Part shown: piece after piece, positions 1 to 44,206 of the stretch
Numbering within the stretch: position 1 is the first letter of the stretch
Layout: each line of letters begins with the position of its first letter
DNA from: a virus
Virus record (IMG/VR): IMGVR_UViG_3300023240_000035
Span: 1-44,206 of that record
Reading direction: 5' to 3' (one strand)
DNA: 44,206 nt
Translations under genes and position numbers: made by a program
Notes under the pieces: generated by a model
The model's database searches: none
Seen by the model: only the letters and a program-made list of their open reading frames with translations
Told to the model about the DNA's origin: nothing

Positions 1-650
1 CAGTCTTACTAAAACCTAAATCTTTTGAGACAACAATTCACGATTGTTCTGTTGTAGTCACCAACACAGATACAGAGATTCAGATTTCAAAGAAAGGGAT
101 AATAATCCCTAAACTTCAGTTTCAATCTCCCGGATCTTTAATCGGATATATGATTGAATACTTTGATGCAAATGGAGTTAAGACAAAAAACTTCCACAGA
201 ATAGTGACCTCATCAGAAGTTGTTTCAGTGTCTACAAACAATAATAATTCAAACTCTAGCTCAAACACTTATGTGCTTGACCCAAATGGGACAAACTTGT
301 TTTTAACTTTAACTCCAGACGAAAGAAGTTTGATTTCAAATTCTCAACAAGTAAACTTAGGTAATGCAGGTCAGAAGATACTCATTACAGCCACTTCTTT
401 CGATCCAAACGTAATTATAGTAGAAATGGTTGATCAAACAATAAAAACGCTCTCATACGCCTTATATGGAAATTCAATTAGAGATAATGGAAACGGAAAG
501 TACAGAGTATTTGATGAGAATGGATTTTTGTTCAGAGAATTTAATTTAATTAAAAGGAAATCTCAATTTACATCAAGTGAATTAGATTACAAAGAAAGAA
601 TTGTAAACCCTGATTTAACTCAAACTTTTAATAATATTCTAGGAGCTTAA
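1..650 (+). CDS. Virion-type hypothetical protein, N-terminus cut by window edge
   Basis: The reading frame is open from base 3 to the stop at 648-650, with no stop upstream of the first in-window ATG at 150. That ATG is therefore probably internal and the gene begins outside the window. About 215 residues are visible. They are rich in Ser, Asn and Thr, including an Asn/Ser low-complexity run near bases 228-265, and have the alternating hydrophobic pattern of beta-rich structural proteins. No catalytic motif is visible. It lies next to genes that look like tail or baseplate components, so a virion role is inferred from context only. I do not recognise the family. Confidence 0.6.
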   Translation, partial: VLLKPKSFETTIHDCSVVVTNTDTEIQISKKGIIIPKLQFQSPGSLIGYMIEYFDANGVKTKNFHRIVTSSEVVSVSTNNNNSNSSSNTYVLDPNGTNLFLTLTPDERSLISNSQQVNLGNAGQKILITATSFDPNVIIVEMVDQTIKTLSYALYGNSIRDNGNGKYRVFDENGFLFREFNLIKRKSQFTSSELDYKERIVNPDLTQTFNNILGA

Positions 651-651
651 A

Positions 652-972
652 TTATTGTAGACCTAAAGACTTAAACCAGTTAAGTACATAGTTTTTATTT
701 CCAATATTATATCCCCATTTTCCAGTAAAAATAAAAACAAAAGGGATACCTATAAACATTATTATAAATGTCAATAAAGCGAAAGGGAGCGTCAATCTAA
801 CCCATAATCTTACGGGTGTTTTTTCTTCAGAAAAGAAGTCTACGCCAAGCTCACCGAACCTGTCAACTAACTCCTCGTCATCGAGTTTTGATAACTCAGG
901 GAAAACTTTAAAAAAGTTAGGGATGTAGTTGAGGTTGTTGTGAGACCAAGTTCTTTTTAATTTTCTATACAT
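652..972 (-). CDS. Small membrane protein
   Basis: A 106-residue protein. An N-terminal soluble part with several acidic residues is followed by a hydrophobic stretch at about residues 55-90 (LTLPFALLTFIIMFIGIPFV and on) that could form one long or two short membrane segments. It ends one base after the preceding plus-strand gene, in convergent orientation. A TATATTTG element sits four bases upstream of the ATG on the minus strand, suggesting a nearly leaderless transcript from a host-type promoter. Function unknown; an early host-membrane role is only a guess from the promoter type. Confidence 0.6.
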   Translation of the reverse strand: MYRKLKRTWSHNNLNYIPNFFKVFPELSKLDDEELVDRFGELGVDFFSEEKTPVRLWVRLTLPFALLTFIIMFIGIPFVFIFTGKWGYNIGNKNYVLNWFKSLGLQ

Positions 973-976
973 AAGA

Positions 977-984
977 CAAATATA
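977..984 (-). promoter_or_regulatory. Host-type -7 element TATATTTG
   Basis: On the minus strand TATATTTG is followed by tctt and then the ATG at 972. It fits the Bacteroidota -7 consensus TAnnTTTG. No well-spaced TTTG -33 element is evident. The same arrangement, TAnnTTTG-tctt-ATG, occurs at 13822-13836. Confidence 0.45.
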
Positions 985-990
985 CGAAAA

Positions 991-3501
991 TTAATCTTCA
1001 ACAGTGATATTAGAAATGTCATCTTCAACAATGATATTAGAAATGTCATCTAAAAAAAGAGGAAAATCAACCTCAGAAACATCTGTTGTATCCTCAGAGT
1101 CATCGCTTATTTCAACAACAATGTTGTAGGTATTAATAGAGGTAGATATTTCGATTGTAATTTCGTTTGAAACATCAATTAAATTGACCAACCCTTCTAT
1201 TTCTTGGCTTATTTCGTTTGAAACTTCAATTATGTCAACTGAGCCATCTATTTCTTCATTTACTTCGCCTAACACTTCTGTTAAAAACACCACAGATTCT
1301 GGTTGAGAAATATCCACCTTAAACTCAGATCCTTTGTTAATTCCGTCTTTATAAATAAATCTTTCTCTATGGAACTCAGTGTTTCTGTAAATCACACCTT
1401 GAGCTAAAAGTATAGAAGTGGCTGGTAATAATTGTTTTCCATAATTGAAGAACTTTCTTTCGATTAGTTTGATGAAGTTCTCAAGTTTACTCATTGTGAT
1501 TCTACTTGAAATAGGGTGTTTCAAGAATGAGTAATTCAGGTAAATATTTTTTAAAGCTGGATAATAAAAAGTAGTATGGCTTTGGTCGTTTGTTTTCCTA
1601 GTTCTAGGGTCTACGTTGTTAGTAAACAAAAAAGTCATATACTCTTGATGAGTCATTCCTGATATATGCTCAGTAGCACCAGTAGGCTTAGCTGCGTATT
1701 GATCTTCTGGAACCCATTGGAACGGATAATCCCAATCAGCTAAACTGATATCGTCATAAGAGTAATTCCAAACAGTTCCTGATAATTGATACCACTCATG
1801 CACGTTACACTCAATTGCTTGGGCAGGATCAAGAGCGCAGTATAGTTGTTTAGAGTTAATGATATTTTCAGTACCAAAATAAACAGTATCTCCAGACTGA
1901 GTTTTAACATTATCGAACCTTAATACTGGGTCATATTGAGGTCTCCAGTAATCAATATAATTCATTCCATTACCTCTACCTAAACCTCCCTCTTGAAAAA
2001 TAAACGGATTTACTTGATAGTCAGGGAATCCATTTATTTTTGACTTAAAAGACAACTCACCTTCTAGGAGAGTGCCTGTGTCACCAGAAGAAGCAGCCGT
2101 TGTTATGTCATACACAATCTCATCAAGCCTTACCATGCACTCTGGCGCTCCAATAAGTTGGAAAACCCAAAGAAGAGGTTCTCTTGTTCCTTTTCTTTTT
2201 AATAACCAAATGATATTTGTTAATATTTTTCTCCAAAGCTGTAGGTTAAAAGATGCAGCCGAATTCCCCTCTCCATCTTCATCTCCAGATAGGTATCTTA
2301 ACAAATCCACTTCATTGAACTGAGGAGATAAATCAAACCCTAGTAGCTTAGAAAGCTTAAAAATAAATTTATCAGGCACTGATTCTGTCCCATCATAGGT
2401 TGCTGTGTGAGCATAAACAAGACCGTCAATGTATTGTTTGATAACATCAAACTCTTGTGCGTGAGATTGAGTTATATTTGCGTATATATTACTATCACTA
2501 TCGAAATCAAAATATGCATCTGGTATCATAGTCTGAGCCATGATATTAGTTTTGTCGCAATCTAGGGTTTCAGAGAAATCTAAAAAATCAAACTTCCAAG
2601 TCTCAAAATCAGTGCCGTAGGTATCAGGGTTGTATCCATCCACAGATTTAGGCCATTCGTAGGTCACTTCTATAGTAGACCCGTCATCCAATATAGGGTT
2701 TGCTATTTTATATTTTCCACTAAAAATTAATTGATTTTTAAGTGGAGTGAGTTCTTTTTTAAATTTATAAATAACTTTAGGAGAAGGTGCTATATAAAAA
2801 TCACTATAAGAATCAACAACAGATTGACCTGTTAATAAATCACCTTTAACAGTAACCTCTAAACAGTCTACTGAAAATACATATTTTAAAATCTGAAACT
2901 TTGGATTCGTAGACCCAGTTGAAAGCTCATCTTTAAAGTGAATCACATAATCGCTAGAATTATTAAACAAACTATTGTTGTTATAAGAATATCCAGAATT
3001 TAGAAGAACATTTCCTTGATTAACTAGGGAGTCCGTAGGTATTTTAAAAGTTGATTCAATTTTATTGGTATTTATATCCTGAACTCTAGAATAATCATAC
3101 AAAGTCTCAACACTAGAGACTCCTGATGTAACATATATAGCATAAGGAAACGTAGATATTATTTCAGCTATACCTTTTACTGATTCTGTCTTAAAGCTTG
3201 AAAAATAAGTAAGATTATGAGGTTTCTTGAAATCTAAATTAAGTTCTTGCTGCTGAACAAAAACACTAATTTTGTCAGAAAAACTAGAACCCGTTGCTTT
3301 CATCGAGTTTAAAGACTCATATTGATCGAAACTAAGATTTCTTAAGGTTCTATTAATAGAGTCTTGGTCTAAATTACTATCCACACGGTAGTCTCCAATA
3401 GTTGAAATTGAGTTAGGCGTGGTTGCAAAATACCTTAAATCCTCTCCCGGTGAAAAGAATGGTGATAATGTACTCGCTGTGTTTGGTAAATCAAATGGCA
3501 T
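991..3501 (-). CDS. Large tail/baseplate-like structural protein
   Basis: An 836-residue protein on the strand opposite to its structural neighbours. The central part (about residues 330-460) contains an FDVIKQYIDGL-type segment, then LLGFDL, then a helical stretch with LLKRKGTREPL and FQLIGAP. This recalls P2 gpI-like baseplate wedge proteins, where an LLKxKGT motif precedes a helix. I offer that as a fold-level resemblance, not a firm match. The C-terminal 110 residues are acidic and made of imperfect repeats (VSNEI, EISDD, DISNI), ending in a near-perfect 27-bp tandem duplication. The long Ser/Thr/Asn-rich N-terminus looks beta-rich. A baseplate or tail-fibre attachment role is inferred. 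Confidence 0.6.
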   Translation of the reverse strand: MPFDLPNTASTLSPFFSPGEDLRYFATTPNSISTIGDYRVDSNLDQDSINRTLRNLSFDQYESLNSMKATGSSFSDKISVFVQQQELNLDFKKPHNLTYFSSFKTESVKGIAEIISTFPYAIYVTSGVSSVETLYDYSRVQDINTNKIESTFKIPTDSLVNQGNVLLNSGYSYNNNSLFNNSSDYVIHFKDELSTGSTNPKFQILKYVFSVDCLEVTVKGDLLTGQSVVDSYSDFYIAPSPKVIYKFKKELTPLKNQLIFSGKYKIANPILDDGSTIEVTYEWPKSVDGYNPDTYGTDFETWKFDFLDFSETLDCDKTNIMAQTMIPDAYFDFDSDSNIYANITQSHAQEFDVIKQYIDGLVYAHTATYDGTESVPDKFIFKLSKLLGFDLSPQFNEVDLLRYLSGDEDGEGNSAASFNLQLWRKILTNIIWLLKRKGTREPLLWVFQLIGAPECMVRLDEIVYDITTAASSGDTGTLLEGELSFKSKINGFPDYQVNPFIFQEGGLGRGNGMNYIDYWRPQYDPVLRFDNVKTQSGDTVYFGTENIINSKQLYCALDPAQAIECNVHEWYQLSGTVWNYSYDDISLADWDYPFQWVPEDQYAAKPTGATEHISGMTHQEYMTFLFTNNVDPRTRKTNDQSHTTFYYPALKNIYLNYSFLKHPISSRITMSKLENFIKLIERKFFNYGKQLLPATSILLAQGVIYRNTEFHRERFIYKDGINKGSEFKVDISQPESVVFLTEVLGEVNEEIDGSVDIIEVSNEISQEIEGLVNLIDVSNEITIEISTSINTYNIVVEISDDSEDTTDVSEVDFPLFLDDISNIIVEDDISNITVED
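994..1047 (-). repeat. 27-bp tandem duplication at the 3' end of a structural gene
   Basis: Two adjacent 27-base copies (994-1020 and 1021-1047) differ at one base. They encode DISNI(I/T)VED twice at the extreme C-terminus of the 836-residue protein. The stop codon follows directly. The near identity indicates recent slippage or duplication. Confidence 0.85.
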
Positions 3502-3586
3502 TAGAATATGTCTTTGTTATAAATAATTCCCAAAATAAAAGTAAACTCTTTACTTTTGAAATTAAAGGTATTATTTTTTTTGAGTT

Positions 3587-3593
3587 CTATTTA
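3587..3593 (+). promoter_or_regulatory. CTATTTA motif before structural gene
   Basis: CTATTTA followed by an A-rich tract (GAATAAATAAAAG) lies 24 bases before the ATG at 3617. It belongs to a family of similar motifs found before other genes in the window and is a candidate phage promoter element. Confidence 0.3.
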
Positions 3594-3616
3594 GAATAAA
3601 TAAAAGAAGATAAGAA

Positions 3617-5623
3617 ATGAGTTATTTGCCGCAAGAGCCGCAGACATTTATAAATGTCAAATTAACGGATACTGGAAGGAGACTTTTATCCTTAGGGAGT
3701 CTTACCTTTAATAAAGCCGTATTTTCAGATAGAGAAATAAATTATGGAATCGCAAGAGAAAGTACATCTTATTGCATTCCTGAGAATAGAGTTTTGTCTC
3801 CAAAAGATGACCACCCTATTTTGCCATCAACAAATTTTGATGGCTCATCTTTCTATCAACTAGGAGATGCTCAGGTATTCTCAAGCAGAAGTGTAGCAAC
3901 GGCACAAACACAAAATCTGGGGGCTTGGCTCTCACAGGGTACTGGAACAACAACTATCAATGATGCTAGTTATAAATTAGATGATGCTAGTTATTTGTTT
4001 TCAGGCTTTACTACCTACGACAACGTATCAGGAGCAACGAAAGAGCTAGATGCAGATTCCATAGAAACTACAGCAAATGTAGGAGACTTACTCCATATTA
4101 GGTGGTTTTCTGGAATGGGAACTTACGATGTAGCTCCAAACCTTTCTAACTCTCCCTTTGTGTCTCTTTGGTATAAAGTAACAGAAGTTGATGGAACAAC
4201 CATGACTGTTGATAGAGAGTTGCCATCCCTAGGCTCAGGGTCAGAAGAGATTCCTTATTGGGTTTATCCGAATTCTGAAGTAGAGTCTTATTGGGGGTCA
4301 GCTGTAACTGAAACTACTAAGGTTTGGAATATGAACATAGTTAGAACTTCATCAGAGATTGGAACTACTAACACAATATTAGGGTACACTTCTTATGGTT
4401 CTTTAGAATATAATGGAACAAAAAAATATTTAGGGTTTGAGGATAATTACAGATCAATTGGAATAATTCACTACACAAACTTAAGTTCAGGAAACACTTA
4501 CGCTGAACAATTAGTCGCTGGATCTGTAAAGTTAGATATACCTCATGTTTTATGGCATCAAAACGAAAGCGAACCCGGAACTGGGTTGTTGGCTGGGCTT
4601 AGATTGTCTGATGTTGCAAGTGCTGATTATTTTGACTCATCAGCAGGGACTTCATTTAGAATTTTATATGACGGAAGCTCAAACACATCAACACCAGTTG
4701 GTAGAGTTTATCATAAATTAAAAATATTTGTAATCACAGACCCTGAGCTTCTAGCTGCTTTAAGCTACAAGTCAAACAGAAATTGGACTCTTCCAAAACC
4801 TAATGTTAGACTTGTAGATTCACCTTTAGCTCCATTAACCACGTCAACTGCATCAGGTTTTTGTAAGTCAGATTACACTTACTTTGTTTCTTATATATCT
4901 AATAACAAAGATTTTAGTGAAACAGAAAGCTTAGGTTACGAAGATACAATGCACTGCAATTATATATCAAGGATTCAAGGCCAAACAGACGGAGTTGGTT
5001 TTTCTAAGTTTTTAAATGTAAGTTTCCCTGCTGGGTCATTTCCTTATATGAGGAATGAAGCTGGGTTTGTTTCATATTCAGGAACAGGTTGGTCTTCTAA
5101 TAAAGTTCAAATTCTTGTGAAGGAAGTTGAAACAACTTCTATTGACAATATGAACTCAATACCAACAGAAGGTTGGGTTTTAGTCAGTTCAGGAGGAACA
5201 GGGAATGGTTTATACACAGGAGAAACTAGTGACAACACAATTGACCCTACATATCTGCAAGCTCATCAGTTTATAATATCTAAAGAGGATTACGACTCTG
5301 GTTCAACTTACAATTTAGGAGAATATTTCACAGGAGGGATGGAAGATTTAAACTATGGAGATGAGACTTTCTTTTTAGGCAATGTAGAGTGTGCTATTCG
5401 AGCAACTGTATTTAAAACAGTTATTACTTTAATTGCTGAAGACAATGAATTAAATTCATCAAACAACGAAACATTTGATGGAGCATTAGATGAAACAACT
5501 TATATAACTGAAATAGGAATTTTAAACGAAAACGATCAACTAGTAGCTATTGGGAAACCTAGTTACCCCCTACCAAAATCTAATGCTAGATATTTAACGT
5601 ATCAATTAGAGCTAGATTTTTAA
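3617..5623 (+). CDS. Tail fibre/collar-type structural protein
   Basis: A 668-residue beta-rich protein. The N-terminal about 40 residues (VKLTDTGRRLLSLG, then SDREINYG) resemble the N-terminus of the next gene product (LTGVGRQYLF, then LGDPDQNY), suggesting a shared attachment domain. The last about 50 residues (TTYITEIGILNENDQLVAIG, then a Tyr/Leu-rich beta strand ending LELDF) match the end of the 368-residue product at 6871 (TTYVTEIGLYNKNDEMIAIT to LKLDV). Such TEIGLYN-type endings are common in phage tail-collar and fibre proteins. The start is supported by an A-rich leader. A virion tail role is likely; the exact part is unknown. Confidence 0.65.
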   Translation: MSYLPQEPQTFINVKLTDTGRRLLSLGSLTFNKAVFSDREINYGIARESTSYCIPENRVLSPKDDHPILPSTNFDGSSFYQLGDAQVFSSRSVATAQTQNLGAWLSQGTGTTTINDASYKLDDASYLFSGFTTYDNVSGATKELDADSIETTANVGDLLHIRWFSGMGTYDVAPNLSNSPFVSLWYKVTEVDGTTMTVDRELPSLGSGSEEIPYWVYPNSEVESYWGSAVTETTKVWNMNIVRTSSEIGTTNTILGYTSYGSLEYNGTKKYLGFEDNYRSIGIIHYTNLSSGNTYAEQLVAGSVKLDIPHVLWHQNESEPGTGLLAGLRLSDVASADYFDSSAGTSFRILYDGSSNTSTPVGRVYHKLKIFVITDPELLAALSYKSNRNWTLPKPNVRLVDSPLAPLTTSTASGFCKSDYTYFVSYISNNKDFSETESLGYEDTMHCNYISRIQGQTDGVGFSKFLNVSFPAGSFPYMRNEAGFVSYSGTGWSSNKVQILVKEVETTSIDNMNSIPTEGWVLVSSGGTGNGLYTGETSDNTIDPTYLQAHQFIISKEDYDSGSTYNLGEYFTGGMEDLNYGDETFFLGNVECAIRATVFKTVITLIAEDNELNSSNNETFDGALDETTYITEIGILNENDQLVAIGKPSYPLPKSNARYLTYQLELDF

Positions 5624-5659
5624 TTTGATATTATTTAAGAAAATAAACAAAAGAAAAAA

Positions 5660-6211
5660 ATGAGCTTTGTAGAAACCACAACTGCCGACAAGACAATAAG
5701 CGGTACAGCCTACCTTACTGGAGTAGGGAGGCAATATTTATTTAATCAACAGAACATTAGGTTTGATATAGACGGAGATGACTTGTTTGCAATTAAATCA
5801 TTTGCACTAGGAGATCCAGACCAAAATTACAGAGTCTCACCTTTATTAAATGTTGGTCAAATCCCTGATATTTCAGGAGAAAGCGAAGGGTGTTTAAAGT
5901 CTGCTGTAGATTACATTCAAACTAGCATGTTAATGTTTTCAAACTTTGACAGTTTAGCAACTAGCGCTGTGACATACAATGTTCAAGGTGATTATGTTGC
6001 AGATGACACGCTAACTATCAATGTAAACTTTGGAGGAGGCATTTTACCTACAGGAACGGATACTGGGGGAGGAAACACTGGCGGAGGGAGCGCAGGGAGT
6101 GGAAACCCAAACTCAGGATTCCAAGAGGTTAATTCAGGTTTTGCATCTTCTCCAAGCGGAGGAAACTCAGGCTCACAAGGAACTCAGCAATCTTCAAACG
6201 GAGGTAGATAA
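5660..6211 (+). CDS. Structural protein with Gly/Ser-rich tail
   Basis: A 183-residue protein. Residues 1-60 resemble the start of the preceding structural protein (LTGVGRQYL, FALGDPDQNY). From about residue 125 to the end it is almost only Gly, Ser, Asn, Thr and Gln, a flexible low-complexity tail. It is preceded by ATTATTTAAG and an A-rich leader (AAACAAAAGAAAAAA) in place of a Shine-Dalgarno site. A second reading frame overlaps the 3' end but is a by-product of the low-complexity sequence. A short tail or collar protein is inferred from position and N-terminal similarity. Confidence 0.6.
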   Translation: MSFVETTTADKTISGTAYLTGVGRQYLFNQQNIRFDIDGDDLFAIKSFALGDPDQNYRVSPLLNVGQIPDISGESEGCLKSAVDYIQTSMLMFSNFDSLATSAVTYNVQGDYVADDTLTINVNFGGGILPTGTDTGGGNTGGGSAGSGNPNSGFQEVNSGFASSPSGGNSGSQGTQQSSNGGR

Positions 6212-6235
6212 AAAATTTAAAAAATAAACAAAAAA

Positions 6236-6838
6236 ATGGCATTAATACCAAACCAACAACCTGCGCTTGTTCTAAACAGAAACATAAAAGTGAAAACTTC
6301 TTTTGATGGATCAAGCTTATCTGAATCCCACAGAGTGATTGGCCCACTGGCTCAAAACTTAAGAACTACAGTTTTGTCTGGAGGAAAAAAAACAGTAATT
6401 CCTTTAACTGAAACTTTAGGTCAAGGGGGTCATTTTTTAAAAATTCACATGCCTACCGATTATATAGGTAGCAACGATAGTACTGTTTATGTAACTTTCT
6501 GTAGGAAAAACCTAAACTACGTAGATGGATACCAAGACTATGCAACAGTGCTTCCTGAGGCGTATATAAATTCAATAAAACTTTGGATTGATAATGGGCG
6601 AACACCAAACACAGAAGGTACATCTAGAGTAAGAAATTTAACTTTTTCTACATATGGAAGAGAAACTAATCAAGTAGAGAATTCTAGAATGTTTAAAATG
6701 GCGTTTGCATATGTAGGCGTTGTAGATGTGGAGACAGAAACAAACACAGGAATAGACCCTGTAGGAACAGGGGTAAATCTTGAAATAGCAGGCGGAGGAG
6801 AAAGTTCTATTGCAATATCAAGAACAAACTCTAAGTAG
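6236..6838 (+). CDS. Hypothetical virion protein
   Basis: A 200-residue protein, 24 bases after the previous stop, with the A-rich leader AATAAACAAAAAA directly before its ATG. It looks beta-rich, with Gly/Ser/Thr-rich turns, and has no enzyme motif. It sits between two tail-type proteins in the same orientation with the same leader style, so it is probably cotranscribed with them and part of the virion. Family not recognised. Confidence 0.55.
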   Translation: MALIPNQQPALVLNRNIKVKTSFDGSSLSESHRVIGPLAQNLRTTVLSGGKKTVIPLTETLGQGGHFLKIHMPTDYIGSNDSTVYVTFCRKNLNYVDGYQDYATVLPEAYINSIKLWIDNGRTPNTEGTSRVRNLTFSTYGRETNQVENSRMFKMAFAYVGVVDVETETNTGIDPVGTGVNLEIAGGGESSIAISRTNSK

Positions 6839-6870
6839 TACTGTAAAATAAAAAAATAAAAAAACAAAAA

Positions 6871-7977
6871 ATGGCAAACGATTTTTTAAAACAAGTTTCA
6901 AGTGTTGTTTCTACAAGAAATGAAATAAGAACATTCAAAGAAGTTAAAGAAAGATATTTGGTTTATAGTTTAGTAAACAGAAATGAACTTTCATCAACAA
7001 ACCTAGCGCACTATTTTAAGTCTGTTAATTTACCATACAAAGCAGACTCTTTGCTTTCAGGGTCTACTTTGTCACAGGCTTTCCCAGAGCTTCAACAACT
7101 AAATGTTGATGAATTAGTAATCGTTTCTATAGATAGCGGATACTATGATGAAATTATAGACGGAAGATCGATTACTTGGGACATACCTCAAGATACAGAT
7201 GGAGTAACCTTCTCTTCAGCTACAGTTGTTTCAAGTACATATGGCACATTTGCAAAAAAACAATCAAACCCTTTGTTAGGGAACAATATTGCTTTCTTAT
7301 TCTGTGACAGAACCAACCTACCATACACTGGACTTACAGATGGTGGTGTTGTCGATAAATCTTCAGTCTCAACTTGGGACACTACAAACTACCTAAACAG
7401 ACCATCAGCCGTATCTTATCAAGATTTGAGTCCTACTGACATTAATACAGACCAAAGAGCATGGGCAGATGTTAATTTAGCTGTAGATATTGTTGAGAAT
7501 TACCCAACGACAACTAATCAGGGTTTTAATTATGATGTTCCTGTAGGGTTTGTTGCGTTAGATAAAGGATTAATGGTAATCACACATCCTGACATAATTG
7601 AAAAAATACCTTGGGAACTAGGTATTGACGCTAGTGATAACGTCACCGTTAACGAGGATGAAGAAGCTGAAAGCGTGTGGTTCGATGACGAAACCCTATC
7701 TAGAGTGGAGTTTTATAGCATAGATATTGCATATCAAACTTCAGTTATTTGCATTGCACTTCCGAACGAATTTTTCTTTACAAATAATCCTACTTGGAAT
7801 TATGGAGAAAACTTAAATACACTTCAAGAAGGAGCAAATGACTTTGAAACTACATATGTGACTGAAATTGGTTTGTACAATAAAAATGACGAGATGATTG
7901 CCATCACAAAGCTAGACAGACCTAAAGCAAAAGGGTATACAGGACTGTTAACTTTTACTCTTAAGTTGGACGTGTAA
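6871..7977 (+). CDS. Tail fibre/collar-type structural protein
   Basis: A 368-residue protein. Its N-terminus (residues 10-50) is helical and charged. The C-terminal about 45 residues share a module with the 668-residue product at 3617: TTYVTEIGLYN, then ND, AI(T), a Pro/Lys-rich link and a terminal LTFTLKLDV strand. The shared end suggests a common trimerisation or attachment function, as in collar or fibre proteins. It starts after an A-rich leader (AAAAAAACAAAAA) and is followed by a short hairpin with a T-run, so it likely ends the structural operon that begins at 3617. Confidence 0.6.
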   Translation: MANDFLKQVSSVVSTRNEIRTFKEVKERYLVYSLVNRNELSSTNLAHYFKSVNLPYKADSLLSGSTLSQAFPELQQLNVDELVIVSIDSGYYDEIIDGRSITWDIPQDTDGVTFSSATVVSSTYGTFAKKQSNPLLGNNIAFLFCDRTNLPYTGLTDGGVVDKSSVSTWDTTNYLNRPSAVSYQDLSPTDINTDQRAWADVNLAVDIVENYPTTTNQGFNYDVPVGFVALDKGLMVITHPDIIEKIPWELGIDASDNVTVNEDEEAESVWFDDETLSRVEFYSIDIAYQTSVICIALPNEFFFTNNPTWNYGENLNTLQEGANDFETTYVTEIGLYNKNDEMIAITKLDRPKAKGYTGLLTFTLKLDV

Positions 7978-7982
7978 ATAAT

Positions 7983-8007
7983 TCAAACAAAATCGTTTGA
8001 GTTTTTT
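7983..8007 (+). terminator. Short hairpin plus T-run after tail gene
   Basis: TCAAAC (7983-7988) pairs with GTTTGA (7995-8000), and a run of six T follows one base later. The stem is only 6 bp, so this is a weak rho-independent terminator candidate at the end of the structural operon. Confidence 0.45.
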
Positions 8008-8043
8008 CGCAACAATAACTATATTCTTTAAAAATAAGAAACA

Positions 8044-8571
8044 ATGTTATTAGCGCTAGATATATCAACAACATGCATCGGTTATTCAACTTTCGATTCT
8101 GAGGGAACGATGATGGAAATGAGTTACGTAAAATTCAACACCAAAAAGAATTACTGGGAAAGACTAGACGCTTTTATGAAAGCTATATCTCACTTGGAAG
8201 GTGTTGAGCATATTGCAATAGAAGAGCCTTTACAGAAGTTTGAAGGAAGAAAATCAAACCCTCAAACGATTGCTAAGCTTAATTTCTTCAACGGAATGAT
8301 ATCCAGTGCAGTTTATTCTAAATTCAGAATAGAGCCTGTTCATTTAAATGTATTGACGATAAGAGCAACCGCCTTCCCGGGTCTCATCAAGAGAGGTCAA
8401 GACAAAAGCGGTAAAATGCTAGTTTGGGAAAGAGTCTCTCAACTAGAGCCGCATATCAATTGGAAATATGGACCAAGATCTAGAAAACTAGTGGACGAAA
8501 ACTTTGACATGGCTGACAGTTATGCTGTCGGACTGTGTATGTTTGTATTACTTGAGCAACAAATGGGTTAA
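8044..8571 (+). CDS. RuvC-like Holliday junction resolvase
   Basis: A 175-residue protein with an RNase H-like (RuvC) arrangement of acidic residues: Asp6 in LALDIST, a glutamate in the IAIEEPL strand (Glu60/Glu61), and Asp155/Asp158 in NFDMADSYAVGL near the end. These match the four carboxylates that bind metal in RuvC nucleases, and the length fits the family. It probably cleaves branched DNA during replication, recombination or packaging. It opens the recombination module and lies 63 bases before the Mre11-Rad50 fusion. A CTATATTC sequence 17 bases upstream of its ATG is a variant of the CTATTTA motif. Confidence 0.75.
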   Translation: MLLALDISTTCIGYSTFDSEGTMMEMSYVKFNTKKNYWERLDAFMKAISHLEGVEHIAIEEPLQKFEGRKSNPQTIAKLNFFNGMISSAVYSKFRIEPVHLNVLTIRATAFPGLIKRGQDKSGKMLVWERVSQLEPHINWKYGPRSRKLVDENFDMADSYAVGLCMFVLLEQQMG

Positions 8572-8599
8572 TTTTTAATTATATTTCATATATTTTAGT

Positions 8600-8607
8600 T
8601 ATTTTTG
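8600..8607 (+). promoter_or_regulatory. Host-type -7 element TATTTTTG
   Basis: TATTTTTG fits TAnnTTTG and lies 27 bases before the ATG at 8635. The upstream -33 region is T-rich without a clear TTTG. It is a candidate host-sigma promoter for the Mre11-Rad50 gene. Confidence 0.35.
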
Positions 8608-8634
8608 TAGGGAAACCTGTAATTTAGAAAAGAT

Positions 8635-11600
8635 ATGAAAATATGTCACACTGCTGATATTCAAATAAGATTTGGAGCAAGACATGATGAATTCAAAGAT
8701 GTTTTTGAAAGATTTTATGAAGACTTAAGGAAGCAAAAACCAGACAGGATTTATGTCGGAGGTGATTTAATGCACCACAAAATAAAATTATCCCCTCAAT
8801 CGTTTATTCTTTTGGTTAGTTTTCTAACCGAACTTTCAAAAATAGCCCCTACTGATGTTATCTTAGGGAATCACGACCTTAATTTACAGAACCTAGACCA
8901 AGGAGATGTTATGTCTCCAATTGTAGAAACAGCAAAAATGATGGGCGCTGAGGACAGAGTTGTCACTGTTAATGAGGAAAATAAAGGAGATATAGATTTT
9001 TGGGAAAATTCAATATATTACTATCCAGATTCTGGGTTTTTCGATGTTGGAAAAGATTTAGTTTATGGGATTTTTTCTTGTGTAGATAATAAAATTATAA
9101 AATTAGAAAACCCAGAAAAAGAAAAAACTTATGTTGCTTTTTGGCATGGGACTCTTTATGGTTCTGTTGGGGATAATGGTTATGAAATAAAAACAGATGA
9201 CGGCTTTACCATGGAGACTTTCAAAGACTTTGACGCTGTTATGATGGGGGATATTCATGAATATCAAACATTCAGAAAAAATGAAACAATTGCCTATTCA
9301 GGAAGTTTGGTGCAACAAAACTTTGGTGAATCTTTAGATAAGGGATATTTGGTGTGGGATTTATCAGACAAAGAAAACATTACACATCAAAGAAGATATG
9401 TTTTAAATGATTGGGGTTTCGCTAAACTTAACATTTCTCGTGGAGAGTCTATTGAAGAAAGAGTTGAAAACTTGCAGTTCTCAAACGACAGGAAGAAGAC
9501 GAAAATAAGTATTGTCTATGAAGATTATCAGGAAAACTATTCACTAGAAAGAGAGAGGTATATTAAAGAGTTGATTAGAAATCAGTATGGATGTAAAGAA
9601 ATTAACGTCTCTTTTGAATCTGTTGAAAAAGAAGAGATTGATGTACTAGAAGGAAAAGATATTAACGAAGATGATTCTTTAATGTTTCTTGATTTACTAG
9701 AAGATTGGATTGAACAGTCAGAAGGAGATATTGATGAAGATGAGAAAAAAGCAATTATAGAGTTGGCTTCAAATATCGATAAACATGAGTTAGAGATAGA
9801 TGAAACTAAGGACAGTAGAAAAAGAGTAAACATAGAGCCTTTAAAAGTGACTATTTCTAATGTGTTTTCTTTTCCAGAGAGTACTCTAACAATAGATCTT
9901 CAAAGATACCAAGGGATTATAGGTATTTTCGGGAAAAACTTTTCAGGTAAATCAAATCTTATTAGAGCAATAGTTTGGGGTCTATTTGAAGTCGTTCCGG
10001 GGAATAAGGATTCAAATACAATAGTAAATCTATACACCAAATCAAATAAAGGCTTTGTTTCTATTGAAACCTTAATAAACGGAGTTCTTCATAGAGTTTC
10101 AAGAAAGATTGAACAAAAAGCAAAAGGGGCTAATTCTTACAAAAGGAAATTTGAAGTTTGGGAAGAAATAGAAGTCGATGGAGAGTTAAGAGAAAGGTGG
10201 GTTTCAGTAAAATCTAACAGTGCAACATCTGAACAAAAAGAAGTAAAGAAACAAATAGAAGAAAGCATTGGTTCTTATGAAGATTTTTCTATTAACTCTT
10301 TACACATACATAATTCAGAGGATGATTATATCAATCTAAGTCAGCAAGAAAAGAACTCTTTATTCTGGAAATACAATGGATTAGAGCCTTTTAAGCAAAG
10401 AGTTGCTTATGCTAGGAAAAAAATAAATATATTCAAGAAAAGCTATAGCGATTTAGGGAAAGCTGTTGAGATTGAACAAAACATATTAATAAAAGGAGAA
10501 GAATTAAAATCTAAGAACATAACACTTGAGTCACTTCAGAAGGAGAAGCGGATGAGTGAGACTAGGAGTGAAGACGAGAATAGAAAAGTAATTGTTTTGA
10601 CTTCTCAAAAAGAAAAAGTTCAAATCCTACCATTCAATAGCAAGAGTGAAATAGAAATTAAAATTTCTGATATCTCTGAGAAAATAGAAAGAGTTGGTAA
10701 AATCAAAACAGATTCTCAAAAATGGATTGATGATAACCCTAAGGAGGTGTTGCCTTTTGATTCAAACAAGACAATTGAATCAGTTACGTCTGAAATAAAC
10801 GAAAAAACAATAACCTTAGACAAAACTCAGACAGAAAAGAGGGGTATTAATTCTTGGATAAAAGACAATCCACGAAAAGAGGTTATTGATGACTCTGGGG
10901 CATCTAAAGCTATAATGAAGATTCAATCAGAAGTGATTTCATTGCAGAATGATTTAATTATTTTTCAAGGAAAACCTTGCCCAACATGTAGCAAGGCAAC
11001 TTCTGAACCAAGCTTAAGCAAGGAAAAATCTACAAAAATACTTATAGCCGAAAAAGGCATTGTTATCTCAGAGAAAGAAAAAATAATTGAGAAAGCAGAG
11101 AAGCACAAGTCTCATAATAATATTTTAAATCAAAAAGAGAGTAGATTTGCTTTATTGACTTCTTCTATAAGTCAATTAGAAGGGTCAATAGAGGCTTTAA
11201 ATAAAGAAAAGGAAGTGATTGTCAAGTCAAAAGATGTGATTGAAAAAAACAAGCTATATGACAAAAAATACAAAGACCTAAGATCATCTACGAGTGACCT
11301 AGAGAGTTTTAAAAACTCGTTGTCTGTTTTTCAGAACCAACACAACATATTTGACGAAAACGAAGAGAATAAGAAAGTCAACGAAAAGATTGAAAAAGAA
11401 ATATCTGAGATTGAAGAATCAATCAAACAATATAAGCTTGCAATATTTTCTGTAACAAATCAAATCGGAGGATTGATTGGAGGGATAAGTGTTATTGAAA
11501 ACACTATTACATCTGAAAAGGAAATTTTAGAAAAAATTAGAGAAGCGGATAAAAGTTTCAAACTATATTCTCTTTACCTTCAAGCTGTAGAAAGAGACGG

Positions 11601-12099
11601 AATACCTTCTATGATTATTAAGAAAAGACTTCCATTAATGAACAGTAGAGTCAATAGTTTGGTTGGTCATATGGCTGAATACAAAATAGAGATTGAAGTG
11701 GACAAAAAAGGAGATGTGAAAGAGTACTTTTATTTCATGGAGAATAAGTTTGATAAATTACCCGTAGCAGGAAGTGGTTCAGGTGCGCAAAAGTTCTTAA
11801 TCTCTTTAGCTATTAAGGATGCATTCAGATATATTTCTGGAAATTATGTTGTGAAGCCTTCTATTTTCTTGATAGACGAAGGGTTTGGTACTTTGCACCC
11901 AGAGACAGTAGGAGAAATGGTTGGTATTTTAAGATACCTAAGGACAAAGTATAAGAACATGTTGGTTATAACTCATGTTGATGAAATAAAAGATGCAGCT
12001 GATCATGTTTTTGAAGCTTTTAAAGATAGAAGTCAAATATCAGAAGAAGATTTATTAAACAAACCTAACGCTGGAATAACTCAATTAATAACAAAATAA
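8635..12099 (+). CDS. Single-chain Mre11-Rad50 (SbcD-SbcC / gp47-gp46) fusion
   Basis: An 1154-residue protein joining two normally separate subunits. The N-terminal calcineurin-like nuclease half has Asp8 in HTADIQ, GGDLMHH (Asp44, His47/48), GNHD (79-81), FWHG and GDIH motifs. The ATPase half has Walker A GKNFSGKS at about 433-440, long coiled-coil arms, a zinc hook CPTC (Cys782, Cys785) at the apex, a degenerate signature SGSGAQK near 1047-1053, Walker B FLIDEG (Asp1081, Glu1082) and an ITH switch His. The pair normally processes DNA ends and primes recombination-dependent replication. The order nuclease-then-ATPase matches the usual sbcD-sbcC and gp47-gp46 gene order, suggesting fusion of adjacent genes. 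The stop overlaps the next ATG by one base. Confidence 0.92.
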   Translation: MKICHTADIQIRFGARHDEFKDVFERFYEDLRKQKPDRIYVGGDLMHHKIKLSPQSFILLVSFLTELSKIAPTDVILGNHDLNLQNLDQGDVMSPIVETAKMMGAEDRVVTVNEENKGDIDFWENSIYYYPDSGFFDVGKDLVYGIFSCVDNKIIKLENPEKEKTYVAFWHGTLYGSVGDNGYEIKTDDGFTMETFKDFDAVMMGDIHEYQTFRKNETIAYSGSLVQQNFGESLDKGYLVWDLSDKENITHQRRYVLNDWGFAKLNISRGESIEERVENLQFSNDRKKTKISIVYEDYQENYSLERERYIKELIRNQYGCKEINVSFESVEKEEIDVLEGKDINEDDSLMFLDLLEDWIEQSEGDIDEDEKKAIIELASNIDKHELEIDETKDSRKRVNIEPLKVTISNVFSFPESTLTIDLQRYQGIIGIFGKNFSGKSNLIRAIVWGLFEVVPGNKDSNTIVNLYTKSNKGFVSIETLINGVLHRVSRKIEQKAKGANSYKRKFEVWEEIEVDGELRERWVSVKSNSATSEQKEVKKQIEESIGSYEDFSINSLHIHNSEDDYINLSQQEKNSLFWKYNGLEPFKQRVAYARKKINIFKKSYSDLGKAVEIEQNILIKGEELKSKNITLESLQKEKRMSETRSEDENRKVIVLTSQKEKVQILPFNSKSEIEIKISDISEKIERVGKIKTDSQKWIDDNPKEVLPFDSNKTIESVTSEINEKTITLDKTQTEKRGINSWIKDNPRKEVIDDSGASKAIMKIQSEVISLQNDLIIFQGKPCPTCSKATSEPSLSKEKSTKILIAEKGIVISEKEKIIEKAEKHKSHNNILNQKESRFALLTSSISQLEGSIEALNKEKEVIVKSKDVIEKNKLYDKKYKDLRSSTSDLESFKNSLSVFQNQHNIFDENEENKKVNEKIEKEISEIEESIKQYKLAIFSVTNQIGGLIGGISVIENTITSEKEILEKIREADKSFKLYSLYLQAVERDGIPSMIIKKRLPLMNSRVNSLVGHMAEYKIEIEVDKKGDVKEYFYFMENKFDKLPVAGSGSGAQKFLISLAIKDAFRYISGNYVVKPSIFLIDEGFGTLHPETVGEMVGILRYLRTKYKNMLVITHVDEIKDAADHVFEAFKDRSQISEEDLLNKPNAGITQLITK

Positions 12100-12662
12100 T
12101 GGCAGGTAGATTTAATTTTGAAGGGATGACAGCAGAGGAGCTTATTCTGATGCGGGAAGAGGTTTCGGACATAGAGGTTGATTATTTAGAAGAAGATGAA
12201 GCAGAAGCTCTTGCTGAAGGCATTGAAGCATTAGATGAGGCTATAGATGAAGCCGAAAGAACAGAAAAGGAGGCTTCGGAGAAAAAGGAGAAGGAAGAGT
12301 CAGAGGATAAGCAAGTTTCAAAGTCAAAAAAGAGGAAAGCAATAAGTAGATCTAAAAGAAAAGCTTTCTGGGATTATCAAATTGAAGAGGCTCTTAATAG
12401 AATAGAATCTAAGACTGGGGTGATTAATTGGAAGAACTCAGACCAAAGAGGAGAAGTGATTAACGGCTATTTAAAGGAGGAACATATTTTTGAAATAAAA
12501 AGAGGGTTCTCTATGTATACTTTGAGAATTATTGACAACAACCTAAAAGAATCATATCATAAAAAAACTAGGTTTTTAACACACAACTCCCCTCACTACG
12601 GAAAACTAAAACAGAAGGCGAGTGATATTGCTGATAAATTTTTAAATTTAAAAGACAAATGA
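12099..12662 (+). CDS. Acidic coiled-coil hypothetical protein
   Basis: A 187-residue protein. Residues 10-75 are very acidic and helical (Glu/Asp/Ala runs); a Lys/Arg/Ser-rich link (KSKKRKAISRSKRK) precedes a basic, mixed C-terminal domain of about 90 residues. Its ATG shares one base with the stop of the Mre11-Rad50 gene, so translation is probably coupled. A partner or regulator of the nuclease is possible from position alone. Family not recognised. Confidence 0.55.
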   Translation: MAGRFNFEGMTAEELILMREEVSDIEVDYLEEDEAEALAEGIEALDEAIDEAERTEKEASEKKEKEESEDKQVSKSKKRKAISRSKRKAFWDYQIEEALNRIESKTGVINWKNSDQRGEVINGYLKEEHIFEIKRGFSMYTLRIIDNNLKESYHKKTRFLTHNSPHYGKLKQKASDIADKFLNLKDK

Positions 12663-13192
12663 AATATAAATTATTAAGAAAAGCATATGAAGTAGACCTT
12701 GGTAGAATTGAAGAGGGTTTTTTATGGGGAGAAGTAATAACACACGCAGAGACAAGAGGAAAAGCTAAGTTAGATTTACTATTGGAAATTGAAGGAGCAA
12801 ACCATCAGTTTTCTGGAGAAGAAATCACATATTTAAATATACCTGTGATTAGGTGTAAATCATCAGATTATTTTAGTTTTGAAGGAGAAGAAAAGACTTT
12901 GAGGCAAATTGAAGAGAAATTATATGAAAGAAAAAGGATTGAAGAGCTTAACTTAATACTAGATGATGAGACCATTAAATATTGCTACATTATTAAAAGA
13001 GGAGAGTATTACAGACCAAATAGTTGTGGTTATACATCATTTAAACACAGAGCGGGTGTTTACACAAAAAAGGAAGCGGTGAACTCATCTAAATCTTGTG
13101 GAGATCTGCGAATTGAGCCAATAGATATAGAGGAGCATAACAAAATGATAGAAAGAGAATCAAGAGAATTAAAAGAAAAAATACTAGGTTAG
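12659..13192 (+). CDS. Hypothetical protein
   Basis: A 177-residue protein starting in an ATGA overlap with the previous gene, so the two are translationally coupled. It is rich in Glu, Lys, Ile and Tyr. Motifs that stand out are a GEYYRPNSCGYTSF segment and a terminal charged helix. No known fold is recognised. Its last nine bases overlap the convergent minus-strand gene that ends at 13184. Confidence 0.55.
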   Translation: MKYKLLRKAYEVDLGRIEEGFLWGEVITHAETRGKAKLDLLLEIEGANHQFSGEEITYLNIPVIRCKSSDYFSFEGEEKTLRQIEEKLYERKRIEELNLILDDETIKYCYIIKRGEYYRPNSCGYTSFKHRAGVYTKKEAVNSSKSCGDLRIEPIDIEEHNKMIERESRELKEKILG

Positions 13193-13795
13193 TGTTTTGA
13201 ACAAACTTCTGACCCATTTTTTTCTTTCTTTTAAAGGAAGTTTGCTAGGGTCTACTTGATTAATTGGTTCTTGGGTTGGGGTAGGTTCTTGGTTTAGTTT
13301 GTCTTGAGCCACTAATTTATCTTGGAACATTTTAGCTGTACTTCTATTATAGGAAGTTATTTGACTTGAAATAAGACTGTCATTAGATTTGTAGTTTGGA
13401 ATAGAATCTGAATAAAAATTTCCTGTGTACCACATTCCTTTAATATTTTCTGCTGCAAACATTCTCCACTCATTTTCAACTTCAGCACTTCTCACCCCTG
13501 TTCTTAAGGCTTCTTTTTCTGACTGACCAATAACATGGACTGCTCGAATAACCATTTTACCTTTGAAATTAGTCCCCATAACTACAGGCTGTATTATCCT
13601 ATATTTAGACACTGGCATTTTATATTTAGAATTATTAGATTGAAATAAAATACCAACTTCTCTCCCTTGGTCTATAGCATCTTTCATCATCTCAACACTA
13701 AAAGCAACTCTTTCCGCTGATTTCCCATAAAGCTTAACTCTGTCTTGAGCAGAAGTATACTCTAATAAAGAATTATTTTTTCTAATTTTGTCCAT
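13184..13795 (-). CDS. Hypothetical protein, possibly WYL-like
   Basis: A 203-residue protein. Residues 45-120 follow a pattern seen in WYL-type ligand-binding domains: a strand with EVGILFQ, YRIIQPVVMG, then a strand with MVIRAVHVIGQS, and later WRMFAAENIKGM. The C-terminal 60 residues are Gln/Pro/Ser-rich and look disordered. It is transcribed away from the nuclease gene starting at 13834. The WYL resemblance is weak and rests on spacing of hydrophobic and aromatic residues. If true, a nucleic-acid or nucleotide sensing role would fit. Confidence 0.5.
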   Translation of the reverse strand: MDKIRKNNSLLEYTSAQDRVKLYGKSAERVAFSVEMMKDAIDQGREVGILFQSNNSKYKMPVSKYRIIQPVVMGTNFKGKMVIRAVHVIGQSEKEALRTGVRSAEVENEWRMFAAENIKGMWYTGNFYSDSIPNYKSNDSLISSQITSYNRSTAKMFQDKLVAQDKLNQEPTPTQEPINQVDPSKLPLKERKKWVRSLFKTLT

Positions 13796-13821
13796 CTTTC
13801 TATAAATACCTAGCTTTTATG

Positions 13822-13829
13822 TATCTTTG
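13822..13829 (+). promoter_or_regulatory. Host-type -7 element TATCTTTG, near-leaderless start
   Basis: TATCTTTG is followed by tctt and the ATG at 13834. In Bacteroidota promoters transcription starts a few bases past TAnnTTTG, so the mRNA would begin at or near this ATG. This makes the in-frame ATG at 13819 unlikely to be used, because it precedes the -7 element. Confidence 0.5.
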
Positions 13830-13833
13830 TCTT

Positions 13834-14799
13834 ATGGAGAATAAAGGAAAGAAAGAAACAATAGAGGAATTAATGATAAAAGGAAAAGAAGAGGGATTAA
13901 TTCATATTTCTTTTTCTGAATTTACAATGTTTACCCAGTGCGCCCACAAGCATTTGGTGATGAAACATTTAAAACTTGTAGACCAAGACCTAACTGAACA
14001 TCTATTTTTCGGAAGCGCTATTCATGAAGCAATAGAGCATGGTATAGAAGAGGGATTTGGCCCTGAAAGGAGAGGTGAGTATTTCAAGAAAATGTTTATT
14101 AAAGAAATGAAAAACAATCTTCCTAACTTTCCAGAAGAGACATTAAACCAATTCATAGAACAAGGAGAGAACATTCTTAAAATTCTAGATGTCGAAGGAT
14201 ATATAGAAAATTATGAAATTGTGTCTGTGGAAGAGCCTCTGTATGAACAGGTTTTTGAACGTTTTTATTTTAAAGGGTTTGTTGATTTAGTTGTAAAAAA
14301 CAAAAAGACAGGAAGAATTATTATAATCGATTGGAAAACTTCAGGACAAAAATGGAATATGTTTTGGAAAAATCAAGATAAAACTTTTTGGATGCAAATG
14401 AGGTTTTATAAATATTTCTGGTGCAGAAAAAATAATGTAGACCTAAATAATGTTGATTGTAAATATATTGTTCTCAATAGACTTATAAATAAAAAGAAAC
14501 CAAAAGGAGGTTTTGGTGAAATTGAAGAGATAGAAATGACTTCTACTGACTTTCAAATGAAACAAGCATTAAATGGGTTAGGAAGATCTTTAAAGAATAT
14601 TTACAAAGACAAAAGGTTCAGAAAAGCTAAATTCACAATAGATAGTAAGGGAGAAGTTAAACTTGACGCTATGGGTCAGCCAGTAATTAACGAAAAACCT
14701 TGTAAATTCTGCCCACTAAAAGGAGGGAAGCACTCTTTATGTAACTCTAACTTTTATCAAGACAAACAAATATTGAAAGAAAATAATCGAGTATTCTAA
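13834..14799 (+). CDS. PD-(D/E)XK nuclease with Fe-S cysteines (Cas4/RecB-like)
   Basis: A 321-residue protein from the chosen ATG at 13834; an ATG five codons earlier lies upstream of the promoter element. PD-(D/E)XK core: His64 in the GSAIHEAIEHG helix, Asp151 in FKGFVDLVV, Asp166 and Lys168 in IIDWKTSG, then a QMRFYKYF helix. Cysteines at 36, 290, 293 and 303 match the one-N-terminal plus three-C-terminal pattern that holds a 4Fe-4S cluster in Cas4 and AddB-type nucleases. Likely a single-strand DNA exonuclease acting with the Mre11-Rad50 fusion and resolvase in recombination. No cas1 or CRISPR array is near, so a phage recombination role is favoured over a Cas role. Confidence 0.85.
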   Translation: MENKGKKETIEELMIKGKEEGLIHISFSEFTMFTQCAHKHLVMKHLKLVDQDLTEHLFFGSAIHEAIEHGIEEGFGPERRGEYFKKMFIKEMKNNLPNFPEETLNQFIEQGENILKILDVEGYIENYEIVSVEEPLYEQVFERFYFKGFVDLVVKNKKTGRIIIIDWKTSGQKWNMFWKNQDKTFWMQMRFYKYFWCRKNNVDLNNVDCKYIVLNRLINKKKPKGGFGEIEEIEMTSTDFQMKQALNGLGRSLKNIYKDKRFRKAKFTIDSKGEVKLDAMGQPVINEKPCKFCPLKGGKHSLCNSNFYQDKQILKENNRVF

Positions 14800-14826
14800 A
14801 AAATAATTTTCCTTTTTTTGGAAATC

Positions 14827-14840
14827 ATGCTATTTAAATA
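14827..14840 (+). promoter_or_regulatory. ATGCTATTTAAATA motif
   Basis: This 14-base sequence occurs identically at 18938-18951 and 37082-37095, each time 13-16 bases before a gene start. Here it is continued by TAAATATTCCG and the ATG at 14856. It is also flanked by GGAAAT and ATATTCC, a weak inverted repeat. Candidate phage late promoter. Confidence 0.5.
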
Positions 14841-14855
14841 TAAATATTCCGTAAA

Positions 14856-16040
14856 ATGGAAATAAATGTTAATAGAATGATAAATTTTAAATTCTCAAAG
14901 AAAGACAGAAGTTTTTTCAAAGACTTCATAAAAAAAGAAGACAAAGCTATTAGTGACCCAAACAAGAGGGTTGGGTTTCATAAACTAGTAGAGGCAAAGT
15001 TAGTCGCAGATCCTAGACCAGTTAAAGATGAGCATAAAGTGCCTGTAGATGATTTTAAGCCTAAGAAGAACAACTTGGGGCGACTAGATGAGATACAAGA
15101 GCTTTTTACTAACAACTATTTAGAAAGCAAGCCAAAAAGAAGTAACAAGGAACTTTTTGTTGATGGAAATTTCAGGATAAACAATGAGCAAAAAGCGGTG
15201 AGTGAGTTAATCAAATATGGAGTTTTTAAACCAGAATATCTTGAGAACAATGTAGATGACAAAACAGTTAGGGATAAAGTTAGCGGTAAAAACATAAGTT
15301 TCGGAAATATATTTTCAGACAAAGAGCTGAAAGAAAAATATATGAGTAGTGGAGATTCTAAAGAAAAATCCAAAGAAGAGTTGAGAAACATGATTATGAT
15401 GTCTCCCGATTCTTTTTACAATTCTGATAAAGAAATAACATCAGAGGAACATCCTTATTCTAGTATTATCAAAGAAAAAGAAGATGATGTTAGCTCTGGA
15501 AATCCTAGTAAAAAAGATATGAAAGCTGGCTTGGACATGATGAACCAGAATTCTCATATTGATTTTGGAAAACAGATTGAAAGTTTCAAAAAACAAAAAG
15601 AAAAAGAAAAAGAAAAAGAGAAACCTACTGTTGAGAAAAAAGTAAGTTTATTAGGCAATCTTAAGGTTAAGACTAAACTACGCTATAGTAATTTAAAAGG
15701 AAGGATATCTAGGATAAAGAATGGAATTTCGAATTACTATCAAACTTATTTTAAGATTAAAAAAGCTCCAAAGAAACAAGAATTAATCTGCTCAGAAGAA
15801 CAATCAAATAGGTACAGACAGTTGATCGGAGTTAAAACCGTAGATTATGAAGGCGACAGATTAAGAGAGGCTAACAGAAGAAAAAAGTCAAGAAGATTCA
15901 GAATATTTTTATTTAGGCAACTTTCATTGTTAATTTGGAGACTACACCCAGACGCTACGGTTACGACTGTAGTTTCTAAACCAAGAAATTTAGGTTTCAA
16001 AGAAACAAGAGACATTAAATTACTAATGGATACAAAGTAG
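14856..16040 (+). CDS. Lysine-rich hypothetical protein
   Basis: A 394-residue, highly charged protein. Residues 1-240 are Lys/Glu/Asp-rich and probably largely helical or disordered, with a pure KEKEKEKEK run at about 247-256. The C-terminal 130 residues are strongly basic, with clusters such as RRKKSRRFRIFLFR. No known domain is recognised. It has its own candidate promoter and is followed by a clear terminator, so it is a single-gene unit. The basic tail suggests binding to nucleic acid or an acidic partner; a virion or packaging role is only conjecture. Confidence 0.55.
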   Translation: MEINVNRMINFKFSKKDRSFFKDFIKKEDKAISDPNKRVGFHKLVEAKLVADPRPVKDEHKVPVDDFKPKKNNLGRLDEIQELFTNNYLESKPKRSNKELFVDGNFRINNEQKAVSELIKYGVFKPEYLENNVDDKTVRDKVSGKNISFGNIFSDKELKEKYMSSGDSKEKSKEELRNMIMMSPDSFYNSDKEITSEEHPYSSIIKEKEDDVSSGNPSKKDMKAGLDMMNQNSHIDFGKQIESFKKQKEKEKEKEKPTVEKKVSLLGNLKVKTKLRYSNLKGRISRIKNGISNYYQTYFKIKKAPKKQELICSEEQSNRYRQLIGVKTVDYEGDRLREANRRKKSRRFRIFLFRQLSLLIWRLHPDATVTTVVSKPRNLGFKETRDIKLLMDTK

Positions 16041-16093
16041 TTGTTGAGAAGTGAATTCTGAAGCCATCTTTATTTACTAACAAAGCAAATGAG

Positions 16094-16133
16094 AAAAGGC
16101 TTATAGCTATTAATGGTTATAAGCCTTTTTTTT
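16094..16133 (+). terminator. Rho-independent terminator
   Basis: AAAAGGCTTATA (16094-16105) pairs perfectly with TATAAGCCTTTT (16118-16129) around a 12-base loop, and the T-run extends to 16133. It ends the 394-residue gene. The sequence after the stem, eight T then GTGCCT, is the same as after the terminator at 19487-19512. Confidence 0.85.
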
Positions 16134-16179
16134 GTGCCTAAATATTTTACAATTCCTTTTATGTTTTTTACATTAAGTA

Positions 16180-16554
16180 ATGGCATATTACAGCAAAAAT
16201 GAAATAGTAGAATATTTCCAAGAGAACCTTTCTTTCATAGAAAAAGATCAAGAAACCCACAGACTTTTAAGTTCTTCGGAGGAGTTAGCTCAACAATTTA
16301 AAGATGACAAAGACATATTAGGTATGTTTTGGACAACAGCTAAAGACAAAGGGGTTGAGATGAATGGGAAGGCTTTTATAAAAATAGAGAGCGACTTGTA
16401 TACAGATGACAGGTACGCAATAGACTGTCAGCTTGCAGTGACTGAAGGGGTGACTGTGGGGAACATAATCAAAAACAGGCAGCTAGAACAAGAACAGGCG
16501 AAGAAGTTTATAGAAGAAAAGTCTCCTCAAGAGTTGCTAAAGTTATTGAAATAG
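16180..16554 (+). CDS. Hypothetical protein
   Basis: A 124-residue acidic, probably helical protein with a C-terminal Glu/Gln/Lys coil. It starts 47 bases after the terminator, behind an AT-rich leader with no clear CTATTTA motif. It leads a run of three same-strand genes ending in the SNF2 helicase. Family not recognised. Confidence 0.5.
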   Translation: MAYYSKNEIVEYFQENLSFIEKDQETHRLLSSSEELAQQFKDDKDILGMFWTTAKDKGVEMNGKAFIKIESDLYTDDRYAIDCQLAVTEGVTVGNIIKNRQLEQEQAKKFIEEKSPQELLKLLK

Positions 16555-16588
16555 TTGATTTCCAAATAAAAATAAATTAAATTAAATA

Positions 16589-16948
16589 ATGTTTACCGTA
16601 GAAGAATTAGAAGAAATGAAGAGTTATAGTGTTATGGATTTTACTTATAAAATCGATGATCTTATGAACGAACTAGAGCCTCTCGCAGAGAAGTCAATGA
16701 AGCAGAAAGGGAGACAAGGTAGATATGGTAAAGAGTCGAGAAAGATTTTATCCAACATTAAATTTATATGTGAAGTAACGAGAGCTAAAATACAAAGAGA
16801 TTTAGGGGGGATGAAGAAGCGGGACTTAATTCAGTTAGAAATTGAGAAAGCAAAAAGAAGAATTGAGCATACAAAGAATAAGCATGCTGAGAAAATTAGG
16901 AATTTACAAATAGCTAGAGATGCCAAAAAAAGCAAAAGGGGGAGTTAA
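16589..16948 (+). CDS. Basic helical hypothetical protein
   Basis: A 119-residue protein; the second half is strongly basic (KAKRRIEHTKNK, RDAKKSKRGS) and predicted to be one long helix. A KGRQGRYGKESRKIL segment and the basic tail suggest nucleic-acid binding. It overlaps the start of the SNF2 helicase gene by 29 bases, implying coupled translation. I do not recognise the family; a small DNA-binding partner of the helicase is an inference. Confidence 0.5.
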   Translation: MFTVEELEEMKSYSVMDFTYKIDDLMNELEPLAEKSMKQKGRQGRYGKESRKILSNIKFICEVTRAKIQRDLGGMKKRDLIQLEIEKAKRRIEHTKNKHAEKIRNLQIARDAKKSKRGS

Positions 16949-18881
16949 GAAGCTTGCGGTTGTTTATATTCAGAAAAAGATAAAAAACTACGAGATAAGA
17001 TTTGATTATGACAAAAGGCTTTTAGCTTACTTAAAATCATTCCCAAAAGGTCACATGATTACCCGTGTTGATAAGGTGTATAAGAATGGAAAAGAAGTTG
17101 ATGATTGGATTAGAGTTCTAAAGCCTATTCAAATAGGAAACTTTATAACTTTTTTGAGAGACAATGGTTATGACTTTAAACTACAAAACGTCACAAAAGA
17201 AGAGGTTTCAACTCTAGTTAAGAATTACAAGTCTAGACAGCAAAAAATAGCAAACATCCTTAAGGAGAGAGTTGAGGGTTTTGATGTTGAAGGTGAAACT
17301 TATGATTTTATTAATGAGGGTTTCGAGTTATATAAATACCAAAAGCAAGGACTAAGGTTTATTGAATTAAACAACGGAAAAGCAATCATAGGGGATCAGC
17401 CGGGTGTCGGAAAAACTCCTCAAGGAATAGCTTATGCAACAAAACATAACCTTAAAACTTTATTAATTTGCCCAGCATCTTTAAAGCTAATGTGGAGAGA
17501 AGAAATAGAAAAATGGACTCAAAAAAAGGGTCACGTTTTTAATTTCTATCCAACCAAAAAAAGTGGAGTAAAGAATCATCCAAAAAAAGACTCTTTGTTT
17601 CACATAACAAACTTTGAAAGTGTTTCATCTTTTATAAAATTAGAATACAAACATAAGTGTTCTGGAAAATCTTTTAATAAAGAAAAAAACAAATGGCAAA
17701 ATTGTGGGCTTGAGATAATAGATGTAAAGAAAGGATACAAAGATTGCCCTTCTTGTAAAGGGAAAGGGACATTTAAATCCAGAGTTAAGGGAGTGGCTTA
17801 TTTTGAAACAAAGAAAGGAGAAAAACTAGACCCTTCAGATTATGATTTATTGATAATTGATGAATGCCACAGAATTAAAGAAAGAACTACGGGTTGGACT
17901 CAGATAATCACAAAGTCAATGCGTGAGATAGAGCAAAAAGTTTTAATGTCTGGTACAATTATAAAAAACAGACCAATAGAGTTATTTGTTCCTTTAAACT
18001 TTCTTGACCCAGAGACTTGGAATTCATACCACGATTTTGGAGTTCGGTATGCAGCTGCGTTTGACGACACCTTTGGTTGGAAATACGATGGAGCTTCAAA
18101 TCTAGAGGAGCTTTACGAAAGAATGTCTCCTTTCTTTTTAAGAAGAAGAAAAAAGGATGTGCTTACTGATCTTCCAGACAAAACATTTACAGAGATACCG
18201 ATGGTTATGCAGCCAAAACACGAAAAAGAATATTATGCTTTGGAGGAAGAAATGGTTGCTATAATAAACGACAAAGGGGAAGAAGATGAAAGAGAGCAAA
18301 CTTTTATTGAAAAGATACATAAGCTAAAAAGTTTTACTGAAATACTAAAATTAAAAGAAGCAAAAGAGTTGATAGATGATATTATAGAATCAAAAGATAA
18401 AATTGTTGTGTTCTTTAATTACCTAGAAACAGGGAGGCAGTTAAAGGAAATGTTTGGTGATGATTGCGTGATTCATGATGGAACAATGAATGCTATGGAA
18501 AAACACGCAGCGGTAAGTGGGTTTCAAAACAAAGAAAACATTCACGTTTTCGGAGGAACAATCGATTCTGCTGGAGTTGGTATTACTTTAACTTCTGCTA
18601 ATAAATTAGTCTTTATTGGACAGCCTTGGTCACCAAGTGATTTAGAGCAGGCCGAGGATCGTATACACAGAGCAACCACTACCCATGATAATGTTCAGAT
18701 AATCACTTACATTGTTAAAGGAACTGTCGATGAAGCCATAAAAGGCTTGCTTAATCAAAAAGCGCAGGTTGTATCTAAAGTTCAAGACAATGAAGACTTT
18801 AATAAAAAAACAACTTCTTTTGACGGAAGTAGAGGGGATATGATGTCAGCACTAAGAGAACTCTTAATGATGAGGAGATAA
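16920..18881 (+). CDS. SNF2-family DNA-dependent ATPase/helicase with zinc-binding insert
   Basis: A 653-residue protein with the two RecA-like lobes of SNF2 enzymes. Walker A GDQPGVGKT (158-166), motif Ia LLICPASL, DECH box (314-317), motif III MSGTIIKNRPIE, then in lobe 2 the VFFNYLETG strand, GVGITLT and motif VI QAEDRIHR (577-584). Between motif Ia and the DECH box lie four cysteines (247, 262, 276, 279) in a CX14CX13CX2C pattern, likely a zinc-binding insertion. The layout is like SMARCAL1/HARP-type remodelling ATPases and the SNF2 helicases common in large phages. Probable role: remodelling forks or displacing proteins from phage DNA. The start at 16920 lies inside the upstream gene. 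Confidence 0.9.
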   Translation: MPKKAKGGVKKLAVVYIQKKIKNYEIRFDYDKRLLAYLKSFPKGHMITRVDKVYKNGKEVDDWIRVLKPIQIGNFITFLRDNGYDFKLQNVTKEEVSTLVKNYKSRQQKIANILKERVEGFDVEGETYDFINEGFELYKYQKQGLRFIELNNGKAIIGDQPGVGKTPQGIAYATKHNLKTLLICPASLKLMWREEIEKWTQKKGHVFNFYPTKKSGVKNHPKKDSLFHITNFESVSSFIKLEYKHKCSGKSFNKEKNKWQNCGLEIIDVKKGYKDCPSCKGKGTFKSRVKGVAYFETKKGEKLDPSDYDLLIIDECHRIKERTTGWTQIITKSMREIEQKVLMSGTIIKNRPIELFVPLNFLDPETWNSYHDFGVRYAAAFDDTFGWKYDGASNLEELYERMSPFFLRRRKKDVLTDLPDKTFTEIPMVMQPKHEKEYYALEEEMVAIINDKGEEDEREQTFIEKIHKLKSFTEILKLKEAKELIDDIIESKDKIVVFFNYLETGRQLKEMFGDDCVIHDGTMNAMEKHAAVSGFQNKENIHVFGGTIDSAGVGITLTSANKLVFIGQPWSPSDLEQAEDRIHRATTTHDNVQIITYIVKGTVDEAIKGLLNQKAQVVSKVQDNEDFNKKTTSFDGSRGDMMSALRELLMMRR

Positions 18882-18910
18882 AGTGTTTGAGTTAATGATA
18901 ACTTTAATGA

Positions 18911-18961
18911 ATATTCTTTTTATTTAAATAGTTTTTGATGCTATTTAAATAAAAAGAATAT
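18911..18961. repeat. Perfect 21-bp inverted repeat containing the promoter-like motif
   Basis: Bases 18911-18931 are the exact reverse complement of 18941-18961, with a 9-base spacer. Both arms are almost only A and T, and the right arm contains CTATTTAAATA. A smaller version (9-bp arms, 37070-37078 and 37095-37103) surrounds the same motif at 37082. It could act as a terminator for the SNF2 gene, as a protein-binding site, or as an mRNA 5' hairpin. Confidence 0.9.
18938..18951 (+). promoter_or_regulatory. ATGCTATTTAAATA motif
   Basis: Second copy of the exact 14-base motif, ending 15 bases before the ATG at 18966. The identity with the 37082 copy extends leftward (TTTTTG) and rightward (AAA). 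Confidence 0.5.
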
Positions 18962-18965
18962 AACA

Positions 18966-19466
18966 ATGAAATTTAAGCTTAAAAATAACTTTATGAAGCA
19001 ACTCATTAAAGAGGAAGCTAAAAATCTTAAGAAAGAACTTATGGAGTCTAAGAAAGACAGTAGGCTTGATGAGATAGCATCGAGAAGAAAAAAGATTAAA
19101 AATAGTATAAGTGAAATATACGAAAAAAATGAGCTAGATGAATTGTTTGGTATGGGAACATTTTCCAAAGCAAAGAAGGCTTATAAAGCTAAATATGAGC
19201 AAGAAATTGCTAATTTAACTAAAGCTTACAAATCGAAAGATTTATCTTATGTAGATATGTCTAAATCTTTAGTTCAAAAATTAGGCACTGACATACCTGC
19301 TCTTGCGAAACAATTTGGAATTGAAGACCCAAGCGATAGAAAGGCTTTAAACAAAACTATTTTAGACTTAGTTCAACCTATGACCTACGATACTTTTAAG
19401 GCTCAGGTTCAAGGCGGGGTTTCTATGAAAGATATATCTAGAGGAACTACTAAAGGAAGAAACTAA
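18966..19466 (+). CDS. Hypothetical protein
   Basis: A 166-residue protein. The first 60 residues form a charged coiled-coil region rich in Lys and Glu; the rest is mixed and includes a SKAKKAYKAKYEQEI helix. No known domain is recognised. It has its own motif upstream and a terminator directly after the stop, so it is a monocistronic unit. Late expression and a virion role are inferred from the motif alone. Confidence 0.5.
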   Translation: MKFKLKNNFMKQLIKEEAKNLKKELMESKKDSRLDEIASRRKKIKNSISEIYEKNELDELFGMGTFSKAKKAYKAKYEQEIANLTKAYKSKDLSYVDMSKSLVQKLGTDIPALAKQFGIEDPSDRKALNKTILDLVQPMTYDTFKAQVQGGVSMKDISRGTTKGRN

Positions 19467-19468
19467 AA

Positions 19469-19849
19469 TTAATTTAATAAAATAGGAAACCAGTTTATTG
19501 CTGGTTTTTTTTGTGCCTTAATTTTTTGTGTAGATTCTTGTAGAGAGTTATTGTTAATACATTCTACTGCTAGTTTCTTTGTAAAAAATCTTTTTGGGAT
19601 ATCAGTAAGTTTGTTTGTGTAATCTTTTTTATAGAAAACGATTATTTCTTCTTGTAAGATTATATTGACTAGGATATCTAGATTTTCTTGATTTAAGAAT
19701 ACGTGTATAAATTCAAAGTTTTCGCATGGGCTTATTTTTATTAATAAGTGATCCAATAAATTAATTTTGGTTTTTTTCTCAAAACACTCAATTATTCTAA
19801 TTGATTTCAATTTATCTAAATCGTTTGATATTTTTAATTTAGTTATCAA
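19469..19849 (-). CDS. Possible hypothetical protein with TTG start
   Basis: A 126-residue frame beginning with TTG on the minus strand. It is Ile/Lys/Asn-rich, with a plausible alpha/beta pattern, and ends three bases from the stop of the preceding gene. Its last codons run through the terminator hairpin at 19487-19512, which may serve both strands. It faces away from the endolysin gene across a 127-base divergent region. Nothing in it is recognised, and the non-ATG start lowers confidence. Confidence 0.35.
   Translation of the reverse strand: MITKLKISNDLDKLKSIRIIECFEKKTKINLLDHLLIKISPCENFEFIHVFLNQENLDILVNIILQEEIIVFYKKDYTNKLTDIPKRFFTKKLAVECINNNSLQESTQKIKAQKKPAINWFPILLN
19487..19512 (+). terminator. 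Rho-independent terminator
   Basis: AAACCAG (19487-19493), 7-base loop, CTGGTTT (19501-19507), T-run to 19512, 21 bases after the stop of the 166-residue gene. The tail, eight T then GTGCCT, repeats that of the terminator at 16094. Confidence 0.75.
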
Positions 19850-19898
19850 TTTTGAGGCTTATGTTTATTTGCTTCCATATATAATATAACGTAAAATA

Positions 19899-19915
19899 TA
19901 TGAAATTGTTTCATA
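19899..19915. promoter_or_regulatory. 17-bp palindrome in divergent region, possible operator
   Basis: TATGAAA-TTG-TTTCATA is a perfect 7-bp inverted repeat with a 3-base centre. It lies between the TTG-start minus-strand frame and the endolysin gene. It could be an operator, but no second copy was seen in the window. Confidence 0.3.
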
Positions 19916-19951
19916 GTTAGATAATTTGAGCCATTTAGATAAAAAGAAAGA

Positions 19952-19958
19952 CTATTTA
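19952..19958 (+). promoter_or_regulatory. CTATTTA motif before endolysin
   Basis: CTATTTATTTAAAAATAAA starts at 19952, and the CTATTTA core ends 18 bases before the ATG at 19977. It supports 19977 as the start rather than the upstream TTG at 19926, which would put the motif inside the coding region. Confidence 0.4.
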
Positions 19959-19976
19959 TTTAAAAATAAACACGCC

Positions 19977-20882
19977 ATGTTAGTGCAATTGGGAGAAAAC
20001 AATGAAAGAGTAGCGGAGGTTCAAAAACTTCTGTCTTTACTAGGTTATGATTTAGTGATGGATGGGGATTTTGGAAAAAAAACTGAAAGATCTGTAAAGG
20101 CTTTTCAAAAAAGATATGGACTAATAAATGACGGGATAGTGGGCGATGAAACACTCCAAGCTCTTAAAGCTGCTCAGAAAAGAAGTTCAAAGGAAGATAA
20201 AAGCTCAATCACAGAACAAGAGTATAGTTTTGAAATAAACAGAAACCACTTACTTTCTAGTAAACAGTACATAAAACAAGTACACAAAAAGAATCAACTT
20301 TATCTGCACTTTACGGCAGGCTCGCCTAGTGCTAAAGGAGTAATAAACTACTGGGGAGGGAATGCTCCAAGAATAGCAACAGCTTATCTGATTGACGGGG
20401 ATAGGGGCGGCATTTTTGAGTGCTTTAACCCTAAGTACTGGAGTTATCATTTAGGAGTAAAAGGAACGAAGGGGAGATTAGACAAAGCATCTATTGGGAT
20501 TGAAATATGCAACTATGGACCGTTAAAGAAAAAAGGAAATGAATTTTTTGCATGGCCAAATGATTTTTCTTCAACAAAAGTAGACCCTTCTAAAGTTTAC
20601 ACCTTGCAGAGAGAGTTTAGAGGATTCTATCACTACGAAGCCTTCACAGAAGATCAAATAAAAGCCACAGAGCTTCTTTTAGAGCATTTAATTAAAAGTT
20701 ACAACATAAACATCCAATCTAGCTTTGATTACTCTTGGTTCGACTACGATGAGAGTGTTATAAAGAACAAGAAAGATGGAATATGGTCTCACACAACCGT
20801 GCGTAAAGATAAGTGTGACTTATACCCAGACCACAGAATAATTGAAATGCTAAACAGATTAGCCAACAAATACGGTAAATAA
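19977..20882 (+). CDS. Endolysin: peptidoglycan-binding domain plus N-acetylmuramoyl-L-alanine amidase
   Basis: A 301-residue protein from the ATG at 19977. Residues 1-65 form a PG_binding_1 domain (VAEVQKLLSLLGYD, DGDFGKKTERSVKAFQ, DGIVGDETLQAL). Residues about 100-295 are an Amidase_2 (T7 lysozyme-like) domain with zinc ligands His111 (YLHFTAG), His272 (WSHTTVRK) and Cys280, the last two eight residues apart as in T7 lysozyme. A GIEICNY strand carries Glu176. It cuts the amide bond between MurNAc and the stem peptide, releasing progeny or acting at entry. No signal peptide is visible, so a holin or other export route would be needed. Its stop shares a base with the next ATG. Confidence 0.9.
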   Translation: MLVQLGENNERVAEVQKLLSLLGYDLVMDGDFGKKTERSVKAFQKRYGLINDGIVGDETLQALKAAQKRSSKEDKSSITEQEYSFEINRNHLLSSKQYIKQVHKKNQLYLHFTAGSPSAKGVINYWGGNAPRIATAYLIDGDRGGIFECFNPKYWSYHLGVKGTKGRLDKASIGIEICNYGPLKKKGNEFFAWPNDFSSTKVDPSKVYTLQREFRGFYHYEAFTEDQIKATELLLEHLIKSYNINIQSSFDYSWFDYDESVIKNKKDGIWSHTTVRKDKCDLYPDHRIIEMLNRLANKYGK

Positions 20883-21376
20883 TGGAATTAATAACATCAA
20901 AAGAAGGTTTACTTTACTTTTTTAAAGAGGAAGGTTTTTTAGAAACTTTATGGATTGGATGGGAAGGTAATGGAAAAGATTTTTCGAAAGCAATAGCAAA
21001 CCTAATCTTTGAAGGATGGAAAGAATTAGGAGAGCATAAAGGATATACATCAATGGATGATATCGATCAGATAAGAATTGAAATGACAAAATTTATTGGT
21101 ACGTCTAACCAACAAAGCACAAGTGATTCAATTTCCACTAAATATGGCGATTTTGATGTTTCTTTAAATGAAAACATAGGAAAGGGAGTTACTGAAAGTG
21201 ATGTTAAAAGAATTGTGAGAAGTGAAATAAAAAATGCATTAAAAGATTATTCTAAAAAAAGAGAAACAGACAACCACGTCACTAAAGAAGAGGTTAAGAA
21301 AATGATTAGGAAGACAATTGTTAATCAGTATAAATATTTATGGGAGAAATCAGCATTCTTCATTAATAACATTTAA
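20882..21376 (+). CDS. Hypothetical protein with repeated helical motif
   Basis: A 164-residue protein overlapping the endolysin stop by one base. The N-terminal 60 residues contain several Trp/Gly (FLETLWIGWEGNGKDF). The C-terminal half has two related helices, VTESDVKRIVRSEI and VTKEEVKKMIRKTI, and ends in an aromatic segment (YKYLWEKSAFFI). Such two-helix tails are seen in small phage structural proteins, but I cannot name the family. Coupling to the endolysin suggests late expression. Confidence 0.5.
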   Translation: MELITSKEGLLYFFKEEGFLETLWIGWEGNGKDFSKAIANLIFEGWKELGEHKGYTSMDDIDQIRIEMTKFIGTSNQQSTSDSISTKYGDFDVSLNENIGKGVTESDVKRIVRSEIKNALKDYSKKRETDNHVTKEEVKKMIRKTIVNQYKYLWEKSAFFINNI

Positions 21377-21377
21377 A

Positions 21378-22025
21378 ATGACAAGAACAAAATTAAAAGA
21401 GAAGATACAGCAGTCTATTTTTTCAAGTGCATCTAAAATAATGCAAGAAAAAAGCAAACAGAAATCGTATGACACTCCTGAATTAAGTTCAGAAGAAATA
21501 GAGAGAATTGTTTTTAACGGAAATTCTTTTGAAGGAATACAAAAAAAATTCAACTTAAGAGAAGCTATTGATTCTTTACCAAAAGTAACAACAGCCGAAA
21601 TAAAGGAGTTTGAGAATGCTATGGAAAAATTGGTTTCTAGCATCCCTAATACTATAGTTTCTTTTGATACTCAAGAAAACGGTCATTATATGAAAATACT
21701 AATGAACACTCAAGGAGCAGAAGCTTATGCTTCTGGCAGTCTAAACATGGCGGATCAAGGTTCTATAAAGTGGTTTTTCTCTTTACAGAATGGTTTGAAA
21801 ATTTTAGCGGAACAACCAGTTTCTATAAACGAACAAAACAAAATGCTTTTTTCTTCATTACAAGATTTTTACAACGGATGGCAAAAATCATGGAGAACAA
21901 AATTAAGCAGAAGTTCTTCTGAAGTTGAAGATCAGAACGGAGCGGGCGATAATGATAGCCTTGCAGACACTTTTAATGATGCAAACCCTCAAGTAGGTGC
22001 GGGTATGGCTCCAGAAAGAGCATAA
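21378..22025 (+). CDS. Hypothetical protein
   Basis: A 215-residue protein. An upstream in-frame ATG at 21318 lies inside the previous gene; the ATG at 21378, one base after that gene's stop, is the better start. The N-terminal 60 residues are helical and basic-polar, a central part (about 75-160) looks alpha/beta, and the last 35 residues are Asp/Asn/Ser-rich and probably disordered. No known domain. Cotranscription with the endolysin suggests a late role. Confidence 0.5.
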   Translation: MTRTKLKEKIQQSIFSSASKIMQEKSKQKSYDTPELSSEEIERIVFNGNSFEGIQKKFNLREAIDSLPKVTTAEIKEFENAMEKLVSSIPNTIVSFDTQENGHYMKILMNTQGAEAYASGSLNMADQGSIKWFFSLQNGLKILAEQPVSINEQNKMLFSSLQDFYNGWQKSWRTKLSRSSSEVEDQNGAGDNDSLADTFNDANPQVGAGMAPERA

Positions 22026-22066
22026 TGACTTTATTTTTTTTATTTCATTGTTTAACTTGTTAGAGC

Positions 22067-22393
22067 ATGAAGCATAGAATACAAGAGATTATAGACAATC
22101 AGGAAAAATTCAAAGAAGAAACGACTATTTGGATAGAGAATGATTTTAAAGAATCAAAAAAAATTCTTAACAATATTGAAGAAGTAAATGAATTCATAAG
22201 AAAAGAAAAAGAGTTTCTTATTGAGAATATTGAAAATATTAATGTTAAAAGTTTTATCTCGACTTTATTTTATTTAAGTAAAAAGAGAAGTGAAAAATTC
22301 TATGCTTTCTGGAACGAAGAAACACAAGAAGCAATAATATATAAATATGTCAACACAAGAAGAAGAAATCGTAAAACTCCTACTAGATATTAG
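22067..22393 (+). CDS. Hypothetical helical protein
   Basis: A 108-residue, Glu/Lys/Ile/Asn-rich, almost entirely helical protein ending in a basic tail (NTRRRNRKTPTRY). It overlaps the next gene by 47 bases in another frame. The overlap region is where the basic tail is encoded, so the tail sequence is partly dictated by the other gene. Family not recognised. Confidence 0.45.
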   Translation: MKHRIQEIIDNQEKFKEETTIWIENDFKESKKILNNIEEVNEFIRKEKEFLIENIENINVKSFISTLFYLSKKRSEKFYAFWNEETQEAIIYKYVNTRRRNRKTPTRY

Positions 22394-22889
22394 ATATGGA
22401 GGAAGCAAGAATGAGTTTGAAGAGTTTTATGGAGACACTGTTTCTTACCAAGAAATAGAACAGGAAAGCTATCAAGATTTAAAAATGATGGTTGAAAATG
22501 AAGTTGGTAAGGTAAAGTTTAGGAAAGCAAGAGATATTTCTGGGGACTACTTTTTAACGTGCAAGCTAGAAATGAGTGAAGTTCAATTTGAGGTTTTTGA
22601 CTCAATTATAAAAGGAGAAGTGATAAACCTCAAAAAAACAAATGATTTCATCGGGAATCCATTAGGTGATATTATTTATAAGAAATTTAAATTTCTACAT
22701 GATTTCATAATTGTGAACATAAGGTTTCAAGGAGAAGATGAAGAAGAAGAATTAGATGAGGAATTAGCTGTAAGTTCTTATCAAATAAACAGAGAAATAA
22801 ACAAAGATTTTGAAATAATATCTTTAGACGAATTTGATTTAGACGTTGAAGATAAAGATTCAGAATATAATGATGAAGACTATGAATAA
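22347..22889 (+). CDS. Acidic hypothetical protein
   Basis: A 180-residue acidic protein with an alpha/beta pattern and a strongly acidic C-terminus (GEDEEEELDEELA, then DLDVEDKDSEYNDEDYE). Its ATG lies within the previous gene and its stop is 8 bases into the next, so the three are tightly packed. No known domain; the acidic tail may mimic nucleic acid or bind a basic partner. Confidence 0.5.
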   Translation: MSTQEEEIVKLLLDIRYGGSKNEFEEFYGDTVSYQEIEQESYQDLKMMVENEVGKVKFRKARDISGDYFLTCKLEMSEVQFEVFDSIIKGEVINLKKTNDFIGNPLGDIIYKKFKFLHDFIIVNIRFQGEDEEEELDEELAVSSYQINREINKDFEIISLDEFDLDVEDKDSEYNDEDYE

Positions 22890-23820
22890 TCCGAAAATGA
22901 AAGCAATTCAAGAAAATTGGAAAAAAAGTGGAATACCTGAAAGTGCTGGTAGAATGGGGAGCGCTCCTTCTTCTGCAAGTATGAACGACAAATTTGCCAA
23001 CATAAGAAACGGGCAAATGAAAGGAGAAATTCAGAAATTCACTCAATACAACACAAACAGGAAAGGAAGCCAAGGGAGTTCGATGCCTCAGGGAGCGGCT
23101 TCTTTTAATGCTATTCCAGAAGCTAAAGTAGGAAAAGACAGAAGACCTCTTGATCCTAAGAACAGAGTTGAGGTGACAAATTTTAGCGCACCAAAAACTT
23201 CAGGAAACAGTGAACTAGATGCCATATCAGATCTTTTTGCTGGCGGAGGGTCTTCTAGAAACCTTGAATCGTATAGTAATCAAAACCAAGGAGGGTATAA
23301 TCAAGTCCCTCAAATGAATTACAACCAAAATAGTGACATAGATTTAAATCAAATGTATGCGCAAAAAGGCGATAATTATGACCCAAGGCAAATGATTGCT
23401 CAACACCAACAAAGAAACCCGCAACAACAAGAGCTAAACTATAACAGTCAAGGTCAACAGAACCAGAACCAGAACGGATACAATCCTAATATGAATATGG
23501 AACAACAGATGATGAACAACCAGTATGGGCAACAATATCAGCAATCTCAACAACAACGTCAGGAAGGAGAGTATATGCAATATGCTCAAAACAATAACTC
23601 TGACCAGAGGAGTCAAATGGAAAGCATAGCAAGAGATATGACTCTTCAGGTTTTAAGTGAATACAAAAAACAAGAAAAGAAAAACAGTATTTTATCTAAG
23701 GTTAGACACAGAAAATTTGATAACTTAGTAAAAGATCAAAACAATCAACATTATCTAATGGAGTTTGATAGAAGTAATTACATGACTTTAAAACCAGTAA
23801 AAATGACAAAAAAAGACTAA
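22882..23820 (+). CDS. Gln/Asn-rich hypothetical protein
   Basis: A 312-residue protein. The ATG at 22882 overlaps the previous stop by 8 bases; an earlier in-frame ATG at 22846 would add 12 residues deeper in that gene. Residues about 140-250 are dominated by Gln and Asn (QQQ, QNQNQN, NPNMNMEQQMM), a prion-like low-complexity segment. The last 60 residues form a charged domain (SEYKKQEKKN, FDNLVKDQN, LKPVKMTKK). Low-complexity middle plus folded end is common in scaffolding or internal virion proteins, but the role here is unknown. Confidence 0.5.
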   Translation: MNNPKMKAIQENWKKSGIPESAGRMGSAPSSASMNDKFANIRNGQMKGEIQKFTQYNTNRKGSQGSSMPQGAASFNAIPEAKVGKDRRPLDPKNRVEVTNFSAPKTSGNSELDAISDLFAGGGSSRNLESYSNQNQGGYNQVPQMNYNQNSDIDLNQMYAQKGDNYDPRQMIAQHQQRNPQQQELNYNSQGQQNQNQNGYNPNMNMEQQMMNNQYGQQYQQSQQQRQEGEYMQYAQNNNSDQRSQMESIARDMTLQVLSEYKKQEKKNSILSKVRHRKFDNLVKDQNNQHYLMEFDRSNYMTLKPVKMTKKD

Positions 23821-23896
23821 GTAATTATACCAACACTAAAACTAGTAAACCTAGGGCATATAAAATGACCAGTGGGTTTAATTTATAGAGAAGTTA

Positions 23897-23928
23897 GAAA
23901 AAGGATTAATTTAAATTAATCCTTTTTC
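23897..23928. terminator. Bidirectional terminator: perfect 32-bp palindrome
   Basis: GAAAAAGGATTAATTT is followed at once by its reverse complement, giving a 16-bp perfect inverted repeat with A-runs on one side and T-runs on the other. It sits between convergent genes and includes the stop codon of the IF-3 gene, so it can terminate transcription from both sides. Confidence 0.75.
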
Positions 23929-24470
23929 GGTTTTATTGTTATTGACATCTTACGACCTTGCAGTGTAGGCATTGATTCAGGGTACCCATAATCCTCTACT
24001 AATTGAGCAAATTTTATAAGAACTTTTTGACCATTTTCTTTAAAAACAATATTTCTTCCTTTAAAAGTAAGATTACCTTTTACGTTGTCGCCATCTTGGA
24101 GAAATTTTATAGCTTTTTTAGCAGAAACCTCTATGTCGTGGTCGCCTGTGTTTGAGGTAAACCTAAGTTCTTTAATTTTAGTTTTATGAGATTTATTTTT
24201 TAATTCTTTTTCTTTTTTCTTTTGATCATAAAGAAATTTAGAATATTCAATTATCTGACAAATTGGAGGATTTGCCTTAGAATTAACCTCGACTAAGTCT
24301 AAACCTAAACCTTCAGCTAACAAGACAGCATCGTTTATTGTATAGATTCCCTTATCAAATTGGTCGCTATCATTTACTAGACGAATTTCTTTAGCTATAA
24401 TTTGTCTGTTTAAATTATGCCTAGACTCGTTCACAACTCTACCTAGTGGTCTAGATCTTTTTCCCTTCAT
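23916..24470 (-). CDS. infC: Translation initiation factor IF-3
   Basis: A 184-residue, full-length IF-3. N-domain: NRQIIAKEIRLVND, then INDAVLLAEGLGLDLVEVNSKANPPICQIIEYSKFLYDQ, the classic signature of this domain. After a Lys-rich linker helix (KKKEKELKNKSHK) comes the C-domain: KIKELRFTSNTGDHDIEV, AIKFLQDGDNVKGNLTFKGR and a final GRKMSITIKPKKD. IF-3 binds the 30S subunit, blocks 50S joining and checks the start codon and initiator tRNA. A complete copy among phage genes is unusual and probably biases initiation toward phage mRNAs late or early in infection (inference). It is alone on the minus strand, with its own terminator, and a TAAATTTG sequence about 58 bases upstream. Confidence 0.93.
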   Translation of the reverse strand: MKGKRSRPLGRVVNESRHNLNRQIIAKEIRLVNDSDQFDKGIYTINDAVLLAEGLGLDLVEVNSKANPPICQIIEYSKFLYDQKKKEKELKNKSHKTKIKELRFTSNTGDHDIEVSAKKAIKFLQDGDNVKGNLTFKGRNIVFKENGQKVLIKFAQLVEDYGYPESMPTLQGRKMSITIKPKKD

Positions 24471-24527
24471 AAGGAATAAATGTTTTTTTCTTTCATCACT
24501 CTAATATATTAAAAAATTTTAATATAA

Positions 24528-24535
24528 CAAATTTA
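24528..24535 (-). promoter_or_regulatory. TAAATTTG, possible host-type -7 element for IF-3
   Basis: On the minus strand TAAATTTG fits TAnnTTTG and lies 57 bases before the IF-3 ATG, leaving a long AT-rich leader. No well-spaced -33 TTTG is visible, so support is weak. Confidence 0.25.
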
Positions 24536-24547
24536 ATCTTTTTCAAA

Positions 24548-24555
24548 CTATTTAC
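24548..24555 (+). promoter_or_regulatory. CTATTTAC motif
   Basis: CTATTTAC followed by TAACCAAAG lies 36 bases before the ATG at 24592, further than the other copies. It shares CTATTTAC with the copies at 28680 and 32579. Confidence 0.3.
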
Positions 24556-24591
24556 TAACCAAAGTAAGAATATTTAAAAAAAACTATAGAG

Positions 24592-25275
24592 ATGTCAAAC
24601 AAAAGTATTAAATGGACTGATAAGCAATTGAACGAATATGTCGATAAAAAAATCGAAAGATTGATTGAAGCAGATATGAAATCTGACGGAGATTCTACTG
24701 AAGTCAAAATGAACAAAATGGTTGATGGAGCAGATAGAAAGCCAGAAGCTAAAGTTTCAGCTACTGAAACTAAATCTGCAAACGTAGCATCTACTGACGC
24801 TACGAAAGTAGTAATGAATACTATGGATAAAGAACAAGGTTCAGATGGAGATGTATCTGCTGCTGTTAAAATTGAAGCTGGAGGTAATATCAAATCTAAG
24901 CAATCAGCTACCGCTGGTATGAAGGATAAGGATGCTACTTCAAAAACTAATCAACCTAAATCTGATTTAGGCGCTCCATTCGATGAAAACGGAGAATCTG
25001 AAATGAACTCTATGGACAGAGAAGTAGATGGAGGAACAAAGACTTATGTTGAAGCTGGATCTGAAGGAGTAGGAAAACAAGCTACTACTGTTGGTCAAAA
25101 GAAAGCTATGGCTAAAGTTGCTGCACCAGACTCTAAAGAAACAAAAGAAAGAATTTCTGATGCTATTCAGATGCCTGAAGGAAAAATGAGTAAAAAAGAA
25201 CTGATTGCATTCGGACTGAATGAAGCAAAAAGAATAAATGGATTAATTTCTTCTAAAAAAAAAAAGGTTAGCTGA
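24592..25275 (+). CDS. Acidic repeat protein, upstream part of a probable frameshifted gene
   Basis: A 227-residue product in this frame, ending VS-stop right after an A11 run. It holds three loosely related units each starting near MN(K/T/S)M (around residues 43, 79 and 140), followed by DG and an Ala/Lys/Gly-rich stretch with ATxG-type ends. The region is Ala/Ser/Thr/Lys/Asp-rich and probably disordered. The last part (KMSKKELIAFGLNEAKRI) is helical. Coding continues directly in the next frame after the A-run, so the full product is likely 420 residues (24592-25855 with one base skipped). Family not recognised; a virion-associated role is guessed from the upstream CTATTTAC motif. Confidence 0.6.
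   Translation: MSNKSIKWTDKQLNEYVDKKIERLIEADMKSDGDSTEVKMNKMVDGADRKPEAKVSATETKSANVASTDATKVVMNTMDKEQGSDGDVSAAVKIEAGGNIKSKQSATAGMKDKDATSKTNQPKSDLGAPFDENGESEMNSMDREVDGGTKTYVEAGSEGVGKQATTVGQKKAMAKVAAPDSKETKERISDAIQMPEGKMSKKELIAFGLNEAKRINGLISSKKKKVS
25255..25265 (+). other. A11 run, candidate slippage or frameshift site
   Basis: Eleven consecutive A bases at the junction of two frames. With A10 (or A13 in the mRNA) the two frames join as SSKKK-RLAENF. Runs of this length cause RNA polymerase slippage in AT-rich genomes, but they are also prone to sequencing and assembly errors. Confidence 0.6.
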
Positions 25276-25855
25276 AAACTTTGAGGATCATATTGATTAC
25301 TTTGATGAACACCATCTCATTAAAAAATTCCCTTTTGCTACTGGTTTTTTAAGCTCACGAAACCAAGAGTTAATGGGAAAGTTCATGGAAGCAACAAGTT
25401 TAACTGGAGTTGCAGTTAAACTTGTTATAAGAACTATTGGACTGGACTGGTTTGATGACTCGCAGCTAAGTGCAGGTGAGGCTAGCATAGCAACTCCAAA
25501 GGTGTTTAATGACATATTACAAAAAACAGAAAACATATTAGTATCAGATAAACTTTACCTTGATTTGTTTTGGGCAGAACAATTAGGTAAAAAAAATATG
25601 GGAGAAAGGTTACTGTATGCTGTTTTGAGTAAAAAAACAAACGTAGGTGACGAGGCAATAAGAGTAGCGGCTAATGAGCATTTCACCGATTCTGTTATTA
25701 ATGCAACTCCGGGTAGTGAGAGTTATTTGCACGAGTGGATTCCTTTTTTAAATTCTGATAATATGGAGATATTAAAATCAAGAGAAATATACAACGATTA
25801 TTTTGATAATTCTGATGATATTGCTGGTGTTAATTTTTCCCAACCAAACTTTTAA
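25265..25855 (+). CDS. Downstream part of the frameshifted gene, without its own start
   Basis: The frame is open from 25247 and reads as ordinary protein from 25265 (RLAENFEDHIDYFDEH and on), about 36 codons before its first ATG at 25373. No ATG, GTG or TTG lies in this leading part, and it has the same composition as the rest, so it is best read as the continuation of the 24592 frame. The part encodes about 196 residues, mostly helical and acidic, with a conserved-looking MEATSLTGVAVKL segment and a FWAEQLGKKNMGERLL helix. An independent product from 25373 (160 residues) remains possible. A strong terminator follows the stop. Function unknown. Confidence 0.6.
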   Translation, partial: RLAENFEDHIDYFDEHHLIKKFPFATGFLSSRNQELMGKFMEATSLTGVAVKLVIRTIGLDWFDDSQLSAGEASIATPKVFNDILQKTENILVSDKLYLDLFWAEQLGKKNMGERLLYAVLSKKTNVGDEAIRVAANEHFTDSVINATPGSESYLHEWIPFLNSDNMEILKSREIYNDYFDNSDDIAGVNFSQPNF

Positions 25856-25862
25856 AATAATA

Positions 25863-25892
25863 AAAAGCCAACTTTAACGAGTTGGCTTTTTT
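25863..25892 (+). terminator. Rho-independent terminator
   Basis: AAAAGCCAAC (25863-25872), 8-base loop, GTTGGCTTTT (25881-25890) with the T-run to 25892. It ends the frameshifted gene. Confidence 0.85.
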
Positions 25893-25911
25893 GTTTTTGA
25901 TAATTAGTTTT

Positions 25912-25919
25912 CTATATTC
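25912..25919 (+). promoter_or_regulatory. CTATATTC, variant of the CTATTTA motif
   Basis: CTATATTC lies 19 bases before the ATG at 25939, the usual spacing of the motif family. The same octamer lies 17 bases before the RuvC-like gene (8019-8026). Support is weak, as only the first part matches the main motif. Confidence 0.25.
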
Positions 25920-25938
25920 AATGAAATTGAAATAGAAG

Positions 25939-28305
25939 ATGAAATTAGATATATCAGAAATTAACGAACTAAAGTCGTTTGTGAAGAGATTCTCGTATAC
26001 AGAATCAAGTGAAGAGGGTGAAAAGTTTTTCTGTAACTGCGGAGCTAACTTTGTTAATCAAGGTTCAAAAGACAATGTTTCTGGAATTAATGATGACAAA
26101 ACAATCTATGCCAACGGAGATCACAGTAACTTTTTAGGAGAGTTTGAAAAAATTTTTGGAGACGTAAGAAGAACTCAGAACGGAGGAGCTATATGCCCTT
26201 CTTGTAGCACAAATTACTTAATCCCAGAAAACAAGAAAAGATTATTTTACACCAAAGATAATTTTGCTACAGGGTTTAATTTCAAACAAGATAAAAATGA
26301 AATAAGTCTTTTTTACTGGAGAGTAAGTCCTAAAGTTGTTTCTTTATCTGAAAACAAAAAAGAAACAGATATTACCGTAAACGGAGAAATGGATGAAAGG
26401 ATTGAATTCGTTCTTTCTTATAAACAGTTAAAAATAGATAAAGAGTCAAAACAGATTTACTATAAATCATTTCACAGCGATGAGTTTAGTGAAATTAAAT
26501 TAAAAGACATATCTAGATCAGTAGATACGTTTTTTAAAAATGAAATAAAAATTATCTTCGGGCTTCATAACTTGCATATGTTTGTAAATGATTTAACAAA
26601 CATAGTTAGTGATACAGATAATATTGACATTTTAGACGGTCTTTTAGGTGAAATAAAAAACACATCAGGTGTAGATGAGCTTTCTAAAGTTATAATAATA
26701 TTCTTATCTATTCTAAGATACTCAAACCTTTCAACTATAGCATTGACGAAAGATCCTATATTTTTATTCGACTTAATAAAAGAATGCGAATTGCCTGATG
26801 AAGAGGTAATGGTGAAACAAAAAATCACAAAGCCAATTAAGATATTTAACTTTTTGACTCAAACCTATGTAGACAAACTTAACGAGTATATTGATGCCGA
26901 TAACAGAGAAGTTCATGATTTTGTTTATAAATCAAAAACCTTAATGGAAACAGTAGAAGTTGTGACCGTAATCAAAGTGGAAGAGAACGTCATGGAGAAT
27001 TTTACGGATGAAGACGGAAAGGAAAGCCAGCGTGTCGTGATGCAGAAAAAAACAAGAATTGACAAAGAGACTGGAAAAGAAATTGAGTATGAAGTCCCAA
27101 AGACCAAAATGGTTGACAAAGAGGTTAAGTCTGAGGAGTTAGTTGTTAAGGAAGGTGAAGAAGAAAAAGAGCTTGTGTTAAAAATTAGGAATCAAAAAGA
27201 AATTGATAAAGTAGCAGAGAACACTAGACTGAAAATGGCTCATAAGGGTATGCAGAAAGAAACGTCTAAAGGAGATGGTATGACTGTTATGGAAATAATT
27301 GAAGATGGAACTATCTCTAAATTCATCTATAATAAGCTTAGAAACTTTTCTGATTATAAAAGTTTATTAAAGTATTTCAAATTCTATGATAAACACGAAG
27401 TAATCAACATTCTGACAAAACACAAAATAGACATACTAAGACACTTGATTGATGAGAATACTGGGATTTATTTTAGAGATAAAATGGACCTCAGAGAGCT
27501 TGACCAAGTTATCTCGCTAACAGTTTCTTTCGCAAGGACTAAAACACTTGCAAGATACAGGTTGGAAGAAGGTTCTGATTTATCTAAAAAAGATGATGAA
27601 ATAGAAACAAACTACGCACTGATTAGAGAGTTTGATTGGAATTTCTATGATGATGCATTATTAATGTTGGAAGAGTTTAACCAGATGCTGTCTGAAAAAC
27701 CTGAGCAAGCAAAACATTATGATCGTAAAAAGTATTTCAATAAAATAAAAGAATTTGATAAACTTAAAAAGTATCATGATAATTTAGTTACAAGATATTC
27801 TTTTATCAAACAAGAATATGGAGGAGAAAGTCCTTTCACTAAATTCACAACTAAATTTAAATATTTAGAAGAGAACCCAAATTATACTGGGAAAATAAAA
27901 GTGAAAATCCTAGACAACGTTCAGGATTTTATAGCAGAAGGAGAAGAGATGTCCCACTCTGCTGGTAATTATGGAAACAAAGTTAGTTCGGGGTACTATT
28001 TGGTAGCTAAACTAATTGATGAGTCTGTAGGTGTCCCTAAAGAAGAAATGTCAAGGTTTACAATAGGGTTTAACTACAACGCTTATTCAGGTCTTGAGTT
28101 TCACCAATTAAAGTCATACCACAACCAATTGGCTTCAGATAGAGTGAGAGTTTTAGTTATGGACTGGATGACTCAAAACGAAATTTCTTATATGCCTCTA
28201 AATGACATTAAATTAAGAGGAGACGGAACTACTAATGATTTAGATATATCTGTAAATGAATCAATAGATAAGTCTGATAAATGGGAAGGTTTTAAAGATG
28301 AATAA
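25939..28305 (+). CDS. PcfJ-like protein with N-terminal zinc ribbon
   Basis: A 788-residue protein. Near the N-terminus CNC (Cys32, Cys34) and CPSC (Cys86, Cys89) form a likely zinc ribbon. The middle is long, charged and helical, with a Glu/Lys/Val-rich stretch at about 335-430. At about 665-745 a PcfJ-like core appears: an EGEEMSHSAGNY segment, a strand ending GYYLVAKL, a strand FTIGFNY, then FHQLKSYHN and a terminal helix ending MDWM. PcfJ is known from conjugative plasmids and phages, but its biochemical role is unclear. The usual MxHCV Cys is Ser here, whereas the second copy at 36364 keeps MKHCV. The stop overlaps the next start by 8 bases. Confidence 0.65.
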   Translation: MKLDISEINELKSFVKRFSYTESSEEGEKFFCNCGANFVNQGSKDNVSGINDDKTIYANGDHSNFLGEFEKIFGDVRRTQNGGAICPSCSTNYLIPENKKRLFYTKDNFATGFNFKQDKNEISLFYWRVSPKVVSLSENKKETDITVNGEMDERIEFVLSYKQLKIDKESKQIYYKSFHSDEFSEIKLKDISRSVDTFFKNEIKIIFGLHNLHMFVNDLTNIVSDTDNIDILDGLLGEIKNTSGVDELSKVIIIFLSILRYSNLSTIALTKDPIFLFDLIKECELPDEEVMVKQKITKPIKIFNFLTQTYVDKLNEYIDADNREVHDFVYKSKTLMETVEVVTVIKVEENVMENFTDEDGKESQRVVMQKKTRIDKETGKEIEYEVPKTKMVDKEVKSEELVVKEGEEEKELVLKIRNQKEIDKVAENTRLKMAHKGMQKETSKGDGMTVMEIIEDGTISKFIYNKLRNFSDYKSLLKYFKFYDKHEVINILTKHKIDILRHLIDENTGIYFRDKMDLRELDQVISLTVSFARTKTLARYRLEEGSDLSKKDDEIETNYALIREFDWNFYDDALLMLEEFNQMLSEKPEQAKHYDRKKYFNKIKEFDKLKKYHDNLVTRYSFIKQEYGGESPFTKFTTKFKYLEENPNYTGKIKVKILDNVQDFIAEGEEMSHSAGNYGNKVSSGYYLVAKLIDESVGVPKEEMSRFTIGFNYNAYSGLEFHQLKSYHNQLASDRVRVLVMDWMTQNEISYMPLNDIKLRGDGTTNDLDISVNESIDKSDKWEGFKDE

Positions 28306-28675
28306 CTATTTCATTTACGACAAGAACAACTTTCTTACTGACTACTTTGAATTCAAAGAAGGCTTTCTTAAATGTCATTATAATTTAAGGGGCAATATTT
28401 TAATAAAAAAGTTTCGCCAAGAGGATGAGAATGGAGCTTGCTATTTGAAATCTAAAATTGAATTTGAAGATATTCCTTTGAAGTTGGAGTATATGAGAAT
28501 TGTTGGAGAGCCAAGAATAGTCGTTGCCAAGGTAAATGAAGGTTATTTGAAGCACACTTACAACGAAGGTCGGCAACCTAAGATAATCAAAGAAATCCGA
28601 ATAGAAGATGACCTTGCTTATTCTTATAGCGTAAAGACTGAATTAATTGATAAGATTCTCAAAATTACCAAATAA
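28298..28675 (+). CDS. Hypothetical protein
   Basis: A 125-residue protein overlapping the PcfJ-like gene by 8 bases, so probably translated with it. It looks beta-rich, with alternating charged and hydrophobic residues (FIYDKNNFLTDYFEF, YSYSVKTELIDKIL). No known domain. Its position suggests a partner of the PcfJ-like protein, without direct evidence. Confidence 0.5.
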   Translation: MNNYFIYDKNNFLTDYFEFKEGFLKCHYNLRGNILIKKFRQEDENGACYLKSKIEFEDIPLKLEYMRIVGEPRIVVAKVNEGYLKHTYNEGRQPKIIKEIRIEDDLAYSYSVKTELIDKILKITK

Positions 28676-28679
28676 TTAG

Positions 28680-28687
28680 CTATTTAC
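28680..28687 (+). promoter_or_regulatory. CTATTTAC motif
   Basis: CTATTTACTCTAAAAG, with the octamer ending 14 bases before the ATG at 28701. Closely similar to CTATTTACTTTAAAA at 32579. Confidence 0.4.
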
Positions 28688-28700
28688 TCTAAAAGCAGTT

Positions 28701-29180
28701 ATGGGTAAAATTTCTATTAAAAACTACTATCTAAATATTTTAGCTGAATCAGATGATCAGGTGTACATTGATGAATCTATAGTTCTAGATGTTGCTGATG
28801 TTTCATTTGACCCAAAAGAAGATTATATTCGGTTAGATTTCACAACTACTTTCGGGAAGAAAATGAGTCTTCTAACAAAGTATAGTCACTTTAAAAATTG
28901 GTTCAGCAAAAACAAAGAAGACAGCAAAAAAGATATTTACACTTCTTTTATTAAAGAATTCATCAAATGTTCCGAAGAGAAAAAAGAAGAAGAAAAGGAA
29001 GAAGAGGTTAATGAAATAATCGATGATTCAGGGCAAATTATGGGAGACGATATAATGCCTATAAACAACGCTTCTCTAGCAGGAACTAGTATATGGGATA
29101 CAGATAAGGTTTATAAAATTATACCAAAAATTTCAAGAAGTTTTATGGGTGACCTTGGGATTGGCGTAATTTCGTGGTAA
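28701..29180 (+). CDS. Hypothetical protein
   Basis: A 159-residue protein led by the CTATTTAC motif. The first 80 residues look alpha/beta with acidic surfaces; a Lys/Glu-rich coil follows (EEKKEEEKEEEVNE). The last part is Gly/Ile-rich (FMGDLGIGVISW). It starts a run of small same-strand genes to 30547. Family not recognised. Confidence 0.5.
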   Translation: MGKISIKNYYLNILAESDDQVYIDESIVLDVADVSFDPKEDYIRLDFTTTFGKKMSLLTKYSHFKNWFSKNKEDSKKDIYTSFIKEFIKCSEEKKEEEKEEEVNEIIDDSGQIMGDDIMPINNASLAGTSIWDTDKVYKIIPKISRSFMGDLGIGVISW

Positions 29181-29220
29181 GTTGGTTTGCGCATCATTAC
29201 TTGGTAAAAAAGAAAAAAAA

Positions 29221-29658
29221 ATGAGTGAAACAGAAAAAAAAGATAAAGATGTTCAGAGAATGAGAGATCTTGTTAAGTCTTTCAACAGCAAGCAAGAGGT
29301 TTATAAATTAGATAAACCAGAGCTTAATGAGGAAAAGATTAAAGAAGATATAGCTCGTATGAACAAGAACCTTAATGCAGAAGAAGTTAATGAAAACTTT
29401 TATTCTCAGGGAGGGACTAATGCCGGAATGACTTCTCTTAGTACAGTTGACACAATCATTTCAGATTCTACTACAAACGGAGCTTCACTTAGACCAGAGG
29501 AAGCTTTTAAAGTTTCTTTAATGAGAACTTTAGAGTCTGGAGCGCCAATAAACAACATAGGATTCTACGATGAGGTTAACTGGCATCTATCAAAATTAGG
29601 TCATGGCTCTAGAAACCCAATCGATATCAAAGGAGAAATATTCAAATTAATAAAGTAA
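29221..29658 (+). CDS. Hypothetical protein
   Basis: A 145-residue protein. The ATG at 29221 follows an A-rich leader (AAAAAAGAAAAAAA) and is preferred over a TTG at 29182 that would add 13 residues. The N-terminal 60 residues are a charged helix; then comes a Gly/Ser/Thr-rich linker and a C-terminal helical domain with GFYDEVNWHLSKLGHGSRNPIDI. No known domain. It is two bases from the next GTG start. Confidence 0.5.
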   Translation: MSETEKKDKDVQRMRDLVKSFNSKQEVYKLDKPELNEEKIKEDIARMNKNLNAEEVNENFYSQGGTNAGMTSLSTVDTIISDSTTNGASLRPEEAFKVSLMRTLESGAPINNIGFYDEVNWHLSKLGHGSRNPIDIKGEIFKLIK

Positions 29659-29660
29659 CT

Positions 29661-30191
29661 GTGAATTTATTAGAAAAAATAAGAGAAATAGTAATTGAGT
29701 CTTTTGATTTTAATAACAACAAAACATTCACACCTAACACTCAAGTGTCATCATCTGCGCAAGAGGCTCTAAGAGCCGTTCAGAAGAAAGATTTAACCTC
29801 TAACGGAGGGAATGAAGGTAGTGGGAAAAGAAAGGCTCAAGACTTAGCTAACAAGAAGACTCAAAGTTTTGGTGAAATGAAACGACTTAGAGCTTTTTTT
29901 GCAAACAACTCAAACGCAGTTCAGGAAGAACAAAGCTCTGGAAAGAACTTAGACACTTCAGGACTTCTTCAGGCTTGGGGTCTTCATGGAGGAGATGCAT
30001 GCAGAACTTGGGTTGACAGCGAACTAGAGAGGGTAAACACAGGAAACACAAGAACAAAGCAAAACCTTCAAAAAGCGGGAGGAGCTGGAGAGGGTAAAGG
30101 GATGGGGATATTTGACAGTCCTACAGATAATAAAGAAACCAGAACACACTCTGCTTGGAGTAAGGTTAAAAATAGAGAGCAAAACAAATAA
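29661..30191 (+). CDS. Hypothetical protein with GTG start
   Basis: A 176-residue protein starting at a GTG two bases after the previous stop, probably by reinitiation. A short N-terminal helix (LLEKIREIVIESF) is followed by a Gln/Asn/Ser-rich stretch, then a helical segment with FGEMKRLRAFFANN and LLQAWGLHGGDACRTWVDSEL, which looks like a conserved domain core, and a Gly/Lys-rich tail. I have an impression of similar helical cores in other phage proteins but cannot name the family. Confidence 0.5.
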   Translation: MNLLEKIREIVIESFDFNNNKTFTPNTQVSSSAQEALRAVQKKDLTSNGGNEGSGKRKAQDLANKKTQSFGEMKRLRAFFANNSNAVQEEQSSGKNLDTSGLLQAWGLHGGDACRTWVDSELERVNTGNTRTKQNLQKAGGAGEGKGMGIFDSPTDNKETRTHSAWSKVKNREQNK

Positions 30192-30238
30192 TTGATATTC
30201 ATCGGTAGTGTGAGTATATTGGTTAAAAGAAAAAGAGT

Positions 30239-30547
30239 ATGGAAGTTACGAAATCAGATATAGTACAAGAGCTGCTTGACAATAATAAAATAACAGCAGC
30301 AGAGGCTGTGATTCTGTTAAAAGAAACAATATATGTAGAAGGAACAACTGGGTGGGGAAAGTCTGTGAGACCCCCAAATCAAGAATCAAGTAAACAGTTA
30401 CTATACGACATACATAACCCAGTTGTGATAAATCAAGACCCAATAGTAACCAACGACAATTTTTGCGGCAACTCATGTGGTGATTGGTGTAAGTGTGCAA
30501 ATAGAGAAAAACCTAACCAAAGTGGTGATTTAATTTTCTCTGATTAA
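30239..30547 (+). CDS. Small protein with four-Cys cluster
   Basis: A 102-residue protein. The N-terminal 35 residues are helical (TKSDIVQELLDNNKITAAEAVILLK). Near the C-terminus Cys76, Cys80, Cys84 and Cys86 lie in a CX3CX3CXC pattern that could bind zinc or form disulfides. The middle is Asn/Pro/Val-rich and extended. Family not recognised. Confidence 0.45.
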   Translation: MEVTKSDIVQELLDNNKITAAEAVILLKETIYVEGTTGWGKSVRPPNQESSKQLLYDIHNPVVINQDPIVTNDNFCGNSCGDWCKCANREKPNQSGDLIFSD

Positions 30548-30590
30548 ATAACTTTTTGTATTTTTATAGAAATTATAAAAAAATCAAAAA

Positions 30591-31187
30591 ATGAGTACAG
30601 TATTTGGAAACACGGCTATAACAGCGGTATTAGGAGAGACAACAATAACTCCAGACATGGAGGCAAGCATAGAATTTGCAGATGCGGATGACGAGTTAGT
30701 AGAGATTTGTGATTTCATTTTAAAGCATTCCCCTTATAACATGAACATTGACATAGAAAGGTTAAAGTTTTTATACACTACAAATTCTAAAAAGGAAGGT
30801 GGAAGATATGTTATGGGAAGTGTAATTGCGAGATCAGAAATGGAAAAAGCAATTATGAATGATTTCGATTATATCATATGCCTTTACCAACCTGTTTGGA
30901 AAGATTTAGATTCAGTTAACAAAGTTATTCAATTAGATAAGTTAATGTGCGGAATCAACATAGACGAGAAAGAAGATGGGTCAGTGAAGTTTAGAAAAAA
31001 CACTTATGACTCAAGAGAGTTTACTGATAACATGAGATTCTTCGGAGCAGAAAAAGTAATGAATAGCACAGATCTTGTTCACCAAACAGCTACTCAGATA
31101 GAAGAAAAAATGAAAGAAGCTAAGAAAAACGCTAAAAAAGGAATGTCAGACAATGGGTTTGATAATTTCATTGAAAACGATGCTTAA
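30591..31187 (+). CDS. Putative-metallopeptidase-like protein lacking the HExxH motif
   Basis: A 198-residue protein. The order of elements, a RYVMGSVIARSEMEKAI segment, a strand FDYIICLYQPVWKDL, a helix VNKVIQLDKLMCGI, a GSVKF strand, then YDSREFTDNMRFFGAE, follows the layout of the phage putative metallopeptidase family, where the helix normally carries HExxH and the following part a HD..EF....YG motif. Here the helix reads IQLDKLMC, without His or Glu, and the HD is YD. If related, it has lost catalysis and may be structural. The C-terminus is a Lys-rich helix. The identification is by pattern only. Confidence 0.45.
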   Translation: MSTVFGNTAITAVLGETTITPDMEASIEFADADDELVEICDFILKHSPYNMNIDIERLKFLYTTNSKKEGGRYVMGSVIARSEMEKAIMNDFDYIICLYQPVWKDLDSVNKVIQLDKLMCGINIDEKEDGSVKFRKNTYDSREFTDNMRFFGAEKVMNSTDLVHQTATQIEEKMKEAKKNAKKGMSDNGFDNFIENDA

Positions 31188-31443
31188 GAAGAAAGAAATA
31201 TTTGAGAGGTTAAAAATCTCATACATAATTGATAGAGAAAACATCATGAATCATATGAATAAGATGATAAATAATCATGATGTTTTCCTTATTGATGAAT
31301 CAAAGTTAAAAGAACAAATTGATAAGCTGGGCGTAATTGAGCAATCTATAGAACAGGTTTCTTATTTTATAAACCAACTTTCTCAAGATATAGAAAATGG
31401 TAATAGTTTTAAAGGGAGTACTGATAATCCTGCTAGTGATTGA
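31180..31443 (+). CDS. Hypothetical helical protein
   Basis: An 87-residue protein. The ATG at 31180 gives an 8-base overlap with the previous gene; an earlier in-frame ATG at 31153 would lie deeper inside it. The product is helical with a Glu/Gln/Ile-rich coil in the second half. It overlaps the next gene by 47 bases. Family not recognised. Confidence 0.45.
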   Translation: MLKKKEIFERLKISYIIDRENIMNHMNKMINNHDVFLIDESKLKEQIDKLGVIEQSIEQVSYFINQLSQDIENGNSFKGSTDNPASD

Positions 31444-31639
31444 TATACTAGTGTTCAGAGTTCTGCTCACAGATTGGAAGCAAACAAAAAAAGCAGAGTC
31501 ATATGAAAATTCTTCTCCGATGGAAAGAATTCGCATAAACGTGATTAGTTGGTTTGTTTTTGCTGCGCTTTTGATTTTCGGTTTATTTTTGATATATTTC
31601 ACTATATCATCAATAGATGTCAAACCACTATGGGAATAA
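31397..31639 (+). CDS. Small two-span membrane protein
   Basis: An 80-residue protein with two hydrophobic segments, about residues 2-23 (VIVLKGVLIILLVIDILVF) and 49-70 (VISWFVFAALLIFGLFLIYF), joined by a charged loop. Size and layout are compatible with a class II holin, though the endolysin lies 11 kb away and no other lysis gene is adjacent, so this stays speculative. It overlaps both neighbours, suggesting coupled translation. Confidence 0.5.
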   Translation: MVIVLKGVLIILLVIDILVFRVLLTDWKQTKKAESYENSSPMERIRINVISWFVFAALLIFGLFLIYFTISSIDVKPLWE

Positions 31640-31953
31640 AGAAAAGTTGGAAACAATGCCGAGTAAGATTTTATCTTAAAAATTTAATCTGGAATTATAA
31701 ATTCTGGTTAAATGCAAAGCCTATGTATGGAAAAAAATCATATAAAATAATAGTCAACGAAATAAACAAAGATCTTAATCCAAATTTTGATTATTTTTAT
31801 GATGACCACAAAGAAAAATTTAAAACAAAAGATACTAAAAGATTTTTAGGATATGTGTATAAAAACAAAACCTATCTCGACAACCCCGGTATTCAAGGAG
31901 AGTTAGAAGAAACTTGGAATGCTTGGATTAAAAAAGGGTTGATTAACAACTAA
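31630..31953 (+). CDS. Hypothetical basic protein
   Basis: A 107-residue protein. The ATG at 31630 overlaps the end of the membrane-protein gene by 10 bases; the upstream in-frame ATG at 31549 lies within that gene. It is basic and rich in Tyr, Trp, Lys and Asn (FYLKNLIWNYKFWLNAKPMYGKK, then TWNAWIKKGL). No known domain. Confidence 0.45.
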   Translation: MGIKKSWKQCRVRFYLKNLIWNYKFWLNAKPMYGKKSYKIIVNEINKDLNPNFDYFYDDHKEKFKTKDTKRFLGYVYKNKTYLDNPGIQGELEETWNAWIKKGLINN

Positions 31954-31985
31954 TTTAAGTAACACAAAAACTAAAATTTAATAAA

Positions 31986-32222
31986 ATGGCTCATTCTAAT
32001 GACAAACTAAAACCAAGTAGTGATTTACACGCATCATTAGCACCCATTGTTTTTGATAATGTTCGCTCTACGGTTGAGCGAAAAAGCAACAGAAAACGAC
32101 AATGCTACGGAACAGGTAGTGCTATTTTAAAAGGAGATAAGTATATTAATCATCAATTTAGGTATGATGGCAGAATAGTAACAGTAAGCTTCTGCAAAGA
32201 CTGCTTCAATGGCTCTAACTAG
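31986..32222 (+). CDS. Small zinc-finger-like protein
   Basis: A 78-residue protein. Cys40, His56, Cys70 and Cys73 (QCYGTGSAILKGDKY to SFCKDCF) could form a zinc-binding treble-clef-like site, with the KGDKY and FRYDGR strands between. The N-terminus is polar. It follows a short A-rich leader and converges with the next minus-strand gene, overlapping it by 8 bases. Confidence 0.5.
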   Translation: MAHSNDKLKPSSDLHASLAPIVFDNVRSTVERKSNRKRQCYGTGSAILKGDKYINHQFRYDGRIVTVSFCKDCFNGSN

Positions 32223-32529
32223 TCTCTATAAGTCTCAGAATTATCTGTTCAAACTTTACCTTATCTTCATAGCTAAGAGTTGAAATTAAATTTGAACTCC
32301 TCAAATCATTTAAGCTTATCATAGACTTACCATCCTTCTTGTCTGGTTTTTTGTTTGATGTATTTAAATCATCATACAAATCTAGTATTCCAATACTTTT
32401 TGTAGCGGATCTTTTCCCTTTAATCCTCAATTCTATTATTTGAGTTCCAGTTAGAGTTATAATTATGTTTTTTTCTTCAACCAATTCAGAGGATTCTCTT
32501 GAGAGGTCTTTGTTTAATAAAGTTGCCAT
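32215..32529 (-). CDS. Hypothetical protein
   Basis: A 104-residue protein on the minus strand, facing away from the 921-residue gene. It has a beta-like stretch (NIIITLTGTQIIELRIKG), a Lys/Asp/Asn-rich loop, and a terminal helix (DKVKFEQIILRLIET). No known domain. TAACGTAA just upstream also occurs before the minus-strand frame at 19849, but the match is short. Confidence 0.45.
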   Translation of the reverse strand: MATLLNKDLSRESSELVEEKNIIITLTGTQIIELRIKGKRSATKSIGILDLYDDLNTSNKKPDKKDGKSMISLNDLRSSNLISTLSYEDKVKFEQIILRLIETS

Positions 32530-32578
32530 ATTACTATAACGTAAGAAATTAAAAAATGTTTCAATTGCTAATTTTTAA

Positions 32579-32586
32579 CTATTTAC
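32579..32586 (+). promoter_or_regulatory. CTATTTAC motif
   Basis: CTATTTACTTTAAAA, with the octamer ending 17 bases before the ATG at 32603. It matches the copy at 28680 at nearly every base over 15 positions. Confidence 0.4.
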
Positions 32587-32602
32587 TTTAAAATGCACTC
32601 AA

Positions 32603-35368
32603 ATGAATAAAAACACATACCCAAAAGGCTTTGCGCCTCGTGGAGAGCAGTTTGAAAAAGCTCAGAAAATCAAGCAAGAAGTATATAGTTTTTTAAAAGA
32701 AGCAATGGAAGAAGCTTCAGAGAAAGCCTTCAAAGCTTTAGGTATTCATTGCACAGAAAAGCACGCAGGAGAATACGGAGATGGTTCTGTTTATGGAGCA
32801 GGGTTAGGTGAAGGAGGAGCATGCAACATTAAGGTTGGAAGTAAGACGAACTCTTACTTAGAAAAACAAATATCTTACGGAGGAAAGAGAATGTTTGTTG
32901 AAGCAAGTTTTGAGATAGACGGAATAAAGGAAATGATTCATATGATTTATAGAACTACTGAAAAAGCGGTTTCTCAAGGTCATGGGGAATTCGAAGGAGG
33001 TTTCTTTGTGCATGAGAATATGCACATGAGCTTATCTGATATGAAAAAATTCAAAAAAGACATGAAAAAAATACTAGATGAAGCTGCAAAGAAAGAAGCA
33101 GCTTACTTAACTCAATCTAAGCTAGGAGTTGATGATAGAATTGAAACAGACACTACACAGACAGTTGCAGAAAGCATTGTTGGAGGAGACGTAGAGTCTT
33201 TTTTAAGTAATATGGATAATTTATTCGAATCGGATGGTATAGATGACGATGAGCAAGCTAAAGAGGATGCTTTGATTAAATCTAAAATCCAAGAAGAGGA
33301 GCGTATGAAGTTAAAAAAGAAAAACATTGATGACGGTGGCGCTAATCCTAACAGGAGACCAAAACTGAAAAAGAAAGATATTGATGACGGTGGCGCTAAT
33401 CCTAACAGGAGACCAAAACTGAAAAAGAAAGATATTGATGACGGTGGCGCTAATCCTAACAGGAGACCAAAACTGAAAAAGAAAGATATTGATGACGGAG
33501 ATCTTGAGGAAATGACAACATCTGGTGGAGGTGGTGGAGGAGGTTCTGCTGGAGCTTTTGGATATGACGCTCCTCTTGGAGGCGTTAAGAAAAGAAAATT
33601 AAAAAGTTCTGCACCATTTGATCAAGTAGTGAACGAAAATATTTTACGTGAGAGCTTAACCTCTAAAGGAATTGAGCAAGTTAAATCAATGGTAGAGAAA
33701 TTAGGAGCAAGAAAAACTGCTGAAAAAATGATTGACCTTGCTCTTAATAAAACAATTGGGATGAGTGCTAACGATTTACCAGACACTGCTATTTTTGCAG
33801 ACGGACTTGATGAAGTTGAAGAATTAATACATCAGTCAGATTTTTCAGAAGCCTTTAGAGTTGCGAAAGAGACGGCAGCATACATGGTTAGTGACGAAAT
33901 GGGAGGAATGGGAGAATTTTTTGAAAACAAAGGTTTTAGTGAAGGTAAAAAAGGGTATAACTTTGAAGTTTATCATGAAACTCTATCTGGAGCGCTTGAA
34001 ACTGCTCAGGATTTTGCAAGAGAAAAAGGTTATGAGATATCAGATGAGGATTTATTTCAATTTGGAATTGGCGGAATTAGCTATGACGTAACGAAAAGAG
34101 TTTCATTTGAATTAACTAAAAACGGAGAGTTAGCCAAAAACATGCTTCACGTTCAAATGTACAGGATGGGAAGTGGGAAATATGAACTTAATATGTATTT
34201 TGATAATTCTAAAAAATTAAATGAAAAGAAAGATTTTGATCCTAGATTTAAAGAGACTGCCTATTATCAGAAAATGATGAAGGATGAATTAAAAGGGCAA
34301 GGTAATGTTCGTTTGGTTCAAGAGAAGAATGAAAAAGGAGATGATTTCTGGACTGTAGTATCACCTGAAGTTATGAAGAGATATGAGAAGAACCACATTA
34401 TGGGCGCTCCGGGAGCAGAGGGTGTAGAGCCAAACTCTGAAGAAGAAGAAAATTTAGCCAAAGGTCATGGACAAAAGCATGGTGGAGGAAAGAAGAAGAA
34501 AAAAACAACAAACGAAAACCTTAAGCCTAGGTTTGCGCCAAGACTAAAGCATCAATCAAACCCTGAGATAAACGATAGCGGAGAGGAAGAAAATAGAGGT
34601 GAAAAAAATAAATTTTCACCAAGACTAAAACATCAAGCAAATCCTATCGATGAAAACGGAGATGAGGGAAACAAAAAGATAGAGGGTCAAAAATTCAATA
34701 TAGATATCAACCAGTCAAGTTTCGATGGAGAAGTTAATTCAAAATGGTCTATGACTGAATTTAATGGAAGTAGATATGGAAGTTGGGAAGATGCTATGAA
34801 AGATTTAGTTCAGAAATGGACAGAGAATCCTGAAATGCATAGTTTCTTTAGATTCAACCTAGAAACTAGTGATGATTTAGAGATTGGTAACCAAGAATTT
34901 TCTGGAGCGGATATACATGATTTCTTAGATTTAGAAAAATCACAAGAACAATTTAAGAACAACGATTACGCAAATGAATACATGGGTATTGATGAATCTG
35001 TAAGAAAAAGATATAAGCCCCAGAGGTCAAAAACTCAAGATGAAATTAATGATCGTTGGAAAACTTTAACAAATTTTTCAAAAAGACAAACTATTAAAGA
35101 AGCAGAAGATAAAGCTGACAAGTATAAGAGTCCATTTGAGGGAAGAGAAGAGAAAAAGCCTTTAAATGAAGTTCAACTAAAAAGCACTGTAAGAAACCAG
35201 TATTTAACTGAAGGGTCTATTGTAGATGGAAAGAAAATAATTTTAGTTAAAAACAGCAGAAGCAGAGAATACTTAATGTTTGAGTCAGATGCAAATGATT
35301 CTAAAAAAGCATTTTGTTTTGATTTTGTAACTGGAATGAGAGTATCTAACCCTAATTTTAAGTTATAA
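32603..35368 (+). CDS. Large hypothetical protein with internal tandem repeats
   Basis: A 921-residue, charged, Lys/Glu-rich protein. N-terminal about 170 residues look folded (KHAGEYGDGSVYGAGLGEGG, then VHENMHMSLSDMKKF). Residues about 238-299 are three and a half copies of an 18-residue unit (KKKDIDDGGANPNRRPKL), followed by a seven-Gly run. A second folded part with DEVEELIHQSDFSEAF and VTKRVSFELTKNGEL follows, then a linker with two FxPRLKHQxNP motifs (around residues 645 and 672) and a final domain. The layout of folded blocks joined by disordered linkers fits a virion or internal head protein, but this is inference. Own motif upstream, strong terminator downstream. Confidence 0.55.
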   Translation: MNKNTYPKGFAPRGEQFEKAQKIKQEVYSFLKEAMEEASEKAFKALGIHCTEKHAGEYGDGSVYGAGLGEGGACNIKVGSKTNSYLEKQISYGGKRMFVEASFEIDGIKEMIHMIYRTTEKAVSQGHGEFEGGFFVHENMHMSLSDMKKFKKDMKKILDEAAKKEAAYLTQSKLGVDDRIETDTTQTVAESIVGGDVESFLSNMDNLFESDGIDDDEQAKEDALIKSKIQEEERMKLKKKNIDDGGANPNRRPKLKKKDIDDGGANPNRRPKLKKKDIDDGGANPNRRPKLKKKDIDDGDLEEMTTSGGGGGGGSAGAFGYDAPLGGVKKRKLKSSAPFDQVVNENILRESLTSKGIEQVKSMVEKLGARKTAEKMIDLALNKTIGMSANDLPDTAIFADGLDEVEELIHQSDFSEAFRVAKETAAYMVSDEMGGMGEFFENKGFSEGKKGYNFEVYHETLSGALETAQDFAREKGYEISDEDLFQFGIGGISYDVTKRVSFELTKNGELAKNMLHVQMYRMGSGKYELNMYFDNSKKLNEKKDFDPRFKETAYYQKMMKDELKGQGNVRLVQEKNEKGDDFWTVVSPEVMKRYEKNHIMGAPGAEGVEPNSEEEENLAKGHGQKHGGGKKKKKTTNENLKPRFAPRLKHQSNPEINDSGEEENRGEKNKFSPRLKHQANPIDENGDEGNKKIEGQKFNIDINQSSFDGEVNSKWSMTEFNGSRYGSWEDAMKDLVQKWTENPEMHSFFRFNLETSDDLEIGNQEFSGADIHDFLDLEKSQEQFKNNDYANEYMGIDESVRKRYKPQRSKTQDEINDRWKTLTNFSKRQTIKEAEDKADKYKSPFEGREEKKPLNEVQLKSTVRNQYLTEGSIVDGKKIILVKNSRSREYLMFESDANDSKKAFCFDFVTGMRVSNPNFKL
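33314..33499 (+). repeat. 54-bp in-frame tandem repeat
   Basis: Three units (33314-33367, 33368-33421, 33422-33475) plus a 24-base partial fourth. Units two and three are identical at the DNA level and the first differs only near its start. Such identity in a coding repeat indicates recent expansion, so copy number probably varies between relatives. Confidence 0.9.
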
Positions 35369-35396
35369 CAGAATAAAACATATTATAATATCACCT

Positions 35397-35424
35397 AAAA
35401 GGCTACTATCAGTAGCCTTTTTTT
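35397..35424 (+). terminator. Rho-independent terminator
   Basis: AAAAGGCTAC (35397-35406), 5-base loop, GTAGCCTTTT (35412-35421) with the T-run to 35424. It ends the 921-residue gene. Confidence 0.88.
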
Positions 35425-35480
35425 GTTGGATTGACTTGATTTTGTCAGTCTTCATATTTAAATTTAAAAAAACAAAAGAA

Positions 35481-36101
35481 ATGAGCATTAAAATAGAAAA
35501 CATTACAACAAATAAAAACTCTCTTAAAGTAAGCTTCGGAGCAACAGGAAAGGACAGGACTATTTCTTTAGGAAGATTTGAAATGGCGTGGTCTCCAAAC
35601 CCTAGGATAACAAATTCTTTATTAATTTACCAAAGAAAGAATTTGATTAAAGTAACAACTGAAGAGAAGCCTGCTCACCTAAAATACTACACTCCGTATA
35701 CTAGAGACATGGTTGCTGTTCCAATAGTTGAGAAAGTAGAAGAGAAATTAGAAATTCATGTTCAAAACGTAAAAGGAAATATAGGAGAAACTTCTAAAGC
35801 TTTAGAAGAGGCTTTGTTGCCTACCGAAGAGGGTAGTTTTAAAGGAGAAATATCTTCTGAAGATTTTCAGCAAATTGTTAAAGAACAAAAAGGCAACAGC
35901 ATTTTAGACAATGCTATAGAAATGGTGGATGGATACAAAGGGTTAAATTCTGGAGTGTGGAGCAGTGAAGATGAAAAGATTATTAGAAAAAACTACCCTA
36001 AACACGGATTGAAGATTACCGCTGAAAAACTTAATAGAAGTGAGTCATCAGTAAGAAAAAAAGCAGAATCTTTTGGGCTTAAAAAGAATAAGAAGAAATG
36101 A
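35481..36101 (+). CDS. Protein with C-terminal SANT/HTH-type DNA-binding motif
   Basis: A 206-residue protein. The ATG at 35481 follows an A-rich leader (AAAAAAACAAAAGAA) and is preferred over 35436, which sits close to the terminator. The last 45 residues (WSSEDEKIIRKNYPKHG, ITAEKLNRSESSVRKKAESFGL) have the pattern of Myb/SANT-like or GcrA-like helix-turn-helix domains in which W..EDE..I...Y is followed by a recognition helix with SSVRKKA. The N-terminal part looks beta-rich and may be a separate domain. It may be a transcription regulator or a DNA-binding virion protein. An upstream CATATTTAAATTTAAA is similar to the CTATTTA family. Confidence 0.6.
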   Translation: MSIKIENITTNKNSLKVSFGATGKDRTISLGRFEMAWSPNPRITNSLLIYQRKNLIKVTTEEKPAHLKYYTPYTRDMVAVPIVEKVEEKLEIHVQNVKGNIGETSKALEEALLPTEEGSFKGEISSEDFQQIVKEQKGNSILDNAIEMVDGYKGLNSGVWSSEDEKIIRKNYPKHGLKITAEKLNRSESSVRKKAESFGLKKNKKK

Positions 36102-36361
36102 TACTTGCTAGCGTAGAAATGGATTATATTAAATTTCTTAATGGGCCAAGATATAATCTTAAGTTAATTTTAAAAAAGCACTTAAAAGCATATACTCTTT
36201 TTGACTTCAAAGTTGATGAACTAGATCAAACATTTGAATGCAAGAAAAGTATAATGAAAAACAAAATACGTATTAATGGAAAAAAGGTGTGGTCAGGCAG
36301 CTATACATTTATTCCTGATGAAAATGAAAAGAACGTAAAAATAACTATCCACTTAGATTAG
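36098..36361 (+). CDS. Small hypothetical protein
   Basis: An 87-residue protein in an ATGA overlap with the previous gene. Its composition is basic, with alternating strands (KIRINGKKVWSGSYTF, NVKITIHLD). An internal ATG at 36119 is an alternative start. Family not recognised; coupling suggests the same transcript as its neighbours. Confidence 0.45.
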   Translation: MILASVEMDYIKFLNGPRYNLKLILKKHLKAYTLFDFKVDELDQTFECKKSIMKNKIRINGKKVWSGSYTFIPDENEKNVKITIHLD

Positions 36362-36363
36362 AA

Positions 36364-37071
36364 ATGGAACTAACTAGTAAGCAGAAATACATAAAAACTA
36401 TGTTTCCTGATTCAAAGGAAACAGAAGATTGGGTTTTAGAAATAGTAACCAAAATACATAATTTAGGAGAGATGTTTGGGACTCATAAATATGACGTATG
36501 GATAGCTAAAGAAACAAAAAAAGATGAAGTTGTAATTATAAAAACAATAGAATTACAGCTTATTATTGACTGGGCTTTAGAAAGTAATACTGATATTATG
36601 CAGAAAAGTTTCGATGATGCATTAAGGGAACAGGAAGAATGGCACGAAAGGATAGCTGCAATTAATGAGAATAACACTATTAACATTCCTGATGTTAATG
36701 ATGATAAAGTTATATACATTACAAAAGATAAGAGGTTTTTCCTTTATGTTTTAGATGTAAATGATCTTATGTACGAAGGCACAATGATGAAGCATTGTGT
36801 TAAGGGGAATAATTACAAAAAAAAGGTTAAAGATAATAAATCAATCATATTATCTTTAAGAGACATTAACAATAAACCTCATGTTACTTTAGAGATATCA
36901 ATTTCTAAAGACAAAAAAGGTAACCATTCTGGGAGAGTAATTCAGCAGTATGGAAAATCAAATCAAATTCCCAAAAAATTATATAGAGAAGCTTTGAAGG
37001 AATGTGTTCTCTTTATGTGTGACTGTATTGATGAAAATACAGAGAAATTTTTAGACATGAACTACTTCTAA
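36364..37071 (+). CDS. PcfJ-like protein, short form
   Basis: A 235-residue protein. Residues about 136-225 carry a PcfJ-like core: GTMMKHCVKGNNY, a strand SIILSLRD, a strand HVTLEISIS, RVIQQYGKSNQ and a terminal helix. The MKHCV and the Q.yGksN motifs are much clearer than in the 788-residue relative at 25939. The N-terminal half is helical and may replace the zinc-ribbon part of the long form. Function of PcfJ domains is unresolved. Three bases separate it from the previous stop. Confidence 0.7.
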   Translation: MELTSKQKYIKTMFPDSKETEDWVLEIVTKIHNLGEMFGTHKYDVWIAKETKKDEVVIIKTIELQLIIDWALESNTDIMQKSFDDALREQEEWHERIAAINENNTINIPDVNDDKVIYITKDKRFFLYVLDVNDLMYEGTMMKHCVKGNNYKKKVKDNKSIILSLRDINNKPHVTLEISISKDKKGNHSGRVIQQYGKSNQIPKKLYREALKECVLFMCDCIDENTEKFLDMNYF

Positions 37072-37103
37072 TTCTTTTTTGATGCTATTTAAATAAAAGA
37101 ATT
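37070..37103. repeat. 9-bp inverted repeat around the promoter-like motif
   Basis: AATTCTTTT (37070-37078) is the reverse complement of AAAAGAATT (37095-37103), with the CTATTTAAATA motif in the 16-base loop. The layout matches the 18911-18961 repeat with shorter arms. Confidence 0.7.
37082..37095 (+). promoter_or_regulatory. ATGCTATTTAAATA motif
   Basis: Third exact copy of the motif, ending 13 bases before the ATG at 37108 of the tail-fibre-like gene. Its context TTTTTG-ATGCTATTTAAATA-AAA is shared with the 18938 copy. Confidence 0.5.
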
Positions 37104-37107
37104 ACAA

Positions 37108-39789
37108 ATGGCTACTGGACTAACATTTCCGACTTTATCCCCCACTACAAGCCCATATCAGCTAGTAGAAACACTAAACGATTTCTTTCTGCAAGTGCAG
37201 ACTGCATCTACATTTAATTTTGATACGTTTACAAGTAGTGGTTCGTTTGACGGAGTTAATCTTACTTTGACTAATAATCAAGGAGGAACTTTTAACGTCC
37301 CTTGGACAGACGATATATTTGCTACTGGAGGTAGTTATAACAACTCAACTTCAATTATCACTGTATCCAACAACTCAGGGGAAACCTTTGATATATCACT
37401 AACTGCTTTAACTGCTCAAATTGGATCTCTTGAATCAAACGAAGGAAATGATTTTGTTACAGGGAGTACTTTTAATAATTCAACAGGAATTATTACTTTC
37501 ACTAAACAAAGCGGAGGTACTTTTACTAGTGATTTATCCACTTTAACAAACGATTTATACAGTCTAAGTTCGGTTACTTCATTTGATGTAACTACAGGCG
37601 CAACATTTAGTCAGCCTGAAAACGAATTTACTTTTAGCACTTTTTCAGGAGGGTCTTATTCGGTAAATGCGGGTCTTCTATCGGCAAACACTTTTTCTAA
37701 CGCATTAACACTAAACGGAGATGTTCTAGAAATAGACTTAAGCGACAGTTCTCAGCTTACCACTTCTTTAAGCGGATTAGCACACAACGATTACGTTGTA
37801 AGTGGGTCTTATAGCTCTGGGAGTTCTTTGTTGAGCTTAACTACTTTAAGTGGAGATACAGTTAATATCGACATGGGAGAGCTTGCAAACCAAGCAGTCG
37901 GAGATGACTACATTGTTTCTGGTGAATTTAACTCAGGAACATCTGTAATGACATTAACCACTTTAAGTGGAAATACAGTTGAAGTCACAGGAGTAATGCA
38001 AGAAGATAGACATATTTTCTCAGGAAATGTCGTAGGAACATCATTAATAAGTTTTTACGGAGTAGGAGGTTATAACTTTGTAGTAGATGTAACAAGTCTT
38101 TCAAGTGCAGCTCAAAGAATATCTGGAGGCGCATATTCTGCCGACTCTTCTTCAATAGTATTCTCAGCTTCGTCTGGAGGTACAGCTTTTGTAGTAGAAG
38201 GAATAACCACAACTACAGGAGGAACTTATTCTTCGTTGAATGAAGAATTAGGGTTATATAATTCTACGGGAGGTACAATTTTGATTACTGGAGTAACTGA
38301 TAACTATATTACTGGAGCTACTTTTGATGAATCATCTTTTAACATAGATTTAACAGATAGACGTGGAAACTCAGTATCTTTAAGTTTAGGGTCTTTAACA
38401 GCTGATACTGGAGTTTCATCAGTTCAAGGAGGAACTAACATATCAACTGGAGGTACTCAAGAATTCCCTTCTATAAATCTAAACAATACAGTTAGCATAG
38501 GGACTGTGAACGCTGGAGTTGGAAACATAACCACAGTGAACGCACTTACACTTGCAGCCGCTACACTTAATGCTTATGTCTCAATTAACACAAACTCGTT
38601 AGCAGCAATCGCAGTAGATGCCCAAACAATTGACGCAAGCTTATTGACCTCTACCACAATTAACGCAGGTACAATTTACGCAGATACAGTTAATGCAGAT
38701 ACAATCAGCACAAGTTTATTGACCTCTACCACAATTAACGCAGATACAGTTAATGCTCAAGAAATTGACACAAATGTATTAACTGCTGGTACACTTAATA
38801 CATCTAACGGTAATTTTATTTCTTTAATTTCAGGCACTGGAAACTTCGTCTCCTTATTAACTGCCGCTACGTTTAACTCTCCTGCGATTACTTCTGTTAC
38901 AATTACTGCTGACACGATTAATGCTGACACGATTACTGCTACCACGATTAGCGGCTCTAGTTTGGTTTACGCACCATCAGTATACGCTACCAAGGTTATA
39001 GTTTCAGCGACTAGCACTAACACGATGAACGCAGTATCGCTTTCAGCTGATACTATTTTTTCAGGGTCTACGGATTTATATGATATTTTTCAATCTGAGC
39101 CTTCTACTTTGCAAGATATTGTTACAAACGGAAATATTATCTACAGCGGATCTCCTAGCTTGTCTGGAGAATCACTACATTTCTATGCTGAAGGAGAATC
39201 TGATAAATTTTCTTTTCAGGCTATTGATGACACTAATTTTGTGATAAGCGGAACAGCAGCTAATACTTCTATTATTAAATTTGACGGTAAAGATTTTAAA
39301 TTTGAATCCACACAATCAGCGGGGACTTATGTAGGTTTGTCGGTAGCTGGAGGTGGGCATCCTTATTTGATTGGATTCAACGGAACTCACAACAGCAGTA
39401 TTTTACTAGATGACATAACAGACGATAGGCAATGGAAGATGCCAGATGAGGGCGGGGTTGTGGAAGTGAAAGGAGGTGCGCCAGAAATAATGGATTTTGC
39501 TAGCACAGTTACTTTCAATGCTTTAGAGGGGAAAAATTTTGAAATAACACTGACAGCAGACACTCAGTTTACAATAATAAGACTCATGGCTGGAGATACA
39601 ATTAGAATTGTCACAAAACAAGACGCAGTAGGGTCTTGGGAAGTCACCTCACTAATTGCCAACTCCTTAGTACAAGGAGGAGGTTCTGGTGACATAACTT
39701 TAACTTCAGCAGCTAATGCTGTAGATATTTTTGAAGTCTATTATGATGGAACGAATTACTTCTGGACACCAATGCTAAACTACACTTAA
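37108..39789 (+). CDS. Tail-fibre-like repetitive beta protein
   Basis: An 893-residue, Ser/Thr/Gly/Asn-rich protein with no enzyme motif. Residues about 40-450 are repeated beta-hairpin units of about 30-35 residues, each with a (T/S)GGxY or GGTF turn. Residues about 475-650 form a different repeat, with short units such as TTINADTVNA and DTISTSLLTS, similar to beta-helix fibre shafts; here two DNA segments near 38640 and 38720 are almost identical. The C-terminal about 220 residues look like a globular tip, ending with a strand rich in Tyr/Trp. Likely a receptor-binding tail fibre (inferred from composition and repeats). Own motif, immediately after the PcfJ-like gene. Confidence 0.7.
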   Translation: MATGLTFPTLSPTTSPYQLVETLNDFFLQVQTASTFNFDTFTSSGSFDGVNLTLTNNQGGTFNVPWTDDIFATGGSYNNSTSIITVSNNSGETFDISLTALTAQIGSLESNEGNDFVTGSTFNNSTGIITFTKQSGGTFTSDLSTLTNDLYSLSSVTSFDVTTGATFSQPENEFTFSTFSGGSYSVNAGLLSANTFSNALTLNGDVLEIDLSDSSQLTTSLSGLAHNDYVVSGSYSSGSSLLSLTTLSGDTVNIDMGELANQAVGDDYIVSGEFNSGTSVMTLTTLSGNTVEVTGVMQEDRHIFSGNVVGTSLISFYGVGGYNFVVDVTSLSSAAQRISGGAYSADSSSIVFSASSGGTAFVVEGITTTTGGTYSSLNEELGLYNSTGGTILITGVTDNYITGATFDESSFNIDLTDRRGNSVSLSLGSLTADTGVSSVQGGTNISTGGTQEFPSINLNNTVSIGTVNAGVGNITTVNALTLAAATLNAYVSINTNSLAAIAVDAQTIDASLLTSTTINAGTIYADTVNADTISTSLLTSTTINADTVNAQEIDTNVLTAGTLNTSNGNFISLISGTGNFVSLLTAATFNSPAITSVTITADTINADTITATTISGSSLVYAPSVYATKVIVSATSTNTMNAVSLSADTIFSGSTDLYDIFQSEPSTLQDIVTNGNIIYSGSPSLSGESLHFYAEGESDKFSFQAIDDTNFVISGTAANTSIIKFDGKDFKFESTQSAGTYVGLSVAGGGHPYLIGFNGTHNSSILLDDITDDRQWKMPDEGGVVEVKGGAPEIMDFASTVTFNALEGKNFEITLTADTQFTIIRLMAGDTIRIVTKQDAVGSWEVTSLIANSLVQGGGSGDITLTSAANAVDIFEVYYDGTNYFWTPMLNYT

Positions 39790-39790
39790 T

Positions 39791-40567
39791 CTACTTTTCG
39801 AAGATGTTTTCTCTATCTTTAAAAACATCTTTTAAACTATCATAGCTTAGTTCAATTTTATCCCATTTGTTCCATTCTCTGTTGATTCTAATAATAGTTT
39901 TATCATTAGGGCAACTTTGAATAGCTTCAGGTGTAGAATCGATTAGTATATCACAAAAGTCCCATTTTTGAGATTCTTTTTCTAGATACATAATGTTTTT
40001 TATTCTACTATTACACTTGCTTAGGAACTCGTGAGTTGCTGGTATTGCTTTTGATTTTTGAGTAGAAAAAAGAATGACTTTGAACAAATCTTTTCCATAA
40101 CCATAAGACTGAAGCCTGTTTGCAATTTCAGATGCATTCTTATACTCATTTGCTCTTGCAAAAATTTGATAAGGCCTTTGCTCATAGATAAACTCATCCA
40201 TAACTTCTTGGGGAGTTAAAATAATAGGTTTATCATCTTCAACTCCTGATTCTCTGAACTTTTGAGTTTTAATTTCTTTTGTTTCGAATTTGTAATGATT
40301 GAGAAGGTCGTCAGTATCTACTGGAAGGGTAATATTTACTCTTTCTTTTTCTTCTTTTTCACTTTGAATCAAACCCACTTCTTCGTTTGTGTGTTCTATC
40401 ACTTTAAATGACTCCCCCTCTATTTTAGGGCTTACAGAATCTCCTTCGCCAGAAACATTTAAATTCAAATTGTTTTCATCATGGATAAAAACTTTTCTAT
40501 ACTGTGAGTCAAATGATTCAACAAAATCCCTAATAACACCGTCAATATTAATACCAACTATTTTCAT
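39791..40567 (-). CDS. HAD-like protein, probably altered at the nucleophile
   Basis: A 258-residue protein. The N-terminus IVGINIDGVIRDF resembles HAD motif I (DxDGV), but the first Asp is Asn (Asn7), while the second is kept (Asp9). Motif II may be the Ser/Thr in VILFSTQKS, and CDILIDSTPEA resembles motif IV. A charged, probably disordered insert occupies about residues 30-115. The family includes deoxynucleotidases and sugar phosphatases. The change at the nucleophile predicts no phosphoryl-Asp chemistry. It follows the tail gene in convergent orientation and lies directly downstream of the ColD-like gene in transcription order. Confidence 0.6.
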   Translation of the reverse strand: MKIVGINIDGVIRDFVESFDSQYRKVFIHDENNLNLNVSGEGDSVSPKIEGESFKVIEHTNEEVGLIQSEKEEKERVNITLPVDTDDLLNHYKFETKEIKTQKFRESGVEDDKPIILTPQEVMDEFIYEQRPYQIFARANEYKNASEIANRLQSYGYGKDLFKVILFSTQKSKAIPATHEFLSKCNSRIKNIMYLEKESQKWDFCDILIDSTPEAIQSCPNDKTIIRINREWNKWDKIELSYDSLKDVFKDRENIFEK

Positions 40568-40609
40568 ATCTTTTAATTTTTATTTAATATACTAAATTTA
40601 GTATTTGAA

Positions 40610-43123
40610 TCAAAGTGCTTTTTTTATTACATCAACCATAAATGTTATTTCTTTGACCGATAGCTTCGGATGGTTTGGGATATATATTCCACATTCATCT
40701 ATTTTTTTTGAATTATCAGTAGATTTTTCTCCATACACAGAAACATACATTGGCTGCATACCCATTGACCCTGAAATTAAAGGTCTACATTCAATATTGT
40801 TTTTATGGAGAGCCAATATCACTCTTTCTTTTTGGGTTTTATTTTCTAAAATTATAGGATAACAAAAACTTGCCGTCCAAGAACCTTTCGTAGGCGTTGG
40901 AGTCCAAAGTTTTAATTCTTCTATTTCATTTTTAAGATGAGAGAAGTTTGTGTTTCTTTTAGCTAGCCAATCATCTATTTTTTCTAATTGACGAATTCCT
41001 AAAAAAGCTTGAAGGTCGGTAGATCTTAAATTAAAGGCTGGGATATAAAAAGTATATAAAGCATTAAATTCATCGATAGACCATTTCTCTCTAAGTTCAG
41101 ATTTAGCTTCATTATCTAAGTCTCTATCCCAACCATGAGACCTTAACTGAAGAAGGGTGTCATAGACTTCTTTATCATCCGTACAAACCATACCTCCTTC
41201 GATTGTTGAGTTATGAAGACAAATTGGCTGCCAACCTCCTACAAAATTTTCATAATTAGGGACGGAAAAGTCATAAACAAATTCATGGTCATCGGAGTTT
41301 AATATTTCAATATCTCTAATCTCTAGCTCCATTAAATCCCCATAATCTTCCCCCTCGTATACTAGAGAAGTTTTTCTACCTTCTTTTTTCTGGTACAACT
41401 CTCCCTCTTCATTAAAAAAAGTGTTATACATTCTGTAACTTTCAATCTCAAAATTTGGAGATATTAATCTTCCTTTAATATATGATTCTTTAATTTTACA
41501 CTTCACTCCTGTAGACCCTCTAATTCCTAAAGATGAGCATAGATAAGAAACGTCATTAATCAACATTTTTGATGAACTAGCAAACTCAGTTCTAGTTTCA
41601 TCGCAAGTCCCGTCACCTAAATGAAATCCATGTAAAAAGTTCAACTTATTTTGCGTATTTACATTCCAAATAAAATCTGGAATCCTTTTGTTTGGAGCGC
41701 CAGATTTTATTCCTAAAAAATATTTAAAGAAAAAACACAAAGTCTTTGAGTCAAACATAACTTGAGTTACATTTTCTTTTGTTGATGTTGATGTATATCC
41801 TATTATCCCAAAAACACTCTCTATAGATTCTAACACTTCTTTTATAAATTGATATTCATTTTTATTAAAAGTAAAACACAGCCCTGTCTCTTTTTTTCCT
41901 CCTCTAAATGAGCCTTCAGCAATAAAAAACCCAACCATTTTACAAAATGAAGGCGTAATTAATACGCTGTGTGGGACAAACTTGTTTTTAGGAGTGTTTT
42001 TAAACGCGACTCTTAAGTTTGTAGTTTTATTATTAGCCAACTCTAAAGGAAGCTGTTTTCTCTGTTTATAATTTTCTTTAAGTCTGTACTCTTTAGTCCC
42101 CCATTTTGGTTTATAATTACAGTAATCTTCTTCATTGTGGTTAATTACAAAAAAAGTAGAATTATATTTCCTACAAAAAGAATAAAAATCTAAATTATTT
42201 ATTTCTTCATTATTAAAATTAAACTTCTGAGGCACTATAATTTTATCCCCTTTTTTTAATTTATTTCCTGAAACTGAAACTGGAAGCCCCATTTCAAACT
42301 TAAAAACACTATGATCCTCAGTAATGTCTACTGACCTGTTGTTTTTAAGTTTTAATCTAAATATTCTTTTATCTCCTAATTTGTGTTTTATAATTTCAGA
42401 AGGAGTTCTCTTATAAATCTTTTTATCATTTTGATTAAAAGATAAAATATTTATTTCTTCTGGTTTAAAATTATCATAAATATATTTTATATTTTCAATT
42501 CTAAACTGGTTTTTTTTATCATAAAAAGGAATTGGAGTATCAGAAACAACACTCATAGAATGTCCGAAATAGGTTGAGAAGGAACTCATTAATCCAAAAG
42601 TGCCTAATTTTTTACAACTATATCTAGTCCCTTGAGATTCGCAGACATCTTCTAGAAGAATAACATCATACTTTTTACAAAGGGTGGTAATATCAGCCAT
42701 GTGGGGAGACAGCCCTAGTGCTGAGACTAACATTAAAGCAGAAGGTTCTTGTTCTATAAAAATCTTCTCTAAGTCTTGAATTGACACAGAAAGATTTTCT
42801 AAATTTATATCGCATAAAATTGGTTCAAAATCAAGTATCATAGCACTTGATAAATCTGTAGCCCAAGCTAATTGAGGAATAACAATTTTATTATTTTTGA
42901 GAGGGTATAGAGTTTTTATTGTTTGGAGCATCAACAGTAGAGCTGATGATCCAGAGTTTACAAATACAGAATATTTAGACCCTAGCCATTCTGACCAATT
43001 GTTCTCATACTCTAAAGTGAGCGACCCTTTTGTTAATCGAGGGTATGTTTTCAACCACTCAATAAGAGCGTCAATATCATCCCTTTCGATTGTGTCTTTA
43101 ACAAGTTGAATGTTTTCTTCCAT
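40610..43123 (-). CDS. ColD-like PLP-dependent sugar enzyme, interrupted by an intein
   Basis: An 837-residue precursor: N-extein residues 1-190, intein 191-638, C-extein 639-837. The exteins join to a 389-residue DegT/DnrJ/EryC1/StrS-family protein. Features: NSGSSALL (PLP phosphate loop), LLEDVCESQGT (the Asp pairing with the PLP ring nitrogen), FGLMSSFSTYFGHSM joined to STIEGGMVCTDD, and RSHGWDRDL. Where aminotransferases have the PLP-binding Lys, this protein has His188, as in ColD, the GDP-4-keto-6-deoxymannose 3-dehydratase of colitose synthesis. From memory the E. coli ColD pattern is close (EDNCESMGAT, FGLMGTFSS, HH-ATMEGG). The likely reaction is thus C3 deoxygenation of a GDP-sugar, not transamination. 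The gene lies beside the reductase and GT11 genes. Confidence 0.85.
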   Translation of the reverse strand: MEENIQLVKDTIERDDIDALIEWLKTYPRLTKGSLTLEYENNWSEWLGSKYSVFVNSGSSALLLMLQTIKTLYPLKNNKIVIPQLAWATDLSSAMILDFEPILCDINLENLSVSIQDLEKIFIEQEPSALMLVSALGLSPHMADITTLCKKYDVILLEDVCESQGTRYSCKKLGTFGLMSSFSTYFGHSMSVVSDTPIPFYDKKNQFRIENIKYIYDNFKPEEINILSFNQNDKKIYKRTPSEIIKHKLGDKRIFRLKLKNNRSVDITEDHSVFKFEMGLPVSVSGNKLKKGDKIIVPQKFNFNNEEINNLDFYSFCRKYNSTFFVINHNEEDYCNYKPKWGTKEYRLKENYKQRKQLPLELANNKTTNLRVAFKNTPKNKFVPHSVLITPSFCKMVGFFIAEGSFRGGKKETGLCFTFNKNEYQFIKEVLESIESVFGIIGYTSTSTKENVTQVMFDSKTLCFFFKYFLGIKSGAPNKRIPDFIWNVNTQNKLNFLHGFHLGDGTCDETRTEFASSSKMLINDVSYLCSSLGIRGSTGVKCKIKESYIKGRLISPNFEIESYRMYNTFFNEEGELYQKKEGRKTSLVYEGEDYGDLMELEIRDIEILNSDDHEFVYDFSVPNYENFVGGWQPICLHNSTIEGGMVCTDDKEVYDTLLQLRSHGWDRDLDNEAKSELREKWSIDEFNALYTFYIPAFNLRSTDLQAFLGIRQLEKIDDWLAKRNTNFSHLKNEIEELKLWTPTPTKGSWTASFCYPIILENKTQKERVILALHKNNIECRPLISGSMGMQPMYVSVYGEKSTDNSKKIDECGIYIPNHPKLSVKEITFMVDVIKKAL
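41210..42553 (-). mobile_element. Ser-type intein with LAGLIDADG homing endonuclease
   Basis: Residues 191-638 (448) of the ColD-like precursor. N-terminal splicing block starts at Ser191 (SVVSDTPIPF). Block B has DITEDHSVF (Thr268, His271). Endonuclease motifs are VGFFIAEGSF (Glu403) and LHGFHLGDGT (Asp504), the two LAGLIDADG helices. Block F is DDHEFVYDFSVPNYENFVGG and block G ends WQPICLHN, followed by Ser639 of the C-extein. All residues needed for splicing (Ser1, TxxH, penultimate His, terminal Asn, +1 Ser) are present, so it is probably active. The insertion point lies two residues after the predicted catalytic His, a typical conserved-site choice. Confidence 0.9.
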
Positions 43124-43157
43124 AGAGTAAATTATGAAAGAAATACGAGAAAATCAA

Positions 43158-44066
43158 TTAAAGATATTGTTTCTTATAAGTTTGACTAATCCCATCCTCT
43201 AGAGATGTTGGTGTCCAGTTAGGAAAAATAGATTCTAGCTTTTCAATAGAAACATCTTTACGAAATTGACCATCAGGCTTGGTTGGGTCAAATTTTATCT
43301 CAAGATGTGCAGCGCCCATCGATTTAAGGGCTATTTTAGCCATTTCCTTGATAGATAAGTTATCTTTAATGGCAATGTTCATATTCTGGTAAACATCCTC
43401 CTCTATGCATTTAAAAATAATATTACAAAAATCATCAACCAACATAAACTGTCTTAGAGGAGTTCCTGATCCAAAAAGCATTATATGGTCATCTTGATTA
43501 ATCTTGGCTTTATGTATTTTCTCAATTAATGCTCCTACAAAATGTGCGTTTTTCCCGGACTTATCTCCAAACCCATAAAGGTTGCAAGGAGTCAAATATT
43601 GGTATTGTGTTTTGTATTGTTGATTGCAAGCATCAATTTGAACTGCCATTGACCTTTTTGCGTATCCGTATGAAAAATTAGTAGGAGTAGGAGCGCCTAA
43701 ATGCATGTATTCCTCTTTCATAGGGTAATGGTCGTCAGGTAGAGTGTCTGGATAAATGCAAGTAGATAAAATCGCAATAACTCTTTTTACACCATGCTTT
43801 CTTGATTCATTTATAAGCAAAGTGTTCATAAGGACATTATCATCATAATAATCTGAAGGCTGTTCAATGTTAACTGTAATACCACCAACACGAGCTGCTA
43901 AGTGAATTATAACATCAGGGTTATGATATCTTATCATATTCTGGACATCTTCTTGATCAGTTAAATCGTAAGTAGAAGAACTAAGATAAATGGCGTTTGG
44001 GTAGAGCTTTTTTAAACCTTTCCCTACCATTCCTGAACCTCCTGTGATTATTATTTTTCTATCCAT
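43158..44066 (-). CDS. GDP-L-fucose/GDP-L-colitose synthase-type epimerase-reductase
   Basis: A 302-residue short-chain dehydrogenase of the extended type. Rossmann motif GGSGMVG (9-15), LAARVGGI (57-64), catalytic STC (101-103), Tyr133-x3-Lys137 in [28 protein letters not shown] and DGQFRKDVS. This is the pattern of GDP-L-fucose synthase (Fcl/WcaG), which turns GDP-4-keto-6-deoxymannose into GDP-fucose by 3,5-epimerisation and NADPH reduction. ColC, the GDP-colitose synthase, is its close relative, and sequence alone does not separate them. A ColD-like gene downstream and a GT11 gene upstream on the same strand make either product plausible. Confidence 0.85.
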
Positions 44067-44206
44067 GATTGGGGATGCATGTCTTTTGTTTCATAATGAG
44101 AATAAGCAGTACCAAACCATTTTTTTGGAACGATTACTTTCTTGGTAGGATTTGTGTTTAAATAAGCTCCCCACCAAGAATATGATGAATTTGCAATAAT
44201 ATTTGA
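44051..44206 (-). CDS. C-terminus of GT11 fucosyl/colitosyl-transferase, cut by window edge
   Basis: The minus-strand frame is open from the window edge at 44206 to a stop at 44051-44053, giving the last 51 residues. They begin [17 protein letters not shown] and continue [10 protein letters not shown], the well-known terminal motif (NSSFSWWGA) of family GT11 alpha-1,2-fucosyltransferases. The stop overlaps the reductase start by 16 bases, so the two are coupled. GT11 enzymes use GDP-fucose; some O-antigen members use GDP-colitose. The N-terminal GDP-binding part lies outside the window. Confidence 0.8.

Follow-up and report, generated by a model that had tools for sequence, protein, structure and literature searches.

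Class 1 LAGLIDADG inteins of known structure, i.e. PI-PkoII (2cw7), the intein of archaeal V-type ATPase subunit A (7qss) and the TFIIB mini-inteins (5o9i/5o9j), share a common block order, and the full-length ones carry two endonuclease motifs. In phages, elements of the same type interrupt the genes of ribonucleotide reductase, terminase, PolB and methylase at conserved or active-site motifs, and in a mycobacteriophage survey all intein-bearing proteins bind nucleic acid (PMC5050341). The insertion sites of inteins are at a mean distance of 8.3 Å from active-site residues (PMC3359363). As a rule, inteins are inserted at conserved catalytic motifs; because inteins generally sit near active sites, the host protein depends on splicing, and this does not imply regulation. 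Here we examined a viral fragment of 44,206 nucleotides (IMGVR_UViG_3300023240_000035; the window) in which an element with the block order and the two endonuclease motifs of these inteins resides in a nucleotide-sugar enzyme, i.e. in a host which, unlike the usual phage intein hosts, does not act on nucleic acid. Possible precedents among sugar enzymes, for which the literature search gave no confirmation, are inteins in archaeal UDP-glucose dehydrogenase and glutamine-fructose-6-phosphate transaminase. The first-pass annotation had called such an enzyme an unusual phage intein host. This agrees with the survey cited above (PMC5050341) and with the annotated phage inteins closest to the window intein, most of which reside in genes for ribonucleotide reductase, terminase or portal protein. 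Very probably, a ColD-like GDP-sugar 3-dehydratase of a phage is interrupted here by a canonical class 1 LAGLIDADG homing intein of the Ser type, which would self-splice and spread by homing.

The features of the precursor gene are collected in Table 1. The coordinates first assigned to the intein (41210-42553) were exact, and the feature is located on the minus strand; a plus-strand reading of 41210..42553 has many stops and no open frame and was rejected. A DegT_DnrJ_EryC1 match (Pfam, E 1.2e-53) is split in two and flanks the intein, which begins with SVVSDTPIP at Ser191 and ends with WQPICLHN at Asn638. Intein_splicing (Pfam PF14890) covers residues 202-638 (E 2.7e-16; 60.2 bits vs a cut-off of 35.8) and encloses a LAGLIDADG_3 match (Pfam, residues 493-541, E 2.2e-10); intein_Nterm (NCBIfam TIGR01445) scored 32.2 bits vs a cut-off of 24.5. 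By PF14890 and TIGR01445, both halves of the HINT splicing domain are present in the open reading frame. To locate the boundaries, 22 x 22 candidates were scored against L037, the closest intein-free homologue among the matches listed (61% identical, empty site). The best excisions removed exactly 448 residues, which excludes chance; 190/638 was tied with the equivalent 191/639 because a Ser is present on both sides. At the junction FGHSM|STIEGGM the joined extein of 389 residues aligned gap-free with phage homologues and with ColD. The comparison with intein-free ColD/DegT homologues proposed in the first-pass annotation was thereby carried out, with no gap at the junction. Joined, the exteins make up an intact host protein; two viruses have the site filled, and many have it empty. 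This is a real intein.

ColD-type enzymes lack the [2Fe-2S] four-Cys motif, unlike E1/SpnQ, and use GDP-4-keto-6-deoxymannose as a substrate. In ColD the aminotransferase Lys is replaced by a His, which is both base and acid in catalysis (PMC8987622). The host protein, a member of the DegT family, has the same replacement: His188 aligned with the ColD His in place of Lys, and the intein is indeed inserted two residues past it, as first annotated. Among solved structures the extein matched ColD best (7e-48; E1-type 9e-26), and alignment to ColD, GDP-4-keto-6-deoxy-D-mannose 3-dehydratase (2gms, 3gr9), extended over nearly its full length. Different from ColD, the window protein is translated as an intein-bearing precursor, and its substrate and product are predicted. 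The unspliced precursor is probably inactive, as may reasonably be expected.

IMG/VR was scanned with a DNA pattern encoding HN-x-T-[IM]-E-G-G. This yielded 25 viral stretches, and the true same-site matches were the window's own virus and a contig of 308,405 bp (L032, IMGVR_UViG_3300044712_002679), in which a distantly related phage encodes a ColD-like precursor of 864 aa, interrupted at the identical position by an intein of 480 aa. Most of the stretches were chance matches; L028 and L029 were rejected as terminase-like reading frames in which HN.TIEGG lies within the intein's own C-terminus. A looser junction pattern without the His gave the same two carriers only, i.e. no third allele. In 84,980 prokaryotic genomes the C-terminal junction pattern resulted in 13 stretches, none an intein-bearing ColD. 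The scans used exact patterns, and alleles with different flanking residues could escape. None of the records of 50,697 phages contained most of the 837-aa precursor. Apart from the window's virus, a search with the intein alignment retrieved nothing but weak matches to canonical inteins of PolB and RNR genes. Window and L032 are 46.9% identical in their exteins and 46.0% in their inteins; the equal divergence does not indicate a recent transfer between the two carriers. In both, intein GC is below extein GC (28.6 vs 33-35% and 20.8 vs 26-27%).

The 308-kb contig has further inteins in genes for a C5 methylase and IMPDH. With the intein in the C5 cytosine DNA methylase (L132:802-2751, minus strand; the +1 residue is the Cys of GGSPCQ) and the others, at least three intein-bearing genes are present in this one contig. 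The IMP dehydrogenase gene (L134:3-2217) is interrupted by an apparent fractured split intein. In its N part (3-449) the intein starts after GGG|CFVENTKV, a separate 341-aa reading frame without a Pfam match follows (498-1523), and the C part (1507-2217) begins within the intein and continues with ...IIVHN|CLTSKN.

The class 1 residue set is complete in the window intein (S1, T78-x-x-H81, H447-N448, S+1) and kept in the second allele; S1, T78, H81, E213, K289, D314, D428, H447 and N448 are invariant in both. The endonuclease region comprises FIAEGS (E213), NKRIP (K289, between the motifs) and LGDG (D314), i.e. two motifs with their acidic residues as in LAGLIDADG endonucleases. The Ser type and both LAGLIDADG motifs of the original description are thereby supported. 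Block G is H447-N448 and block F is YDFSVPNYENF. His-Asn in block F is common in many inteins, whereas the window intein has Glu-Asn (YENF); the aligned TFIIB inteins also have ENF. A profile built from the two intein sequences (window and L032) matched solved inteins with E-values from 6e-27 to 2e-14. PI-PkoII (2cw7, 6e-27), the TFIIB mini-inteins (5o9i/5o9j) and VMA (7qss) aligned through the C-terminal His-Asn and have VYD..V...NF....HN in common. The window intein differs from these by host gene and site, by Ser1, by low identity and by a phage instead of an archaeal carrier. An AlphaFold model computed from two sequences had a pLDDT of 38, too low for use. The first-pass term 'active-looking' is appropriate for motifs and residues, which are intact as far as the sequence tells; that the intein is active is probable.

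Table 1. Coordinates of the intein-bearing gene, its parts and the upstream gene in the window.
Feature	Position	Strand	Remarks
ColD-like (DegT family) nucleotide-sugar 3-dehydratase with intein, 837-aa precursor	40610..43123	minus	single ATG ORF
N-extein, residues 1-190, last residues FGHSM, His188 predicted catalytic base	42554..43123	minus	
Intein, 448 aa, residues 191-638 of precursor, Ser1 (block A SVVSDTPI) to His447-Asn448	41210..42553	minus	
Block B TxxH motif, T78-E79-D80-H81 of intein	42311..42322	minus	invariant in both alleles; coordinates computed from ORF
First LAGLIDADG motif VGFFIAEGS, intein residues 207-215, acidic E213	41909..41935	minus	E213 invariant in both alleles
Second LAGLIDADG motif HGFHLGDG, intein residues 308-315, acidic D314	41609..41632	minus	
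Splicing blocks F and G, intein residues 425-448: FVYDFSVPNYENFVGGWQPICLHN	41210..41281	minus	aligned with PI-PkoII and TFIIB inteins
C-extein, 199 residues, first residues STIEGGMVC, Ser is +1 residue	40613..41209	minus	
Upstream gene: 302-aa NAD-dependent epimerase, GDP-fucose-synthase-like, candidate ColC role	43158..44066	minus	

Splicing and cleavage would proceed as follows. In the precursor, Ser1 would serve as the first nucleophile and the C-extein Ser+1 as the second; cyclisation of Asn448 would then leave the intact 389-aa enzyme. The endonuclease would cut intein-free phage ColD genes at the conserved GHxM|STIEGGM codons, and repair of the cut gene would copy the intein in, with mixed infections as the setting. 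There are at least 522 homologous viral ColD stretches, and 79 of the 80 best viral homologues are uninterrupted at the site. The +1 Ser is native to the family: the listed intein-free viral homologues all have Ser except L104 (Thr). Near the site up to 40 of 48 bases are identical between the window and empty homologues; with the site DNA so well conserved, potential homing targets are many.

The history of the intein can be read in more than one way. Possibly it is an old element from a common ancestor of the phage ColD genes that was lost in most lineages; the equal divergence of intein and extein between window and L032 speaks for this, yet we rate it as rather unlikely. A tree was built of 72 exteins; in it the empty L037 is the sister of the window (SH-aLRT 99), and L032 is grouped with the empty L063/L084 (88). 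The minimum number of changes in intein presence is two, and inheritance from an ancestor would call for about six or more independent losses as opposed to two gains. In addition, the endonuclease residues are intact in both alleles, which is unexpected for a long-resident intein that does not home. Because the carriers are in separate groups of empty genes, a homing parasite fits better than vertical inheritance, and the intein presumably moved by homing. Hardly credible is that the intein no longer splices or that the reading frame is an assembly artefact. The replaced His of block F might suggest a dead gene, but a same-site allele exists in an independent 308-kb contig, the frame stays open for 448 and 480 codons, no catalytic residue is missing, and the conserved residues of the C-extein are retained in the alignment to homologues.

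The first-pass annotation had also proposed that splicing gates sugar synthesis. This was not borne out: nothing pointed to conditional splicing, and the distribution of the intein is in line with a selfish homing element. As a post-translational switch, the intein would await an infection signal before it splices. Before splicing, an insertion two residues past the catalytic His is bound to perturb the active site, the C-terminal WQPICLHN is strictly conserved in both alleles, and conditional splicing is known elsewhere, e.g. in Pyrococcus RadA (PMC5790916). However, active-site insertion is general among inteins (PMC3359363), Ser1 and Ser+1 offer no nucleophile Cys for a redox trap, and nearly all of the best viral homologues are intein-free, including L037 with the same neighbours. 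The pathway therefore works without the intein, and we consider such a switch very improbable. Equally improbable is its extension to a timed infection switch which delays the phage surface-sugar pathway and was retained in two lineages for that purpose. Most likely, we are dealing with an ordinary selfish homing intein.

The window overlaps with a 54-kb contig (record of L002) at 100% over 10.8 kb. This contig adds sugar genes, i.e. two family-11 and one family-2 glycosyltransferases and a DegT aminotransferase, as well as a weak methyltransferase match and a GNAT-domain protein. The two family-11 (fucosyltransferase-like) glycosyltransferases (L002:2-457 and L002:4330-5073) belong to the same phage sugar cluster. 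Window positions 44133-44191 (59 bases) are repeated there at 78%, probably due to duplication of a family-11 glycosyltransferase. A second DegT protein of this virus, on L002, is of the ordinary Lys type. Three large reading frames of the window had no PHROGs match: 991-3501 (minus, 836 aa) and 32603-35368 (plus, 921 aa), both also without a Pfam match, and 37108-39789 (plus, 893 aa), which is repetitive and tail- or adhesin-like. The upstream epimerase is also present in L037, together with a protein homologous to the 258-aa one encoded downstream in the window; these common neighbours identify a related gene cluster in which the site is empty. Near their ColD genes, L037 and L032 encode a full GDP-mannose 4,6-dehydratase, whereas the 54-kb contig has the fucose-synthase-like epimerase only. 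The Synechococcus phages ACG-2014f and S-CAM7 possess ColD-like genes in the order epimerase, epimerase, ColD-like, glycosyltransferase; these are 30-34% identical to the window extein, gap-free at the site and intein-free. From the neighbouring sugar genes of the window, the cyanophages, L037 and L032, a GDP-colitose-like product of the pathway is likely, and the enzyme would contribute a colitose-type sugar to a phage-directed glycan.

Among the papers listed by a literature search, none described an intein in a DegT/ColD gene, which is no proof of novelty. Host gene and insertion site appear to be new; the kind of element is well known. The host range of phage inteins is extended to auxiliary carbohydrate genes. 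The gene exploited by this intein is frequent in phages, and the insertion falls in a highly conserved catalytic motif. For protein engineering the element offers one more Ser-type intein to try, and the two alleles together with the many empty sites constitute a clean natural system for tests of phage-to-phage homing.
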